A DNA stretch of 64,000 bases from Catenulispora sp. EB89 (GTDB lineage Bacteria; Actinomycetota; Actinomycetes; Streptomycetales; Catenulisporaceae): NCBI RefSeq assembly GCF_041261445.1, contig NZ_JBGCCU010000002.1, positions 434,001 to 498,000 of the forward strand, in the 5' to 3' direction. The translations under genes and the position numbers were made by a program. Within the stretch, counting starts at the first letter, position 1; each line of letters starts with the position of its first letter. Under the pieces are notes generated by a model that was given only the letters and a program-made list of their open reading frames with translations, had not been told where the DNA came from and made no database searches. Below, one piece after another: positions 1-64,000 of this stretch.

Positions 1-1971
1 GTGCGCGGCCATCGAGACGATCACGGCCTGCCCCGCGAGGTACGCCGCGCCACCCACGACGAAGCCCAACGGCGGCCATGCCAGACCACCCACCCGAGCG
101 ATACCACCGGCGGCCAGAACGAGCACGAGGACTTCGAGACTGACACCGGCGGCGGGTTCCCGGAGCTCGGCGGCCAGGCCGCTGGGAAGGACGGCCGCCG
201 GACTGAGCACAGCCGTCGCGTTGTAGACGGACATCGCCACGGCGCTGCGCCGCACACCGAGCAGGAAGCCGAGCGCGAGAGCGGTCGCGGCGAAGGCGAC
301 GCCGACGGCGGTGCCGGCGGGCAGGAGGCCGAAGAGCATCAGGAGCCCGGCGCCCGCGAGGCCGAGGAGAACGTCACGGAGGCCGCCGACGGGAAGGCGG
401 TCGGCGGCGACGGGATGGCGCCACCAGCGCGGGCGCGGCGCGGGCGGGGGCGGCAAGGTGGGCCGGTTCGGGTCGTGGGGCAGGGGCGAGTGCCAGGGTT
501 CTGCGGTGGGGAGCTGGAAGGTGATGGATGTGGGGGTGCGCTCGGGCGGGTGGGTGCCGGGCGGCGGGAGTTGATTCGGCTGGCCGCCATGCGCTGCGGC
601 ACCGGGAGAGCCCGATGGGCTGGCGGGCTCGGGCGACTGGATGGCTGGCGAATAGCGGGTCGGCAGGCCGGCGGTCTCTGAACCGGCGGACGAGCCGGAT
701 GCGGCAGCGGGCTCGGGCGGCTGGCTACCCAGCGGATAGTGGACCGGCGAGCCCGATGCGGTGGCGGACCCGGGCTGCTGGATGCCTGGCGAATAGCGGG
801 TCGGCAGGCCGGCGACCTCTGAACCGGCGGACGAGCCGGATGCGGTGGCGGACCCGGGCGGCTGGCTGCCGAGCGGATAGTTAACCGGCGGACCGGATGC
901 GGCGGCGGAGCCGGGCGGCTGGATGCCCGGCGCGGAGGTTCCGCTGTCGAGGCCGGCGGTCGCGAGACCGCCGGGCGGCACCGATGTGCCCCGCTGAAGT
1001 GGAAGAGCCTCGGTCGGCGAGGCCGCGTCCGTGCCGGGCACAGCTTTGCCGGGCACAGCTTTGGCGGGCGCCGCTTCAGTGGGTGCGCCGTAGAGCCGAT
1101 CGCCGGCCGGCTGCTCGGCTGCGTGGTGGCTGCGGCCGACCTGGATCAGGGTCGCGAGTTCGTCGGGGCGGACCGACCAGAGGGCGATGAGGTCGCGGGG
1201 TGTGGGTCGGTCGGCTGGTTCCTTGGCCAGGCAGCGCGACAGCAGGTCGCGGAATTCGTCGGGTACTCCTGCCAGCTGTGGCTCGCCGAATCTGGTGCGG
1301 TACATGCGGGCTTCCGAGGGTCCGGCGCCGAAGGGGCCGTGGCCCTGCACCGCGTAGACGAGGACTGCTCCCAGGGCGAACACGTCCGACGCGGTCGTGG
1401 CGCCGCGGCCTGCGATCTGTTCCGGGGACATGTAGCCCGGCGAGCCCAGGACCGAGCCGGCGCGGGTCAGGATGCTGTCGGTTTCGCGGCGGGCCAGGCC
1501 GAAGTCGATGAGTTTCGGTCCGTCGGGTGCGAGCAGGATGTTGTCCGGCTTCACGTCGCGATGGACCAGGCCCGCGGTTTCGAGTGCGGCGAGGGCGTCC
1601 GCGAGTCCTGCGGCCAGGGCCCGTAACGCGCGCGGGGGTATGGGTCCGGAGCTGCGGACCACCTCGCCGAGGGTGGGGCCGTCGATGAACTCGGCCGCGT
1701 ACCAGGGTTGGGGTGCGTCGGGGTCGGCGTCGAGGACGGCTGCCGTGAAGCGGCCGGTCACGGCCTTCGCGGCGCGGACCTCGCGGGCGAAGCGGCGGCG
1801 GTAGTCGGGGTCGGCGGCGATCTCCTGGTGGACCAGCTTCACCGCGACCAGGCGGCCGTCGGCCGCGCGCGCCAGGCACACCAGGCCCATGCCGCCGGAG
1901 CCGAGGCGGCCCAGGAACTGGTACGGCCCCACGCCGCGCGGGTCGCGCGCCCGCAACCGCTGCACGTTCAC
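1..1971 (-). CDS. Membrane-anchored serine/threonine protein kinase (PknB-type), 3' end outside window
   Basis: Hanks-type kinase in the first ~280 residues: glycine loop GSGGMG (about residue 24), VAVK lysine (~45), HRDVKPDN catalytic loop (~137), DFG (~156) and SPEQ. A Pro/Ser/Gly-rich linker follows, with two 47-residue tandem repeats and one partial copy, then several hydrophobic segments, so the kinase is probably cytoplasmic and anchored by C-terminal membrane helices. The frame is still open at base 1, so the gene continues beyond the window. I chose GTG at 1971, which leaves about 15 residues before GPYQFLG as in homologues; an in-frame GTG at 2034 is the alternative. It lies about 150 bp downstream of the VWA gene on the same strand and may be the last gene of that operon. 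Its substrates cannot be inferred from sequence. Confidence 0.9.
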   Translation of the reverse strand, partial: MNVQRLRARDPRGVGPYQFLGRLGSGGMGLVCLARAADGRLVAVKLVHQEIAADPDYRRRFAREVRAAKAVTGRFTAAVLDADPDAPQPWYAAEFIDGPTLGEVVRSSGPIPPRALRALAAGLADALAALETAGLVHRDVKPDNILLAPDGPKLIDFGLARRETDSILTRAGSVLGSPGYMSPEQIAGRGATTASDVFALGAVLVYAVQGHGPFGAGPSEARMYRTRFGEPQLAGVPDEFRDLLSRCLAKEPADRPTPRDLIALWSVRPDELATLIQVGRSHHAAEQPAGDRLYGAPTEAAPAKAVPGKAVPGTDAASPTEALPLQRGTSVPPGGLATAGLDSGTSAPGIQPPGSAAASGPPVNYPLGSQPPGSATASGSSAGSEVAGLPTRYSPGIQQPGSATASGSPVHYPLGSQPPEPAAASGSSAGSETAGLPTRYSPAIQSPEPASPSGSPGAAAHGGQPNQLPPPGTHPPERTPTSITFQLPTAEPWHSPLPHDPNRPTLPPPPAPRPRWWRHPVAADRLPVGGLRDVLLGLAGAGLLMLFGLLPAGTAVGVAFAATALALGFLLGVRRSAVAMSVYNATAVLSPAAVLPSGLAAELREPAAGVSLEVLVLVLAAGGIARVGGLAWPPLGFVVGGAAYLAGQAVIVSMAAH
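650..931. repeat. 141-bp tandem repeat (two copies) inside the kinase linker
   Basis: Copy 1 is 650-790 and copy 2 is 791-931. Each starts with GAATAGCGGG in plus orientation, and the period of exactly 141 bp (47 codons) keeps the kinase frame. Protein copies contain GIQ(Q/P)PGSA, YPLGSQPP and SSAGSE(V/T)AGLPT. A degenerate extra half copy lies between 600 and 650. The repeat lengthens the linker between the kinase domain and the membrane segments and could vary in copy number between strains. Confidence 0.85.
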
Positions 1972-2107
1972 GGCCGGCCACCGCCCCGGCGACGGCGGCC
2001 CGGCACCGCACTCATGTTCCCCCGCATAGCGCACACCGTATAAGCAGCGTGCGGCCGCGTCACCAGCGAGAGCTCACCTCGTTTGGCGACGCTCGCGACC
2101 GCCCCCT

Positions 2108-2147
2108 ACTTCTCCAGGAACTTGCTCACTTCTCCATGAACTTGCTC
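2108..2147. repeat. 20-bp tandem duplication across the VWA stop codon
   Basis: Two adjacent 20-bp copies (2108-2127 and 2128-2147) differ at one base. The upstream copy (minus strand) encodes the last residues SKFMEK and the stop. The second copy follows the TGA directly and is out of frame because 20 is not a multiple of 3. It looks like a local slippage duplication at the gene end. Confidence 0.85.
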
Positions 2148-3391
2148 AGATCCTGCCGCTGGATCGCCGCCGCCATCAGGTCCCCGAACCTGTCCGGCGT
2201 GCACGCGAACGCCGGCACCCCCAGCGCCGCCAGCGCCGTGGCGTTCTCGCGGTCGTACGCCGGCGCCCCCTCGTCCGACAGCGCCAGCAACACGATCACC
2301 TGCGTGCCGGCCGCCGTCATCTCCGCGACGCGGCGCAGCATCTCGCGGCGGACGCCGCCTTCGTAGAGGTCGGAGATCAGGATGAAGATGGACTCCGTCG
2401 GCCGGCTGATCAGCGACTGGCTGTACGCGATCGCGCGGTTGATGTCCGTGCCGCCGCCGAGCTGCGTCCCGAACAGCACGTCCACCGGGTCCGTCAGCTG
2501 CGGCGTGAGGTCCACGACCGCCGTGTCGAACACCACCAGCGAGGTCTTCAGCGACTTCAGCGACGCCAGCACCGCGCCGAACACCGACGCGTACACCACC
2601 GAGGCGTACATCGAGCCCGACTGGTCGATGGCGAGCACCACGTCGCGCTTCACCGCACGCTCCTTGCGCGCGTAGCCGACCAGCCGCTCGGGCACCACCG
2701 TCCGGTACTCCGGCAGGTAGTTCTTCAGGTTCGCCTGGATGGTGCGGCCCCAGTCGATGTCGCTGTGCCGGGGACGGCTGGTGCGCGTGCTCTTGTCCAG
2801 CGCGCCGCTGACCGTGGCGCGCAGCTTGGCGCCGAGCCGCTTCTCCAGGTCCTCGACCAGTTTGCGCACCACCTGGCGCGCGGTCTCCTTGGTCTCGGCG
2901 GGCATCAGGTGGTTCAGCGACAGCAGCGTGCCGACCAGGTGCACGTCGGGCTCGACCGACTCCATCATCTCCGGCTCCAGCAGCAGCTGGCGCAGGTTCA
3001 GGCGGTCGATGGCGTCGCGCTGCATGACCTGCACGACGGTCTGCGGGAAGTAGCCGCGGATGTCGCCGAGCCAGCGCGCGACCTGCGGCGAGGACGCCCC
3101 CAGGCCCGCGCTGCGCTGCGCCTGCTGCCCGCCGCGGCCCCGGCTGCGGCCGGTGACGGCGCCGCCGCCGGTCTCGTAGCCGCCCTTGTTGTAGAGGGCC
3201 GCCAGTGCCTTGTCCATCTCCAGGTCCACACCGGAGAGCTTGCAGCCGGTGCCGTCGTCGTCCCCGCCGAGGACCAGGCGCCAGCGCCGCATGCGCTCGT
3301 CGTCGGCGCTCCCGGCGCTCCCGGTGCTCCCGGTGCTCCCCGCACCGCCCGCGATACCCGCCGCACCTGCGGCTTCGAGCATGTCAGCCAT
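2126..3391 (-). CDS. VWA-domain protein with intact MIDAS (YehP-like), MoxR-associated
   Basis: This 421-residue protein has a Gly/Ser/Ala-rich N-terminus (to ~30), a helical middle region and a C-terminal von Willebrand A domain. The metal-ion site is complete: DQSGS (D256, S258, S260), T315 in LGGGTD and D341 in ISDLYEGG. No signal peptide is present, so it should be cytoplasmic. The start ATG overlaps the end of the DUF5682-like gene by 8 nt and has a GGGGAG ribosome-binding site inside it, so the two are translationally coupled. VWA proteins next to MoxR ATPases commonly act as metal-dependent adaptors that present targets to the ATPase; here that is inferred from family and context. It resembles E. 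coli YehP. Confidence 0.88.
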   Translation of the reverse strand: MADMLEAAGAAGIAGGAGSTGSTGSAGSADDERMRRWRLVLGGDDDGTGCKLSGVDLEMDKALAALYNKGGYETGGGAVTGRSRGRGGQQAQRSAGLGASSPQVARWLGDIRGYFPQTVVQVMQRDAIDRLNLRQLLLEPEMMESVEPDVHLVGTLLSLNHLMPAETKETARQVVRKLVEDLEKRLGAKLRATVSGALDKSTRTSRPRHSDIDWGRTIQANLKNYLPEYRTVVPERLVGYARKERAVKRDVVLAIDQSGSMYASVVYASVFGAVLASLKSLKTSLVVFDTAVVDLTPQLTDPVDVLFGTQLGGGTDINRAIAYSQSLISRPTESIFILISDLYEGGVRREMLRRVAEMTAAGTQVIVLLALSDEGAPAYDRENATALAALGVPAFACTPDRFGDLMAAAIQRQDLSKFMEK

Positions 3392-5735
3392 CCGACTCCC
3401 CCATCATCCCGAGCAGCATCCGCACGACCGGCAGCGCACGGTCCGCGCGCTCCCGGTCGAAGCCGGGCGGTTCGGCGCCGGCCGCGACCCCGGCCACCGG
3501 GGCCGAGCCGACGGTCCGCGCCAGCTCACCGATCTTGCGGCGCTCGGGGCCTTCGAAGTTCGAGAACGTGCGGCGCAGCAACGGCAACACGTCGGTGAAG
3601 GTGTCCGCGGGGATGCCCGCGATCCACCGGTCCAGCAGGCCCAGCAGCACCGGGTCGTGGATCAGCAGCATCGCGCCGCCGGACAGCACGCCGTCCAGCC
3701 AGGCCGCGGCCTCGGCCGGCGGCACGCCGGGGGTCAGCGCCAGGCCCATGCGGCAGTTCAGCTCGTCGCCGTCGATCTTGGCGGCGTCGTAGAGCAGCCG
3801 CAGCGCGCGCCCGGCGAGCAGCCCCGTCATCCCCTCGCGGTCGCCGACCATGCGCAGCGCACGGTGCCATTCCTCGGTCGCGGCCGGGTCGGCGAGCAGG
3901 CCGACGGCCTGGTGCGTGTTGTCCATCCGGACCCGCATCTTCTGCGCGCCGTCCTCGTCCAGGCCGGAGCAGGCCTGCGGGAAGCCGAGCGCGATGCGGA
4001 CCACCAGTGTGTCGGCGACCTTGCGCAGCGCCGCGGTGTCGGTGCCGCGCACATCCGTGTAGCGCAGGGTCCTGGCCAGCGCTGGCAGCGCGTCGGCGAG
4101 GTGCGCCACGTCGGTGTCCACCGCCGCGCGGTCGGCCAGCAGGGTCATGATCGGGTCCAGCGCGTCCGGCAGGTCGGCGAGCAGACAGGCCTCGACGACG
4201 TCGGTGATCCCGGCCAGCTGCTCGGCGTTCGCCGCGCGGTCCGCGGACTTCGCCGAGGCCGCGGTGACCACGGTGGTGCCCCAGATCGCGGCCTCGACCA
4301 GCTTCACCGCGAACTCCGGCTGCCAGTCCAGCGACCAGGTCTCCCAGAAGGTGCCGCTGCCCTGCGAGCGGCCCAGCGTGCCCCAGCCGATGCCGAGGAT
4401 GTTCAGCCGGTGCAGCAGGCGCGACTTCTCGCCCGGCGCGGTCTCGCGCAGGTCCAGCTTGACCTCGGTCTGGCCCGGCCTGGGCGCGAAGCGCAGCCGC
4501 TTCTGCTCGCGGGCCAGGTCCGCGGCCAGCGGCACCACCGGCACGTCCGGCGGCACCTCGCCGAGGTCCTCGCCGATCACCAGCTTGTCCCGGACCAGCG
4601 CCATCTGCGTGTCGTAGCCGCCGCACAGCACCGACTGCACGGCCTCGGTGACCTCGGTCAGCCCGGCCAGGGTGCGGCCGCGCAGCGTGGCCAGGGTCTC
4701 GGCCAGGCGGGTGGCCTCGATCAGGTGCGCGGAGGAGACCGGCAGGTCCTCGGCGCGGAAGAGTTCCGCGACGCGAACGAGCCAGCGTTCGACGACTTGG
4801 TCCGGCGCGGTGAACAGATGGTGGTACCAGCCCGGCGACTCGATGCCGGCGCCGTAGCCGGAACGGAAGGACAGGCGGCCGTGGGTCCACGGGACCCAGG
4901 TGGCAGTGGTCTTCGCCTTCTTCGGCAGCTCCTTGAGGATCTTGGCGTCCGGGGCGGCCGGGCCGATCTCGGCCAGCGCCGGGACGTGGAAGGCGCCGCA
5001 GATCACCGCGATGCGCCGGCGCCCGGCCTTGATCTCCTCGCGAATGCACTGGCGCATGTACGCCTCGCGCTGCTCGTCCTCGGGACGCGCCTGGTCGCGG
5101 ACCACGGTCATGGCGTCGGCGATCGCCGCGAAGGAGTCGAGGGCCGAGAAAGTGCCGTCGGCACGCTGCTCGACGACGTCTTCCCACCAGCGTTCCGGGT
5201 CGTCGTAGCCGGCGGCGGTGGCCAGGGCGGCGATCGGGTCGGTGCGCTGGATGTGAATAAGCTCGTCGACGTGCCGGGACTCTTCTTCCTCTTCGTGTTG
5301 ATGATCGCCGCTGGCAGCCTCGGCATCCTCGGGCTGATCCTCAGTTGCTTCATCCTTCGGGAGTACCGCGAATCGATGGCCCGAAGGAAGGTCGATGAAC
5401 CGAATCGGAACCGCCGCCTCGATGCCCCAACGCATCGCGACCCATTCCGGTGAGAACTCGGCGAAGGGCCAGAACCCGGCGCGCGAGGGATCGGCGTCGG
5501 CATAGACCAGCAGCGCGACCGGCGGGCGCATCGCGGGATGCGCGGCGAGCGGGATCAGCGCGTCGGCCTCCGGCGGACCCTCGATGAGGATCGCGTCCGG
5601 CTTCAGCTCCGCCAGCGCCGCCGCGACCGCGCGCGCCGAGCCCGGGCCGTGGTGCCGGATGCCCAGCAGCGTCACCGGCCCTGCCGCCGCCGCGCCGCCG
5701 GCGGCCGGCGCCGCCTTGGTGGCAGTGTCCGGCAT
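3384..5735 (-). CDS. DUF5682-like protein of the MoxR-VWA cluster, possible Tiki/TraB-type hydrolase
   Basis: The protein has 783 residues. The N-terminal ~260 residues carry GIRH (25-28), an acidic EGPPE motif (E52), IDLP (~114) and a second GxxH, GAFH (247-250), in VICGAFHVPAL. Two GxxH motifs plus a Glu are the hallmark I know for the Tiki/TraB/PrgY/EreA superfamily of metal-dependent hydrolases. An acidic His/Glu-rich stretch (~130-160) interrupts the domain. The remaining ~500 residues are helical with no motif I recognise. The start ATG overlaps the TGA of the MoxR gene by one base (TGATG); the 3' end overlaps the VWA gene. The family name is from memory and the enzymatic assignment is inference from motifs. 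Confidence 0.8.
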   Translation of the reverse strand: MPDTATKAAPAAGGAAAAGPVTLLGIRHHGPGSARAVAAALAELKPDAILIEGPPEADALIPLAAHPAMRPPVALLVYADADPSRAGFWPFAEFSPEWVAMRWGIEAAVPIRFIDLPSGHRFAVLPKDEATEDQPEDAEAASGDHQHEEEEESRHVDELIHIQRTDPIAALATAAGYDDPERWWEDVVEQRADGTFSALDSFAAIADAMTVVRDQARPEDEQREAYMRQCIREEIKAGRRRIAVICGAFHVPALAEIGPAAPDAKILKELPKKAKTTATWVPWTHGRLSFRSGYGAGIESPGWYHHLFTAPDQVVERWLVRVAELFRAEDLPVSSAHLIEATRLAETLATLRGRTLAGLTEVTEAVQSVLCGGYDTQMALVRDKLVIGEDLGEVPPDVPVVPLAADLAREQKRLRFAPRPGQTEVKLDLRETAPGEKSRLLHRLNILGIGWGTLGRSQGSGTFWETWSLDWQPEFAVKLVEAAIWGTTVVTAASAKSADRAANAEQLAGITDVVEACLLADLPDALDPIMTLLADRAAVDTDVAHLADALPALARTLRYTDVRGTDTAALRKVADTLVVRIALGFPQACSGLDEDGAQKMRVRMDNTHQAVGLLADPAATEEWHRALRMVGDREGMTGLLAGRALRLLYDAAKIDGDELNCRMGLALTPGVPPAEAAAWLDGVLSGGAMLLIHDPVLLGLLDRWIAGIPADTFTDVLPLLRRTFSNFEGPERRKIGELARTVGSAPVAGVAAGAEPPGFDRERADRALPVVRMLLGMMGESDG

Positions 5736-6859
5736 CAGGCGCTGACCTCGCGGCAGCTGCGGTAGAAGTCGCTCCAGCCCTCGCGGCCGCGCGCGACCGT
5801 CTCCAGGTACTCCTGCCACACCAGCTTGTCGGTCGAGGAGTCCTTCACCACCGCGCCGAGGATGCCGGCGGCCACGTCAGCGGGACGCAGCGTGCCGTCG
5901 CCGAAGTGCGCGGCCAGCGCGATGCCGCCGGCCACCACCGAGATCGCCTCGGCCGGGGACAGAGTGCCCGAGGGGGTCTTGAGCTTCGTCTTGCCGTCCT
6001 CGGTCAGGCCGCTGCGGAGCTCGCGGAAGACCGTGACCACGCGGCGGATCTCCTCGTGGGCCGCCGGGACCTCGGGCAGCTCCAGCGCCTTGCCGAGGGA
6101 CTTCACGCGCTGGGAGACGATCTCGATCTCCTCCTCGGCGGTCCCCGGCAGCGGCAGCACGACCGTGTTGAACCGGCGGCGCAGCGCGGAGGACAGGTCG
6201 TTGACGCCCTTGTCGCGGTCGTTGGCAGTGGCGATGACGCTGAAGCCCTTCTCCGCCTGCGTCTCCTCGCCGAGCTCGGGGATCGGCAGCGTCTTCTCCG
6301 ACAGGATCGTGATCAGCGTGTCCTGCACGTCGGCCGGGATCCGGGTCAGCTCCTCGATGCGGGCGATCGCGCCGGTGGCCATCGCGCGCATCAGGGGGCT
6401 GGGGACCAGCGCGTCGCGCGAGGGGCCGTGCGCCAGCAGCTGCGCGTAGTTCCAGCCGTAGCGCATCGCCTCCTCCGGCGTGCCGGCGGTGCCCTGGACC
6501 AGCAGCGTCGAGTCGCCCGAGATCGCGGCGGCCAGGTGCTCGGAGACCCAGGTCTTGGCCGTGCCGGGGACGCCGACCAGCAGCAGCGCGCGGTCCGTGG
6601 CCAAGGTGGCGATGGCGATCTCGACGATGCGCCGCGGCCCGATGTACTTCGGCGTGATGACCGTGCCGTCCGGCAGCGTCCCGCCGAGCAGATAGGTCGC
6701 GACCGCCCACGGCGAGAGCTTCCAGCGCGGCGGCTTCGGACGGCCGGAATCGGCGTCGGCCTTGCGCAGGGCCTCCAGCTCGCCGGCGAAGGCGTGCTCG
6801 GCGTGCAGGCGGAGAACGGTCGGCTGTGTCGCCTCGGCGGCAGCGGCGGTGTCAGACAT
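5735..6859 (-). CDS. MoxR-type AAA+ ATPase (YehL-like)
   Basis: This 374-residue AAA+ ATPase has Walker A GVPGTAKT (96-103), sensor 1 in VIATANDRDKG and an arginine-finger region LSSALRRRFN. The Walker B position reads AIARIEEL, with Glu where the usual Asp-Glu pair is expected, a variation seen in some MoxR relatives. I chose the ATG of MSDTAAAAE at 6859; an upstream in-frame start at 6901 would overlap the inverted repeat and lacks conservation. MoxR ATPases act as remodelling chaperones with VWA partners, which fits the genes downstream. Its stop codon overlaps the start of the DUF5682-like gene. Confidence 0.9.
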   Translation of the reverse strand: MSDTAAAAEATQPTVLRLHAEHAFAGELEALRKADADSGRPKPPRWKLSPWAVATYLLGGTLPDGTVITPKYIGPRRIVEIAIATLATDRALLLVGVPGTAKTWVSEHLAAAISGDSTLLVQGTAGTPEEAMRYGWNYAQLLAHGPSRDALVPSPLMRAMATGAIARIEELTRIPADVQDTLITILSEKTLPIPELGEETQAEKGFSVIATANDRDKGVNDLSSALRRRFNTVVLPLPGTAEEEIEIVSQRVKSLGKALELPEVPAAHEEIRRVVTVFRELRSGLTEDGKTKLKTPSGTLSPAEAISVVAGGIALAAHFGDGTLRPADVAAGILGAVVKDSSTDKLVWQEYLETVARGREGWSDFYRSCREVSA

Positions 6860-6882
6860 GGAAGGCAACTTTCGGATTTCGG

Positions 6883-6913
6883 CAAGGTGGCACCCACTCA
6901 AGAGTCCACCTTG
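6883..6913. promoter_or_regulatory. Inverted repeat upstream of the MoxR gene
   Basis: CAAGGTGG (6883-6890) and CCACCTTG (6906-6913) form a perfect 8-bp inverted repeat with a 15-bp spacer. It lies in the 103-bp gap between the DUF5691-like stop and the MoxR start. It could be an operator, or a hairpin that tunes expression of the three downstream coupled genes. Nothing else marks a regulator, so the role is open. Confidence 0.4.
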
Positions 6914-6962
6914 GGGGAAGGGTTCGGACAGAGTCCAGATCGTTGGACAGGGTCCGCCAGGG

Positions 6963-8579
6963 TTAAACGGAGTCCAGTTCGGCCAGCATCAGAGCCCGGT
7001 CCCGCAGCATCGCCGCGAGGTCGTCCAAGTCGTCGGCCCACAGCGGGAGCTCGGCGCGGATCTCCTCGGCCTTGGCCGCGACCGCGTCGCCGAACGACGG
7101 CGGCATCCAGCGGCCGGCCAGGTTGTCCATGCCGAAGAAGCGGGCCACGTCGTTGCGCGTGGCGTTCGGCAGGTAGGCCGGGATCGCGTCGAGCAGGGCC
7201 TGGCACACGGCGTCCGGCCAGGGCCGGCCCAGCCGGCTCAGGATGCTCGGGGCGCTGTGGATCGAGTACTGCGACCGGTGGCTCGCCACCACGCTCAGAC
7301 ACCAGCGCTCGGCGGCTTCGTCGGAGAGCAGTTCCAGCATGTCGTTGGAGGCGTTGACGGCGCAGAACGCCTCGGCCCAGCGGGTGTCCTTCTGGCGCAG
7401 CGTCGCCGAGCGCCAGCCGCGGTGGCAGGCGTTGGCCTCCCAGCGGTTGGCGGCCGTGGCGCGCATCAGTTCGGCGGGCGTCAGCTCGCAGTACTGCTCC
7501 CACGCGGACAGCGGGGTCGAGGCTATGAGGTCCTCCAGCCAGTACGAGGGCTGCATGCGGGCCAGCCGCCGCTCGTCCTCGGTCTGGACCCAGCCCTCGC
7601 CGATGCCGTCGCGGGTCTCGTCCTCGGTGGCCTCGTCCGGCTTGTCCTTCAGCGTGACCAGCACTTCGGCGTTCTTGGTGACCACCGTGACCCGCGCGTG
7701 CAGGCGGGCGACCATGCGCTCGGCGAACCGGGACGACGGCAGGGTGGCCAGCAGCCGGACCGCCTCGGCGCGCACCTGGCGCGATTTGTCGTCGAGGGCT
7801 GCTTCCAGGAACGGTTCGTCCTCCGGCCCGAGGCCCACGCCGAGCGCCTCGACAAAGGCCGCGCGGGTCTCGGCCGACAGGCCCCCCGCGCTCGACCCGA
7901 TCTGCGTCCAGGCCTCTTCCACCAGCTCGCGGGCCGAGGCCGGGTCCTTGCCGCGGAACCACGTCAGGTAGCCGATGCGCTCGTGCGGCTTGTCGGACTG
8001 CCAGGCCTCCGGGTCCGGGGCCGCGGCGTAGCGGGTGAAGGTCGACCACTGCTGGTTCTGCTTGGCCAGCCAGGTACCGCGCGGGCCGGCCAGCTTCATC
8101 AGGTCGGCGCGGACCGCGATGCTGCCCCGGGCGTAGTCGAACAGCGGCGGCAGGAGCTCGGCGGGGGCGCGACAGCCGGTCCTGGCGGCCGCCCCCAGGT
8201 ACTCCGGGAGCGCTTCGGAGCGGGACGCGACCAGCGCCGTCAGCCGGGCCGAGGTCGCGCTGGACAGCAGGGGACGCGCGTCCACCGCCGCCGACTTCGC
8301 GGCCGGCGCGGCGTCGTGGCCCGCTGCACCCTCGGTGACCTCTGCACCCTCGGCGTCCTGCTCGCCGACCAGCTCCGCGGAGTACGCCGAGCCGGCGTTC
8401 CCGGCCCGCCGCCACGCGCTCATGAGCGCGGCCGAGCTCAGCAGGGCGGCCGCGGGGCTGTCACCGGGCGCGGTGAAGTCTCCGGCGGCCGGCGGGGTGC
8501 GACGGTCGGTGCCGACCAGGGCCGTCGAGACAAGGTCCTGCCAGACCTCGGAGCCGGTCTGATTGGAGGCTTCGTTCAT
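6963..8579 (-). CDS. DUF5691-like protein of the MoxR-VWA-SWIM cluster
   Basis: This 538-residue soluble protein has no transmembrane segment or signal peptide. The N-terminus carries STALVGTDRR, which I associate with the DUF5691 family, and the rest is helical and Leu/Ala-rich, perhaps HEAT/ARM-like repeats (for example around GLGPEDEPFLEAALDDKSRQ). The start ATG at 8579 has GGTGAG five bases upstream. It sits between the SWIM gene and the MoxR gene on the same strand, separated from them by 169 and 103 bp. No catalytic motif is evident, so a scaffold or substrate-recognition role is only a guess. Confidence 0.75.
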   Translation of the reverse strand: MNEASNQTGSEVWQDLVSTALVGTDRRTPPAAGDFTAPGDSPAAALLSSAALMSAWRRAGNAGSAYSAELVGEQDAEGAEVTEGAAGHDAAPAAKSAAVDARPLLSSATSARLTALVASRSEALPEYLGAAARTGCRAPAELLPPLFDYARGSIAVRADLMKLAGPRGTWLAKQNQQWSTFTRYAAAPDPEAWQSDKPHERIGYLTWFRGKDPASARELVEEAWTQIGSSAGGLSAETRAAFVEALGVGLGPEDEPFLEAALDDKSRQVRAEAVRLLATLPSSRFAERMVARLHARVTVVTKNAEVLVTLKDKPDEATEDETRDGIGEGWVQTEDERRLARMQPSYWLEDLIASTPLSAWEQYCELTPAELMRATAANRWEANACHRGWRSATLRQKDTRWAEAFCAVNASNDMLELLSDEAAERWCLSVVASHRSQYSIHSAPSILSRLGRPWPDAVCQALLDAIPAYLPNATRNDVARFFGMDNLAGRWMPPSFGDAVAAKAEEIRAELPLWADDLDDLAAMLRDRALMLAELDSV

Positions 8580-8705
8580 GGTGCTCACCGCGCTTCCGCC
8601 GAGTAGGAGATCCCCACAGCCTTCGCACTGATGTCCACAGATTGTGCACCACGCCACTGACAACTTAGGGGGTCGGTGGCAATACCCTGAAATTCCCTAA
8701 TCACC

Positions 8706-8723
8706 GGGCCTCTACCGAGGCCC
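8706..8723. other. Small hairpin between SWIM and DUF5691-like genes
   Basis: GGGCCT (8706-8711) pairs with AGGCCC (8718-8723) in the 169-bp gap. There is no T-tract, so this may be an attenuator or RNA-processing site rather than a real terminator. The rest of the gap is less GC-rich than the neighbouring genes and could hold an internal promoter for the DUF5691-like gene. Confidence 0.3.
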
Positions 8724-8748
8724 TTCGCAGGGCTCTTCGCTGATCCGT

Positions 8749-10080
8749 TCACAGCGCGACCGCCGCACCCTCGGCCCACACGGTGAGCGGTTCCAGCCCC
8801 GCGTCGGTGTACTCGCCGAACACCGTCACCGGATGGCCGCCGGAGACCGCGAGCAGCCGCCACAGGGCGCTCTCCTCACAGATCAGCGGGACGCGGCGGC
8901 CCTCGGCGTCGGCGAGTTCGCCGTCCCGGTCCGGGACCGCGTCCGCGATCACCACCGGCCAGCCCTCCTGCCACGGATCGGTGGCCAGGGCGCCGGCGAA
9001 CGCGTCGGCGGCGGCCTGCAGGGTGCCTCCGGCCGGCGACGCCGGTGCGTCCCCGGGGTCGAGCTCCCCGGACTCCATCTGCGCCCGCAGCGGAAGCACT
9101 TCGGAGTGGAACACCATCTCGGCCCGGTAGACCGCGCCGACCGGCAGCGCGAGCGTCGGCGCCTGCTGCATGGCGCCGAACGCCAGCAGCATCGATATCC
9201 GGCCGCTGTCCGCGCCGCGCAGCCAGATCCGGCGCTCGGTGAGCTTGTCGGCCGCACGGTCCCGGGAGCCCAGGACGTGCCAGCGGTCGGCGACGCGCTC
9301 GCCGTCGCGGCGCACGGCGTCGGCGTCCACCGAGATCCCGATCCGCCGCCGCACGGTGTCCTGCATCGCCGGCGGCAGGTCGGGCAGCCGGGTCCAGGCC
9401 TGGCACAGCAGGTGCAGCCGGGCGAACTCGGCCAGGACGGCGTCCGGCCAGGCGTCGCCGGAGGAGGAGCGCGCGGAGGTCAGGGTCCGTACCCGGCCCG
9501 CGACACCCGGCGCCTGCGCGTCCACCAGCCGCTTGGCGACCGGGTCGACGGCGCCGTAGGACAGCGTCCCGGAGTCGCTGATGCCGGCCGCGATCTGGTC
9601 GGTGAGCCAGCGGTCGAGGTCGGCCAGGCCGTTGCCGATCCGCTCGGCCCGCTGCGCGGCGCGCTTGGCCGCCCCCTCGGGATCGGCGGCGGCCTTCTCG
9701 GCCTTGGCGGCACTGCGGGCCGCGGACTTCTCGGCACGGTCCCGCCGGGAGTCGGCCCACGCCTCGACCCGCTCCGGCGGCGCCTCGGCGGCGGCGATCG
9801 TGTCGGCCGCCCACAACAGCAGCAGGCCCAGGGCGTGCTTGCACGGGAACTTCCGACTGGGGCACGTGCACTGGTAGGCGGTGTCCGAGTCGGCCACGGA
9901 GACCGTGACCTGGTACGGCTTGCTCCCGCTGCCCTTGCAGTCCCCCCACAACAGCCGCTCGGCTTCCAGGTACCCGGTGCCCGACCACGGGCCCGGAACC
10001 CCGAGCTTCGCACCCGCCTTCTGCGAGGCGGCGTCCGGGGCCAGAGAGTTGACCTGGGCGGCGGTCCAACGTTCTGCCAT
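8749..10080 (-). CDS. SWIM zinc-finger protein (YehQ-like)
   Basis: This 443-residue protein carries a canonical SWIM zinc finger, CxCx6CxH (C71, C73, C80, H82, in CTCPSRKFPCKH). The N-terminal MAERWTAAQV and the PWSGTGYLEAERLLWG region are typical of actinobacterial SWIM proteins. An Ala/Glu/Lys-rich segment (~110-150) is likely helical. The start at MAERW (10080) is preferred over the in-frame codon three residues upstream. SWIM domains bind nucleic acid or protein; here the gene heads the DUF5691-MoxR-DUF5682-VWA series, the same gene types as E. coli yehL/M/P/Q. Function unknown. Confidence 0.88.
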   Translation of the reverse strand: MAERWTAAQVNSLAPDAASQKAGAKLGVPGPWSGTGYLEAERLLWGDCKGSGSKPYQVTVSVADSDTAYQCTCPSRKFPCKHALGLLLLWAADTIAAAEAPPERVEAWADSRRDRAEKSAARSAAKAEKAAADPEGAAKRAAQRAERIGNGLADLDRWLTDQIAAGISDSGTLSYGAVDPVAKRLVDAQAPGVAGRVRTLTSARSSSGDAWPDAVLAEFARLHLLCQAWTRLPDLPPAMQDTVRRRIGISVDADAVRRDGERVADRWHVLGSRDRAADKLTERRIWLRGADSGRISMLLAFGAMQQAPTLALPVGAVYRAEMVFHSEVLPLRAQMESGELDPGDAPASPAGGTLQAAADAFAGALATDPWQEGWPVVIADAVPDRDGELADAEGRRVPLICEESALWRLLAVSGGHPVTVFGEYTDAGLEPLTVWAEGAAVAL

Positions 10081-10186
10081 GCCCCGCACACTATTTCAGG
10101 GCACCGACAGGCGGGTGGGGCTTTGTGACGGCGGCGCGGTTCGGTGGGGCGGAACAGCCCGCGCTGCGCGTCAGACAGCGCCCGCC

Positions 10187-10594
10187 TCAGGCCGCGTGCG
10201 CGAGGTTCGCGTCCACCCAGTCGATGATGTCCTGCGTCGGCGTCCCCGGCGTGAAGATGGCCACGACCCCCATCTCCTTCAGCGGCTCGAAGTCGGCCTC
10301 GGGGATGATGCCGCCGACGAACACCTTGATGTCGGAGGCGTCCTTCTCCTTCAGGATCTCGATCACCTTCGCGCACTGCGTCATGTGCGCTCCGGACAGG
10401 ATCGACAGGCCGATGGCGTCGGCGTCCTCCTGGATCGCGGTGGCGACGATCTGGTCGGGCATCTGGTGCAGCCCGGTGTAGATGACCTCGACGCCGGCGT
10501 CGCGCAGGGCGCGCGCCACCACCTTCGCCCCGCGGTCGTGCCCGTCGAGGCCGGGCTTCGCGATGACGACGCGGACCGGGGCTGACTGGCTCAT
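10187..10594 (-). CDS. Stand-alone B12-binding protein, acyl-CoA mutase small-subunit type (IcmB-like)
   Basis: This 135-residue cobalamin-binding domain has DxHxxG (D17, H19, G22), LSILSG and the VGGIIP turn expected of the methylmalonyl-CoA mutase C-terminal fold. The length matches separate small subunits such as isobutyryl-CoA mutase IcmB (~136 residues). The ATG at 10594 has a strong GGAGG site 8 bases upstream. No large mutase subunit is nearby, so the partner must be encoded elsewhere. It reads toward the SWIM gene with a 106-bp gap and could share a transcript with it. Confidence 0.9.
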
Positions 10595-10898
10595 GGCGGC
10601 TGCCTCCATTGGGTGTCCACGGGAAGATCTTCTTTGATCGCCCATAACCGGTTCACACAGTAGCCGACCTGGGATGGCGGCCTGGACCGTCCCGCGTTGT
10701 GACGGTCCGCACAATCTCCGTGAGGATCATCGGACTTCCTGCGAGAACGCCAGTGAACCATGTGCAAAGGGCGCGCAAAGTCCACCGAACCGTTGTCCGT
10801 CCAGCCCTCGAGGCGCTAAAGTCGCGACTCGATAACGGCGCTGTCCCCGCTCCGTTTGATGATCGGCTGTCCCACGTTCCCAGGAGGTATTGGCCGTC
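10595..10898. other. Divergent intergenic region
   Basis: About 300 bp between the B12-binding gene (minus) and the M23 peptidase gene (plus). It must hold both promoters. I see the peptidase ribosome-binding site AGGAGG at 10882-10887 but no convincing -10/-35 pair, hairpin or riboswitch. Short open frames on both strands lack coding character. Confidence 0.5.
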
Positions 10899-12524
10899 AT
10901 GGGAAAACATGGTTCGTCCCATTGGGATACCGACTGGGAGTCGGCCATAACGCCTAACGGCGAGGACAGCCTCTACGGTTCGACGGACGGCTACCAGGCC
11001 GTCAACGACTGGTCCGGGGTTTACGAGGTCCCGTCGCAGACCGGCTTCTATGAACAGGCCACGGTCTACGACTACGAGGACGCCACGACACGGCAGCCGG
11101 TCATGGACCAGAGTTATTACGAATCGGTGTACGCGGCGTACTCGGCGCCGCAGCAGGCCCACCAGGCCGAACCCGCCCACCACACGCCGCACATGCCCGC
11201 CCAGCCCCTGGTCCCCGCGCAGCCGACGGCGCCGGAATCGAGTCCCACGTGGGACGGCCCGGGGTGGCAGGATCCGTACGCGCAATACGCGCAGCCGCAC
11301 TACGAGCAGCAGCTCCACGAGCAGCACCACGCGTCGCAGCAGCAGTACGAGCAGCAGCACTACGGTCAGCAGGCGTACGAAGTCCCGCAGGCCCCCCAAG
11401 CCCCGCAGTACGGCGGGCCGGGCGCGCACGGCGCGCAGCCGCAGTACGAGGACCACAACTTCCACCACCCGGACTTCGACACCGGCACGTTCGAGGCCAT
11501 CTACGAAGCCCCGGGGTCCACAGAGGCCGCCTACGACCTCCTGCCGGACGGTGAAGGCGCTTACGACGCCTACGAGGGCGAATACGACGACGCGGACTAC
11601 GCCGCGGACTACGCCGTCGCGAACGAATACGAGGACGACGCCGAGGACTACGCCGGCTACGGCTACGACGACCCCGACGGCTACGTCGACCCGAGCACCT
11701 ACGACGACCCCGACGGCGGCGAGGAAGCCCCCCTGCGGAGCCGCAGCCGCTCCGGCGGCACTCCCCCGGCCCGCCCCTTCGGCAGCCGCCCCTCGCGGCC
11801 CTCTGTGGCCCTCCCCGGCCGCCGCACCCTGCACGCGTTCACCTCGACCCCGGCCGCCGTCGTCGGCGTGGCCGCCGTCGCGGTCGCCGCGGTCGGCGGG
11901 CTCCGCCTCCCCTCGACGCACACCGAGCCCGCCGCCGACGCGGCGAGCCCGGCCACGCCGACCAACGGCCTGGAGCAGAACCTGCTCCAGATGCGCGCCG
12001 CCAGCGCCAACCTCGCCGACCGCGCGACGCGCAGCGAGCAGCGCAGCGAACTGGTGCAGCAGCAGGCGCTGGAGAAGCAGCGGCTCGCCGAGATGGCGCA
12101 GAAGTTCTTCCTGCCGGTCCAGGACTACGTGCTGACCGCCGGCTTCGGTCAGGCCGGCGACCGCTGGGTCAACCTGCACACCGGCCAGGACTTCGCGATA
12201 CCGACCGGCACCAAGGTGGTCGCGGTCACCGACGGCACGGTCACCGAGTCCGGCTGGGCTGGCGCGTACGGCTACCGGGTGGTGATACAGCACCCAGACG
12301 GCAGCCAGACCTGGTACTGCCACCTGAGTGTGATAAAGGTCCGCAGCGGCAAGGTCTCAGCCGGCCAGATCATCGCCCTGTCCGGCGACACCGGGAACAC
12401 CACCGGGCCGCACCTGCACTTCGAGTACCACCCGCCGGGCCCCGCCGACCCCGCCAACGGGGTGCCGGGCGCGTCCACGGCGGTGGACCCGATGCCGTTC
12501 CTGCGGGCGCACGGGTTGATTTAG
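10899..12524 (+). CDS. Membrane-anchored M23 (LytM-type) peptidase with long Gln/Tyr/Glu-rich N-terminus
   Basis: The protein has 541 residues. The first ~300 are disordered and rich in Gln, Tyr, His, Glu and Asp; one hydrophobic segment (around PAAVVGVAAVAVAAVGGL, ~325) follows, then a coiled coil (LEQNLLQMRAASANLADRA region), then the M23 domain. Zinc ligands are visible as HTGQD (H427 region), YCHLS and HLHFE (~505). The coiled coil plus LytM domain resembles cell-division amidase activators and Rpf-associated endopeptidases, so peptidoglycan cleavage or activation outside the membrane is likely. AGGAGG 11 bases upstream picks ATG 10899 over TTG 10890. The HTGQDF site keeps both ligands, so the enzyme may be active. 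Confidence 0.9.
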   Translation: MGKHGSSHWDTDWESAITPNGEDSLYGSTDGYQAVNDWSGVYEVPSQTGFYEQATVYDYEDATTRQPVMDQSYYESVYAAYSAPQQAHQAEPAHHTPHMPAQPLVPAQPTAPESSPTWDGPGWQDPYAQYAQPHYEQQLHEQHHASQQQYEQQHYGQQAYEVPQAPQAPQYGGPGAHGAQPQYEDHNFHHPDFDTGTFEAIYEAPGSTEAAYDLLPDGEGAYDAYEGEYDDADYAADYAVANEYEDDAEDYAGYGYDDPDGYVDPSTYDDPDGGEEAPLRSRSRSGGTPPARPFGSRPSRPSVALPGRRTLHAFTSTPAAVVGVAAVAVAAVGGLRLPSTHTEPAADAASPATPTNGLEQNLLQMRAASANLADRATRSEQRSELVQQQALEKQRLAEMAQKFFLPVQDYVLTAGFGQAGDRWVNLHTGQDFAIPTGTKVVAVTDGTVTESGWAGAYGYRVVIQHPDGSQTWYCHLSVIKVRSGKVSAGQIIALSGDTGNTTGPHLHFEYHPPGPADPANGVPGASTAVDPMPFLRAHGLI

Positions 12525-12544
12525 CGGAACACGACGACGCGTCG

Positions 12545-12570
12545 AAGGGCCCGGGTTTCCCCGGGCCCTT
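12545..12570. terminator. Bidirectional terminator hairpin
   Basis: An 11-bp perfect stem, AAGGGCCCGGG (12545-12555) with CCCGGGCCCTT (12560-12570), and a 4-nt loop. It lies between the convergent ends of the M23 peptidase gene and pcrA. The A-rich and T-rich stem ends allow use from both sides. Confidence 0.75.
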
Positions 12571-12595
12571 TCGTCACGCCTCGATGCGGCCCCGC

Positions 12596-15079
12596 TCAGA
12601 GCTTCTGCACCGGAGCCATCGTCAGCAACAGCGTCCGCACCCCCGACGACCCGAAGTCGATCGTCGCCTCGTCCCGCTCGCGGCCGCTGACCGCGACCAC
12701 CGTGCCCATGCCGAACGAGTCGTGGATGACGCGGTCGCCCGGGTCCAGCGAGATCACCTTCACCGGCCCCTTGCGCTGCTGGAAACCACGCGTCGTGCCG
12801 CGGCGGTCACCGAACGGCGAGCGCTCGGCGGTCTTGGGCTCCGGCGCCGTGCGCTCCCACTCGACCAGGTTCTCCGGGATCTCGCCGAGGAACTTCGACG
12901 GCGGGTTGTACTGCGGGGCGCCCCAGGCCGAGCGGTAGACGGAGCGGGAGACGTACAGCTGCTCACGGGCGCGGGTGATGCCCACGTACGCCAGGCGGCG
13001 CTCCTCCTCCATCTCCTTCTTGTCACCCATGGAGCGCATGTGCGGGAAGACGCCGTCCTCCATGCCGGTGAGGAACACCACCGGGAACTCCAGGCCCTTG
13101 GCGCTGTGCAGGGTCATCAGCGTGACCATGCCCTCGTGGTCCTCGCCGTCCGGGATCTGGTCGGAGTCGGCGACCAGGGCCACGCGCTCCAGGAACTCCG
13201 GGAGCCGGCCCTCAGGCTGGGCCTGCTCGAATTCCAGGGCCACGGCCAGGAGTTCGCGGAGGTTCTCGATGCGGGTCTCGTCCTGCGGGTCGTCGGAGTC
13301 CTGGAGCTCCTGCAGCAGACCGGTGCGTTCCAGTATGGCTTCCAGGACGTGTGCGGGCCCGTACTCGGCGGCCAGCTCGCGCAGCTCGTCCATCATCTGC
13401 GTGAAGCCCTGGACGGCCTTCACCGAGCGCGCGGCCAGCGCCGGCGCCTCGTCGGCGCGGCGCAGGGCGTCGGCGAAGGAGATGCGGTCGCGCGCGGCCA
13501 GCCGCTCCAGCGACTCCTCGGCCTTCTCGCCGATGCCGCGCTTCGGCGTGTTCAGGATGCGCCGGACCGAGACGATGTCGTCCTCGTTCGCCAGCGCGCG
13601 CAGGTAGGCCAGCGCGTCGCGGACTTCCTTGCGCTCGTAGAAGCGGACGCCCCCGACCACGCGGTAGGGCAGGCCGACGCGGACGAAGATTTCCTCGAAG
13701 ACCCGGGACTGCGCGTTGGTGCGGTAGAACACCGCGACGCCGCCGTACGTGGTCTCCTTGGCGTCGGAGAGACGGTCGATCTCCTCGGCCACGAACTGCG
13801 CCTCGGAGTGCTCGTCGTCGGCGACGTAGCCGGTGATCAGCTTGCCGTCGCCGGAGTCCGTCCACAGGTTCTTCGCGCGGCGGCCCTTGTTGTTCTCGAT
13901 GACGGCGTTCGCCGCGGACAGGATCGTCTGCGTGGAGCGGTAGTTCTGCTCCAACTTGATGACCTTGGCGTCCGGGTAGTCGCGCTCGAACTCGATGATG
14001 TTGCGGATCGTCGCGCCGCGGAAGGCGTAGATCGACTGGTCCGCGTCGCCGACCACGCACAGCTCGGCCGGGGGCAGCTCCTCGGCCGCCGCGCCCGCGT
14101 CCTCGGCCGGGCCGCCGCCGACCAGGTCGCCGTCCGCGGTGCGCTTCTTGTGCTGCCCGACCAGCTCCTTCACCAGCTGGTACTGCGCGGTGTTGGTGTC
14201 CTGGTACTCGTCCACCAGGATGTTGCGGAAGCGGCGGCGGTAGTGCTCGGCGACCATCGGGAACGCCTGGAGCAGGTGCACCGTGGTCATGATGATGTCG
14301 TCGAAGTCCATCGCCTTGGCGGCGGTGAGCCGGTCGGAGTACATCCGGTAGACCTGCGCGAGCTGGCGCTCGGCCTCGGTCTGCGCACGGCTGGAGAAGG
14401 TGTCGTGGTCGACCAGCTCGTTCTTGAGCTTGGAGATCTGGCCGAGCATCGAGCGCGGCGTGGTCTTCTTCGGGTCGATCTCCAGATCGCGCAGGACCAT
14501 GGTCATCAGGCGCTGGGAGTCGGCGGTGTCGTAGATCGAGAAGTTGCTCGGCAGGCCGGCGGTCTTGGCCTGGGCGCGCAGGATCCGGACGCAGGCCGAG
14601 TGGAAGGTCGAGACCCACATCAGCCGGGCCCGCGGGCCGACCAGTTCCTCCACCCGCTGGCGCATCTCGGCGGCGGCCTTGTTGGTGAAGGTGATCGCCA
14701 GGATCGAGCCGGGGTGCGCGTGCCGCTCGCCGACCAGGTAGGCGATGCGGTGCGCGAGCACGCGGGTCTTGCCCGAGCCGGCGCCGGCGATGATCAGCAG
14801 CGGTCCGCCGGCGTGTAGGACGGCCTCGCGCTGCGGCTCGTTCAGGCCGTCGAGGAGCTTGCGCGCGGCGGCCGACTCCTCCGGCGGGACCCACGCGTCC
14901 TCGGGCTCCTCCCAGCCGTCCCAGCCCGCGCGCTCGGCGTCGGCCTCGTCGGCCCACGCCGGTGGTTCGGGCAGCGTGCGGTCGGTGTGCCGCTCCTCGC
15001 CCGACCCTCGCTGCTCCCGGATCTCGTCGAGCATCGGAAACAACGGCAGGGCACCTGGGGCGAAGAGGGAAGAACTCAC
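12596..15079 (-). CDS. pcrA: ATP-dependent DNA helicase PcrA/UvrD (superfamily 1)
   Basis: This 827-residue SF1A helicase has Walker A AGAGSGKT (~102), ITFTNKAA (motif Ia), VDEYQDTN (motif II), GDADQSIYAFRGA (motif III), QNYRST (IV), TLHSAKGLEF (V) and VGITRARE (VI). The C-terminus ends in a short Tudor-like region typical of actinobacterial PcrA. It unwinds DNA in nucleotide-excision repair and clears replication or transcription conflicts. The GTG at 15079 has only weak ribosome-binding sequence overlapping it; an internal ATG at 15034 is possible. The acidic N-terminal ~70 residues are lineage-specific. It stands alone, convergent with the peptidase gene. Confidence 0.95.
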   Translation of the reverse strand: MSSSLFAPGALPLFPMLDEIREQRGSGEERHTDRTLPEPPAWADEADAERAGWDGWEEPEDAWVPPEESAAARKLLDGLNEPQREAVLHAGGPLLIIAGAGSGKTRVLAHRIAYLVGERHAHPGSILAITFTNKAAAEMRQRVEELVGPRARLMWVSTFHSACVRILRAQAKTAGLPSNFSIYDTADSQRLMTMVLRDLEIDPKKTTPRSMLGQISKLKNELVDHDTFSSRAQTEAERQLAQVYRMYSDRLTAAKAMDFDDIIMTTVHLLQAFPMVAEHYRRRFRNILVDEYQDTNTAQYQLVKELVGQHKKRTADGDLVGGGPAEDAGAAAEELPPAELCVVGDADQSIYAFRGATIRNIIEFERDYPDAKVIKLEQNYRSTQTILSAANAVIENNKGRRAKNLWTDSGDGKLITGYVADDEHSEAQFVAEEIDRLSDAKETTYGGVAVFYRTNAQSRVFEEIFVRVGLPYRVVGGVRFYERKEVRDALAYLRALANEDDIVSVRRILNTPKRGIGEKAEESLERLAARDRISFADALRRADEAPALAARSVKAVQGFTQMMDELRELAAEYGPAHVLEAILERTGLLQELQDSDDPQDETRIENLRELLAVALEFEQAQPEGRLPEFLERVALVADSDQIPDGEDHEGMVTLMTLHSAKGLEFPVVFLTGMEDGVFPHMRSMGDKKEMEEERRLAYVGITRAREQLYVSRSVYRSAWGAPQYNPPSKFLGEIPENLVEWERTAPEPKTAERSPFGDRRGTTRGFQQRKGPVKVISLDPGDRVIHDSFGMGTVVAVSGRERDEATIDFGSSGVRTLLLTMAPVQKL

Positions 15080-15337
15080 TCCAGAATTTTCGCAGACCGC
15101 ACCGACAACGCGGGACCGGTCGCCGAGATGGGGCGGTCACCTGGGATGATGCGCGTGCCGTCGGCCGCGGGCGGCCGGTGCGGCCGGTGCCGACCCCGCG
15201 AGCGGCGCCCGAGCGATGGCCGAGCGACAGCACGAGCGATGCTTCGGAACCCGGAACACCTGCGGCACCCTCGGCGTTGCGCCTGGTGGTGAGCACCCCG
15301 CTCCCGCCCGCAGCCACGCCCGGTACCAGGAGCCCTC

Positions 15338-16060
15338 ATGCCCGACGCCAGCGCCGACCCGTCCCGCGTCCTCGTCGTGACCGCGCATCCCGACGACGTC
15401 GACTTCGGCGCCGCCGGCACCGTCGCGACCTGGACCGACGCCGGGATCGAGGTCACCTACGCGATCGTGACCAGCGGCGAGGCCGGGGAGGCGTTCCCGG
15501 ACACGCCGCGCTCGGAGGTGGCGGCGCTGCGCGAGGCGGAGCAGCTCGCGGCGGCCAAGTGCGTCGGCGTGACCGACGTCCGCTTCCTGCACTGGCCCGA
15601 CGGCCGCCTGACGCCCTCGCTGGAGCTGCGCCGCGACATCTCCCGGGTGATCCGGCAGGTCCGCCCCGACCGGATCCTCATCCCGTCGGCCGAGCTGGAC
15701 CTGGAGCGCATCTACGCCTCGCACCCCGACCACCGCGCCGTCGGCGAGGCGGCCATCGCGGCGGTCTACCCCGACGCGCGCAACCCGTGGGCGCACACCG
15801 AACTGCTGGAGGTCGAGGGCCTGGAGCCCTGGACCGTCCCGGAGACCTGGGTGATGTCGACGAAGAACGCGGCGCGGGCGGTGGACATCACCGACGTCTT
15901 CGAGCGCAAGGTGGCGGCGCTGCAGGCGCACGCCTCGCAGACCGGCGGGCGCCAGGACCTGGAGGGCATGCTGCGCTCCTGGGGCGAGGGCATCGCGCTG
16001 CGGCTCGGGGTGGGCGAGAACCGGATCGCCGAGGCGTTCCAGGTGGTCGACACCCGCTGA
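15338..16060 (+). CDS. PIG-L/LmbE family deacetylase
   Basis: The protein has 240 residues and no signal peptide. Zinc-site motifs are AHPDD near residue 17 and HPDH near 130, as in N-acetylglucosaminyl deacetylases of the PIG-L, MshB, Mca and BshB family. It is shorter than MshB or Mca (about 290-300), so a specific mycothiol role is not supported. The ATG at 15338 follows CAGGAG with good spacing. It is convergent with glnD, with an 82-bp gap. Likely a cytoplasmic amide hydrolase acting on a sugar or small thiol conjugate; the substrate is unknown. Confidence 0.85.
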   Translation: MPDASADPSRVLVVTAHPDDVDFGAAGTVATWTDAGIEVTYAIVTSGEAGEAFPDTPRSEVAALREAEQLAAAKCVGVTDVRFLHWPDGRLTPSLELRRDISRVIRQVRPDRILIPSAELDLERIYASHPDHRAVGEAAIAAVYPDARNPWAHTELLEVEGLEPWTVPETWVMSTKNAARAVDITDVFERKVAALQAHASQTGGRQDLEGMLRSWGEGIALRLGVGENRIAEAFQVVDTR

Positions 16061-16080
16061 GCCCGCGGTCGTTCACAGAG

Positions 16081-16106
16081 TTCTGAATCGCCGTTCTGAA
16101 TCGCCG
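16081..16106. repeat. 13-bp tandem repeat between convergent genes
   Basis: TTCTGAATCGCCG occurs twice back to back (16081-16093, 16094-16106) in the short gap between the PIG-L gene and glnD. No clear stem-loop terminator is formed. Role unknown. Confidence 0.7.
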
Positions 16107-16142
16107 CGCCGCTGATTCACAGCAAGCCGTCGGTGCAAGCCT

Positions 16143-18625
16143 TCACAGCACGTCGGCCACGGCTGCCGCCACCCGCTCCGCCGCGTCGTCGGACAGCTGC
16201 GCACCGGTCGCGGTGACGACGTAGAACACGTCGACCGCCTCGGCGCCCAGCGTCGAGACGCGCGCCGAGCGCACCGAAACACCGGTCCCGGCCAGCGCCG
16301 AAGCGACGCGGTACAGCAGCCCCGGCGCGTCGCGCGCCTTGACCTCCAGCACGGTCGCCGAGGCCGAGGCGCCGGGCAGCACGGCCACGCTCGGCGCGGC
16401 GACCAGGCGGTTGCGGCGCTCCCCGGCGTCCCGGCTGGCCAGCCGCGCGGCGACGTCCAGGGTGCCGGCGAGCGCCGCCCGGACGTCCTCGCGCAGCCGG
16501 TCCTGCAGCGCGGTGCTCCAGTCGGCGGCGACCACCCAGCGCTGGACGTTGACGCCGTCGACGGTCTCGGTGGTGGCGGCGCGGATGGTCAGGCGGTGCA
16601 GCGCCAGCACGCCGGCGACCGCGGCGAGCAGGCCGATGCGGTCGGGCGCGGCGACGGAGACGGTCTGCTCGTCCTCGAGGGCGACGACGAGGCCGTCGGC
16701 CGCGGCGCGGCTCCGGACGGCCAGCTCCGCCGAGCGCGCCGGATCGGAGGGCTCGGCGACCGGCGGGTCGAAGCCGAGCAGCGCGGCCTCGGCACGGACC
16801 GTGAGGCTGCGGTAGAGGCCGGCACGCCAGGGGTTCCAGGCCGCCGGGCCGGTCGCCTTGCTGTCGGCCTCGGAGAGCGCGCGCAGCAGGCGCAGCGCTT
16901 CCAGCCGCGGACAGGGCAGCTCGGCCAGCGCGGACAGCAGCGTGTCCAGGGTGGCCGGGTCGTCGGGATCGCGCGCGGTGGCCAGGTCGGGCAGCAGCAG
17001 GTGGTGCCGGACCAGACCGCTCAGGGTGCTGACATCGGTGGCGTTGAACCCGAGCGCCGGCGCCAGCTCCCGGGTCAGCTCGGCGCCGACCTCGGAGTGG
17101 TCGCCGGGCAGTCCCTTGCCGATGTCGTGCAGCAGCGCGGCGACCAGGAGCAGGTCGGGCCGGTCGACGCGGCGCGCGAGGTCGGAGGCCGCGACCACGG
17201 TCTGGAGAGTGTGCCGGTCGACGGTGTGGATGTGCAGGCTGTTGCGCTGTGGCAGGGACCTGATACGGCGCCATTCCGGCAGCAGCGCGTGCAGGATGCC
17301 GGAGCGGTCCAGGGCCTCCCAGACCGGGATCAGGCCGGACCCGGAGCCCAGCAGCGTCACGAACGCCTCGCGGGCCGGCCGGGGCCAGGGACGCGGCAGC
17401 GGCGCGGACTCCTCGGCGAGGCGGCGCAAGGTGTTCGGCGCGAAGGAGAGTCCTGATTCGGCCGTCGCGGCGGCGGCGCGGAGCACCAGGGCCGGGTCCC
17501 GCGCGGGGGCGGCGGCGCGGGCGAGGTAGGCCTCGCCGTCCTGCTCGACGACACCGTCGGCGACCGGGCGCCGGACCGGGCGGCTGGCCGGGTTGCGGGC
17601 CGCGAGGGCCGCGTCGACCTGGCGCCAGGCGGCCTCGGCGGCGTAGGAGATGGTGCCGGCGGCTTCGGCGACGCGGCGCATCAGGAGGTCGGCGTCGGTG
17701 GTGTAGAGCTCTGCGAAACCCGCCCGCGGGCTGTTCGTCTTCGCCGCACGCGAATCGGCGGCCTGATCCTCGAACGAGGCGATCACCGTCGCGTCCCCCG
17801 CGGAACCGAGGTCCGCGGCGAACAACTCGTTGTCCTCCAGCGGCTGGGTCAGGGCCCTGTCATCGTCGTCGCCCAGCACCCCGGCCGCCCGCAGCACGGC
17901 CGCGACCCCGTCCTGCTCCTGCAGCAGCAGCCGGTCCAGCGCGCGCCCCGACACCCCGTGCAGCGCGTCCCGCACGTCCAGCAGGAACTCCCGGGCCCGC
18001 TCCGGCGCCCCGTGCGGCACGTCCACCAGCCATGTCGCCGAGATGAAGCGCAGCATCGTGGAGTCGCGCAGGCCGCCGCGTGCCTCCTTCAGATCGCCCT
18101 CCAGCCGGTACGCCAGCTCGCCGTGCCGGGCCAGCCGCGCCGCGTACTCCTCGCGCAGGTCCCCCAGGCGGCGCGGGGCGTCGCGGCGCCAGTCGGCGAA
18201 CACTCCCGCGCGGACCGCCGCGACCAGGTCCGCGTCCCCGGCGACCAGCCGGGCGTCGAGCAGTCCGGCGGCCACCGCGAGGTCGGTGCGGGCCAGGTCC
18301 AGCGCCTCCTCGACGGTGCGGACCGAGTGGTCCAGCTTCGCGCCGGAATCCCAGACCGGGTACCAGATCTTGTCGGCGACGCGCGCGACGTCCTGCGGGG
18401 TCAGCGACGCCACGTGCAGGAGCACCACGTCCAGGTCCGAGCCCGGGGAGAGCTCCTGGCGGCCGTAGCCGCCGACGGCGACCAGGGCGACGCCCGGCTC
18501 GCCGGGCAGCAGCGAGGCCAGGAACGCGTCCGCCGCGTCCGAGCGCGCACGCCGGACGGCCGGCCCGATCTGTTGATCGGGCCGGCCATCGACTCCCTCA
18601 CCGTGCTGGTCCACGTGGTTCTCCA

Positions 18626-18626
<1 letters not shown>
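16143..18626 (-). CDS. glnD: [Protein-PII] nucleotidyltransferase GlnD
   Basis: This 827-residue bifunctional signal enzyme has a nucleotidyltransferase motif GGYGRQELSPGSDLD (52-66), an HD hydrolase motif HDIGKG with a downstream DHSEVG, and two C-terminal ACT regions (one around VAAPDRIGLLAAVAGVL, one at DAPGLLYRVASAL). It modifies and demodifies GlnK according to nitrogen status; in actinobacteria the modification is adenylylation rather than uridylylation (family knowledge). The GTG start overlaps the glnK TAG by one base, so translation is coupled. The operon order amtB-glnK-glnD is the usual one. Confidence 0.95.
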
Positions 18627-20394
<1,768 letters not shown>

Positions 20395-20470
20395 CGCTTC
20401 TCCCTCACCTGATTCGACGGACGATGGGAAGGAGCTTGGCGACGCACCGTTACCGGTGGCGCCGCCGAGT

Positions 20471-20486
20471 GTTTCGGAGTCGTGAC
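20471..20486 (-). promoter_or_regulatory. Candidate GlnR box upstream of amtB
   Basis: On the minus strand the sequence is GTCAC, six bases, GAAAC, an exact match to the actinobacterial GlnR half-site pair (gTnAc-n6-GaAAc). It ends about 77 bases before the amtB start. Further GTAAC elements lie upstream on the same strand at 20502-20506, 20544-20548 and 20573-20577, though their spacing is not the ideal 22 bp and their second halves are weak. GlnR control of amtB-glnK-glnD is established in Streptomyces; binding here is inference. Confidence 0.55.
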
Positions 20487-20595
20487 AGATACGGCGCCCG
20501 TGTTACATCCGGGTGAACTTGTCCCGTCAGGTGGGATGAGTCTGTTACAAACCGGACATGTATCAGCTTCCTGTTACTAGCACGATATCGGCTGA

Positions 20596-22092
20596 TCACG
20601 CCGCTGCCGGGAGGACCGCCAAGGTGCGCTCGTGGGCCTCGCGGACCGATCGGACGTCGGGGTAGCGCGCGAACAGGTTGCCCGCGGTGGTGCGCAGGCG
20701 GTCCTCGACGCGCTTGGAACGCAGCCGCTGGACCAGCTCGGCGCCGGTCTGCAGGTAGGCCACCGCGGCCTCCGGCTCGCGCTGCTGGAGCCGGACGGTC
20801 GCCATGCCGACCACGTTGAGCGCGCGGCTGCGCAGGTAGGACTCGTCGACGGAGAGCAGTTCGACGGCGCGGTCGATGTTCTTCGCCGCCTGCTCGGTGA
20901 GCTGCGGGTAGCGGTAGGCCAGGTCGCGGAAGGAGTGGCCGTTCTCGCCGTGGAGCTCGGCCTCGGTGAAGAACGCTATCCAGGAGGGTTCTCCGGTGCG
21001 GGTTCGGTCAGCGCCGTTGCTGCCGTTGCTGCCGTGGCTGCCGACGCTTCCGTTGCCGTTGCTTACGTTGCCGTTGGCGCCGTCAGCGGGGTAGTCGCCG
21101 GGGAACAGGTCCTCGGCGGCGGCGACCGCGCGGCGGCAGTTGTCGCTGTCGCCGAGGTTGGCGTAGGCGCGCGCCTCCATCGCGGCCAGCAGCGACTGCA
21201 CGCGCGGGGTGGTGGTGCCGTGGCTGCCGTACTGCGCCAGGTGCACCAGCTCCAGGGCGTCCTGGGCGCGGTTTATGTGGATCATCTGGCGGGCCATGGT
21301 GGCCAGGACGTGCGCGCCGAGCGGGGTGTCGCCGGCCTCGCGGGCGGCGTGCAGGGCGAGCACGAAGTAGCGCTGGGCCGAGGGCTGCATGCCGATGTCG
21401 TAGGCCATCCAACCGGCGAGGAGCGCCAGTTCCGAGGCGGTCCGGAACAGGCGCTCCGACAGTGCCGGGGCGTAGTTGTCCCGTAACAGCTCGGTGACTT
21501 CGTGCAACTGCCCGACCACGGCCATCCGGCGCAGCCCGCCGCCGCACTGCGCGTCCCAGCTCCGGAACAGGCGCGTGGTCTCCTCCAGGCGGTCCATCTC
21601 CTCGGCGGTGACCCGGCCGGGCAGCCGGCCGTTCGGCGAGTGCTGCTCGGGGACCGGGCTGAGCCAGCGCTTCATCGGCTCGATCAGCGACGGGCCCGCG
21701 GACAGCGACAGCGAGGTGCCGAGGAAGCCGCGGCGGTTGAGCATCAGGTCGCTGCGGGCGAAGTCGCCCAGCAGCTCGATCGACCGCCGGCCCGCCCACG
21801 GCAGGTCCACCCCGGAGGTGGCGGGCGGCGCCGCGGGCTCGCGCAACCCGAGCTCGGCGTGTGTGATGACGGTGCCGAAGCGCTCGGAGAACAGCTCGAC
21901 GAGGATGCGCGGGGCGGGGTCGCGGGGGTGTTCGCCGTCCAGCCAACGGCGCACCCGCGAGGTGTCGGTGGAGACGTGAGCCGCCCCCAACTGTCTCGCC
22001 CGTTTGTTGACCAGTCTCGCCAGTTCCCCCTTCGACCACCCGGAACGCTGGAACCAAGAATTGAGGAGTTCGTTGGGCGGCTTGCCGGTCAT
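20596..22092 (-). CDS. nsdA: NsdA-like regulator (HTH plus TPR-like repeats)
   Basis: This 498-residue cytoplasmic protein has an N-terminal helix-turn-helix-like region (residues ~5-80, with NELLNSWFQRSGWSKGELA and RVRRWLDGE) and a long helical TPR-like region. Length and position beside amtB match S. coelicolor NsdA, a negative regulator of sporulation and antibiotic production. A Gly/Asn/Ser-rich linker (around residues 340-365) interrupts the repeats and is encoded by low-complexity DNA. The ATG at 22092 is followed directly by conserved sequence. It points in the same direction as amtB, with a 200-bp gap that holds the GlnR elements, so it is probably transcribed separately or reads through. 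Confidence 0.85.
   Translation of the reverse strand: MTGKPPNELLNSWFQRSGWSKGELARLVNKRARQLGAAHVSTDTSRVRRWLDGEHPRDPAPRILVELFSERFGTVITHAELGLREPAAPPATSGVDLPWAGRRSIELLGDFARSDLMLNRRGFLGTSLSLSAGPSLIEPMKRWLSPVPEQHSPNGRLPGRVTAEEMDRLEETTRLFRSWDAQCGGGLRRMAVVGQLHEVTELLRDNYAPALSERLFRTASELALLAGWMAYDIGMQPSAQRYFVLALHAAREAGDTPLGAHVLATMARQMIHINRAQDALELVHLAQYGSHGTTTPRVQSLLAAMEARAYANLGDSDNCRRAVAAAEDLFPGDYPADGANGNVSNGNGSVGSHGSNGSNGADRTRTGEPSWIAFFTEAELHGENGHSFRDLAYRYPQLTEQAAKNIDRAVELLSVDESYLRSRALNVVGMATVRLQQREPEAAVAYLQTGAELVQRLRSKRVEDRLRTTAGNLFARYPDVRSVREAHERTLAVLPAAA
21003..21080. repeat. Low-complexity GTTGCTGCC/CCGTTG tract inside nsdA
   Basis: Imperfect short repeats of GTTGCTGCC and CCGTTGC encode the Asn/Gly/Ser linker of NsdA. 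Codons here use T at third positions far more than the neighbouring sequence, as expected for a slippage-prone microsatellite rather than conserved coding sequence. Confidence 0.6.
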
Positions 22093-22318
22093 TCTTTGTT
22101 GCCCCCTGGAGATTCACGCCGGTCCGGCCGGAATGCGAAACCCTGTGTTGCAGAACGTAACCGCACCGCGACGATGCCCGCAGCCGAACGTTTTCGAACA
22201 CCGGGATTCGCCAGAGTTCGCCACCTTGTCGAACCAGAAGTTGTCGGACAACACAGGTCTAACGACCATCCCGGGCGGGCAGCGTGACCCCGAGGCGTCC
22301 GTCGGCGTTGGAGGAAGC

Positions 22319-22819
22319 ATGCGAGTGCGCCTGGGGGGCAGGAGGCCGGTGCCGACACCGTGCGCCGGATCACGGCTGCCCGCAGCCTACGACCTGCTCG
22401 ACGTCCCGGGCGGCGCGGGCCACCGGGTGCTGCTGCAGTTGGAGCGGCTGGGGACGCCGCTGGGGCCGGTGCTGACGGTGCAAGGAGCGGGCCGAGGACT
22501 TCTGCACGGCCGGGAGGCCGGCGACGGCACCGGAAGCCGGCTCCAGTTTTTCGTGGAGGCCGGAACGACGGCATCGTTCCTCGCGGACCTGAAGGACCTC
22601 GGCTGGGACCCGGCGGACACGGACATCCGCACCATCGGCGTGGTCCTCGCCTCCGAGACGCCGCTGCCCGCGGCCGGGAGCCCGCGCTGGGTGCGCCCGC
22701 CGGAGACGGAGCGGACGGCGGTGCTGCCGCCGGCGCGGCTGCTGTTGGGGGCGCTGGCGTACGCGTGCCGGCGGGCCGAGATGCGCCGGTTCCTGCCCGT
22801 GGGGAGCCGCGCGGACTAG
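22319..22819 (+). CDS. Conserved hypothetical protein between nsdA and ftsY
   Basis: A 166-residue protein I do not recognise. It has no signal peptide or clear transmembrane helix. A middle segment (FFVEAGTTASFLADLKDLGW) and the RLLLGALAYACRRAEMRRFLP end look helical. I chose ATG 22319 because GGAGG lies at 22310-22314; the frame is open further upstream but that part overlaps the nsdA promoter region. It is divergent from nsdA and 51 bp upstream of ftsY on the same strand, so it may be co-transcribed with ftsY. S. coelicolor also has a small gene at this place, as far as I recall. Confidence 0.6.
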   Translation: MRVRLGGRRPVPTPCAGSRLPAAYDLLDVPGGAGHRVLLQLERLGTPLGPVLTVQGAGRGLLHGREAGDGTGSRLQFFVEAGTTASFLADLKDLGWDPADTDIRTIGVVLASETPLPAAGSPRWVRPPETERTAVLPPARLLLGALAYACRRAEMRRFLPVGSRAD

Positions 22820-22870
22820 CGCAGTTCGACGCCGACCGAACCGCCACCACCCCGTGCGAGGATGTCTCCC

Positions 22871-24055
22871 ATGGAGTTCCTCGTCATCGGCATCATCATC
22901 GCGGCCATAGCCATTGTCGGCGCGGCCGCCCTGTTCTACCGTGCGCGGGGGCGGCGGCCGGTGGCGGCGCCGCCTGCGGCTCCGTCTGTGACGGGTGCGG
23001 CGCCTGAGGCGGGGAGCGGGGGTTCGGCTACTGCCGTCGCCGAGCGGGCGCCGCCTGTCGTCGAGGCCGCGCCGGTGCCCGCCGAGGCCGAGGTGGCGCC
23101 CGAGCTCGAGGTGCCCGAGCCCACCGCCGGGCGCATGGTGCGGCTGCGGTCGCGGCTCTCGCGGTCGCAGGGGACGTTGGGGCAGGGCCTGCTCAAGCTG
23201 CTGAGCCGGGACAAGCTCGACGAGGCGACGTGGGAGGAGATCGAGGACACCCTGATCGCCGCCGATCTCGGGGTCGGGCCGGCGACCGAGCTCGTGGAGC
23301 GGTTGCGGACCAGTACCCGGGTGCAGGGGGCGCGGACCGTCGACGAGGCCCGGGCGCTGCTGCGCGGGGAGCTGATCGCGCTGATCGACCCGACGCTGGA
23401 CCGGTCGCTGAAGGTGGCCAGGCACGCCGCGGCCGACGGGGCGCCGGAGCGGCCCGCCGTGGCGATGGTCGTCGGGGTGAACGGGACCGGCAAGACCACC
23501 ACCACCGGGAAGCTCGCGCGCGTGCTCGTCGCCGACGGCTACACCGTCGTGCTCGGTGCCGCGGACACCTTCCGGGCGGCCGCCGCCGACCAGCTCCAGA
23601 CGTGGGGGCAGCGCGTCGGCGCCTACACCGTGCGCGGAGCCGAGGGCGCGGATCCGGCTTCGGTGGCGTTCGAGGCCGTCAAGGAGGGCACCGCGATGGG
23701 CGTCGACACCGTGCTCATCGACACCGCCGGCCGCCTGCACACCAAGACCGGGCTGATGGACGAGCTGGGCAAGGTCAAGCGGGTCGCCGAGAAGCAGGGC
23801 ACGGTCGACGAGGTCCTGCTCGTCCTGGACGCCACCACCGGCCAGAACGGCCTGGTCCAGGCCCGGGTGTTCGCCGAGGTGGTGGACGTCACCGGCATCG
23901 TGCTCACCAAGCTCGACGGCACCGCCAAGGGCGGCATCGTGGTCGCCGTGCAGAAGGAGCTCGGCGTCCCGGTCAAGCTCGTGGGCCTCGGCGAGGGGCC
24001 GGACGACCTGGCGCCCTTCGACCCCGAGGCGTTCGTGGACGCGCTGCTGCAATAG
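22871..24055 (+). CDS. ftsY: Signal recognition particle receptor FtsY
   Basis: This 394-residue SRP GTPase begins with a membrane helix (MEFLVIGIIIAAIAIVGAAA), then an acidic Pro/Ala/Glu-rich linker (A domain), an N domain and the G domain: GVNGTGKTTT (P loop, ~205), DTFRAAAADQL, DTAGRLHTK and TKLDGTAKGG. It docks ribosome-SRP complexes at the membrane. Two starts are possible, ATG 22862 and ATG 22871; GCGAGG just before 22862 gives better spacing to 22871. The partner ffh is not in the window. Confidence 0.95.
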   Translation: MEFLVIGIIIAAIAIVGAAALFYRARGRRPVAAPPAAPSVTGAAPEAGSGGSATAVAERAPPVVEAAPVPAEAEVAPELEVPEPTAGRMVRLRSRLSRSQGTLGQGLLKLLSRDKLDEATWEEIEDTLIAADLGVGPATELVERLRTSTRVQGARTVDEARALLRGELIALIDPTLDRSLKVARHAAADGAPERPAVAMVVGVNGTGKTTTTGKLARVLVADGYTVVLGAADTFRAAAADQLQTWGQRVGAYTVRGAEGADPASVAFEAVKEGTAMGVDTVLIDTAGRLHTKTGLMDELGKVKRVAEKQGTVDEVLLVLDATTGQNGLVQARVFAEVVDVTGIVLTKLDGTAKGGIVVAVQKELGVPVKLVGLGEGPDDLAPFDPEAFVDALLQ

Positions 24056-24091
24056 AAGGCGGCAGTAAAAAGGCAGTAGTAGATAGGCAAA

Positions 24092-24133
24092 GCGTGGAAA
24101 GGGCGGCCGGAGATCCGGCCGCCCTTTCCACGC
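24092..24133. terminator. Strong bidirectional terminator after ftsY
   Basis: A perfect 19-bp inverted repeat, 24092-24110 with 24115-24133, and loop AGAT. Stem ends are GCGTGGAAAGGG and CCCTTTCCACGC. It separates ftsY from the convergent gene that ends at 24144. There is no long T-tract, as is common in high-GC actinobacteria. Confidence 0.8.
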
Positions 24134-24143
24134 GATCAAGGCG

Positions 24144-25091
24144 CTACTCGGTGTCGACCAAGCGCTCGATCCGCTGCACCACATCCGTCTGGAAGCAGCT
24201 GTGCATGTGCGTCATCCCCTTGAACCCGCTGACGCTGTCCAGCACGTGCCGCGTGTTCGCGTAGATCCCCTGCAGCCGCCCCGCCGCCATCGCGATCTGC
24301 TTCAGCACCCACGTGATCTCCACCTGGGCCTGCGCCGCGACCGCCGGCGTCATCGTCCCCACGGACATCACCTCCTCGACCAGGAAGCCGCCGAGGGAGC
24401 CGATCAGCAGGTTGATCAGCCCGACGATGGTCCCCTCGGTGAGCGCCGCCTCGCCGCGCAGGCCGCGCAGCGTCTCGGCGCTCGTGGCGAGGTTGCCCGC
24501 CAGGGTGTCGAGCTCGGCCAGGAAGTCGGCCAGCAGCGGGTAGAAGCGCTCGGCGGTCTCGTCGTCCCAGGTACTGTGCAGGGCCGCGGCCGCGAAGCAC
24601 AGATCGGCGATCGTCTGCTGCACGTGCGCGTGCGCCTCGTCCCAGGCCTTGGCCGCGCGCTCCAGTTCGTCGGGGTCGCCGGTCAGCTTGTCCAGGAACT
24701 CGAACGGGCTGGGCAGCCCGGTGTGGTGCGAGACCCACGCCAGCAGCCGCTTCTCCAGGCCGGTGATGCCGACGAGGTGGATGTGCGGGTGCGGCACGTC
24801 CAGGTGCGGGAAGTGGTGCTTGGCCAGCACCTCCAACCGTTCCTGGTCCCGCTCCTGCGCGTGCTCGGGGCGCGGCTCGGGCTTCTGCCCCTCCGGCAGC
24901 GCCTCGGCCCGGGCGATGAACTCCTCGATGCTGTGGACCTCGGCGGCGGTCTCCTCGATCTGTTCGGTCAGCTCCGCGCCGGGCTCGTCCTGCATCTTGC
25001 GGCGCTGGTTGCGCACCACCAGGACGCCCAGGCCCCACATGCCGAAGATCAGGACCGCGAAGCTCAGACCCGTGATGAGCATGATGTTCAC
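24144..25091 (-). CDS. Membrane-anchored helical protein with WXG100-like segment
   Basis: The protein has 315 residues. An N-terminal transmembrane helix (ITGLSFAVLIFGMWGLGVLV) is followed by a charged coiled-coil-like stretch, a His-rich patch (HFPHLDVPHPHIHL) and a long helical region around GDPDELERAAKAWDEAHAHV and STWDDETAERFYPLL. That pattern of amphipathic helices with a W-x-D/G turn resembles WXG100/ESX-type proteins. A hydrophobic segment near LINLLIGSLGGFLVEEV follows. The GTG at 25091 overlaps the stop of the upstream 122-residue gene by 4 nt (GTGA), so the two are coupled. No type VII secretion gene is visible nearby. The family call is inference. Confidence 0.6.
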   Translation of the reverse strand: MNIMLITGLSFAVLIFGMWGLGVLVVRNQRRKMQDEPGAELTEQIEETAAEVHSIEEFIARAEALPEGQKPEPRPEHAQERDQERLEVLAKHHFPHLDVPHPHIHLVGITGLEKRLLAWVSHHTGLPSPFEFLDKLTGDPDELERAAKAWDEAHAHVQQTIADLCFAAAALHSTWDDETAERFYPLLADFLAELDTLAGNLATSAETLRGLRGEAALTEGTIVGLINLLIGSLGGFLVEEVMSVGTMTPAVAAQAQVEITWVLKQIAMAAGRLQGIYANTRHVLDSVSGFKGMTHMHSCFQTDVVQRIERLVDTE

Positions 25092-25456
25092 GCGTCCGCG
25101 CCCCCCGCCTGCTGCTGCGGGATCGTGCGGCGCCAGGGGAAGCCGTCGGGGGTCCACTCCGTGGCCTGCGACAGTGCCGGGTCCGGCCCCGCCGGATTCG
25201 CCGCGATCGGGTGCCCGGCCCGCAGCCCGGCGATGAAGTGGTCGATGACATCGCAAGCCTCGACGATGTCCTTCTCGGTCTCCGGCAGCCGCTGGTGATA
25301 GGCGTCGCGGACCTCGGTGGCCTCGAACATCTTCCCGAACGCGAAGTCGTGAACCCGGGCGCCCTCCAGCTTGCCGGGCACTTCCCGCAGCGACGCCTCC
25401 GCAGTGCGGAGCGCGGCCACGAACGCGCCCATCGGGTCGGTCTCCTCCGTCGTCAC
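25088..25456 (-). CDS. Small EspC/WXG100-like helical protein
   Basis: A 122-residue acidic protein; its first ~80 residues predict two amphipathic helices separated by a turn (GAFVAALRTAEASLREVPGK, then VRDAYHQRLPETEKDIVEAC), like ESX-type secreted partners such as EspC. The C-terminal 40 residues are Pro-rich. GTG 25456 was chosen because GGGAGGGG lies four bases upstream; a longer open frame upstream overlaps the OsmC gene and is not supported. It is the first gene of a two-gene operon with the 24144-25091 gene. Confidence 0.6.
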   Translation of the reverse strand: MTTEETDPMGAFVAALRTAEASLREVPGKLEGARVHDFAFGKMFEATEVRDAYHQRLPETEKDIVEACDVIDHFIAGLRAGHPIAANPAGPDPALSQATEWTPDGFPWRRTIPQQQAGGADA

Positions 25457-25537
25457 CGTACCCCTCCCATCAGTAGGTTCGGCGCGGAGCCTACTCCGAG
25501 TTGCAGGGTTCGCAGCACCCCGCGAACACTGGTTCCC

Positions 25538-25942
25538 ATGTATGAGATCAAGGTCGAACGCACCGATGACGGCCGCTACATCGCCACCAACGAACGCGGC
25601 GCCCGCATCGAGTTGAGCGGAGACGGCCAGGGCCCGAACTTCTCCCCCGTCGAGCTGCTCCTGGTCGCGGTGGCCGGCTGCAACATCGTCACCACCGAGC
25701 CGCTGACCGCGCAGCGCGGGCACCGGATGACCAGGCTGATCGCGGCGGCGACCTCGGAGAAGATCGAGCGGAACAAGCTCGGGCCGGTGACCTTGAGCTA
25801 CAGCGTGGAGCTGCCCGAGGGCGACGCGGACGCCGAGAAGGTGTTCCGGGACGTCGCCGAGCGCGTGGAGGAGCGGCACTGCACGGTCAGCCGCTCCCTG
25901 CGGGAGGGCACGCCGGTGAAGCTGGAGCTCGGGGAAGACTGA
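25538..25942 (+). CDS. OsmC/YhfA family redox protein
   Basis: This 134-residue OsmC-fold protein has both expected cysteines: VAVAGCNIVT (~47) and EERHCTVS (~115). Family members reduce organic or fatty-acid hydroperoxides with the Cys pair. The start MYEIKVERTDDGRY at 25538 has no visible Shine-Dalgarno sequence, so it may be leaderless. The 81-bp divergent gap to the ESX-like operon must contain both promoters. Confidence 0.85.
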   Translation: MYEIKVERTDDGRYIATNERGARIELSGDGQGPNFSPVELLLVAVAGCNIVTTEPLTAQRGHRMTRLIAAATSEKIERNKLGPVTLSYSVELPEGDADAEKVFRDVAERVEERHCTVSRSLREGTPVKLELGED

Positions 25943-25967
25943 GAGAGCGGAGAAAGTTCGCACCGGC

Positions 25968-25995
25968 GCCGAACCGCGCCCGAAGGCGGTTCGGC
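25968..25995. terminator. Terminator hairpin between convergent OsmC and GNAT genes
   Basis: GCCGAACCGC (25968-25977) pairs perfectly with GCGGTTCGGC (25986-25995) around an 8-nt loop. It lies in the 96-bp gap where both genes end. Confidence 0.65.
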
Positions 25996-26038
25996 CCGGG
26001 AGAGCCGGGAGAACCGGCACAGCCTGGGATACGGGATA

Positions 26039-26602
26039 TCAGGGCTTGAGCGAGTCGGTGTGCAGGATCCGGTAGAACTGCTTGCTGTCGGCCCACCGGC
26101 CGTTGACGTACAGGTGCGACCGCGACAGCCCGATCTCCTCGAACCCGCACTTGGCCAGCACCCGCTGCGAGGCGACGTTCTCCACGTTCGTCCCGGCCTC
26201 GATCCGGTGCAGGTTCCAGCGCTGGTGCGCGTACTCGCACACGCCGTTCACGGCGGCGGTCGCCAGTCCCCGGCCGACCAGCTCGACGTCCACCCAGTAG
26301 CCCATCCGGGCGTTGAGAAAGATCCCCAGCTCGATGCTCGACAGCGTGAGGCTGCCGTACACCTCGCCGTCGCCGCGGTCGAAGGTCCAGCGCTCGATGC
26401 GGCCCTCGGCCCGGTCCGCTTCGAGCTTCTTCAGCCGCGAGTACTGCCCCGTCTCGGTGTAGAAGTCATCCGGGCGGATCGGGTCCCACTTCGCCAGGTG
26501 CGCGCGGTTCCGGTCGAAGGCACGGGCCAGGGCGGCGGCGTCCGTCAGGCGCATCGGCCGCAGCAGGACGTCTTCGGTCAGGCGTATTTCCCCAGTGGTC
26601 AT
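26039..26602 (-). CDS. GNAT acetyltransferase (RimJ/RimL type)
   Basis: This 187-residue N-acetyltransferase has VELVGRGLATAAV (acetyl-CoA motif with QxxGxG-like spacing) and NVASQRVLAKCGFEEIG, typical of the RimJ/RimL group that acetylates protein N-termini or small amines. It begins 16 bp after the smc stop and is probably its operon partner. The substrate is not evident. Confidence 0.85.
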   Translation of the reverse strand: MTTGEIRLTEDVLLRPMRLTDAAALARAFDRNRAHLAKWDPIRPDDFYTETGQYSRLKKLEADRAEGRIERWTFDRGDGEVYGSLTLSSIELGIFLNARMGYWVDVELVGRGLATAAVNGVCEYAHQRWNLHRIEAGTNVENVASQRVLAKCGFEEIGLSRSHLYVNGRWADSKQFYRILHTDSLKP

Positions 26603-26618
26603 CGCAGCAGGGTAAGGC

Positions 26619-29600
26619 TCAGACCGTCTCGTCTTCCATTGCGTTCTCCGCTGCGGCCTGCGCGGACTCGTCGGCCGAAGCCTGCGCGGACTCCCTCGCC
26701 GCCGCCTCCGCGGAGACCTCGGCCGCGGCCTGTGCCGGCACGACCTTCGGTGCGTCGCTTATGGCGCCGGTCTCCTTGTTGCGCAGCTTCTGGCTGATGA
26801 CCGTGGTGACGCCGTCCCCGCGCATGGTGACGCCGTACAGCGCGTCGGCGACCTCCATGGTGCGCTTCTGGTGCGTGATCACGATCAGCTGCGAGGTGGC
26901 CCGCAGCTCCTCCATGATGTTGATCAGGCGGCCCAGGTTGGTGTCGTCCAGCGCCGCCTCGACCTCGTCCATGATGTAGAACGGCGAGGGCCGGGCCTTG
27001 AAGATGGACACCAGGAACGCCACCGCGGTCAGCGACCGCTCGCCGCCGGACAGCAGCGACAGCCGCTTCACCTTCTTGCCCGGCGGGCGCGCCTCGACCT
27101 CGATGCCGGTGGTCAGCATGTCCTCGGGGTCGGTGAGGATCAGCCGGCCGTCGCCGCCGGGGAACAGGCGGGAGAACACGCCCTCGAACTCGCGGGCGAC
27201 GTCGTGGTAGGCCTCGGTGAAGACCTGCTCGACCCGGTCGTCGACCTCCTTGATGATGTCCAGCAGGTCCTTGCGGGTCTTCTTCAGGTCCTCCAGCTGC
27301 TCGGACAGGAACTGGTGCCGCTCCTCCAGCGCCGCGAACTCCTCCAGCGCCAGCGGGTTCACCTTGCCCAGCGCCGAGTAGTCCTTCTCCGCCTTCTTCA
27401 GCCGGCGCTGCTGCTCGGCGCGGTCGTAGGGCACCGGGATGTCGCCCTCGACGGTCGGCGGGATCGGCACCTCGGGCCCGTACTCGGCGACCAGCACGTC
27501 GGCCTCGACGCCGTGCTCGGCGAGCGCCTTCTCCTCCATCTGCTCGATGCGCATCCGGCGCTCGGCGCGGGCGACCTCGTCGCGGTGCACCGAGTCGGTG
27601 AGCTTCTCCAGCTCGCCGGACAGCTCCCGGACCCGGGTCCGCACGACCTGGATCCCGGCGTCGTGCTCGACCCGGGCCCGCTCCGCGTCCTCGCGCCGGG
27701 CCTGGGCCAGCGCCAGCGACTGCTCCAGGTGCCGGATGACCTGCTCGAAGCCGTGGGCCACGGCCCGCGCGACCTCGGCCTCCTCGGCCAGCCGCTCGGC
27801 GCGCTCTATGGCCCGTTCGCGGGCCTCGCGCTCCTGCTGCGCGGCGCGGTCCAGCTGGTCGGCGCGGCCGGCCAGGGCGCGGGCCCGCTCCTCGGCGGTG
27901 CGCACCGCCAGGCGCGCCTCCATCTCCGCGGTGCGCGCGGCGGTGGCCTGCTGGGCGAAGTCGTCGCGGCGGCCGGTGGACAGGACGTCGTCGAGCTCTT
28001 CGGCGGCGGCCGCGACCTCCTGGGCTTCGAGCAGCTGGCCCTCCAGTTCCTCGACCTGCCCCAGGTCCCGGTCGCGCGCCTCCTCGGCCTTCTCGATCGC
28101 GGCGACGAAGCGCTCGACCTCGCTGAGCGCGGCACGGGCCTGGCCGCCGAGCCGGCCGAGCTGCTGCGCGACGCCGGCCTTCTGGCTGTCGGCCTCGCGG
28201 CGCTGCGCCATCAGGGTGTCGACGCGGGCCTTGGCGGTCTGCCGCTCGGCGGTCGCGAACTCCAGCTCGGTCCGCAGGCGCTCGGCGCGGGCGCCGGCCT
28301 CGTACAGCTTCTCGGTGGCCTCGTCGACCGCGGCCTGGACCTCCAGCAGGGTCGGCGCCGAGGACGAGCCGCCGCGCGCCGAGTCCCGGCCCAGTACGTC
28401 GCCGTCCCGGGTCACGGCCCGCACGTCCGGGATCCGCCCGATCAGCTCGGAGGCCTCGGACAGGTCCTCGACCACGGCCATCCGGTTCAGCAGCCGGGTG
28501 AACGCCGGGCGCAGCTCCTCCTGGACCTGGATCAGGTCGATGACATAGCGGGCGTTGGCCGGCAGTTCGGGCCATTCCCCGTCGTCCGGGTAGGAGACGT
28601 CGCCGCCGACGATGACCGTGGCCTGGCCGGCGTCGTCGGCCTTCAGCAGCCGGATGGCGTTGACCGCGCTGTCCACGCTGGTCACGGCGACCGCGTCGGC
28701 GGCGGTGCCGAGCGCGGCGGCCACCGCGGCCTCGGCGCCGGACTCCACCGTCAGTATCGCCGCGACGCTGCCGAGCAGGCCGGAGAGCCGGTCGGTGGCG
28801 GCCAGCAGGGCGCCGGCGCCGTCCTTGCGGTTCAGGCCGAGTTCGAGGGCTTCCTTGCGGGCCGCGAATCCGGCCTGCTCCTTCTGGGCCTCGCGCTCGG
28901 CGGCCCGCAGCTCGGTCAGCTTCTCCTCGGACTCGGACAGCGCCTGCGAGGCCTCCTCGACCTCGTCGTCCAGCCCGCCGCCGTCCGTCTCCAGGCCCTC
29001 GACCTCGGCCTTGAGCTCGTCGTACTCGCGCTGCACGCCGGCCGCCCGGCCCCGGGCCTCCTCGGCGGCGGCGCCGAGGCGGCCGATCTCGGCGTCGGCG
29101 GCCGTGGCCTTGGAGCGCATCGCGCCGACCCGGCCCTCCAGCTTCGCCAGGCTCTCGCGCTGGTCGGCGGCGGCGCGCACGGAGGCGGCCAGCCGACGCT
29201 CTTCCTGCTGCAACGCGGTCTCGGCGTCGGTGCGCTGCATGACCGCGCCGGCCAGCGTCTCCTGCGCCTCGGCGATCTCCTCGGCGAGCTCGGCCTCCTC
29301 CTCGCGGATGCGCGCGGCCTCGGCCTGCATCTCCTCGGGATCGCGGCCGTGCCGCTCCTCGGGGGCGGTGCGCGAGGCGTTGCGGACCCGCTCGACGGCG
29401 AGCTGCGCCGAGCCGCGGTAGCGCTCCTTCAGAGAGCTGAGGCGATACCAGGTCTCCTGGGTCTGGGCCAGGTACGGGACCAGAGCGGCGCCGCGCTGTT
29501 CGAGCTCGGACTCCTGGGCCTGCGCCTCGGAGTACTCGCGCTCCAGCTGCTTGCGCCGGACCTTCATCGCCTCTTCGTCGGCGGACTCCTGCTCGAAGGC

Positions 29601-30317
29601 GTGGCGCATGGTGACCAGGTCGTCGGCGAGCAGTCGGAGCCGGGCGTCGCGCAGGTCGGCCTGGATGACCACGGCGCGCCGGGCCACCTCGGCCTGCCGG
29701 CCCAGCGGCTTGAGCTGGCGCCGCAGTTCGCCGGTGAGGTCGGTGAGCCGGGTCAGGTTGGCCTGCATCGCGTCCAGCTTCCGCAGCGCCTTCTCTTTGC
29801 GCTTGCGGTGCTTCAGGACGCCGGCGGCCTCCTCGATGAAGGTGCGGCGGTCCTCGGCGCTGGCCTGCAGCACCGCGTCCAGGCGGCCCTGGCCGAGGAT
29901 GACGTGCATCTCGCGGCCGATGCCGGAGTCGGAGAGCAGCTCCTGGATGTCCAGCAGCCGGCAGGGGTCGCCGTTGATGGCGTACTCCGAGCCGCCGTTG
30001 CGGAACATGATCCGCGAGATGGTGACCTCGGAGTAGTCGATGGGGAGCGCACCGTCGCCGTTGTCGATGGTCAGCGCCACCTCGGCGCGGCCCAGCGGCG
30101 CGCGGCCGGTGGTGCCGGCGAAGATGACGTCCTCCATCTTGCCGCCGCGCAGCGACTTGGCACCCTGCTCGCCCATCACCCAGGCCAGGGCGTCCACGAC
30201 GTTCGACTTGCCCGAGCCGTTGGGGCCGACCACGCAGGTGATGCCCGGTTCCAGGCGCAGGGTGGTGGCCGAGGCGAAGGACTTGAAGCCGCGCAGGGTC
30301 AGGGTCTTCAGGTACAC
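26619..30317 (-). CDS. smc: Chromosome partition protein SMC
   Basis: About 1232 residues. The N-terminal Walker A is GPNGSGKSNVVDAL, the ABC signature is LLSGGERSLTAVAF near the C-terminus with Walker B YIMDEVEAALDD, and two long coiled coils flank a hinge (~500-680). It forms condensin with ScpA/ScpB to organise the chromosome. I chose GTG 30317 because nearly all SMC proteins start M-x-L-K-x-L-T-L; an upstream in-frame GTG at 30329 has AGGAG only three bases away. The C-terminal 50 residues are an Ala/Glu tail with AESAQASADESAQ repeats, an extension not needed for the head. Confidence 0.95.
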   Translation of the reverse strand: MYLKTLTLRGFKSFASATTLRLEPGITCVVGPNGSGKSNVVDALAWVMGEQGAKSLRGGKMEDVIFAGTTGRAPLGRAEVALTIDNGDGALPIDYSEVTISRIMFRNGGSEYAINGDPCRLLDIQELLSDSGIGREMHVILGQGRLDAVLQASAEDRRTFIEEAAGVLKHRKRKEKALRKLDAMQANLTRLTDLTGELRRQLKPLGRQAEVARRAVVIQADLRDARLRLLADDLVTMRHAFEQESADEEAMKVRRKQLEREYSEAQAQESELEQRGAALVPYLAQTQETWYRLSSLKERYRGSAQLAVERVRNASRTAPEERHGRDPEEMQAEAARIREEEAELAEEIAEAQETLAGAVMQRTDAETALQQEERRLAASVRAAADQRESLAKLEGRVGAMRSKATAADAEIGRLGAAAEEARGRAAGVQREYDELKAEVEGLETDGGGLDDEVEEASQALSESEEKLTELRAAEREAQKEQAGFAARKEALELGLNRKDGAGALLAATDRLSGLLGSVAAILTVESGAEAAVAAALGTAADAVAVTSVDSAVNAIRLLKADDAGQATVIVGGDVSYPDDGEWPELPANARYVIDLIQVQEELRPAFTRLLNRMAVVEDLSEASELIGRIPDVRAVTRDGDVLGRDSARGGSSSAPTLLEVQAAVDEATEKLYEAGARAERLRTELEFATAERQTAKARVDTLMAQRREADSQKAGVAQQLGRLGGQARAALSEVERFVAAIEKAEEARDRDLGQVEELEGQLLEAQEVAAAAEELDDVLSTGRRDDFAQQATAARTAEMEARLAVRTAEERARALAGRADQLDRAAQQEREARERAIERAERLAEEAEVARAVAHGFEQVIRHLEQSLALAQARREDAERARVEHDAGIQVVRTRVRELSGELEKLTDSVHRDEVARAERRMRIEQMEEKALAEHGVEADVLVAEYGPEVPIPPTVEGDIPVPYDRAEQQRRLKKAEKDYSALGKVNPLALEEFAALEERHQFLSEQLEDLKKTRKDLLDIIKEVDDRVEQVFTEAYHDVAREFEGVFSRLFPGGDGRLILTDPEDMLTTGIEVEARPPGKKVKRLSLLSGGERSLTAVAFLVSIFKARPSPFYIMDEVEAALDDTNLGRLINIMEELRATSQLIVITHQKRTMEVADALYGVTMRGDGVTTVISQKLRNKETGAISDAPKVVPAQAAAEVSAEAAARESAQASADESAQAAAENAMEDETV

Positions 30318-30504
30318 GTGCGGCGACACTCTCCTGCGCTGCCCGGCCGGCGGGCCTGGTTAGGGGTCCGGTTAAAGCTTCGCCTGCTGTTCACGAGCCC
30401 GGCGATGCTTCTGGCGAGCGTACCCCCTCCAGTGCAAGGGACGCCGGAGGTCGCTCCAACGTCCCTTTAGTGGAGATGCCGCTGATGGGACCAGCTTTCG
30501 CCGG

Positions 30505-30714
30505 CTAGCGGGTCAGAGCGGGTTCCCGCTCCAGCTCGCTGAACTCGGAGTCCAGCCCGGTCGAGCTGTACTTCGAGGCGGCCAGCGCCGCGTTCTCGTC
30601 CTCGAGGCGGGACACATACGCCTCCAGGTCGACGACGCGCTGCTTGAGCCGCCTCATCTCGGAAACCATGCGGTGGTCCACCGCAGCGACATGCCCGAGA
30701 AGCGCCTTAGCCAT
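30505..30714 (-). CDS. Small conserved actinobacterial coiled-coil protein
   Basis: A 69-residue protein beginning MAKALLGHVAAVDHRM, followed by a coiled coil (LKQRVVDLEAYVSRLEDENA) and an acidic tail. Similar short proteins starting MAKALLGH are, in my memory, widespread in actinomycetes with no known function. The ATG has GAAGGA 8 bases upstream. It precedes smc on the same strand with a 187-bp gap. Confidence 0.8.
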   Translation of the reverse strand: MAKALLGHVAAVDHRMVSEMRRLKQRVVDLEAYVSRLEDENAALAASKYSSTGLDSEFSELEREPALTR

Positions 30715-31162
30715 AGTGAGGGTCCTTCACGATGAGTGCCTGGCGTCTTCGCCAGAACCTCTGTAGGTGTCAACCTGCCAGACAAGGTGGTGCCGTGGTC
30801 GCGCACCGGCTGCGGGTGGCAGCGTCGGAAGCGTTATGAATCGGCGATGACCCCGGTGTTTAGCCGGTTTCACCACAGGGCATACCGCGCCGACAAAAAG
30901 GAGTGCGCGACTACCAGGGTCGCACCGAAAGGGGTCTTGGGTCAACACGAAGGCAGGCACCGCAAAGCGGACCGCGCGGGCCGTGAGGCCACTCGATCAC
31001 TTCGGGCACCCGGCCGTCAAGCTTTATCCGTGCGGGATCCGCCTTATCCGGAGCGGGAATTCACCCTGGAGGAGTCAGTCGCGAGGTCCGGGACGGCAAG
31101 GGTCCGCAAAGGTTTACCCAAGTCACTCGAACGGACTAAACGGCCCTTTGTAGCTTGGCGGT
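30715..31162. other. 448-bp divergent intergenic region, possible regulatory RNA or long leader
   Basis: The stretch between the small coiled-coil gene (minus) and the first CAP gene (plus) has lower GC than its neighbours, with A-rich runs such as CGACAAAAAGGAG (30891-30903). A minus-strand TTGACA (30768-30773) and hairpin CTGGCGAAGACGCCAG near 30743-30758 precede the small gene. I tried to fit a c-di-AMP (ydaO-type) riboswitch, since such switches sit before cell-wall hydrolase genes, but could not match the core. Short open frames here lack coding character. Promoters are expected at both ends. Confidence 0.45.
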
Positions 31163-31945
31163 ATGGCCTCAGTGCTTGACGCCGGAGAGCGGTCCGCCGA
31201 CCCCCGCCGCCCCACCAGCCACCGCCGCCGGGCGCCGCGCCGGAACCGGGGGCTGCGCCGTCCGGTGATCACCGCGGTGGTCGGCGGACTGGCGATCGTG
31301 ACGCCGTTGATACTGCGCCCGCACGTGGACACGGAGGTCGCGCTCGGACCGGGGAGTTCGGCGCCGGCCGTCCCGCCGCCGGCGTCCTCCAGCGGGAGCA
31401 CGCCGGGCCCGATGCCGTCCGCGGACGCCTCAGGCCTCGGTACCGGCCGCAGCGCCTCGCCGGTGTCCCGGGACGCGACCCGCTCCTCGTCGCCGCTGAC
31501 GCCGTCACAGACCGCGGCCACTTCCGCGACCACTTCCAGGGCCGCCTCCACGACCACTTCCACTGCTGCGGCCTACGAGGCCGAGGTGGTCACACTGACC
31601 AACGACCAGCGCGCGGCACACGGCTGCCCGGCATTGCGCGACGATCCCCGGCTGCGCGCGGCGGCCACAGGCCACAGCGTCGACATGCGCGCCCGGGACT
31701 ACTTCGCCCACAACACCCCGGACGGCGTCACCCCGTGGACCCGCATCGAGGCCCAGGGATACTCAGATCCCTCAGCCGAGAACATAGCGATGGGCCAGCA
31801 GACGCCGCAGTCGGTCGTCGACGCCTGGATGAACTCCCCCGGGCACCGCGCCAACATCCTGAACTGCTCGTCCAAGGCCATCGGGGTGGGGGTGCAGTTC
31901 GGTCCGAACGGGCCGTGGTGGACCCAGGACTTCGGCTATTCCTGA
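31163..31945 (+). CDS. Anchored CAP (SCP/PR-1) domain protein
   Basis: The 260-residue protein has a basic N-terminus, one transmembrane or uncleaved signal helix (VITAVVGGLAIVTPLIL, ~35-52), a Ser/Thr/Pro-rich linker and a C-terminal CAP domain. CAP motifs are complete: GHSVDMRARDYFAHN, AENIAMG and SPGHRANILN, with two Cys (GCPAL, LNCSS) that may form a disulfide. Bacterial CAP proteins (YkwD-like) act outside the cell, with roles mostly unknown. Start ATG 31163 has a weak ribosome-binding sequence and could be leaderless. It is followed 127 bp later by a second CAP gene. Confidence 0.88.
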   Translation: MASVLDAGERSADPRRPTSHRRRAPRRNRGLRRPVITAVVGGLAIVTPLILRPHVDTEVALGPGSSAPAVPPPASSSGSTPGPMPSADASGLGTGRSASPVSRDATRSSSPLTPSQTAATSATTSRAASTTTSTAAAYEAEVVTLTNDQRAAHGCPALRDDPRLRAAATGHSVDMRARDYFAHNTPDGVTPWTRIEAQGYSDPSAENIAMGQQTPQSVVDAWMNSPGHRANILNCSSKAIGVGVQFGPNGPWWTQDFGYS

Positions 31946-32072
31946 GCCGTCCGCCACAGGGAAAACCTGTGCCGGAATTCCTGGTCGGACCTCGAATTCT
32001 CTTACGCCCCACCCGCCCCGGCGGTAGCATCTGGTGACTTCGGCGCCGGTGGGACAAGGGGGATATCAGTAC

Positions 32073-33029
32073 ATGGACATACGCACCTGGCAGGAGGCCG
32101 GCGTCCGGGCCGGCGCCTACAGCGCGCGCCATCGGGCCCGCAGCCCGTTCAGCCCGCTGCGGCCGACCCCGATCGCCATCGGCAGCCTGTCCACGGCGGC
32201 CATCGCCGCGTTCGCCTTCGTCGCGCCGGGGATCCTGCACAGTCCGGCCGGGTCCGCCTCGACCGTCCTGGACGGCGCGCCGAACCCGATGGCGCCGCTG
32301 TCGCCGGGCGGCGGCGGCAACGCGGCCCCGGGGTACGTGAGCGTCACCTCGCCGACGACGTCGGCGACCTCGGACTCCCCCGCCGCGCCGAGCAGCACGG
32401 CGACGTCCCCCGCCGCCGCGCCCATGAGCTCGACCAGCCCGTCGCCGTTCACGGAGCGCACGCCGACCATGTCGTCGTCCACGCCACGGCCTTCGCAGCC
32501 GCTGCCGAGCCGGTCGCAGCCGCCGCCGACGGGCCCGACCTCGCCGAGCCAGCCCCCGACGACGCCGCCGACCGCGCCGACCACCCCGGTCCCGACCACG
32601 CCGACGACGCCGCCGACCACCCAGAGCAGCACGGCGCCGTTCAACGCCTCGGCCGCGGTCGCCTCGGCCCTCGGCGAGATCAGCGCCGCGCGCTCGCAGC
32701 AGGGCGTGGACCTGCTGAGCACCGACTCGCTGCTGACCAAGGCCGCCAAGGTGCACTCCACCGACATGGCGCACACCGGCGACTTCAGCCACATCGGCTC
32801 CGACGGCTCGGACCCGTTCAGCCGCGCGTCGGACCTGGGCTGCTACTCGCTGTCCCAGGAGCTCATCGCGCACGGCAAGCCCGGGGACGACGTGATCGGG
32901 GCGCTGATGCGGGACTCGTCTTCGCGGCGGGCGCTGCTGTCGTTCTGGAACAGCTCGATCGGCGTCTCGGCGCAGCTGGACCCGGCGACCGGGGACGTGT
33001 ACTGGTCGATCGAGCTCGGCTGGGGATAG
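32073..33029 (+). CDS. Second anchored CAP-domain protein, divergent core
   Basis: This 318-residue protein has an N-terminal transmembrane segment (PTPIAIGSLSTAAIAAFAFV) then a long Pro/Ser/Thr-rich linker, and a CAP-like domain of ~125 residues. Motifs are weaker than in its neighbour: HSTDMAHTGDFSHIG and LIAHGKPGDDVIGALM replace the usual AENI and SPGHRxNI strings, so the putative metal site looks altered. AAGGGGG upstream selects ATG 32073 over GTG 32034. Both CAP genes share direction and architecture, suggesting duplication followed by divergence. Confidence 0.85.
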   Translation: MDIRTWQEAGVRAGAYSARHRARSPFSPLRPTPIAIGSLSTAAIAAFAFVAPGILHSPAGSASTVLDGAPNPMAPLSPGGGGNAAPGYVSVTSPTTSATSDSPAAPSSTATSPAAAPMSSTSPSPFTERTPTMSSSTPRPSQPLPSRSQPPPTGPTSPSQPPTTPPTAPTTPVPTTPTTPPTTQSSTAPFNASAAVASALGEISAARSQQGVDLLSTDSLLTKAAKVHSTDMAHTGDFSHIGSDGSDPFSRASDLGCYSLSQELIAHGKPGDDVIGALMRDSSSRRALLSFWNSSIGVSAQLDPATGDVYWSIELGWG

Positions 33030-33092
33030 CCCCCAGGCGCTCTGGGTTCACTCGCAGAGCGGACAAATCGTGCTGCCGCACGGCCTCGGTCG

Positions 33093-34760
33093 TTGAACCA
33101 AGGCGTGCGTAAACCAAGGATCGAAGACCTCCGTCCGTCCCGGCTCCCGGTGACCGTCCTCGCGGCGGCCGTCGGCGCGGGTTCGGCGGTGTTGCTCATG
33201 CTGCGCCTGTTCGTGCCGCGGCCGGTCGGGGTGGCCGACAACTACGACGGCGTCCGGCTGATGTGCCACCTCGGCGTGGACGTGCGGCTGCCGCGGAACA
33301 CGCCGCGGCTGCGCGACTACGTGTACTACCGCTACGACCATCTCGCGCACTTCAGCTGCCAGCGGCACGCGCTCGGCACGATCCGGCTGCCGGACGTGCC
33401 CTACCGCAGCAGCCAGCTGCTGGTGCTGTACGCGGCGCGGGGGCTCACGCGGGTGCTCGGGCTGCCGGGCTACCTGGACCTGCGGGCCGTGGGGATCGTG
33501 TGCTGCCTGCTGATCGGCGCGGCCGTGGGGCTGCTGTACCGGGTCGCCACGCTGCGGCACCGGTACCGGCTGCTGGTGTGCGCCGCGGTGGTCGCGGTGG
33601 TCGCGGACACGGTGTTCATCGACTACGCGGTCTCGCCGTTCAGCGAGATCGCGTCGGTCATCGGGCTGCTGTACGTCGCGGTCGGCGTGCTGATGCTGGC
33701 CGGGCCGAGCCGTCGGCGGCGGTTGGCGGGGATCGCGGTGACCGGCGTGTCCGGGCTCTTCCTCGCCACCGCCAAGACGCAGAACGTGCCGGCGGTGCTG
33801 CCGCTGGCGCTGGTGCTGCTGGCCCCGGCGGTGCCGGTGGTGTCGGCCGCGCCGGAGCGCCTGACCCAGCTCGCCGGGCTGCTGCGGCTGCATGCGCTGC
33901 GCGGCCTGGACCGGCGGCTACGGCACCGGCTGACCGGCCTGGTGGCCGTGGTCGTGATGGCTGCCGGGGCGTTCGCGGTGTCCGGCAACGAGGACAAGCG
34001 GACGGCCCAGCTGACCGAGGCCAATTTCGTGAGCGTCACGCTGCTGCCGACCTCGGCGCATCCGCAGCGGGACCTCGCGGAGTTCGGGGCGCCGGCGTGG
34101 CTCGCGCAGTACGCCGGGGCGCCGCCGTGGTGCGCGCCGACAGCGTTGCAGGACAGTGCCGGATATCAGAAGTTCACCAAGAGCCTGTCGCACCAGCGGA
34201 TCCTCGGCTTCTTCCTGAACCACCCGACCCGGCTGCTGCCGGTGCTGGACACGGTCGCAGGGTACTTCTACGAGCCCCGACCGACCGCGACGCTGTGCGG
34301 CGTCGGTCCGCACGGTACGCAGGTCATGGTCCTGCCGCGGCTGGGGAACTACACCCACCTCGCCCACACGCCGCGCGGTCTGCAGGACCACCGTTGGTCG
34401 CCGGTCACCGATGCGCTGGGGCTACTGCGCGGCTTCGGTATGGGGACGCTGCTCCTGCTGTGGCTGGTCCCGGCGGCTGCCGTGACCGCGGTGCGGCGCC
34501 GGAGGGCTTTGCGGGGCGTCGGGGCGCTGCTCGGGCTGCTGCTGGCCGTCGCGGTGACGCAGTTCGGGGCCTCGGCGTTCGCCGACGGGATCGACACCGC
34601 GAAGCACCTGGACCTCGCGGTGCTGGCGACGGCGCTGGCGTGGGTGTTCGCGGCGGTGGAGGTGCTGGCGGCGCTGACGACGCGCGGTGCGCGGGACGAG
34701 ACAGGGGTCGCGAGCATCCCGCGCCCGGCTACGCAGCCGGAGTCCGAGCCGGTGCGCTGA
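33093..34760 (+). CDS. Multi-pass membrane protein, WsfD-like hexose transferase family
   Basis: This 555-residue protein has roughly 10 hydrophobic helices. The N-terminal region, VGVADNYDGVRLMCHLGV, matches my memory of actinobacterial members annotated as WsfD-type glycan hexose transferases. It carries a large extracytoplasmic loop with Trp, Cys and His residues (WCAPTALQDSAGYQKF). The start is a TTG at 33093 shortly after the second CAP gene; no strong Shine-Dalgarno sequence is visible. It heads a group of envelope-glycan-like genes, but no catalytic motif can be proved, so the exact role is open. Confidence 0.7.
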   Translation: MNQGVRKPRIEDLRPSRLPVTVLAAAVGAGSAVLLMLRLFVPRPVGVADNYDGVRLMCHLGVDVRLPRNTPRLRDYVYYRYDHLAHFSCQRHALGTIRLPDVPYRSSQLLVLYAARGLTRVLGLPGYLDLRAVGIVCCLLIGAAVGLLYRVATLRHRYRLLVCAAVVAVVADTVFIDYAVSPFSEIASVIGLLYVAVGVLMLAGPSRRRRLAGIAVTGVSGLFLATAKTQNVPAVLPLALVLLAPAVPVVSAAPERLTQLAGLLRLHALRGLDRRLRHRLTGLVAVVVMAAGAFAVSGNEDKRTAQLTEANFVSVTLLPTSAHPQRDLAEFGAPAWLAQYAGAPPWCAPTALQDSAGYQKFTKSLSHQRILGFFLNHPTRLLPVLDTVAGYFYEPRPTATLCGVGPHGTQVMVLPRLGNYTHLAHTPRGLQDHRWSPVTDALGLLRGFGMGTLLLLWLVPAAAVTAVRRRRALRGVGALLGLLLAVAVTQFGASAFADGIDTAKHLDLAVLATALAWVFAAVEVLAALTTRGARDETGVASIPRPATQPESEPVR

Positions 34761-34828
34761 ACGACAAACGGCGATGCCGCAGGTCCATTCGGATCCCGCG
34801 GCATCGCCGACGTCGTTCTGGGAGTGTG

Positions 34829-36388
34829 TCAGACCTTCTGGTCGGACTGGGCCTGCGTCTGCTCGACCCGGCGGCGCGGCAGGATCGGCGCGTCGCGGCC
34901 GGTGCCCGAGGTGCCGGACGGCTTCTGCTCCGAGCCCTCCTCGTGGTACTCCTCCTCGACGTTCACCGACCACACGTCGTGCGTGGTGCCGGTAGCGATG
35001 TTCTCGGCGGTGAGCATCGCCGTCATCATCGAGTGGTCCTGGTTGTTGTAGCGGTGCATGCCGTTGCGGCCGACCGGGTGCACGTTCGGCACCTCGCGCG
35101 CCAGCCACTCGCGGATCACCTCGACGTTGCCGCGGTAGTACTCGTCGTAGACCGGGTACGCCTTCGGCATCCGGACCACGTAGCCCTCCTCGACGGCGTC
35201 CGAGGACACCAGGCCGAGGGCTTCGAGCTCCTGCGCGCCCTGCTTGATCAGGACGTCGTCGGCGGCCTCCCACAGGTCGTCGCCCTCGGAGACGAAGTAC
35301 TCCAGGCCCAGGCAGGTGCGCCCTTCCTTGACCAGGTACGGCGACCAGGAGCCGAAGTTCTGGATCCGGCCGACGCGCACCCCGGGGGTGTGGATGTAGA
35401 TCCAGTTGTCGGGGAAGCCCGCGGACTCCGGGACCACCAGCGCGACGGTGAGGAAGTCGCGGTAGCGCAGGTCGTCGGCGGCGGCCAGGACCTCGGCCGG
35501 GGCCGGCGGGTCCATGGCGCGCACCAGGGCGGAGATCGGCATCGAGGACACGACGTGGTCGGCCGGGACGGTGCGCTCGCCGGCGGCGTCCTTGACGGTC
35601 ACCGCGACCGCGCCGCCCTCGGCCCGGTGCACGGTCTTGACCCAGGTGTTCATCACGACCGAGCCGCCGCCGTCGGCGACCAGGTCGCGGCAGCGCTCCC
35701 ACATCATGCCGGGGCCGTACTTCGGGTACTGGAACTGCTCGATCAGGCTGGTGATCTGCTTCTGGTTCCGCTTCGGGGCCAGCGCGTTGGCGACCGCCTT
35801 GAACAGCGACAGGTTCTTGATGCGCTGGGCGGCCCAGTCGGCCTCGATCTCGTTGGCCGGCATGCCCCACACCTTCTCGGTGTAGGTCTTGAAGAAGATC
35901 GAGTAGAGCCGGAAGCCGAAGCGCGCGGCGACCCAGCCCTCGAACTTGGTCTGGTCCTTCGGCGGCTTGATCTGCGCCCACACGTAGGAGCCGACGCAGC
36001 GCGCGGCCTCGACCAGGCCCAGCCCGGACAGCGCGTTGCCGGCCTTGAGCGGGTAGTCGAACAGCTTGCCGCGGTAGTGGATGCGACTCATGCGCGGCCG
36101 CATCAGGAAGTCCTCGTCGGGCAGGATCTCGTGCCACAGCGCCTCCACCGGCCCGGCCTTGGTGAAGAAGCGGTGGCCGCCGATGTCGAAGCGCCATCCG
36201 CCGCGCTCCACGGTCCGGCTGATGCCGCCGACCACGTCGTCGGCCTCGAAGACCGACGGCCGCACCCCGGCCTTGACCAGCTGGTAGGCGGCGGTCAGTC
36301 CGGCCGGCCCGGCCCCGATGACGACGACGGCGGGCGCGTCGGGCGTGCCCTGTCCGGATTCTGGCGCTTGCGAAGAGATTGTTGACAC
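34829..36388 (-). CDS. FAD-dependent oxidoreductase, UDP-galactopyranose-mutase-like
   Basis: This 519-residue flavoprotein has an N-terminal dinucleotide fold (GAGPAGLTAAYQLVKAG, 26-42), FEADDVVGG and GGHRFFTK, features shared with UDP-galactopyranose mutases and protoporphyrinogen-oxidase-like amine oxidases. C-terminal GRNGMHRYNNQDHSMMTAML matches the FAD-binding end of that group. Its length exceeds classical UGM (~380). GTG 36388 is the likely start although the ribosome-binding site is weak. It converges with the WsfD-like gene and is followed upstream on the same strand by the DUF2142-like gene, so envelope polysaccharide modification is a reasonable but unproven context. Confidence 0.8.
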   Translation of the reverse strand: MSTISSQAPESGQGTPDAPAVVVIGAGPAGLTAAYQLVKAGVRPSVFEADDVVGGISRTVERGGWRFDIGGHRFFTKAGPVEALWHEILPDEDFLMRPRMSRIHYRGKLFDYPLKAGNALSGLGLVEAARCVGSYVWAQIKPPKDQTKFEGWVAARFGFRLYSIFFKTYTEKVWGMPANEIEADWAAQRIKNLSLFKAVANALAPKRNQKQITSLIEQFQYPKYGPGMMWERCRDLVADGGGSVVMNTWVKTVHRAEGGAVAVTVKDAAGERTVPADHVVSSMPISALVRAMDPPAPAEVLAAADDLRYRDFLTVALVVPESAGFPDNWIYIHTPGVRVGRIQNFGSWSPYLVKEGRTCLGLEYFVSEGDDLWEAADDVLIKQGAQELEALGLVSSDAVEEGYVVRMPKAYPVYDEYYRGNVEVIREWLAREVPNVHPVGRNGMHRYNNQDHSMMTAMLTAENIATGTTHDVWSVNVEEEYHEEGSEQKPSGTSGTGRDAPILPRRRVEQTQAQSDQKV

Positions 36389-36447
36389 GACGCACCAACG
36401 ATCCGAAAGGCGCCGAGTAACGCGTATTACGCCAATAGGTGATGGAA

Positions 36448-38880
36448 CTAGGAGTTTGCCGGCTCTGCTACCACCTGGGGTTCGGCCGGTGCCGCGGGGG
36501 CTGCGGGGACGGTGGTTCGGACGTTGGACGGACCGGTGGCGGGGACGGCGGTCGGCACCGGCCTCGTCGGCGTCGCGGAGGACGTTTCGGCCGCGGTGGC
36601 GGCCCACACCACGGCGATCAGCGCGACGGCCCCGAGCCCCGCGACGACCAGCACAACGAGCGACCCGACGGCCGGATGCCACGACCCGGCGAGCGGGTTC
36701 AGCGGAGCGTTCGGCCCGGCCTGCACCCGCGTCATCTCCACGGCGAGCACCCACAGCTGACAGAATGCGACGCCGACGACGACCAGCCGCGGAATCCGGC
36801 GCCGCAGCACCGGCGAAAGCTCCCCGGCCGGACCGGACGCCAGCAGCACGGCCGTCCCGGCCAGCCCCGGCAGGAAGTAGCGACCGTACTGCGACCAGCC
36901 GAGCGTGCCGAGGTACTTGATCTCCAGCACGACGGTGATGCCGAGCGAAGCCGCCGCGACCCCGAGCGCCACGGCCACCACCCGCCGGCTCCGCAGCATC
37001 GCCAACGGAATCAGCACCACGGCCGCGAGCCCGGCCCACAGCATCGGCGCCCACGACGCGGGCACGTCAAGCGCGAACGCCTCGGAGAACCAACCGCCGA
37101 CCCGGTTCACGGCGACCACCCGCAGCAAAGCACTGACGCGGTGGTCGGCGGGATGCACAGCGATGAGGGTCCGGGTGACCTTGGAGTTGCCGGACACGGC
37201 ATTCCAGGCCACCGCCGCCAACCCGATCACGAACCACGCGGCACCGACGAGGCGACCGGCGCGCCACCGCAGCAACTCCCGCACCCGACCACGCTCGGCC
37301 GCCAACAACGAGCCGCAGACCGCGAGCGCGAACCAGAACGGACCCTCGGCCCGGACGGTGAGGACGACGGCGCCGGAGATCGCAGCGAGGGCGAGGAGTG
37401 CGGTCTGGGAGACGGCCGCGGACTCCGCACGCATCGCTTGCCGGACTCGCTGCGGCATGGCCCCCAGAGACAAGCGCGCCGCAGACCCGGGCTCGGAGGT
37501 CAGCACAGCAGACCTCGACTCAGCAGACGACCCCGCCACGGAAACTCCCCGCGATCGCCGCCACTGCAACGCACCGACGGACGACCGACGAGCCGCAGAC
37601 CCCGACACCGCCGAAGCCTGCTCACCCGCGCGCACCACAGCGCCTGACTCAGCCACCGGCGCCGCCGAAGCCGCCCGCCGCCGCCAATGCAGCCTTCCAG
37701 CTGGCAACTTTCCCGCCGCCGAAGCCTGCTCGTCCGCGCGCACCGCAGCGCCGTTCTCTGCCGCCGGCGCCGCCCGCCGCCAATGCAGCCTTCCAGCTGG
37801 CGACCTTCCCGCCGCCGAAGCCAGTTCGGTCTGAGTCGCCGGCACCGCCCCGGCACCTCCGCGCCGCCGCCAGTGCAGCCTTCCAGCCGGCGACTTTCCC
37901 GCCACCGAAGCCTGCTCGCCCACGCGCACTACAGCGCCGGTCTCAACCGCCGGCGCCGCCGAGACCGCCCGCCGCCACCAATGCAGCCTTCCAGCCGGCG
38001 ACTTTCCCGCTGCCAAGGCCGGTTCGGTCTGAGTCGCCGGCACCGCCCCGGCGCCTCCGCGCCGCCGACCCACCGCACCGCTCACCGCACCGCCCGCCGA
38101 AGCGCGCATCGCGGCACCCGGCCGCGCCAGGTCCACCATGCACACCCACAGCAGCACCGCCGCCGAGATCTCGACCCCGTTCGGGTTCACCGTCGAGTTC
38201 AGTGCGATCGTCGTCGGCGTCAGCACCGTCAGCAGCGCGGCCAACAGCAGGGGGCGCCGGGTCCGCAGCGCGACCATCGCGGCCGCCGCCACGAACGCCG
38301 ATGCCAGCAGGGCCGCGAGGATGCGGCTCAGCAGGATGCCGGTCAGGTCCGGCCAGAAGCGGAGCGGGCCGCCGACCGCGAGGTAGTACAGCGGGTTGTA
38401 GCGCCCCACCCAGGACACCACGCGGACCTTCGCGTGCGTGGCCGGGGCCGGGTGCTGGCAGCTCGCCGCGCGGGCGACCCAGCTTTCGTCCTGGTGGTAG
38501 TTCGGGAAGTAGACGCAGAGGGCGTTCGGCGGCAGCAGGCTCTTGGGGACCTCGAAGGCCGCTCCCGGACGGTGTACCAGCGGGTCCTCGCCCTGCGGTG
38601 CCAGCAGGTGGCCGGTCACCGCTCCGTAGGCGCGCTCCAGGTGCTGGCGCTCGTCGGTGGTGCCGTCCGGCGGCATCGCCAGGGACCAGGCGACGGCCAG
38701 CAGGGCGAACGCCGCGAAGGCCGACAGCCAGGTGCGGCGGACGAGTGCTTGGCGGGACTGGTGCTTGAAGGCCTGGCGGTTGAGGGCTCGGCGGTCGCGG
38801 GCCCGGCGCTCGAAAGCCTTGCGCCGCAATGCCTGTCGCTCGAACGTCTGGCGCTGCCGCGCGGGCACGGTCCGGGACAC
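36448..38880 (-). CDS. DUF2142-like polytopic membrane protein with inserted repeat array
   Basis: This 810-residue protein has a basic Arg/Gln-rich N-terminus (RRxAFxR micro-repeats), a first helix near 50-65, PPDGTTDERQHLERA, which is characteristic of the DUF2142 glycan-related family, and about 10 further helices. Residues ~262-447 form a loop of at least four ~30-36-residue repeats with core (S/G)(P/L)AGRLHW, encoded by a tandem DNA array. Typical members lack this insert. AGGAGG precedes the GTG at 38880. A role in surface-polymer assembly is inferred from the family and neighbours. Confidence 0.78.
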   Translation of the reverse strand: MSRTVPARQRQTFERQALRRKAFERRARDRRALNRQAFKHQSRQALVRRTWLSAFAAFALLAVAWSLAMPPDGTTDERQHLERAYGAVTGHLLAPQGEDPLVHRPGAAFEVPKSLLPPNALCVYFPNYHQDESWVARAASCQHPAPATHAKVRVVSWVGRYNPLYYLAVGGPLRFWPDLTGILLSRILAALLASAFVAAAAMVALRTRRPLLLAALLTVLTPTTIALNSTVNPNGVEISAAVLLWVCMVDLARPGAAMRASAGGAVSGAVGRRRGGAGAVPATQTEPALAAGKSPAGRLHWWRRAVSAAPAVETGAVVRVGEQASVAGKSPAGRLHWRRRGGAGAVPATQTELASAAGRSPAGRLHWRRAAPAAENGAAVRADEQASAAGKLPAGRLHWRRRAASAAPVAESGAVVRAGEQASAVSGSAARRSSVGALQWRRSRGVSVAGSSAESRSAVLTSEPGSAARLSLGAMPQRVRQAMRAESAAVSQTALLALAAISGAVVLTVRAEGPFWFALAVCGSLLAAERGRVRELLRWRAGRLVGAAWFVIGLAAVAWNAVSGNSKVTRTLIAVHPADHRVSALLRVVAVNRVGGWFSEAFALDVPASWAPMLWAGLAAVVLIPLAMLRSRRVVAVALGVAAASLGITVVLEIKYLGTLGWSQYGRYFLPGLAGTAVLLASGPAGELSPVLRRRIPRLVVVGVAFCQLWVLAVEMTRVQAGPNAPLNPLAGSWHPAVGSLVVLVVAGLGAVALIAVVWAATAAETSSATPTRPVPTAVPATGPSNVRTTVPAAPAAPAEPQVVAEPANS
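37680..38000. repeat. Irregular tandem array inside the DUF2142-like gene
   Basis: GCAGCCTTCCAG recurs at 37689, 37785, 37875 and 37983 (spacings 96, 90 and 108 bp, all multiples of three), with a degenerate fifth unit near 37565. Alternating units share long stretches, so the pairs 37689/37875 and 37785/37983 look like a two-unit duplication. All copies keep the reading frame. Confidence 0.8.
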
Positions 38881-39107
38881 GGGTCAGCCTCCTGGGACGG
38901 GCTTGAACTGGCGCGGGGTGTCCTGCGGACGCTAGACCACCGCCGCCCCCGCGGACCGCGCGGACACACGTGCGTCACCGGATGCGGTGAACATCCCAGC
39001 CGTTCGGCTCAGCAACCGGTGCCGGGGGCGGTGGTGGCTCGTTGAACAGCCTCGGCGCGCGTCCCGTCCGCAGAGCGCGTCCTGCGCCCCGCCCGAGGAG
39101 TCCTGCG

Positions 39108-41453
39108 TTGAGTGTCACGCCCCCGGCCCTGCGGCCGCCGGCCCCCCGCCGTCCCCCCGCCGAGGCGGCGGCCGGCCCCGGTTCCGCCCTCCCGCGCAGG
39201 GGCCGGCTCCCCCGGCCGCGGACCGACCTCGGGACGGCCGTGCTGGTCGCGGCCGTCGTCGCGGTGCTGGCGCAGATCCCGCTGCTGACCAACCGGTTCT
39301 TCTACCTGTGGGACGACAGCGCCGCGGAGTTCCTGCCGGTCTGGCACCGCATCGGCGCCGATCTGCTGGCCGGGCACTGGAACCCGCTGGTGCCGGGGAT
39401 GTGGAACGGCGGGAACTTCGCCGCCGAGGCGCTGTTCGGCATCTGGAACCCGGTCGAGCTGCTGGACTCGGTGTTCACCGCGCTGACCGGGGACCTGCTG
39501 ATCGCCGCGATCGTGATCAAGACCCAGTTCCTGGTGCTGCTGACGCTCGGCATCTACGCGGTCTGCCGCGAGTACCGGGCCGGCCGGGCCGCCGCGGCCG
39601 TCGTCGCCGTCGCGCTGCCGTTCTCCGGCTTCACGCTCTACTTCGACGCCGCGTCCTGGATCGCCGGCCTGATGGGCTTCGCCTGGACCGCGCACTTCTG
39701 GTGGTCGGCGCGCCGGTACATGCGCGGCCGGCTGAACCCGGCGGTGCCGATCGTCTTCGGCCTGCTGATCGTCACCACCGGCAACCCCTACGGCCTGCTC
39801 GGCATGGTGGTCGTGGCGTGCGCGCTGGCCGTGGAGTCGCTGGCCGCGCACGACCGGCACGCGATCTGGCGGCTGGCCGGGGTGAGCGCGGTCGCGGCGT
39901 CGGCGGCCGCGCTGGTGTTCCTGCCGCTGGTGCTCAGCGCCGCGGTCACCACGCGCTCGCCCGGCTCGGGCATCATGAACACCGGCTTCCTGGTGCCCGG
40001 CGTCGGCGACCTGCTGAACCTCAGCGCCCCGGCGTACCTGCCGCACTCGGTGTCCTGGCACATGGCGTTCTGGTCGGTGCCGGCCACGTATCTGGCCTGG
40101 TTCATCGCGCCGCTCGCGCCGTGGCTGGACTGGCGCCGCGTCATGCACCGGCCGCGGACGCTGATCGGTGTCGGCCTGCTCGCGGTCGTGTACCTGGCGA
40201 TGACGGTCGGCCCCTCGCAGATCTGGCTGTTCCGCTGGCCGCTGCGCGTCATCGAGTACGCCTACCTCGGCCTGGGCGTCGTCCTGGCCAGGGCACTGAC
40301 CGCGTCGCCGCGCACCGACCTGGCCCGGCGCCGCACCGTGGCCACCGCGGTGATCATCGTGGTCGGCGGCTACCTGTCGTGGTCCGCGCAGCCGGGCCGG
40401 GCCGTCACCGTCATCGTCGCGACCGCTCTGGTCGGCGCGCTGTCCTGGCTGATGGTCCGCAGGGTGCGCGCCGGACGTCCGCTGTCCCGGCTGCTGATCG
40501 GCGGGACGGTGGCCGTGCTGGGCTTCCAGGCCGTGGCGTTCCCGGCCAACCAGAACGTCACCGACTGGCACCCGCAGCACGACGTGGCCTCGATGAAGCA
40601 GCACTTCGGCACCCTGTACCAAGGCAATACCCTGATGGTCGGGGACCCGCTGACCGAGGCCGACCGGCTGGGCCGCCGCCGGGTCTGGCACGACCTGCCG
40701 GGCGGCAGCCTGCTGCAGGTGGCCGGGGTGACGAGCCTGAACAACTACACCGGCGTCTCCTACCGCGCCTACATGCGGCACCTGTGCATGTCGTACTACG
40801 GCGGCACCTGCCAGTCGCTCTACACCAACCTGTGGCGCAAGGACACCGACTCCCCCGCCGAACTGGCCGACCTGCTGCGGCTGCAGACCGTCGTGGTGCA
40901 GACCCAGCAGCACGTGCTGGACGCCCTGAAGCCGCCGGTGGTGCCCGGCAAGAAGCCCGCGAAGCCGCTGACGGTTCCGGCCGGCTGGAGCGTGCGCGCA
41001 CTCGACGACCACACGGCGCTGCTGAGCCGTCTCAAGCCCCTGCCGTGGCCGGACGGACGGGTGTCCTACACGGCGGCGAGCGCACATGTCACGGCGGACG
41101 ACGTCGCCTCGGACGGCGTCGGCGAAACCGTGCGCTACACGGGCTCCGGCGAAGTGCGGATCGCGGCGCTGCTCTGGCCGGGATGGCGGGCCACCGTCGA
41201 CGGACACCAGGTGCAGTTGAAGGGCACTGATGTCGGGATCATCAAGGTTCTGCTTCCGCGGTCCCGCGCGGGCGGCAGCACGCTGAAGCTCAGCTTCCGG
41301 CCGCCGGGCTACAAGATCGGGCAGGCGATGGCGCTGCTCGGGCTGGGTCTGGCGGCGCTGATCATCGCGCTGTGGTACCGCGGCAAGCGGCGGCTCCGGA
41401 TCAGCGGGGCAGCCGCTGGCACTTCGGACAGAAGTAGCTCGACCGATTCATGA
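39108..41453 (+). CDS. YfhO-like multi-pass membrane protein
   Basis: This 781-residue protein has about 12-14 hydrophobic helices and a C-terminal extracytoplasmic domain that ends [17 protein letters not shown] followed by another helix, a pattern known from YfhO-type proteins linked to teichoic-acid or polysaccharide glycosylation. The TTG at 39108 has GAGGAG seven bases upstream, better than an upstream TTG at 39042. The N-terminal 40 residues are Pro/Ala/Arg-rich. Its 3' end overlaps the end of mutM on the other strand by 53 nt. Confidence 0.75.
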
Positions 41454-42291
41454 AGGACTCGCGCCTGATCGGCGTGCCGCAGCGTTCGCAGGGTTCTCCT
41501 TCGCGACCGTAGGCGTGCAGCGACCGGGCGAAGTAGCCGCTCTCGCCGTTGACGTTCACGTAGAGGCTGTCGAAGGACGTGCCGCCGACGGCGAGGGCGG
41601 CGGTCATCACCTCGCGCGCGCCCTGGAGCACCCGGTCGGTGTCGGGGCGGCGCATCTTCGAGGTGGGCCGGTCGTAGTGCAGGCGCGCGAGCCACAGGGC
41701 CTCGTCGGCGTAGATGTTGCCGATGCCGCTGACGCGGGTCTGGTCCAGCAGGGCACGCTTCAGGCCGGTGTCGCGGCGGCGCAGTTCGCTGTGGAAGTGG
41801 TCGACGTCGAACTCGGGGTCCAGGACGTCGCGCGCGATGTGCGTGACCGAGGCGGGGACGATGACGCCGTGCCGGTCCTGCTCCAGCTTCTCCAGGGCCA
41901 TGCCGCCGAAGGTGCGCTGGTCCACGAAGCGGAGTTCGGGGCCGTTGTCGGTGAAGGTGAAACGGATGCGGAGATGCTTCTCGTCGGGCGTGCCCGCGGG
42001 CTGGACCAGGAGTTGGCCGCTCATGCCGAGGTGGCCGGTCACGGCCTCGCCGACACTGACGCTGCCCTGGCCGCCCGCGCCGCCCTCGCCGAGCGGCAGC
42101 CACAGGAACTTGCCGCGGCGTTCGGCGCTGAGCAGGGTGAGCCCGGCGACGTGGGCCGCGAACGCCTCGGGGCCGTCGGCGTGCCGGCGGGTCGCGCGCT
42201 CGTGCAGGACCTCGGCTGTGGCGACGGTGCGCCCGACGGCCCAGCGTTCCAGGCCGCGGCGGACGACTTCTACTTCAGGTAGTTCGGGCAC
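41401..42291 (-). CDS. mutM: Formamidopyrimidine-DNA glycosylase MutM (Fpg)
   Basis: The 296-residue protein begins (V)PELPEVE, giving the catalytic Pro and Glu after Met removal. [10 protein letters not shown] holds the conserved Lys, [18 protein letters not shown] is the helix-two-turn-helix, and CERC...CPKC at the end is the zinc finger. It removes 8-oxoguanine. The GTG at 42291 is fixed by the required N-terminal Pro. It is in line with rnc, 152 bp downstream of it, as in other actinomycetes, and overlaps the YfhO-like gene end on the opposite strand. Confidence 0.96.
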
Positions 42292-42443
42292 GTGCCGAGC
42301 GTATCGAAGGGCACCGTCAAGACGCGGCTCGGCCATTTTGTTAGGAGGATCGACCCCCTGGCACGTCTATAGCGCACGCCGCTGACACGGCGGCCGCGCT
42401 CGGCCCAGACAGGAGCCCCGACCAGGGCCGGAGCCCCGCGCCG

Positions 42444-43274
42444 TCAAGAAGCTTCGGCGGCCGGATCCGGGTCGATGTCGTACGGACCGTGCGTCAGCTT
42501 CCGGTCCCCAGCAGCGCCCGGCAGCACGCCCTTCGCGGCCAGCGCCTCCGCATGCGTCTCGCGGATGGTGCGCCACGCCTCCTCGGCGGCCTGCTGCTCG
42601 GCTTCCTTCTTCGAGCGGCCCGAGCCGTGGCCGTAGACCTCGCCGCCGACGCAGGCGTCGGCCTCGAAGAACTTGTCGTGGTCCGGACCCGTCTCGGTCA
42701 CCCGGTAGTCCGGGACGCCGATGCCGGCGACCGCCGTCAGCTCCTGCAGGGAGGTCTTCCAGTCCAGGCCGGCGCCGAGGGTGGCCGAGGTGGCGATCAG
42801 CGGGCCGAACAGGCGCCGGACCAGGTCGAAGGCGACTTCGATGCCGTGGTCCAGGTAGACCGAGCCGATCAGGGCTTCCAGGGTGTCGGCCAGGATCGAG
42901 GCCTTGTCGCGGCCTCCGGTGGTCTCCTCGCCGCGGCCGAGCTTGACGTAGTCGCCCAGGCGCAGGCCTCGGGCCACTTCGGCCAGGGCCTTGGAGTTGA
43001 CCACGGCCGAACGCAGCTTGGCGAGCTGCCCCTCGGGCAGCTCGCTGTGCGTGGTGTAGAGCGTGTCGGTGACCACCAGGCCCAGCACCGAGTCGCCGAG
43101 GAACTCCAGGCGCTCGTTGGTGGGCAGGCCGCCGTTCTCGTACGCGTACGAGCGGTGGGTGAGGGCCCGGTCGATGAGCCGGGCGTCCACGGGCAGGCCG
43201 AGTAGGGCGATGAGGTCCTCCGGCGGGGCGGAGGCTCCTGTCCCGCCCTTGCCGGACTTGTTCGAAGACGCCAC
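42444..43274 (-). CDS. rnc: Ribonuclease III
   Basis: This 276-residue RNase III has the signature [13 protein letters not shown] (~62), second acidic cluster DTLEALIG, and a C-terminal dsRNA-binding domain ([11 protein letters not shown] to [11 protein letters not shown]). It processes rRNA and other double-stranded RNA; AbsB in S. coelicolor is this enzyme. GTG 43274 is the best start, with GGAG upstream. It follows rpmF after 23 bp in a DUF177-rpmF-rnc operon. Confidence 0.95.
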
Positions 43275-43297
43275 AGCTATCGAGATCTCCGGGTTGC

Positions 43298-43471
43298 TCA
43301 GACCTCGACGACCTGGCGGCGGTCGTAGGTGCCGCAGTTCGCGCACAGGTGGTGCGGGACCTTCGTCTGGCCGCAGTTCTCGCAGGCCACCAGGGTCAGC
43401 GGGGCGGCCTTCCACTGGGCACGGCGGGAACGGGTACGGCTGCGGGACTTCTTGCGCTTCGGGACGGCCAC
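43298..43471 (-). CDS. rpmF: 50S ribosomal protein L32
   Basis: A 57-residue basic protein, [20 protein letters not shown] at the N-terminus, with a four-Cys zinc site CENC and CANC. This is the zinc-binding (C+) form. GTG 43471 uses the AGGAG overlapping the end of the DUF177 gene, so translation is coupled. Confidence 0.95.
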
Positions 43472-43475
43472 GGGC

Positions 43476-44090
43476 CTACTCCTGGTCTCGGGCGGGCGGG
43501 GCGACCGGCGCCGTACCGCTGTTGCTTGCTACTTGGTCCTTCAGGTCCGCCAAGGCCGCCCACCGGGGGTCGGCGGTCTCGTGCGAGTGGTCCGGGTCGT
43601 CATTCAGGTTGGCCCCGCATTCGGGGCACAAACCCTGGCAGTCGTCCCGGCACAGCGGTGCCGACGGCAGTGCGAGCACCACCGCGTCGTGCACGACCGG
43701 CTCGAGGTCGAGCAGGTCGTTGACGAGGAACACCGCGTCCTCGTCGCCTCCCGTGTCTTCACCCGGGAAGAAGTACAGCTCCTGGAACTCCGCCTCGACC
43801 TCGAGGTCGAGCGGGTCCAGGCAGCGGACGCACTCCCCGGCGACGGCGGCACTCGCGCTACCGGTCGCCAGGACGCCCTCGACGACGGCTTCCAGCCGTA
43901 CGTCCAGGTCCACGTCCGAGCCCGCCGGTACGTTGGCGACCCCGTCCTTGTCCCCGATGGACTCCGGCGCCGGAACGGTCTCGTGCAGCTTGCGCATCGA
44001 ACCCGGGCGCCTGGCGAAGTCTTGGGTGTCCACGACATACGGCGAGCGGGGGTCGGGCTGCGCCGGATGCTTCGGCGTCGTGCCAGGCAT
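43476..44090 (-). CDS. DUF177 (YceD) family protein
   Basis: This 204-residue protein has the DUF177 cysteine pattern: GECVRCLDPL near 85, and CRDDCQGLCPECG near 160. YceD-type proteins are linked to 23S rRNA maturation or ribosome assembly and lie beside rpmF in many bacteria. ATG 44090 has GAGGG upstream. The first of the DUF177-rpmF-rnc cluster. Confidence 0.9.
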   Translation of the reverse strand: MPGTTPKHPAQPDPRSPYVVDTQDFARRPGSMRKLHETVPAPESIGDKDGVANVPAGSDVDLDVRLEAVVEGVLATGSASAAVAGECVRCLDPLDLEVEAEFQELYFFPGEDTGGDEDAVFLVNDLLDLEPVVHDAVVLALPSAPLCRDDCQGLCPECGANLNDDPDHSHETADPRWAALADLKDQVASNSGTAPVAPPARDQE

Positions 44091-44235
44091 GATCCCTCTA
44101 TCGTCGTGTGTGGTGGACCTCAAGGCGAAAGGCGTGCGTCAGCCGTTCGGCAGTCAGGCAGACGACCACGATAGCCGAGGGCCGGGGTGTCGGCCAAACT
44201 CAGAGCCGCTTCGCCTGCCCAGGCCATGCTCCGGG

Positions 44236-44259
44236 GTGCCGCGGCGAGGTCCGCGGCAC
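44236..44259 (-). terminator. Hairpin downstream of the glycine-rich protein gene
   Basis: GTGCCGCGG (44236-44244) pairs with CCGCGGCAC (44251-44259). It lies 30-50 bp past the stop of the minus-strand glycine-rich gene. It has no T-tract, so its strength is uncertain. Confidence 0.45.
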
Positions 44260-44288
44260 GCCGTTTGGCGATCTTCAGGTTGTGACGC

Positions 44289-45266
44289 TCAGTAGCTGAC
44301 GACGACCTCGCCGCCGGAGCCCGGCTGCGGGTCCACGTTGTCGCCGCCGCCGTCGCCGCCGAGCCCGGTGCCGTCGGCGTTCCCGGTCCCGCCGCTGCCG
44401 CCCACGGCGCTGGTGGTGCTGCCGGCCGCGGAGCCGCCGGTGGCGTCCCCGCCCGGGGTCACCGTGGCGCCGATGGCCTGCCCCTGGGAGACGCAGGATC
44501 CGTCCCGGCCGCCGAGGCCGGGCAGGCCGCCGTAGCCGCCGTCCTCCGCGCCGACCGAGCCGGCGCCGCCGCCCCAGCCGCCGGAGGCCACCACGTAGGT
44601 GTTGAGGTCCGCGGTGGCGAAGGTGCTGGCTCCGCCGCCGCCGGCCCCGCCGCCCCCGGTGTAGACGTCCGTGGCCCCGTTCCCGCCGGGACTGGAGATC
44701 CCGGAGATCAGGGCGGAGCCGTTGCCGCCGTTGCCGCCGTGCGGCTCCATGCCGGTCGGCAGGCCGTTCGCGCCGCCCCCGCCCCCGCCCCCGCCGGTCC
44801 CGGGAGCGCCGTCGCCGCCGTTGGACGCCACGTCCTGGCCGTCCTGGCCCGCCGTGCCGCCGCCGGTCCCGCCGCCGGGGGTGGCCGTGACCATGGCCGC
44901 GGCCTGGGACGAGCCGCGGCCGCCGTTCCCGCCCACCGAGACGGTGAAGACCTGGCCCGGCGTCACCGGGAGCACGCACTGCACGATCGCGCCGCCGCCC
45001 CCTCCGCCGCCACCCCACGAGGCGACGCCGGGCTGGACGCTGTCCCCGCCTCCGCCGCCCCCGCCGCCGACCGCCGTGACGGTCAGCTGGGTGACGCCGT
45101 CGGGGACCGTGAAGGTGCCGTCCTGGGTGAAGCTCTGCGAAGTCTGTGCTTGCGAAGTCTGGGCCCACGCCGCCGGGGCGCCGGCCAGGCAGGCGCCGAC
45201 CAGCATGGCCGCACCTGCGGCCGCCGCCAGGCGCCGGGTCAGAACCGGCTTCACGTCCTCGCGCAC
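44289..45266 (-). CDS. Secreted glycine-rich protein
   Basis: This 325-residue protein has a signal peptide (basic MREDVKPVLTRRL, then an Ala-rich core and cleavage near AWAQT). The mature part starts with a beta-rich TFTVPDGVTQLTVTAVGG segment and then becomes Gly-rich loops with GGGG runs and NGGNG repeats, like glycine-rich surface proteins. Two Cys (IVQC, GSC) may pair. GTG 45266 follows GGGAG. No anchor is visible. Function unknown; an extracellular matrix or adhesion role is a guess. Confidence 0.85.
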   Translation of the reverse strand: MREDVKPVLTRRLAAAAGAAMLVGACLAGAPAAWAQTSQAQTSQSFTQDGTFTVPDGVTQLTVTAVGGGGGGGGDSVQPGVASWGGGGGGGGAIVQCVLPVTPGQVFTVSVGGNGGRGSSQAAAMVTATPGGGTGGGTAGQDGQDVASNGGDGAPGTGGGGGGGGANGLPTGMEPHGGNGGNGSALISGISSPGGNGATDVYTGGGGAGGGGASTFATADLNTYVVASGGWGGGAGSVGAEDGGYGGLPGLGGRDGSCVSQGQAIGATVTPGGDATGGSAAGSTTSAVGGSGGTGNADGTGLGGDGGGDNVDPQPGSGGEVVVSY

Positions 45267-45519
45267 GATGGCTCCCTGGGTCGCGGTCGATCGGTCACGG
45301 TCGACCGGGCGTGGTCAGTCCGGCATGGTCGGGCACTGTCGGCGCCCACTTGACTACCGCCGACCGCGCGCCGCCAAGTCCCTTTGCGCCGAATGAGTGC
45401 ATTGTGACCCTCCGGTTCCGGCACCGCGTGTCGTGCCGGAACTGAACCGCATCAGACGTGTACGGATAGCCCGGATCGTCCGAAGCCGTCAGTTTCCCCT
45501 CATCGAACTGGACATCTCC

Positions 45520-47535
45520 ATGCGCCGCCCTCCCAGATTCCGCGCCGCCGTGCTGGCGTTCGCGGCGGCCCTGCTCGGCGTGCCGCCGTCACCAGCCCAC
45601 GCCGACACGTTCGCCGCCTCGCCGACCATCGTCCAGGTCGTCGCGCACGCGGACGACACGTTCCTGTTCTTCAACCCGGACCTGCGCAAGGTCTACACTT
45701 TCCCGCTGGTCACGGTGTTCCTCACCGCCGGCGCGGCCACCACGCAGGTCGGACCGGGCCAGCCGTTCGCCGACACCTGCCTGTACGGCGAGAGCCGCGA
45801 CATGGGCGCCCGGGCGGCCGCCGCGGAGATCGCCGGCGTGCGCAACCCGACCTGGACCCGGACCCCGCTCACCTTCGCCGGCAAGGTCGTGGAGGAGGAC
45901 ACCCTCGACCAGGCGCCGCAGGTGAAGCTGGTGTTCTTCAAGATGCACGACGCCGGGGACGCCAACTACGTCAGCGGCGTGAACCACCAGGGGATCCTGG
46001 AGCAGATCTACAACTCCGGCCAGATCACCGGCTGGCACGAGGCCACCATGGGCACGCTGGCCGCGGACGGCGGCTCGGACTGCGAGCAGCAGTACGCGAA
46101 CCAGACGTACACGAAGTCCCAGCTGACCGCCTCGCTGACGGCGCTGTACGCGCACTACAACGCGACCGTCGTCTACGGCATGGACCCGCACCGGTTCGAC
46201 AGCGACCCGGGGAACACCGACCACCTCGGCGCCGGCGGCTTCACCCTGGACTCGGTCGCGGCCTACCACGGCCCGGGCAACAACGGCCACGTGCTGCTCC
46301 GGCCCTACCGCGACTACAACATCAGCAACGAGGGATCAGACCTCGACGCCGGCAACGCGGCGGCGAAGAACGGCGACTTCCTCAGCTATCTCGGCCCGGA
46401 CCGCGGCGACATCCCCGGGGTCTACCACGGCCTGTACGACACCTCGCCGGATCCGAACAACTCGTTCTACACGCCGTTCTACACACGCCAGTACTCGCGC
46501 TGGCCGAACGGCTCGGTGTGGTCGGCGACGGACGGGACCGGCAAGCTCAACGCCTTCGCCATCCTGGACAGCCAGATCCAGCAATGGGTCGAGACGAGCC
46601 CCGGAGGGGCCTGGACGGGCCCCACACCGATCCCCGGGAGTGCGGGGCTGACCCCGAGGCTGTCGGTCACCGTGGACCCCTCAGGCATGCTTCGGGTGTT
46701 CACCACGAGGCTCTCGGACTACTCGGTCATGACGGACGTGGAGACCGCGCCGGGCGTCTGGGGAGGCTGGAAGTCGCTGGGCACCCCCAACATGTCGAAC
46801 CCGACACTGGTGGGCGATCCGGCCGCGTTCACCGAGCAGAACGGGAACGTGACGGTGTTCGTGCGCAACCTCGGCACCGGGGTCAGTGCCAAGACCCTGA
46901 ACCCCGGGAGCAGCTGGCCCAGCGCCTGGGCCGACCTCAAGGGCTTCGAGGTGCGCGACGACCTGACGGTGGGCCTGGGCGGCAGCGGCGCCGGCGAGCT
47001 GTTCGCGCCGTCCGGCCAGGGCATCCTGCACTGGAAGCAGAACGCCCAGCGCCGGTGGGCGATGGACTCCGCGCCGCTGACCCCGGCGGCGATCGGCAAG
47101 ACGCAGGTCTCGTTCGCGCTCAACGGCGACGGCCGGCCGGAGATCTTCTACGCGGACCCGAACAATCCGACGGTCGCGACCCAGTGGACGCAGCTGAACG
47201 GCGCCTGGACCACCTCGCCGGGACTGCTCGGCGGCAGCCCGCCGATGCTGGAGAGCGTCGGCGCCGCGACCGCCGGCGACGGCCGGATCACCATCGCGAT
47301 CCGGAACGCCGGAGGCGGGGTCAGCATCGCGTCGCAGGCCGCGCCGAACGCCGGGTTCGCCGGATCCTGGCCGGACCTGGGGAACGTGATCGTCGGGGCC
47401 CCGGCGCTGGCAGTGGACTCCGACGGCACCCTGGTGGTGTTGGCGTTCGAGCTGGACGGGGCGCTGCACGTCAACCGGCAGACCGCGGTGGGGACGGACA
47501 GTCCGTTCGGCGGATGGCAGTTGGCAGGGGCCTGA
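45520..47535 (+). CDS. Secreted PIG-L deacetylase fused to a propeller-like domain
   Basis: This 671-residue protein starts with a signal peptide (FRAAVLAFAAALLGVPPSPAHA), followed by a PIG-L domain (VVAHADDTFLFF zinc-site motif, ~35; MDPHRFDSDPGNTDHLGAG as the second histidine site). The C-terminal ~350 residues are repeated beta-rich units with W and G spacing (for example WVETSPGGAWTGPTPI, VETAPGVWGGWKSLG), resembling a PLL/sialidase-like beta-propeller. It probably de-acetylates an extracellular glycan and uses the propeller for binding, but neither is proven. ATG 45520 is set by the signal peptide. It is divergent from the glycine-rich gene. Confidence 0.85.
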   Translation: MRRPPRFRAAVLAFAAALLGVPPSPAHADTFAASPTIVQVVAHADDTFLFFNPDLRKVYTFPLVTVFLTAGAATTQVGPGQPFADTCLYGESRDMGARAAAAEIAGVRNPTWTRTPLTFAGKVVEEDTLDQAPQVKLVFFKMHDAGDANYVSGVNHQGILEQIYNSGQITGWHEATMGTLAADGGSDCEQQYANQTYTKSQLTASLTALYAHYNATVVYGMDPHRFDSDPGNTDHLGAGGFTLDSVAAYHGPGNNGHVLLRPYRDYNISNEGSDLDAGNAAAKNGDFLSYLGPDRGDIPGVYHGLYDTSPDPNNSFYTPFYTRQYSRWPNGSVWSATDGTGKLNAFAILDSQIQQWVETSPGGAWTGPTPIPGSAGLTPRLSVTVDPSGMLRVFTTRLSDYSVMTDVETAPGVWGGWKSLGTPNMSNPTLVGDPAAFTEQNGNVTVFVRNLGTGVSAKTLNPGSSWPSAWADLKGFEVRDDLTVGLGGSGAGELFAPSGQGILHWKQNAQRRWAMDSAPLTPAAIGKTQVSFALNGDGRPEIFYADPNNPTVATQWTQLNGAWTTSPGLLGGSPPMLESVGAATAGDGRITIAIRNAGGGVSIASQAAPNAGFAGSWPDLGNVIVGAPALAVDSDGTLVVLAFELDGALHVNRQTAVGTDSPFGGWQLAGA

Positions 47536-47566
47536 TACCGCCGGATACCGCCCGCTACCGCGACAG

Positions 47567-47606
47567 CGAACGGCCCGCTCCCCTTCATCGGGGTGCGGGC
47601 CGTTCG
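47567..47606. terminator. Bidirectional terminator
   Basis: A long stem: CGAACGGCCCGC (47567-47578) with GCGGGCCGTTCG (47595-47606), continued inward by CCCC/GGGG around a 6-nt loop, with one T-T mismatch. It separates two convergent genes ending at 47535 and 47623. Confidence 0.8.
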
Positions 47607-47622
47607 CCGTGTCAAGTACTGC

Positions 47623-48849
47623 TCAGTGCTGCTGGTACGGGTCGTCCCGGAACTGGCGCACGTCGATCATCCCGGTGTCGAAGAACCCGGACGCCTCGGG
47701 GTGCTGCTGGTGCGAGGGCTGCTGGGCGTACTGCTGTTGCTGCTGCTCGTGCTGCGGGTACGCCTGGTACTCGCCGGTGTGGTACTCCGGCTGCTGCTCG
47801 TACTGGGTGCCGTAGGGCTGCACCGGGTACGGCACCGAGGCCGGGTCGTTGTAGTTCGCGGCGTAGCCGTTCTCCTGGTCGTAGCCGTAGCCCACCGCGA
47901 CCTGCGCCGGCTGCTGCTGGTGCTGGTACTCCTGCGGCGGGTAGTCCTGGGAGAAGTCCGGGCGCTGGAAGACGCCGCTCATGTCCGCCGCGGCGAACTC
48001 GTGCGAGAGCTCGGGCTCGGGCAGGCCGTACTCGCTGTGGCCGTACTCGTTCTGGCCGTACTCGCCGGCCTGCGCGTAGGCGGGCTGCTGGCCGTAGCCG
48101 GCGTCGGCCGGGTAGGCGGCCTCCTGGTAGGCGGGCTGCTCCTGGTACGAGGGCTGCTCCTGATAGGACGGCTGCTCCTGGTACGCGGGCTGCTCCTGGT
48201 AGGAGGGCTCCTGCGGCTGGTAGGCGGGCTCCTGCTGGTAGCCGTCCTGCTGGGCCTCGTACCCCTCGTCGGTGTACTTGGGGTACTCGCCGGTGTTGTA
48301 CTCGACGCGGCCGCCGGCGTCGCGCTCGTTGAAGTCGTACTCCGGCCGGGTCGCGGCCTCGGCGGCGTCCTGCTCGGCCATGTGCTCGCCGAGTTCGGAC
48401 ATCGGGTCCTGGCCGACCATCTTGGCCCGGCCGCGGCCCACCGCCTGCAGCGTCTTGGTGAGCACCACCTCGAAGTTGGCGAGCTTGTCGTCGACGTAGT
48501 TGTCGGCGTCCTCGCGGATCCGGCGCGCCTCAGCCAGGGCGGCGCCGCGGATGCGCTCGGCCTCGCGTCCCATCTCGGTGCCCGAGAGCATGCTGCCGCG
48601 CTCACGCCGGGCGGCCTCGATGTGCTCGGAGGCGTCCCGCCGAGCCTGGGCTATCACCTCGTCGCGCTCGGCCACGAGGCGCCGCGACTCGGCGAGTTCC
48701 TCGGACACCCCGGCGGCGAGCTCGTGCAGGATCTCCAGGACCTCGGCGCGGTTGATCACGCAGGAGGCGGACATGGGGACCGCCTTCGCGGTCTCCACGA
48801 TCTGCACGAGATCTCCGACCATCTGCTCCAGGCGGTCGCTTGTGGTCAC
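47623..48849 (-). CDS. DivIVA-like coiled-coil protein with Tyr/Gln/Pro repeats
   Basis: This 408-residue protein has an N-terminal coiled coil (~40-145, with ELAESRRLVAERDEVIAQAR) resembling DivIVA/Wag31-type cell-division or polar-growth proteins and the M. tuberculosis Rv2927c type that also lies before coaD/rnc in gene order. The C-terminal ~230 residues are disordered and rich in Tyr, Gln, Pro and Glu, including five near-exact (S/A)YQEQP repeats. ATG 48849 uses a weak upstream purine stretch. Its place in the housekeeping cluster suggests a growth-related role. Confidence 0.75.
   Translation of the reverse strand: MTTSDRLEQMVGDLVQIVETAKAVPMSASCVINRAEVLEILHELAAGVSEELAESRRLVAERDEVIAQARRDASEHIEAARRERGSMLSGTEMGREAERIRGAALAEARRIREDADNYVDDKLANFEVVLTKTLQAVGRGRAKMVGQDPMSELGEHMAEQDAAEAATRPEYDFNERDAGGRVEYNTGEYPKYTDEGYEAQQDGYQQEPAYQPQEPSYQEQPAYQEQPSYQEQPSYQEQPAYQEAAYPADAGYGQQPAYAQAGEYGQNEYGHSEYGLPEPELSHEFAAADMSGVFQRPDFSQDYPPQEYQHQQQPAQVAVGYGYDQENGYAANYNDPASVPYPVQPYGTQYEQQPEYHTGEYQAYPQHEQQQQQYAQQPSHQQHPEASGFFDTGMIDVRQFRDDPYQQH
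48121..48212. repeat. 18-bp tandem repeat encoding YQEQP units
   Basis: About five units of 18 bp with core GGCTGCTCCTGGTA encode (S/A)YQEQP in the minus-strand DivIVA-like protein. Copies differ at one to three bases. In-frame unit length means copy number can change without loss of function. Confidence 0.8.
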
Positions 48850-48944
48850 TTCTCACTCGCTCCTCTAGCGGCCCCGAGGGGCCGCCCCTTCTTGGCGACG
48901 GTCGGTCTTCGCGGGGTCCGTTCGCGAGCCCCTAGCGGCAAAGG

Positions 48945-49457
48945 CTACGCGGACTTCTTCTTCCGTTCAGCCAGTCGGTCGGTAAGGGCCGAAAGCACCA
49001 GGTCCGGGACCAGGCCCGAGACGTCCCCGCCCAACGAGGCGACCTCTTTGAGCAGTGACGAGGACAGGTAGCTGTACAGCGGGTTCGAGGCCACGAACAG
49101 GGTCTCGATGCCGGACAGCCGGTGGTTCATGTGCGACATCTGGAGTTCGTACTCGTAGTCGCTCACGGCCCGCAGGCCCTTCATGATGGCCCGGATCCGG
49201 TGCGTCGCGCAGAAGTCGACGAGCAGCCCCTCGAAGGGCTCGGCCCGCACGTTCCCGTACTCGGCGCTGACCTGCTCCACCAGATCGATCCGCTCCTCGA
49301 TGGTGAACAGCGACCCGGCCTTGCCGGCGTTCACCCCCACCGCGACGATCACCTCGTCGAACAGCCCCGAGGCGCGTCCGATGATGTCCAGATGACCGTT
49401 GGTGATCGGGTCGAAGGACCCGGGACAGACCACTCGGCGGATGACGGGCTCGTCCAT
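48945..49457 (-). CDS. coaD: Phosphopantetheine adenylyltransferase CoaD
   Basis: The 170-residue enzyme of coenzyme A synthesis has the nucleotidyltransferase motif CPGSFDPITNGHLDII (~11) and the SSS-x-LLKEVASLGGDV region near the end. It makes dephospho-CoA from phosphopantetheine and ATP. ATG 49457 lies two bases after the rsmD stop and uses a GGAG overlapping that stop, so coupling is clear. Confidence 0.95.
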   Translation of the reverse strand: MDEPVIRRVVCPGSFDPITNGHLDIIGRASGLFDEVIVAVGVNAGKAGSLFTIEERIDLVEQVSAEYGNVRAEPFEGLLVDFCATHRIRAIMKGLRAVSDYEYELQMSHMNHRLSGIETLFVASNPLYSYLSSSLLKEVASLGGDVSGLVPDLVLSALTDRLAERKKKSA

Positions 49458-49459
49458 GG

Positions 49460-50068
49460 TTACTCCGGCGGATTGAGGGGACCGGTCGTTGACGCGCCGC
49501 GAACGTACCAGACAGCGAAGTTCATACGGGCCTCCCCGTAGTCCTTGGTCCGCGTCGCCTCATAGCCCGCCGGCCAGCGGAAAACCTCGTCGCGCGCTGA
49601 TCGTTCCAGCACGACGACGGCGTCCGGAACGAGCCAGCCGCCGGCACCGAGCGCTGTGAGGATGGTCACGACCTCGGCGTCCGGCACCGCGTACGGAGGA
49701 TCGAGCAGCACCAGGTCGAACGGCGCCTCCTTCGGCACGTCGCCGGCCACGGCCCGCTCGGCCCGGTCGGCGACGACCCGCGCGCCGGGCAGGTCGACGG
49801 TGGCGACGTTCTGCGCGATCAAGCGGGTGACCCGCCGGTCGGCCTCGACCAGCAGCACCCTGTCGGCCCCGCGCGAGAGGGCTTCCAGGCCCAGGGCCCC
49901 GGAACCGGCGAAGAGGTCGAGCACTGACAATCCGGACAAGCCGCCGAACTCGGATTCGAGGGCCGAGAACAGGCTCTCGCGGGCCCGGTCGCCGGTGGGC
50001 CGGGTGCCGTCGCCCGGCGGGACGGCCAGGCGGCGGCCCCGGGCGGCGCCGGCGATGATGCGGGTCAT
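49460..50068 (-). CDS. rsmD: 16S rRNA (guanine-966 N2) methyltransferase RsmD
   Basis: The 202-residue methyltransferase has SAM motif VLDLFAGSGALGLEALSRGA (~48) and catalytic LDPPY (~120). ATG 50068 (MTRIIAGAARGRRL) matches the usual family start. Positioned between recG and coaD as in other actinomycetes. Confidence 0.95.
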   Translation of the reverse strand: MTRIIAGAARGRRLAVPPGDGTRPTGDRARESLFSALESEFGGLSGLSVLDLFAGSGALGLEALSRGADRVLLVEADRRVTRLIAQNVATVDLPGARVVADRAERAVAGDVPKEAPFDLVLLDPPYAVPDAEVVTILTALGAGGWLVPDAVVVLERSARDEVFRWPAGYEATRTKDYGEARMNFAVWYVRGASTTGPLNPPE

Positions 50069-50105
50069 GAGTGGTGTCCCGGACTCCTGACGGACTCGCG
50101 CTTGA

Positions 50106-52319
50106 TCATGTCTTGCCCAAGTATTCCGCGCGCTCCGGGTCCAGCAAGACGGCAATTGTCCGGGCGAGCGCCGGATACGCCGCCAGCGTCGGGTCCGCCT
50201 CGACCAGCGGGGTGGCCTCCTCGCGCGCGGCGCGGATCACGTCCTCGTCGTCGATCACGCTCAGCAGGCGCAGTGAGCTGCGGTAGCCGGACTGAGTGGC
50301 GCCCAGGACATCGCCTTCCTTGCGGATCGCAAGGTCTATCTTCGACAGCTCGAAGCCGTCCAGGGTGGAGGCCACCGCCGCCAGGCGTTCGCGGGCCGGT
50401 GCGCCGTCCGGCGACTCGGTGACCAGCAGGCACAGGCCGGCCCACTGGCCCCGGCCGACGCGGCCGCGGAGCTGGTGCAGCTGTGAGACGCCGAAGCGGT
50501 CGGCGTCCATAACCACGATCACCGTCGAGTTCGGGACGTTCACGCCGACCTCGATGACCGTGGTCGCGACCAGGACGTCCAGCTCGTGCGCGGCGTACGC
50601 GCGCATCACCGCGTCCTTGTCGTCCGGCGCCATGCGGCCGTGCAGCATGCCGACGCGCAAGCCCTTCAAAGGACCGTCTGCCAGCTTCGCCGCGACCTCC
50701 ACCACGGCCAGCGGCGGCCGTTGCTGGCCGGGCTCGGAGACGAGTTCGGAGCCGTCGTCCGACACTTCACCCGCCTCGCCGATGCGCGGGCACACCACAT
50801 AGGCCTGATGCCCCGCGCCGACTTCCTCGCGGATCCGCTCCCACACCCGCGCGAAGTGCGACGGGTGCTCGTGCGCGGCCACCACGTGGGTGGCGATCGG
50901 CGAGCGCCCGGCCGGCAGTTCGGACAGGATCGAGGTCTCCAGGTCGCCGAAGACGGTCATCGCCACGGTGCGCGGGATCGGGGTCGCGGTCATGACCAGG
51001 ACGTGCGGCGGGTCCTCGCCCTTGGCGCGCAGCGCGTCGCGCTGCTCGACGCCGAACCGGTGCTGCTCGTCGATCACCACCAGGCCGAGGTCGGCGAACT
51101 GGACGTGGTCCTGGATCACCGCGTGCGTGCCGATCACGATGCCCGCCGCGCCGGAGGCCGCGTCCAGCAGGTTGCTGCGGCGGTCCTTCGCGTTCTGCGA
51201 TCCGGTGAGCAGCGCGACCTTCACCTGCTTGCGAGACGGATCGAACGCCGGCGCGTCGGCCTCGGAGAACAAGTCCATCGGCACGTCCGCCGAGGCGCCC
51301 AACATCTGCACGATCGACCGGTGGTGCTGCTGCGCCAACACCTCGGTCGGGGCCAGCATCACCGCCTGCCCGCCGGCGTCCACCACCGCGAGCATGGCGC
51401 GCAGCGCGACCATCGTCTTGCCCGAGCCCACGTCGCCCTGCAGCAGCCGGTGCATCGGGTGCGAGGAGGCGAGGTCCTGCTCGATCTCCACGCCGACCTG
51501 GCGCTGGCCGGCGGTCAGGGTGAAGGGCAGCGCGGCGTCGAAGGCGTCGAGCAGGCCCCCGGCGACGCGCGGGCGCGGCACCGCCGGCAACGCCTTCAGC
51601 GCCTCGCGCCGCTGGGCCAGCACGACCTGCATCGGCAGCGCCTCGTCCCACTTCAGGCGCTTGCGGGCGACCGCGATCTCCGGCCAGTCCTCGGGGCGGT
51701 GGATCTTGCGGAACGCCTCGGTCAGCGGGAGCAGTCCGCGCCGGGCCCGGACCGGGCGGGGCAGCGGGTCGTCGGCCAGATCGGCGTCGAGCTGGTCCAG
51801 GACCATCGCGACGCAGCGCGCGATCATCCGCGGCGACAGGCCGCTGGTCGTGGGGTAGATGGGCAGCAGCTCGCCGGCCCAGCTGTCCACGTCGGCGTCC
51901 TCGGAATCCGGGTCCAGCTTCTCGAACTCCGGGTTGGTCAGCTGGATCTTGCCGTGGTACTCGCCGACCTTGCCGGCGAACATGCCGAGCATGCCGGGCT
52001 TGAGCGCGTTGGCCGCGCGCGGGTTGAAGAACGTGATCTCCACCGGCACGTCGGCGGCGTCCCGCACCTCGACCGTCATCATCTGGCCGCGCCGGGCCGC
52101 CATCGAGCGCCGGCTGACCTTGGTGACCTGCGCGACGATCGTGGCCTCGCTGCCCGGCTCCAGCTCGGAGAGCTCGGTCAGCTGGCCGCGCTTGACGTAC
52201 TTGCGCGGATAGTGGCGCAGCAGGTCGCCGATCGTCTCCAGATTGAGTTTCGTGCGCAGCACCTTGGCGGTGCGGTCGCCCACGGCCTTGTGCAGGGGCT
52301 CCTCCAAGCGGATGCCCAT
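50106..52319 (-). CDS. recG: ATP-dependent DNA helicase RecG
   Basis: This 737-residue helicase has the wedge/OB domain N-terminally, Walker A GDVGSGKT (~280), DEQH box in VVIDEQHRFG, TATPIPRT, and QLRGRVGRG near the C-terminus. It remodels stalled forks and Holliday junctions. ATG 52319 is favoured because GGAGG at 52328-52332 is eight bases upstream; the GTG at 52328 overlaps that site. The upstream FakA-like gene ends 18 bp before it. Confidence 0.96.
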   Translation of the reverse strand: MGIRLEEPLHKAVGDRTAKVLRTKLNLETIGDLLRHYPRKYVKRGQLTELSELEPGSEATIVAQVTKVSRRSMAARRGQMMTVEVRDAADVPVEITFFNPRAANALKPGMLGMFAGKVGEYHGKIQLTNPEFEKLDPDSEDADVDSWAGELLPIYPTTSGLSPRMIARCVAMVLDQLDADLADDPLPRPVRARRGLLPLTEAFRKIHRPEDWPEIAVARKRLKWDEALPMQVVLAQRREALKALPAVPRPRVAGGLLDAFDAALPFTLTAGQRQVGVEIEQDLASSHPMHRLLQGDVGSGKTMVALRAMLAVVDAGGQAVMLAPTEVLAQQHHRSIVQMLGASADVPMDLFSEADAPAFDPSRKQVKVALLTGSQNAKDRRSNLLDAASGAAGIVIGTHAVIQDHVQFADLGLVVIDEQHRFGVEQRDALRAKGEDPPHVLVMTATPIPRTVAMTVFGDLETSILSELPAGRSPIATHVVAAHEHPSHFARVWERIREEVGAGHQAYVVCPRIGEAGEVSDDGSELVSEPGQQRPPLAVVEVAAKLADGPLKGLRVGMLHGRMAPDDKDAVMRAYAAHELDVLVATTVIEVGVNVPNSTVIVVMDADRFGVSQLHQLRGRVGRGQWAGLCLLVTESPDGAPARERLAAVASTLDGFELSKIDLAIRKEGDVLGATQSGYRSSLRLLSVIDDEDVIRAAREEATPLVEADPTLAAYPALARTIAVLLDPERAEYLGKT

Positions 52320-52336
52320 TTCGGACACCTCCCGGA

Positions 52337-54133
52337 CTACTCGACGCCGATCAGGAGCGGGTAGCCGGTCTGCCCGCCCTCGTACACCACCACGTCCACG
52401 ACCGGATGCCGGGCGCGCACCCGCTCGGTGACGGCTTCGGGCACGCCGGCCTCGGCGCCGTCGCCGACCACCAAGGTCACCATCTCACCACCGGCCGACA
52501 ACATCCGCTCCAGCACGGCCTCGGCCGCGGCGGCCTGGTCGTCCTCGATCAGGGCGACGTCGTTCTCGACGTGCCCCAGCACCTGCCCGGGCCGGCACAC
52601 CCCGGCCATGGTCCAGGCCTCGGTGGCGGCCACCTCGATGGCCCCGTACCGGGTCGCGCCGGCGGCCGCGGTCATGGCCACCACGTCGGCGTCGAAGCGC
52701 CGGGACGGCTCGTGCACCGCCAGCGCCGCTATCCCCTGCACGGTCACCTTCGCCGGCACCGCGGCGACCCGCATCGACGGCTGCCCGGCGGAGAGCCGCT
52801 CGGCCACCGCCGCGGCGACCGCGGTGGTCTCTGCGTCGTTGGACAGCAGCACCACCTCCGAGGCCCGGGCGGCGGCCACGGCGCGTTCGAAGTCGGCGGC
52901 GCTCGGCGGCCGGCCGGGCTCGGCCCGCAGGACGTGCGCCCCGGCCGACTCCAGCAGCCCGGCGATGCCGTCGCCGTAGGCCACGGCCACCACGGCCCGG
53001 GTCGGGCGGACGGCCGGCACGGTCAGGACACCCACGAAGCCCGAGCCGGCCGCAGCCGACGGCGGCTCGGCGTGCGGCGCGGCCTGCGAGGCCAGGTGGG
53101 TGATCTGGATGTCGCGCGGACGCCCGGCGGCGATCCCGGCCTCCAGCGGCACGCCGGCGTCGTCGACGTGCACGTGGACCCGCCACAGCCCGTCGCCGCC
53201 GACCACCACCAGGCTGTCGCCGCCGCCGCGCTCGCAGAACTCGTCGAGCTCGCGCCGCAGCTCGGCGATCGCGGTGTCGGTGGCCTCCACCAGGTAGATG
53301 ACCTCGAACTCGGGGTCGGTCCGGGCCGGGGCCGGGGGACGCTCGAGGGCCGGGGCGGCGGCCAGCCGCCGCTGCCGGAAGGCGCCGCGCGGGTCGAGGC
53401 CGCCGGTGTAGGCCGCGAGCGTGTCCAGGAGCACGACCAGGCCGAGCCCGCCGGCGTCGACCACGCCGGCCTGGCGCAGGACGTCGAGCTGGTCCGGGGT
53501 GCGGGCCAGCGCCTCGCGGGCGCCGGCCGCCGTGGCCTGCGCCACGTAGGCCAGGGAGTCGTTCGCGGTGAGCTGCGCCGAGGCGGCGGTCAGCTCCCCG
53601 ATCGCCACCACCGCCGCCGAGGCGGCCTGGGCCGCGGCCGCGGCCACCGACAGGATCGTCCCGGGCGCGGGCCGCGCCACCGCCTCGTACGCCGACTCGG
53701 CCCCGGCCGCGAGCCCCGCGGCCAGCGCCGCGCCGTCGACGGCCGAGCCGGTGTAGCGGGCCCCGGCGGCGCCGCGCAGCAGCTGGCTGAGGATCACCCC
53801 GGAGTTGCCGCGGGCGCCGAGCAGGGCGCCGTGGGCCAGGGCCTGGAGCGCCTCCGGGACCGAGGGCGCGGGGCCCGAGGCGGCCAGCCGGTCGTCCAGC
53901 GCGCGGCAGGCGGCCTCGAAGGTGAGGTACATGTTGGTGCCGGTGTCGGAGTCGGCGATGGGGAAGACGTTGAGCGCGTCGATCTCCTCGCGGTGCCGGC
54001 CCAGCACCGCGAGCGCCGCCCCGGCCCAGCGGCGCAGCGCCCCGGCGTCGACGGGGGCCGCGTCGGGGGTCGCGTCCGCGCGCGAAGGCGGCACGGCCGC
54101 GCTCGCGGCGGATCGGGGGACGCTGGGGGGCAT
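52337..54133 (-). CDS. DAK2/DegV-related protein, FakA-like fatty-acid kinase component
   Basis: This 598-residue protein has an N-terminal DhaL/DAK2 ATP-binding domain (NVFPIADSDTGTNMYLT, ~60, with the metal-binding Asp pair) and a longer C-terminal region similar to FakA/YloV. In Firmicutes the same gene lies beside rpmB and recG (yloV) and phosphorylates fatty acids with FakB. No FakB (DegV-fold) gene is in this window. ATG 54133 is the likely start. The Ala-rich composition makes the C-terminal end hard to classify, so the substrate is inference. Confidence 0.8.
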   Translation of the reverse strand: MPPSVPRSAASAAVPPSRADATPDAAPVDAGALRRWAGAALAVLGRHREEIDALNVFPIADSDTGTNMYLTFEAACRALDDRLAASGPAPSVPEALQALAHGALLGARGNSGVILSQLLRGAAGARYTGSAVDGAALAAGLAAGAESAYEAVARPAPGTILSVAAAAAQAASAAVVAIGELTAASAQLTANDSLAYVAQATAAGAREALARTPDQLDVLRQAGVVDAGGLGLVVLLDTLAAYTGGLDPRGAFRQRRLAAAPALERPPAPARTDPEFEVIYLVEATDTAIAELRRELDEFCERGGGDSLVVVGGDGLWRVHVHVDDAGVPLEAGIAAGRPRDIQITHLASQAAPHAEPPSAAAGSGFVGVLTVPAVRPTRAVVAVAYGDGIAGLLESAGAHVLRAEPGRPPSAADFERAVAAARASEVVLLSNDAETTAVAAAVAERLSAGQPSMRVAAVPAKVTVQGIAALAVHEPSRRFDADVVAMTAAAGATRYGAIEVAATEAWTMAGVCRPGQVLGHVENDVALIEDDQAAAAEAVLERMLSAGGEMVTLVVGDGAEAGVPEAVTERVRARHPVVDVVVYEGGQTGYPLLIGVE

Positions 54134-54226
54134 GGCCGCCAGGGTACCGCTGCGGCCTGTGGCAACCGGTGCACGCACCGCCTGGACGCCGCCTGTGCGC
54201 TGCCTGTGCACCGCACAGGCACCGGA

Positions 54227-54257
54227 TTGGCGTCACGCCCCGCGCGTCGGGTACTCT
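54227..54257 (+). promoter_or_regulatory. Candidate promoter for rpmB
   Basis: TTGGCG (54227-54232) and TACTCT (54252-54257) are spaced by 19 bp, slightly long for a housekeeping sigma factor. It would give a leader of about 130 nt before rpmB. The leader shows no obvious structure that I can identify as a ribosomal-protein autoregulatory site. Confidence 0.3.
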
Positions 54258-54392
54258 GACCAGGTTGCCAGGACGGGCAGTGCCCCCTGGCCATCAGTAC
54301 CTGCCCGCCGATGACGGCGGGGCTCAAGCAAGCACGCAGCCGCAAAAGACAAGCAACCGGCAGCGTCAACGACTCGGTAGAGGTGAATCGAA

Positions 54393-54578
54393 GTGGCTGC
54401 CAACTGCGACGTGTGCGGCAAGGGGCCGGGCTTCGGCCACAACATCTCGCACTCGCACCGCCGGACCAAGCGGCGCTGGAACCCGAACATCCAGACCGTC
54501 CGCGCGGTCGTGAACGGGACCCCGAAGCGCGTCAACGCCTGCACCTCCTGCATCAAGGCGGGCAAGGTCGCGCGCTGA
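54393..54578 (+). CDS. rpmB: 50S ribosomal protein L28
   Basis: A 61-residue protein with [18 protein letters not shown] and two Cys pairs, CDVC and CTSC, so it is the zinc-binding (C+) form. GTG 54393 has AGAGGTG upstream. It is divergent from the FakA-like gene and followed by a strong terminator. Confidence 0.95.
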
Positions 54579-54672
54579 GCGTGTGCGTCGGCGGCGTGCT
54601 CGGTTCCGAGCACGCTGTGCTTCCTGGAAGCACAAAGCGGTGGTAAAAAGCCGCACGCCGTGACGACTTGAG

Positions 54673-54713
54673 AAACCGCAGGTCAGCCCCACCGGGGCGG
54701 ACCTGCGGTTTTT
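54673..54713 (+). terminator. Rho-independent terminator after rpmB
   Basis: AAACCGCAGGTC pairs with GACCTGCGGTTT around an inner CCCC/GGGG stem, followed by a TTTTT tract. One of the few terminators here with a clear T-tail. It ends about 70 bp before egtA. Confidence 0.85.
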
Positions 54714-54780
54714 CGTGTTCAGAAAACGGTAAGGCTCTCGACCCGCGACTGTGTCGGACCCGCATGTCACGATGGAGTGC

Positions 54781-55872
54781 ATGACCCATCTCACGGTGGA
54801 AGGTGCCCTGGAGTACATCTCGGGCATCTGTTTCAAGACCGGTCCGCCCAGCCGTGTCGGCGTGGAACTGGAATGGTTCCCCCGGGACGCACGTCGTCCG
54901 GAACACCTGCCGGACCGTGATCGCCTCCTGCGTGCCTTCGCGGACGCGGCGGAGCAGCCGCTGTCCGGCTCTCTCACGATGGAACCCGGCGGCCAGTGGG
55001 AACTCAGTTCCTCCCCCGCCGACACGGTCCGCGATCTGATCGCCACCACGGACCGTGACCTGACCCTTTTACGGCGATCGGCTGCGGAGGCAGGCTTAGA
55101 GCTCGTCGGCATGGGCCGCGAGCACGGCCACCCCCCGAGTCGTGTCATCGACCATCCCCGCTACGTCGCGATGGAGCACTTCTTCGACCGCGACAACGGC
55201 TCCGGCCGCGTCATGATGTGCTCGACGGCCTCGATCCAGGTGAACCTGGACGCCGGCACCGAGCACGACGGACCGGAGGGTTTCCGCCGCCGCTGGCGGC
55301 TGGCGCACCAGCTCACCCCGGTCCTGACCGCCGTCTTCTGCCGGACCGACCGGCCGGCGGTGTGGGCCGCGATCGACCCCGGGCGCACCGCCGCCCCACC
55401 CCTGGAATCCCCCGACCTGCGTCTGGCGTACGCGCAGTACGCGCTGGACGCCAAGCTGATGTGCGTCCAGCGCCCGGACGGCGCGCCGTGGACCGCACCG
55501 CCGGGGCTCACCTTCCGGGAGTGGATCAAGACCGGTGCGCTGGAGCCCGGCGAGGACCGCGCCCCCACCCTGGACGACCTCGCCTATCACCTGACCACCC
55601 TCTTCCCGCCGGTCCGGCCGCGCGGGCACCTGGAGTTCCGGGTGCTCGACGCGCTGCCCGGCGATCTGTGGCGGGTGCCGACGGCACTCCTCACAGCCCT
55701 GTTCCACGACGCCCGGGCGACGGACGACGCCCAGGCCGCCCTCGAACTGACCCCGATCCGGAAAGCCGCCGCGGCCTGCTTCGACGCCGCCCTGTCCGCC
55801 CTGGAGCGGATGGACGCGCCCGCCGAGCTCACAGCCGAAGTCGCGCGCTACGCCGAGGAGGACCTCCCATGA
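54781..55872 (+). CDS. egtA: Ergothioneine biosynthesis glutamate-cysteine ligase EgtA
   Basis: This 363-residue ligase (counting from ATG 54781) has ISGICFKTGPP, GVELEWF and CSTASIQVNLD, typical of the actinobacterial EgtA/GCS2-like glutamate-cysteine ligase that makes gamma-glutamylcysteine. Starts at 54751 (GTG) and 54772 are also in frame; 54781 has GGAG only three bases away. It opens an egtABCD operon: its stop overlaps egtB by 4 nt. Confidence 0.9.
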   Translation: MTHLTVEGALEYISGICFKTGPPSRVGVELEWFPRDARRPEHLPDRDRLLRAFADAAEQPLSGSLTMEPGGQWELSSSPADTVRDLIATTDRDLTLLRRSAAEAGLELVGMGREHGHPPSRVIDHPRYVAMEHFFDRDNGSGRVMMCSTASIQVNLDAGTEHDGPEGFRRRWRLAHQLTPVLTAVFCRTDRPAVWAAIDPGRTAAPPLESPDLRLAYAQYALDAKLMCVQRPDGAPWTAPPGLTFREWIKTGALEPGEDRAPTLDDLAYHLTTLFPPVRPRGHLEFRVLDALPGDLWRVPTALLTALFHDARATDDAQAALELTPIRKAAAACFDAALSALERMDAPAELTAEVARYAEEDLP

Positions 55873-57209
55873 CAGTGCCCATAGACCACACCAGCTCGGC
55901 AGCCGGCACAACCGACCTGACCGAGCGCATAGCCCGCAGCCTGGAGCGCGCCCGCGAGCGCACCCAGGGCCTGACCGGTCCGGTCGACGAACCCGACCTG
56001 ATCCGCCAGCACTCCCCGTTGATGTCGCCGCTGGTCTGGGACCTGGCGCACATCGGCAACCAGGAGGAGCTGTGGCTGCTGCGCAACCTCGGCGGCCGCG
56101 AGCCGATGCACCCCGAGATCGACCCGCTGTACGACGCCTTCGAGCATCCGCGCGCCGAGCGTCCCACTCTCCCGCTGCTGCCTCCGGACGAAGCGCGCCG
56201 CTACGTCCACGAGGTCCGCGGCCGGGTGATGGACATGTTGGAACAGCCCCGATGGGGAGACGCGGAGCTCAGCCGCGGCGGATTCGCCTTCGGCATGATC
56301 GCGCAGCACGAGCAGCAGCACGACGAGACCATGCTGATCACCCACCAGCTGCGGACCGGCGAACCGGTCCTGCACCGCCCCGCGCCTCCCGCGCCGCCGG
56401 CCGACGCGCACGCGCTGCCGACGGAGGTCTTCGTCCCGGGCGGCCCGTTCACCATGGGCACCTCGACCGAGGCCTGGGCCCTGGACAACGAGCGGCCGGC
56501 ACACGAGGTCGACGTCGCAGGGTTCTGGCTCGACACCACGCCGGTCACCAACGGCGCGTACCTGGAGTTCATCGCCGACGGCGGCTACGACGACCCCCGC
56601 TGGTGGTCCGAGGCCGGCTGGGCGCACCGGCGGAAGGCGGACCTGGTCGCCCCGCTGTACTGGACGCGCGAGGGCGAGCAGTGGCTGCGCCGACGGTTCG
56701 GCGTCGTCGAGCCGGTGCCGGCGCAGGAGCCGGTCGTCCACGTCACCTACTACGAGGCCGAGGCCTACGCGGCGTGGAAGGGCCGGCGCCTGCCGACCGA
56801 GGCCGAATGGGAGAAGGCCGCGCGGTACGACCCGGTCAGCGGCCGGTCGCGGCGCTACCCGTGGGGCGACGAGGATCCCCTGCCGCAGCACGCGAATCTC
56901 GGCCAGTCCTACCTCCAGCCCTCGGCCGCCGGCTCCTACCCGGACGGCGAGGCGCCGTGCGGGGCCCGGCAGCTGATCGGCGACGTCTGGGAGTGGGTGT
57001 CGTCGGACTTCCTGCCCTACCCCGGCTTCGCCGCGTGGCCGTACCGGGAGTACTCGGAGGTCTTCTTCGGCCCGGACTACAAGGTGCTGCGCGGCGGATC
57101 GTTCGCCGTCGACCCGGTGGCGTGCCGGGGCACCTTCCGGAACTGGGACTACCCGATCCGGCGGCAGATCTTCTCCGGCTTCCGGACGGCGCGGGACGGG
57201 GTGCTCTGA
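55869..57209 (+). CDS. egtB: Ergothioneine sulfoxide synthase EgtB
   Basis: This 446-residue enzyme has an N-terminal DinB-like domain with iron ligands H61, H147 and H151 (DLAHIGN, HEQQHDET) and a C-terminal formylglycine-enzyme-like domain (GGPFTMGTS, DVWEWVSSDF, LRGGSF). It joins gamma-glutamylcysteine to hercynine with O2. The ATG overlaps the egtA stop (ATGA) and the stop overlaps egtC by one base. Confidence 0.95.
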   Translation: MTVPIDHTSSAAGTTDLTERIARSLERARERTQGLTGPVDEPDLIRQHSPLMSPLVWDLAHIGNQEELWLLRNLGGREPMHPEIDPLYDAFEHPRAERPTLPLLPPDEARRYVHEVRGRVMDMLEQPRWGDAELSRGGFAFGMIAQHEQQHDETMLITHQLRTGEPVLHRPAPPAPPADAHALPTEVFVPGGPFTMGTSTEAWALDNERPAHEVDVAGFWLDTTPVTNGAYLEFIADGGYDDPRWWSEAGWAHRRKADLVAPLYWTREGEQWLRRRFGVVEPVPAQEPVVHVTYYEAEAYAAWKGRRLPTEAEWEKAARYDPVSGRSRRYPWGDEDPLPQHANLGQSYLQPSAAGSYPDGEAPCGARQLIGDVWEWVSSDFLPYPGFAAWPYREYSEVFFGPDYKVLRGGSFAVDPVACRGTFRNWDYPIRRQIFSGFRTARDGVL

Positions 57210-57955
57210 TGTGCCGACATCTGGCCTACCTGGGGCCGCGAAAATCCTTACGCGAGTTACTGATCGACCCGCCGCACTCCCTGTACCGGCAGAGCTGGGA
57301 GCCGGCCCGGCAGACGCACGGCGTGGTGAACGCCGACGGCTTCGGCGTCGGCTGGTTCGCCGACGGGGATCCGGTTCCGGCGCGGTACCGGCAGGCCGGC
57401 CCGATCTGGGCCGATCCTTCGTTCCCTGATATCGCCCGGGTGACTCGCAGCGGCGCGGTGCTGGCAGCCGTCCGCGACGCCACGACCGGCTCGGCCACCG
57501 GCACCGAGGCCGCCGCGCCGTATCAGGGCGGAGGCTGGCTGTTCAGCCACAACGGATCGATCGGCGGCTACCCGGGCTCGGTGGCGAAACTCGCCGAGAC
57601 CGTGCCGGCCGCCGATTTGTTGGCCCTGGAATCACGGACGGACTCGGCGTTCGTCTGGGCCCTGATCCAGGCCCGGGTCCGCGAGGGCGCCGCGATGCCG
57701 GAGGCGGTCGCCTCGGTGGTCGCCGACGTCGCCGCGGTCGCCGAGGCCCGGCTGAACCTTTTGCTGACGAACGCCACCACGATCGTCGCCTCGGTCTTCG
57801 GCGACACCCTCAGCGCCCGGACCGGTGACGGCTTCACGGTCGTCGCCTCGGAACCGGACGACGACTCGCCCGGGTGGGCCGACGTCGGCGAGGGAGTCCA
57901 CACGTGGAGCGCGGAAGGCTGGAAGGGATCTCAGGAAAGGTCAGTGGGACGATGA
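57209..57955 (+). CDS. egtC: Gamma-glutamyl hercynylcysteine S-oxide hydrolase EgtC
   Basis: This 248-residue class-II glutamine amidotransferase has the nucleophile Cys2 (MCRHLAYLG), the NADGFGVGWF site and FSHNGSIGG. It removes the glutamyl group. It starts on the last base of the egtB stop (TGATG) and its end overlaps egtD by 4 nt. Confidence 0.94.
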   Translation: MCRHLAYLGPRKSLRELLIDPPHSLYRQSWEPARQTHGVVNADGFGVGWFADGDPVPARYRQAGPIWADPSFPDIARVTRSGAVLAAVRDATTGSATGTEAAAPYQGGGWLFSHNGSIGGYPGSVAKLAETVPAADLLALESRTDSAFVWALIQARVREGAAMPEAVASVVADVAAVAEARLNLLLTNATTIVASVFGDTLSARTGDGFTVVASEPDDDSPGWADVGEGVHTWSAEGWKGSQERSVGR

Positions 57956-58923
57956 GCGGTATAGAGATCGAGCGGCACCTGCCGGAGGACTTCTTCGCGG
58001 CCGCGCTGCGGGACGACGTTCTCAAAGGCCTGACGGACGAGCCGAAATGGCTGCCGCCCAAGTGGTTCTACGACGCGCGGGGCAGCGAGCTCTTCGAGGA
58101 GATCACGCGGCTGCCGGAGTACTACCCGACGCGCGCCGAGCGGGAGATCCTGGCCGCCCGCGCGGCCGAGATCGCCGACGTGACGCGCGCCGAGACGCTG
58201 GCGGAGCTCGGTTCGGGCTCGTCGACGAAGACGACGCTGCTGTTGGACGCCCTGCGCGACATCGGCACGCTGCGCCGCTACGACCCGATCGACGTCAGCG
58301 AGGCCGCGCTGCTGGCGTCCGGCGAGCAACTGCAAGAACGCTACCCGGACCTGACGATCCACGCGGTCGTCACCGACTTCGAGGAACGCCTGGCGATCCC
58401 GGAGTCGGTGGGCCCGCGGCTGGTGGTCTTCCTCGGCGGCACGATCGGCAACCTGCTGCCGGAGGAGCGCTCGGTGTTCTTGGCACGGGTGCGCGCCGGG
58501 CTCCGGACCGGCGAGTGGCTGCTTCTCGGCACCGACTTGGTGAAGGACCCCGAGACGCTGGTCGCGGCCTACGACGACGCGGCCGGGGTGACAGCGGAGT
58601 TCAACAAGAACGTGCTGTCCGTCGTGGACCGCGAACTGGACGCCGACTTCGATCCGGACGACTTCGACCACGTCGCGCTCTGGGACGCCAACGCGGAGTG
58701 GATCGAGATGCGGCTGCGGGCCCGGCGGGACCTGTCGGTCCGGCTCAAGGAGCTGGATCTGGGGGTGTCGTTCGAGCGCGGCGAGGAACTGCGGACGGAG
58801 ATCTCGGCGAAGTTCCGGCGCGAGGGTGTGGCGCGGGAGCTCGGCGCGGCCGGGTTCGCGGTGCGGCGGTGGTGGACCGATGAGGCCGGGCGGTTCGGGC
58901 TTTCGCTGGCCGAAGCGGTCTGA
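57952..58923 (+). CDS. egtD: Histidine N-alpha-methyltransferase EgtD
   Basis: This 323-residue methyltransferase has LPKWFYDARGSELFE-like sequence (PKWFYDARGSELFEEIT), SAM site ELGSGSSTKT and FLGGTIGNLLPEE. It makes hercynine, the substrate for EgtB. ATG 57952 overlaps the egtC stop. No egtE-like lyase gene follows, so the last C-S cleavage must be encoded elsewhere. Confidence 0.95.
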   Translation: MSGIEIERHLPEDFFAAALRDDVLKGLTDEPKWLPPKWFYDARGSELFEEITRLPEYYPTRAEREILAARAAEIADVTRAETLAELGSGSSTKTTLLLDALRDIGTLRRYDPIDVSEAALLASGEQLQERYPDLTIHAVVTDFEERLAIPESVGPRLVVFLGGTIGNLLPEERSVFLARVRAGLRTGEWLLLGTDLVKDPETLVAAYDDAAGVTAEFNKNVLSVVDRELDADFDPDDFDHVALWDANAEWIEMRLRARRDLSVRLKELDLGVSFERGEELRTEISAKFRREGVARELGAAGFAVRRWWTDEAGRFGLSLAEAV

Positions 58924-59006
58924 GGTCTGAGGCCGGCTGAGGCTGGCTGCGGCTGTATGAGCTCTGATGCTGTTCGAGCTCTAAGGCTGGCCGAGGTCTG
59001 ATGGCC

Positions 59007-59040
59007 TCCGGGGAACGAGATGCGGATCCCGTTCCCCGGA
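59007..59040. terminator. Terminator between egtD and convergent secreted-protein gene
   Basis: TCCGGGGAACG (59007-59017) pairs with CGTTCCCCGGA (59030-59040) around a 12-nt loop. Just upstream (58924-59005) are short imperfect GAGGCTGGC-type repeats without coding potential. Confidence 0.7.
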
Positions 59041-59062
59041 CGGCCACGGCGAGGGCCACGGC

Positions 59063-59620
59063 TCAGTGCAGGTGGACCAGCCGCTCCCAGCCGGCCCTGT
59101 CCAGCGTCTCCGTGTAATAGAAGTTGGGTGCGGTCCAGTGCCCGTCGGGCAGACCGTTGAGACCGCCGGACTCGTCGTAGGCCTTGATGATCTGGATCGA
59201 CTTGGTGAGGCAGTTGTTCACCATGAGGTTGTAGTCCTTGCCGTTGATCCGGTTGACCACGCCGTTGGCGTCGCGCTGGTCGGCGGCCAGCGTGTCCTTG
59301 CAGCGGTAGCTGAAGTAGCCCTCGGCGTCGTTGCGGTTTCGGAAGTCCTTCACCATCTGCTGGAACGAGCCGTGCTTGCGCCAGCCGTGGTGCGGGTCCA
59401 CGGTCGCGCCGTAGTCCCACTGGCCGTGGTCCTGGGACCAGCGGTAGGCCCAGCCGATGTGCCCTAAGTGCACCGGTGCCTTCGGCGCGTCGAACAGACA
59501 CACCCGGCCGTCCAGGTAGCTGCGCGGCTTCGCGGGCTGCGCCGATGCCGCAGGGGCGGTGAGGGCTGTCGCGGACGCGGCTGCCAGCGCCGCGACGGCG
59601 TACTTCATCGTCTTTCGCAA
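59063..59620 (-). CDS. Secreted Cys/His protein, possible permuted papain-fold amidase
   Basis: This 185-residue protein has a signal peptide (MRKTMKYAVAALAAASATAL, Ala-rich, cut near ASA). The mature part has GHIGWAYRW near the N-terminus and MVNNCLTKSIQII later, the order His-then-NxC that marks permuted papain-like (LRAT/DUF-type) hydrolases. Other Cys (VCLF, YRCKD) may form disulfides. TTG 59620 is favoured over ATG 59608 because GGAGG is six bases upstream. I do not recognise the family; the fold proposal is inference. Confidence 0.7.
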   Translation of the reverse strand: MRKTMKYAVAALAAASATALTAPAASAQPAKPRSYLDGRVCLFDAPKAPVHLGHIGWAYRWSQDHGQWDYGATVDPHHGWRKHGSFQQMVKDFRNRNDAEGYFSYRCKDTLAADQRDANGVVNRINGKDYNLMVNNCLTKSIQIIKAYDESGGLNGLPDGHWTAPNFYYTETLDRAGWERLVHLH

Positions 59621-59715
59621 GGTGGTCCTCCATCTCCGGGGAGGCCGCCGCGATCCGGCGGCCTCTTGGGATATCGGCCTTGTCGATCAAGGACTGAAGG
59701 ACGCGCGGCCCGGCG

Positions 59716-60555
59716 CTACCGCCAGCGCCAGCCGTGGTCCACCGGCCCGATGCCGGCGCCGAGCGGGAAGCCGGCCGCGATGCCGCCGGTGACGTACTCC
59801 TTGGCGGCGCGCACCGCCGCCGGGACGTCGTCGCCGAGGGCCAGGCGGGAGGCGATGGCGCTGGCGAGCGTGCAGCCGGTGCCGTGGGTGTGGCGGTTGT
59901 CGTGGCGCGGGGCGCGCAGCCAGTGCTCCGCGCCGTCCGGGCCGACCAGGAGGTCCACCGATTCCGGGTGGTCGCTCAGGTGTCCGCCCTTGACCAGCAC
60001 CCAGCGCGGGCCGAGGTCGGCCAGGGCGCGCGCGGCGGCCACCATCCCGGACTCGGCCACCACGTCCAGGCCGGTGATCAGGCGGACCTCGTCGAGGTTC
60101 GGGGTGACGACCGTGGCGCGCGGCAGCAGTTCGCCGCGCAGGGCGTCGAGCGCGTCCGGGGCCAGGAGCGGGTCGCCGTGCTTGGACACGCTCACCGGGT
60201 CGACGACCACCGGGACCGCCGGGTCCAGCGTGCCGATCAGCCGGGCGACGGTCGAGGTCAGCTCCGGCGAGGCCAGCATCCCGGTCTTCACCGCGTCCAC
60301 GCCGATGTCGTCCACGACGGAGCGGAACTGCCGCTCCACCGCCTCGATCGGCAGCGCCCAGAAGTCCTGGACGCCGACCGAGTTCTGCGCGGTGACGGCG
60401 GTGAGGACGGACATGCCGTGCACACCGTGCGCCAGCATCGTCTTCAGGTCGGCCTGGATGCCCGCGCCGCCGCCGGAGTCGCTGCCGGCGATGGTGAGGA
60501 CGCGGGGCGGGGCGCTGGAAGCGGAACCTGCGGGGGCATCGGGGGCTGCGGACAT
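59716..60555 (-). CDS. thiD: Hydroxymethylpyrimidine/phosphomethylpyrimidine kinase ThiD
   Basis: The 279-residue kinase of thiamine synthesis has [16 protein letters not shown] (~25), [11 protein letters not shown] and [13 protein letters not shown] with the catalytic Cys. I chose ATG 60555 (MSAAPDAP); in-frame starts at 60567 and 60597 exist. It ends near the start of the secreted-protein gene on the same strand. Confidence 0.93.
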
Positions 60556-60599
60556 GGTGATCAGCATACGAGCCGCGGCGGTGAGCTCCCCGGGCACGG

Positions 60600-61142
60600 T
60601 CAGGCGCGGAAGTCGAGCATGTAGAAGACCTTGTCGTAGCGCCGCTCGCCGACCGCGACGAACCCCGGGAGGCGGCCGTACTCGCGGAAACCGAGCGTGC
60701 GGTACAGATGCAGCGCGTTCTCGTTGTCGCCGCGGGCGTCGAGGGTCAGGACCTCGACGCCGGCCTCGCGCGCGCTGTCCACCAGCGCGGCGGTGAGCAG
60801 GCGGCCGACTCCCATGCCCTGCGCGTCGGAGGCGATGGCGAGCTTTTCCAGATCCGCGTTCGGACGGTGCGTGGGCCGCTCGTAGCGCAGCCAGTAGCCG
60901 AGGCCCAGCAAGCGGTCGCCGGAGTACGCCAGCCGCAGCGCGCCGTCGCCGGCCCGCGAGGCGGCGCTCACCTTCGCCAGGAGCGCGGCGATCTCAGGCT
61001 TCGACGGCGGATCGACCCAGCCGAGGGCGGCGCCGCCGGCGACCAGGTCGCCGAGGATGGCCTGCGCGGCATCGACCAAGTCCGTATCGGCCGCGCTATC
61101 AGCGGCTGCGGCGCCATCGCGGATTTCTACCGAATTGTTCAC
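60600..61142 (-). CDS. GNAT acetyltransferase
   Basis: This 180-residue enzyme has the acetyl-CoA loop QGMGVGRLL and [18 protein letters not shown], standard for single-domain N-acetyltransferases. GTG 61142 overlaps the LysR-gene stop (GTGA), so the two are coupled. It may modify a small molecule controlled by the regulator, but the substrate is not evident. Confidence 0.85.
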
Positions 61143-62041
61143 GCCATCGCCCAAGCCGCCGGGCTGAACTTCTGCGTCAGCTCCACCAAAGCCTTCAACG
61201 GCGCCGCCGCCGGCCCGATCCCGTCCCGCCACCGCGCCTCGATGGTCAGCGGCGCCAGGCCCTGCTTCAGATCCAGCATCACCAGGTCCCCGGACTCCAG
61301 TTCCGCCGCGACCGAGAACCTGGGCAGCAGTGCGGCACCGCGGCCGTTCACCGTCAGCCGGCGCAGCGCGTTCAGCGAGCCGGTGATCATCGCGATCTTC
61401 AGCGACGGGCCGAGGTCGCGTCCGCTCTCGTCGAAGAGCTGCCGGTAGATGCAGCCGATCTCGGTCACCATGAACTCGGTGGCGCGGACGTCGTCCAGGG
61501 TCAGCGGGTGCACGCTCGCCAGCGGGTGCGAGGGCGCCGTCACCAGGACCACGCGGTCGGTGCCGACCACCGCGGTCGGGCCGTCGTAGGCCGGGCCGCT
61601 GTCCAGCGTGAACACCGCGTCCAGGCGGCCCTCCTGCAGCTCCTCCATCAGCCGGGTGCGGCTGGTGACGGTGACCGTCACATCCGCGGTCTCGGGCCCG
61701 GCGGCCCCGTGGTCGAAGGCGGTCAGCATCTCCGGCAGCCACTCGTCGGCCAGCGACTGCAACGCCCCGATGCGCAGCAGCGGACGCTTCCCGGAGACGG
61801 TGCGCCGCATCTCGCCGTCCAGGTCCAGCATCCGGCGCGCGTACGGCAGCAGGCGCTGCCCGGCCTCGGTCGGGACGGTGCCGATGCTCGTCCGGTTCAG
61901 GACCGGGGTGCCGAGGTCCCGCTCCAGGGTCCGCAACTGGTCGCTGACGCTGCTCTGCGCGTAGCCGAGCTGCTCGGCGGCCGCGGAGATGCCGCCGGCG
62001 TCCACGACCGCGAGGAACGCGCGCAACTGTCGGGTGTCCAT
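61139..62041 (-). CDS. LysR-family transcriptional regulator
   Basis: This 300-residue regulator has an N-terminal winged helix (MDTRQLRAFLAVVDAGGISA, AAEQLGYAQSSVSDQLRTLE) and a substrate-binding domain. ATG 62041 follows GGATGG. It is divergent from the YciI gene (143-bp gap), the classic LysR arrangement, and coupled to a downstream acetyltransferase. Confidence 0.92.
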   Translation of the reverse strand: MDTRQLRAFLAVVDAGGISAAAEQLGYAQSSVSDQLRTLERDLGTPVLNRTSIGTVPTEAGQRLLPYARRMLDLDGEMRRTVSGKRPLLRIGALQSLADEWLPEMLTAFDHGAAGPETADVTVTVTSRTRLMEELQEGRLDAVFTLDSGPAYDGPTAVVGTDRVVLVTAPSHPLASVHPLTLDDVRATEFMVTEIGCIYRQLFDESGRDLGPSLKIAMITGSLNALRRLTVNGRGAALLPRFSVAAELESGDLVMLDLKQGLAPLTIEARWRDGIGPAAAPLKALVELTQKFSPAAWAMA

Positions 62042-62183
62042 GCCACCATCCTGCCATCGGCTTCTCCGATAGGGGCGGTCCGCAGGGTACGGTGCGTGCG
62101 AGGCCCGGGGCCGCGCGCCGGATCCCCCGGAGCCTTTGAACAGAACGCCGTCGCTGGACTGAAACTTCCATTCCCAAGGAGAC

Positions 62184-62471
62184 ATGGTGGCTCGCTTCGC
62201 CGTCGAATACGTCTACACCGCGGACACCGCCAAGCGGGACGAGATCCGCCCCGCGCACCGCGCTTTCCTGGCGGAGGCCCAGGGCCGCGGGGAACTGCTG
62301 GTGTCCGGGCCGTGGGCCAACAACACCGGCGCGCTGCTGGTCTTCGAGGTCGAGGACGAGGCGGCGCTGAAGGCGCTGCTGGAGCACGACCCGTTCGCCG
62401 AGGCCGACCTGGTCAGCCGGGTGCGGATCAACGAGTTCAACCCGGTGCTGGGGAGCTGGCTGGCCGGCTGA
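62184..62471 (+). CDS. YciI-like protein
   Basis: This 95-residue protein has the YciI/ferredoxin-like fold, with conserved His in RPAHRAFLA (~25) and Asp in EHDPFAEADL. AAGGAG lies two bases before ATG 62184 and five before GTG 62187; the latter may be the true start. Divergent from the LysR gene and likely its target. Function unknown. Confidence 0.85.
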   Translation: MVARFAVEYVYTADTAKRDEIRPAHRAFLAEAQGRGELLVSGPWANNTGALLVFEVEDEAALKALLEHDPFAEADLVSRVRINEFNPVLGSWLAG

Positions 62472-62507
62472 GGGAGCAGCCGGCCGGCGACCGGCCGGAT
62501 CGACCGG

Positions 62508-62795
62508 TCAGATGCGGAACAGGATCCGCTCGCGCTGAGCGCGGATCGGGTCCAGGTACCGCGACCGCACCTCATGGTGTCCCGGGTCCGCGACCCAGGC
62601 CCGGTAGGCCTCCTCGTCGTCGAAGTCGGCGATCACCGCGGCGTCCATCGCGTCGTCCGTCAGCCGGGCGTCGCGGTGGAACTCGAAGTGGCGCCGCCGC
62701 TCGAACGGCAGGTCTCCGAGCGCCTTGCCGAAGGCCTCGATCTGTTCGTCGGTCGCTTCGGGCGTGAATTTGATGAGCAATATGCTTCTGATCAC
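62508..62795 (-). CDS. Dabb (stress-response A/B barrel) protein
   Basis: This 95-residue protein has the Dabb pattern: [20 protein letters not shown] at the start, [20 protein letters not shown], and [13 protein letters not shown] near the end. The fold occurs in small dimeric stress proteins and some polyketide cyclases. It converges with the YciI gene and diverges from the MFS gene (107-bp gap). Confidence 0.85.
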
Positions 62796-62902
62796 GCTCC
62801 GATCCTCGCGCAGACTCCGCTGATCCCGCCATCGGAGTCCCCGATGGCCCGATCGGAAAGTCGGCCTGTCGGCGACAGCGGGGCGGGCCCGATCCTCGGG
62901 TC

Positions 62903-64000
62903 ATGGCACTGACCGACGAAGCCGCACCGCAGACCACCGATCCCGCCTCTGCTCCCCCAGCTGCTCCCAGCCCTGCTCCCGCCGCAGCTCCCACCGCCCG
63001 GACCAAGGCCGCGTTCGCCGGCATCGTGGCCGGCAACTTCATGGTCCTGATCGACGCGACCATCCTGAACGTCGCACTCCCCGACCTGAAGGCGAACCTG
63101 CACGCCTCGGCCTCGGCGCTGCCCTGGACCGTGGACGCCTACACCGTCGTGTTCGCCGGGCTGATGCTGGCCTCCGGCGCGATCGCCGACCGGTTCGGCG
63201 CCCGCCGCGTGTACCAGAGCGCGGTCGCGCTGTTCGGTCTGATTTCGCTGCTGTCCGCGGCGGCGCCGAACGTCGGCGGCCTGATCGCCGGCCGCGCACT
63301 GCTCGGCGCCGCGGCGGCCGGCATGGTCCCGGCCTCCCTGGCGCTGCTCGCCGGCCTCTACCCCGACGCCAGGGAGCGGATGAAGGCGGTCGGCGCGTGG
63401 GCCGCGCTGTCCGGAATCGGACTGGCGGTCGGGCCGGTCCTCGGCGGCGCGCTGGTCGCGGCCGGCGGCTGGCGCCTGGTCTTCATCGTGAACCCGCCGC
63501 TGGCGCTGGTCTCGTGGTTCCTGGTGCGCGGCCTGTCCGCGAACCGTTCCGGGCAGCGCAAGAAGTTCGACGTCCCCGGCCTGGTCCTGTTCACCGTCGC
63601 GCTCAGCGCCCTGACCTACGGCCTGGTCGACGCCGGCACCGAGGGCTGGGGCACACCGTCCGCGCTGGCCGCGCTGGCGGTCGCGGTCCTGGCGACGGTC
63701 GCGGTGGCGCTCGTCGAGCGCCGGGCCGAGGCGCCGGTGCTGCCCCCGGAGCTGCTGCGCCTGGGCCGGGTCCGTACCAACCTGGTGACCGCGGTCGCCG
63801 CGAACTACATCTTCTACGGCCTGCTGTACTCGGTCACACTGTGGCTGGAGGAGACGCGGCACATGAGCCCGGCCATGACCGGCGTCGCATTCCTGCCGAT
63901 GATGGTGCCGCTGTGCTTCCTGCCCTTCGCGACCAGCCGACTGGCGCACCGGTTCGGCGCCCGCCCGATGGTGCTGGCGGCGATGGCGGTGGACGTCGCG
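62903..64000 (+). CDS. MFS drug exporter, DHA2 (EmrB/QacA) type, truncated at window end
   Basis: The visible 366 residues include a Pro/Ala-rich N-terminus, the [19 protein letters not shown] start typical of EmrB/QacA-type transporters, [17 protein letters not shown] and [13 protein letters not shown] (A motif), and [14 protein letters not shown] (C motif). About 10 of 14 expected helices are present, then the window ends. ATG 62903 begins [10 protein letters not shown]. The substrate cannot be deduced. Confidence 0.9.

Follow-up and report, generated by a model that had tools for sequence, protein, structure and literature searches.

The pairs NorQ/NorD, CbbQ/CbbO and CoxD/CoxE are thought to mature their own enzymes. 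MoxR ATPases are described, in the accessible part of PMC3893208, as maturing specific complexes. E. coli carries a related set of genes, yehLMPQ, whose DNA was found in 5311 of 5426 complete genomes of the species, yet the literature searched offered no functional account of it. What does such a set do? A set of this kind lies in the window, by which we mean the whole stretch of 64,000 nucleotides of Catenulispora sp. EB89 DNA that was analysed.

The set comprises five genes at 2126-10080 on the minus strand, in the order SWIM, DUF5691, MoxR, DUF5682, VWA (Table 1). A preliminary description of the sequence had read them as five same-strand genes of these families, and Pfam bears it out. It was also right that the last three genes overlap by 1-8 nt: MoxR ends on a stop that shares one nucleotide with the start of DUF5682 (TGATG), and the overlap of DUF5682 with VWA spans 8 nt (3384-3391). 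Between SWIM and DUF5691 lie 169 nt if DUF5691 starts at the ATG at 8579, or 85 nt if it starts at the TTG at 8663; DUF5691 and MoxR are 103 nt apart. Because these two gaps are real, coupled translation is suggested for MoxR, DUF5682 and VWA only. The MoxR protein has the Walker A motif GVPGTAKT and a Walker B ending in EE, and the VWA protein keeps the MIDAS letters DQSGSM, GGGTD and SDLYEG; the EE and the intact MIDAS had been described at first. Walker B and MIDAS were scanned in 148 loci, short and overlapping ones included. Walker B ended in EE in all 133 loci where the pattern matched, a pattern that also accepted DE, DD and ED, and the MIDAS pattern matched in 116 of the 148. The Cys/Cys/Cys/His residues of the SWIM finger are invariant across six aligned relatives. 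The DUF5691 protein gave a sub-threshold, HEAT-like match (HEAT_2 in Pfam, 1.9e-4, 22.1 bits, cut-off 27.7).

Table 1. The five genes of the set and the two genes beside it in the window.
Feature	Position	Strand	Description
Kinase-like membrane protein, downstream	1..2034	-	open frame running off the window; outside the system
VWA protein, CoxE type	2126..3391	-	421 aa; PF05762 (VWA_CoxE) 1.7e-51 (Pfam); MIDAS intact (alignment)
DUF5682 protein	3384..5735	-	783 aa; PF18934, E 8.9e-276; N-terminal part (about residues 20-300) TIKI/TraB-like
MoxR AAA+ ATPase, YehL type	5735..6859	-	374 aa; PF07728 (AAA_5) 1.9e-39; alignment; tree
DUF5691 protein	6963..8579	-	538 aa from ATG 8579; alternative TTG 8663; PF18944 6e-116
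SWIM zinc-finger protein	8749..10080	-	443 aa; PF04434 5.7e-7
B12-binding protein, upstream	10187..10714	-	PF02310 5.6e-29; syntenic neighbour, outside the system

Do the five genes belong together? Of 63 Actinomycetota loci spanning 20 kb or more, 62 carry all five. DUF5682 occurs in 21 of 296 genomes of the phylum and DUF5691 exceeds its cut-off in 18, all 18 of them inside the 21 (Fisher p 4.7e-26, without correction for shared ancestry and leaving out three more genomes with sub-cut-off DUF5691 matches and without DUF5682). The five-gene order is kept in Deinococcus and Rhizobium, and Methylosinus keeps it for the first four genes. The preliminary description had proposed that the five form one set and had made rare co-occurrence across genomes the argument against it; co-occurrence is common and the set stands. 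The five genes belong together, in several unrelated bacterial groups. In 52 of the 63 loci the SWIM-DUF5691 pair runs divergently from the MoxR-DUF5682-VWA genes, and therefore the constant unit is the MoxR-DUF5682-VWA triple rather than a five-gene transcript. Joint production, as claimed earlier, is suggested for the three overlapping genes; one transcript for all five is not supported.

The actinobacterial locus has stable B12/PcrA neighbours, the B12-binding gene adjoining the set in 55 of 63 loci. On the other side, the protein at 1..2034 has a hydrophobic stretch (KD19 2.23), and its kinase label was given by eye from the sequence. This membrane kinase had been put forward as a sensor for the set. 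We reject that role, as the neighbour is not conserved: a kinase-like match occurs in only 3 of 63 loci, and neither of the two Catenulispora loci among the 63 shows one.

The loci were sorted into four architectures, types A-D, of which the window's genome holds three. Of 17 paralogue or relative stretches fetched (types A-D), 16 do not run into a contig end, and in all 16 the core triple stands together. In type C, DUF5682 and VWA are fused in one frame, and the same fusion is found in a Streptomyces type A locus (L054). SWIM-like and DUF5691 parts are also fused (Hymenobacter, L134), the SWIM-like part being recognised there by our own profile only, with no match to the Pfam SWIM model. The fusions fall within these two pairs. 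In locus L146 the frame matches no Pfam family, and DUF5682 there rests on other profile and locus matches. SWIM proteins of types B and C score 18.6, 19.5 and 16.6 bits, just under the Pfam cut-off of 19.6. The other architectures have DUF4132 proteins or other large proteins in place of the large protein of the SWIM/DUF5691 arm. Are these large proteins related? In profile-profile comparison, DUF5691 reached P 0.21 against DUF4132 and 0.54 against a 638-aa Fusobacterium protein, and the type C large protein reached 0.41 against DUF4132 and 0.36 against DUF5691. By sequence, there is no sign of kinship among the large proteins of different architectures.

The preliminary description had called E. 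coli yehL/M/P/Q a similar set, and this was confirmed. It belongs to one architecture, type B, and starts with a WGR-DUF4132 gene; the identity of the window proteins to their E. coli counterparts is 38% for MoxR, 34% for VWA, 25% for DUF5682 and 19% for SWIM. In a MoxR tree whose sampling lay outside RavA and the named MoxR subfamilies, one branch (85/91) set 26 MoxR proteins of the system apart from 9 further AAA proteins in the genome. E. coli YehL groups with the other system MoxR proteins, and assignment to the YehL subfamily holds both by sequence and by neighbourhood (DUF5682, VWA and SWIM genes). Locus L140, labelled type B, branches outside the B clade in the same tree.

What could DUF5682 contribute to the core? 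The TIKI/TraB/PrgY superfamily is defined by two GxxH motifs and an intervening Glu. All of these are present in the N-terminal domain of DUF5682: H28, E52, G247 and H250 in every one of the 138 rows that have a letter there, and G25 in 132 of 138. Of the 140 rows, 137-138 have a letter at the signature positions, and H28, E52, D115, R223, E224, G247 and H250 never vary among them. TraB turned up in 1 and ChaN in 0 of 100 genomes of the phylum, so PrgY proteins for comparison were taken from Enterococcus plasmids. With hhalign, a profile of 16 DUF5682 N-domains matched a profile of five PrgY/TraB proteins at P 1.4e-5 (probability 80%, 229 columns), in a register where both GxxH motifs and the E, D and R-D/E residues coincide; the P-values of these matches are those of single comparisons. 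Seven non-Actinomycetota rows alone gave P 1.8e-7 (probability 94%), type B rows alone 1.9e-5 and type C rows alone 2.9e-4. The seven type A Actinomycetota rows alone gave 9.6e-4 and type D rows alone 0.027, and therefore the evidence is stronger elsewhere than in the window's own clade. Masking both GxxH motifs left P at 2.1e-4 and the register unchanged; when the E52 block was masked as well, P was only 0.046. The controls stayed weak: the best P-values in two sets of 60 column shuffles were 0.026 and 0.11, the reversed profile gave 0.44, and against PrgY/TraB the C-terminal part of DUF5682 gave 0.87, MoxR 0.13, VWA 0.34, SWIM 0.66 and DUF5691 0.65. Two GumN-type proteins reached P 0.23 against DUF5682, and PrgY against the same two reached 0.39, so this comparison does not discriminate.

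From this alignment, the DUF5682 N-terminal domain is likely homologous to PrgY/TraB of the TIKI superfamily of putative metalloproteases, a resemblance that is new here and that the preliminary description had missed. Pfam family PF01963 (TraB_PrgY_gumN) was weakly matched by 2 of 10 N-domains, the best at 14.8 bits against a cut-off of 26.8; because the score is below the cut-off, we do not file DUF5682 in that family, only as a likely distant homologue. Searches of solved structures with the DUF5682, VWA and SWIM profiles gave no match or chance-level matches, and so no relative of DUF5682 by sequence. PrgY is described, in the accessible part of PMC7117660, as a membrane peptidase resembling the Tiki metalloprotease. 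Proteolysis is not proven for every TIKI relative, and the invariance of six of the seven signature residues fits an enzyme but a metal- or ligand-binding structural domain as well.

How might the parts work together? Our preferred reading, which we find plausible and hold tentatively, is that a MoxR-VWA motor remodels chosen proteins for DUF5682, which would act as a TIKI-type peptidase, while SWIM and an interchangeable large protein select the targets. MoxR would form an AAA+ ring with its EE Walker B, and with VWA as its MIDAS adaptor it would carry out remodelling driven by ATP. DUF5682, which would come from the overlapping message they share, would be the third part of the constant core. 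Its N-terminal domain, if of TIKI/TraB fold, may bind a metal through H28, E52 and H250, and DUF5682 would cut or otherwise hydrolyse what the ring presents; proteolysis is proposed here from the TIKI/TraB resemblance. SWIM and DUF5691 would be the target-choosing arm, swapped elsewhere for DUF4132 or other large proteins. The preliminary description had proposed that the VWA tunes the ATPase and that targets are chosen through SWIM or DUF5691; both may hold. A bolder version, which we consider rather doubtful, makes DUF5682 the proteolytic subunit in a hitherto unrecognised class of ATP-dependent protease, in which the MoxR ring and VWA adaptor unfold targets set by SWIM and the exchangeable large protein, and the TIKI-type metalloprotease receives them. 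Such a protease would exist as YehLMPQ in E. coli, and the window's genome would have three versions of it.

One alternative is that DUF5682 is the client, matured by MoxR-VWA (for example by metal insertion) and then doing some hydrolytic job. The VWA is of CoxE type, the MoxR resembles NorQ and midasin by sequence (and weakly, far under the cut-offs, GvpN and MadB), a possible metal site is kept in DUF5682, and the maturation of specific complexes noted above (PMC3893208, in part) fits as well. However, this leaves the SWIM and the large DUF5691/DUF4132-type protein that accompany the triple without explanation, and the type C fusion better suits a standing complex. We regard it as somewhat unlikely.

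Could the set instead be a conflict system, anti-phage or self-killing, with DUF5682 as effector, comparable to the MoxR-vWA ternary systems that Kaur et al. 2020 describe? The grammar of MoxR, VWA and a third protein is the same as in the accessible part of that paper (PMC7159879), one genome carries several versions, and some copies are plasmid-borne, one adjoining a type I restriction gene set. This role is not favoured, and appears improbable to us, because yeh DNA is near-universal in E. coli, the actinobacterial B12/PcrA neighbours are stable and no PADLOC model of a known anti-phage system matched any of the five window proteins. Moreover, DUF5682 at type A scores occurs in 16 of 16 genomes of one genus (labelled g4), no relative was found on viral contigs with the type A patterns, and Pfam finds no additional effector domain in the window VWA.

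A DNA-damage response machine, in which SWIM, and WGR-DUF4132 in type B, recruit the core to damaged DNA or its proteins, is quite improbable. The WGR-DUF4132 gene does head the E. coli set, with a one-mismatch LexA-like box 9 nt before it (L150:4508-4523), and the accessible part of PMC8533742 describes MolR as LexA-regulated and the D. radiodurans relatives DR2173 and DRA0166 as rising upon DdrO depletion. But the E. coli box is one of nine one-mismatch matches where 5.4 are expected by chance, with no perfect match, and DR2173 and DRA0166 may sit apart from any MoxR core. None of 77 actinobacterial loci has a GAAC-N4-GTTC box in the 500 nt upstream of MoxR; no such box lies near the window set either, and LexA control of it was rejected. 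The adjoining B12-binding gene suggests a chaperone for B12-dependent acyl-CoA mutases, a role that is very improbable and was rejected: the gene is missing at the Amycolatopsis, Actinomadura and Nocardiopsis loci among the 63 and has no annotated counterpart next to the Deinococcus, Rhizobium, Methylosinus, Hymenobacter and E. coli sets, and therefore chromosomal synteny suffices as an explanation. Accidental adjacency, for which the 169 and 103 nt gaps that set SWIM and DUF5691 apart from the core could be cited, is refuted by the co-occurrence counts and the order kept in Deinococcus and Rhizobium, and its probability is negligible.

The TIKI/TraB assignment offers the first testable chemistry for a yeh-type set, in residues, metal and substrate. 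Should the core prove to cut proteins, it would count as an AAA+ protease distinct from the classical ones; should it not, the assignment would still show what a MoxR-VWA pair of this subfamily serves.

How does the set compare with known systems? RavA-ViaA and NorQ/CbbQ share a MoxR AAA+ with a VWA partner; to our knowledge those pairs have no DUF5682-like third protein, and the sequence similarity of the window MoxR to NorQ is modest. The MoxR-vWA ternary systems (VMAP, iSTAND, FtsH, beta-propeller), as far as the accessible part of PMC7159879 describes them, likewise join MoxR and VWA to a third conserved protein and occur in several versions per genome, whereas here the third protein is DUF5682 and the partners are SWIM and DUF5691/DUF4132. 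No mention of YehL, SWIM or TraB was found in that part of the paper, and of the third components only bpMoxR matched on the five proteins, over 51 residues at 23.1 against a cut-off of 27 (Pfam; VMAP and iSTAND not by name). DUF5682 lines up with TIKI/TraB/PrgY proteins at the GxxH, E, D, R-D/E and GxxH residues; in contrast to them it is soluble by hydropathy, far longer and associated with an AAA+ ATPase, and its score stays under the Pfam TraB cut-off. E. coli yehLMPQ differs in having SWIM last instead of first, DUF4132 proteins for DUF5691 and an identity of only 19-38%, while it shares MoxR, DUF5682, VWA and SWIM in one row, the EE Walker B and the same side of the MoxR tree.

The five genes of the set form a unit in which MoxR-DUF5682-VWA is the constant core, and the set is conserved well beyond the window. 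As the preliminary description had read them, the last three genes are tightly packed, the MoxR stop and the DUF5682 start having one base in common and DUF5682 and VWA overlapping by 8 nt; the changed Walker B of the MoxR protein (EE) was confirmed, with the nucleotide site intact, as was the intact MIDAS of the VWA protein. No strongly hydrophobic stretch was found in the five proteins (highest 19-residue mean 1.73).

Genes of the set and its neighbours in the window
Gene	Position	Strand	Remark
SWIM	8749-10080	minus	
DUF5691	6963-8579	minus	
MoxR	5735-6859	minus	
DUF5682	3384-5735	minus	
VWA	2126-3391	minus	
B12-binding protein	10187-10714		stable chromosomal neighbour where the set occurs in Streptomyces and Catenulispora
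PcrA/UvrD helicase	12596-15079		stable chromosomal neighbour where the set occurs in Streptomyces and Catenulispora

Do the five genes keep together elsewhere, as had been proposed for checking? A genome scan with a DUF5682 alignment gave at least 571 relatives among at least 594 pattern matches. The analysis continued with the best 80 of these relatives, every one of which is listed as an Actinomycetota organism or bin; 63 of their loci, of at least 20 kb, were counted for completeness, and the remaining 17 are interrupted by contig ends. All five genes are present in 62 of the 63, the sole exception being L065, where DUF5691 lies outside the stretch and SWIM at its edge. Ten loci have the layout of the window, and in 52 DUF5691-SWIM is divergent from MoxR-DUF5682-VWA. 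A B12-binding gene adjoins the set in 55 and pcrA is near it in 42, many stretches ending inside pcrA. Among the matches listed, the nearest named relatives are Catenulispora (90-91% DUF5682 identity). At one Streptomyces chryseus locus (L054:8983-12705), of the window's architecture, DUF5682 and VWA are one open frame, possibly by a sequencing error. Outside the phylum, 8 plasmid records with DUF5682, out of 36 records, were examined. The gene order of the window is kept in those of Deinococcus and Rhizobium. Methylosinus OB3b has the first four genes in this order, and its copy looks broken, since the VWA frame (L036:10217-11328) is split in three, with insertion sequences nearby. In Hymenobacter one frame comprises SWIM-like and DUF5691 parts, and the Fusobacterium order is SWIM, a 638-aa protein, MoxR, DUF5682 and VWA; the 638-aa protein (L040:4935-6848), in the usual place of DUF5691, has no Pfam match.

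DUF5682 starts with LLGIRHHGPGSA...LIEGPPEAD and has REAYMRQCIR...VICGAFHVPAL further on. Because these motifs are reminiscent of TraB/PrgY, the two were compared. The Pfam TraB model matched weakly one of 8 whole proteins (E 0.18) and 2 of 10 N-terminal domains (about residues 20-300; best E 0.026, 14.8 bits, below the cut-off of 26.8). A profile of 16 N-terminal domains matched a profile of 5 PrgY/TraB proteins with P 1.4e-5 and probability 80% over 229 columns, aligning H28, E52, D115, R223, E224, G247 and H250 with H21, E45, D120, R191, D192, G212 and H215 of pCF10 PrgY. As controls, four other profiles of the system gave P 0.13-0.66, the DUF5682 C-terminal part 0.87 and a reversed profile 0.44, and the best of 60 shuffles was 0.026 for the PrgY profile and 0.11 for the DUF5682 profile. 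Subsets gave P 1.8e-7 for 7 rows from outside Actinomycetota and 9.6e-4 for 7 type A rows from within, and by architecture 1.9e-5 for type B, 2.9e-4 for C and 0.027 for D. The match had P 2.1e-4 with both GxxH masked, 2.8e-3 with the E52 block masked, 1.4e-3 with eight signature residues masked and 0.046 with both GxxH and the E52 block masked; the N-terminal strand-helix-strand region contributes most to it. The 140 DUF5682 rows include overlapping loci and the window itself. Among them, H28, P31, E52, R223, E224, M227, G247 and H250 are identical in all 138 with a letter and D115 in all 137, with variation at positions 25 (132 G, 6 P) and 27 (134 R, 4 C). By profile comparison, DUF5682 thus has a PrgY/TraB-like domain with invariant polar residues.

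The core occurs in four architectures. Type A is that of the window. Type B (Iodobacter, E. coli, contig C17) has DUF4132 proteins, then MoxR-DUF5682-VWA, then SWIM; the C17 set (L133), which includes two DUF4132 frames, resembles that of E. coli. In type C (contig C51, Streptomyces atratus), DUF5682 and VWA are fused, MoxR is preceded by a protein of 1640-1833 aa, and a SWIM-like protein comes after the core. The 1833-aa frame of C51 (L132:12761-18259) has no Pfam match whatever, and its 1640-aa counterpart in S. atratus is annotated as DNA-binding. Type D (four genomes) has the order VWA-MoxR-DUF5682 and weak DUF5682 scores. As C17 and C51 belong to the window's genome (11.9 Mb), three of the types, A, B and C, occur together in this genome. 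A MoxR tree with 35 rows has a branch (85/91) that parts the 26 rows of the system from the 9 remaining ones, which are other AAA proteins of the window's genome. Types A (12 rows, 99/97), B (4 rows, 100/100), C (4 rows, 100/100) and D (4 rows, 99/100) form separate groups, which indicates that the versions are old and parallel; Fusobacterium goes with A (94/92) and locus L140 stands alone. In E. coli, a LexA-like box with one mismatch (L150:4508-4523), alone not above chance, lies just before the WGR-DUF4132 gene heading the set.

Is the system used for defence or for upkeep? Of 5426 E. coli genomes, 5311 have DNA matching yehLMPQ, and in 5155 the match covers 80% or more of the query; DUF5682 reaches type A scores in 16/16 genomes of one genus among the relatives, and the B12-binding and pcrA neighbours are stable. 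This stable presence argues for upkeep and against a defence role. On the other hand, DUF5682 has plasmid copies and is patchy across Actinomycetota: of 296 genomes sampled evenly over the phylum it is present in 21, and DUF5691 is over the cut-off in 18, all of them among the 21. A link to DNA damage (PMC8533742) is a lead only.

How might the proteins work together? The current view of MoxR-VWA pairs is that they remodel the proteins they bind (PMC3893208, PMC7159879). In this set, a target would be brought by SWIM and DUF5691, presented by the MoxR ring and VWA to DUF5682, and cut by the latter as a putative peptidase. The gene overlap and the fusions of DUF5682 with VWA speak, though not decisively, for a standing complex rather than a client relation. 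No mention of DUF5682 or DUF5691 was found in the literature searched, which included few subscription papers, and the papers found for MoxR, vWA, SWIM and TraB combined were, judged mainly by title, not about this gene set. The assignment of DUF5682 to TraB may therefore already exist elsewhere, for example in the Pfam clans. Among known systems, seven MoxR subfamilies are distinguished, YehL being one (PMC3893208), TIKI proteins are putative metalloproteases (PMC12329661), and PrgY has been described as a membrane peptidase like the Tiki metalloprotease (PMC7117660).
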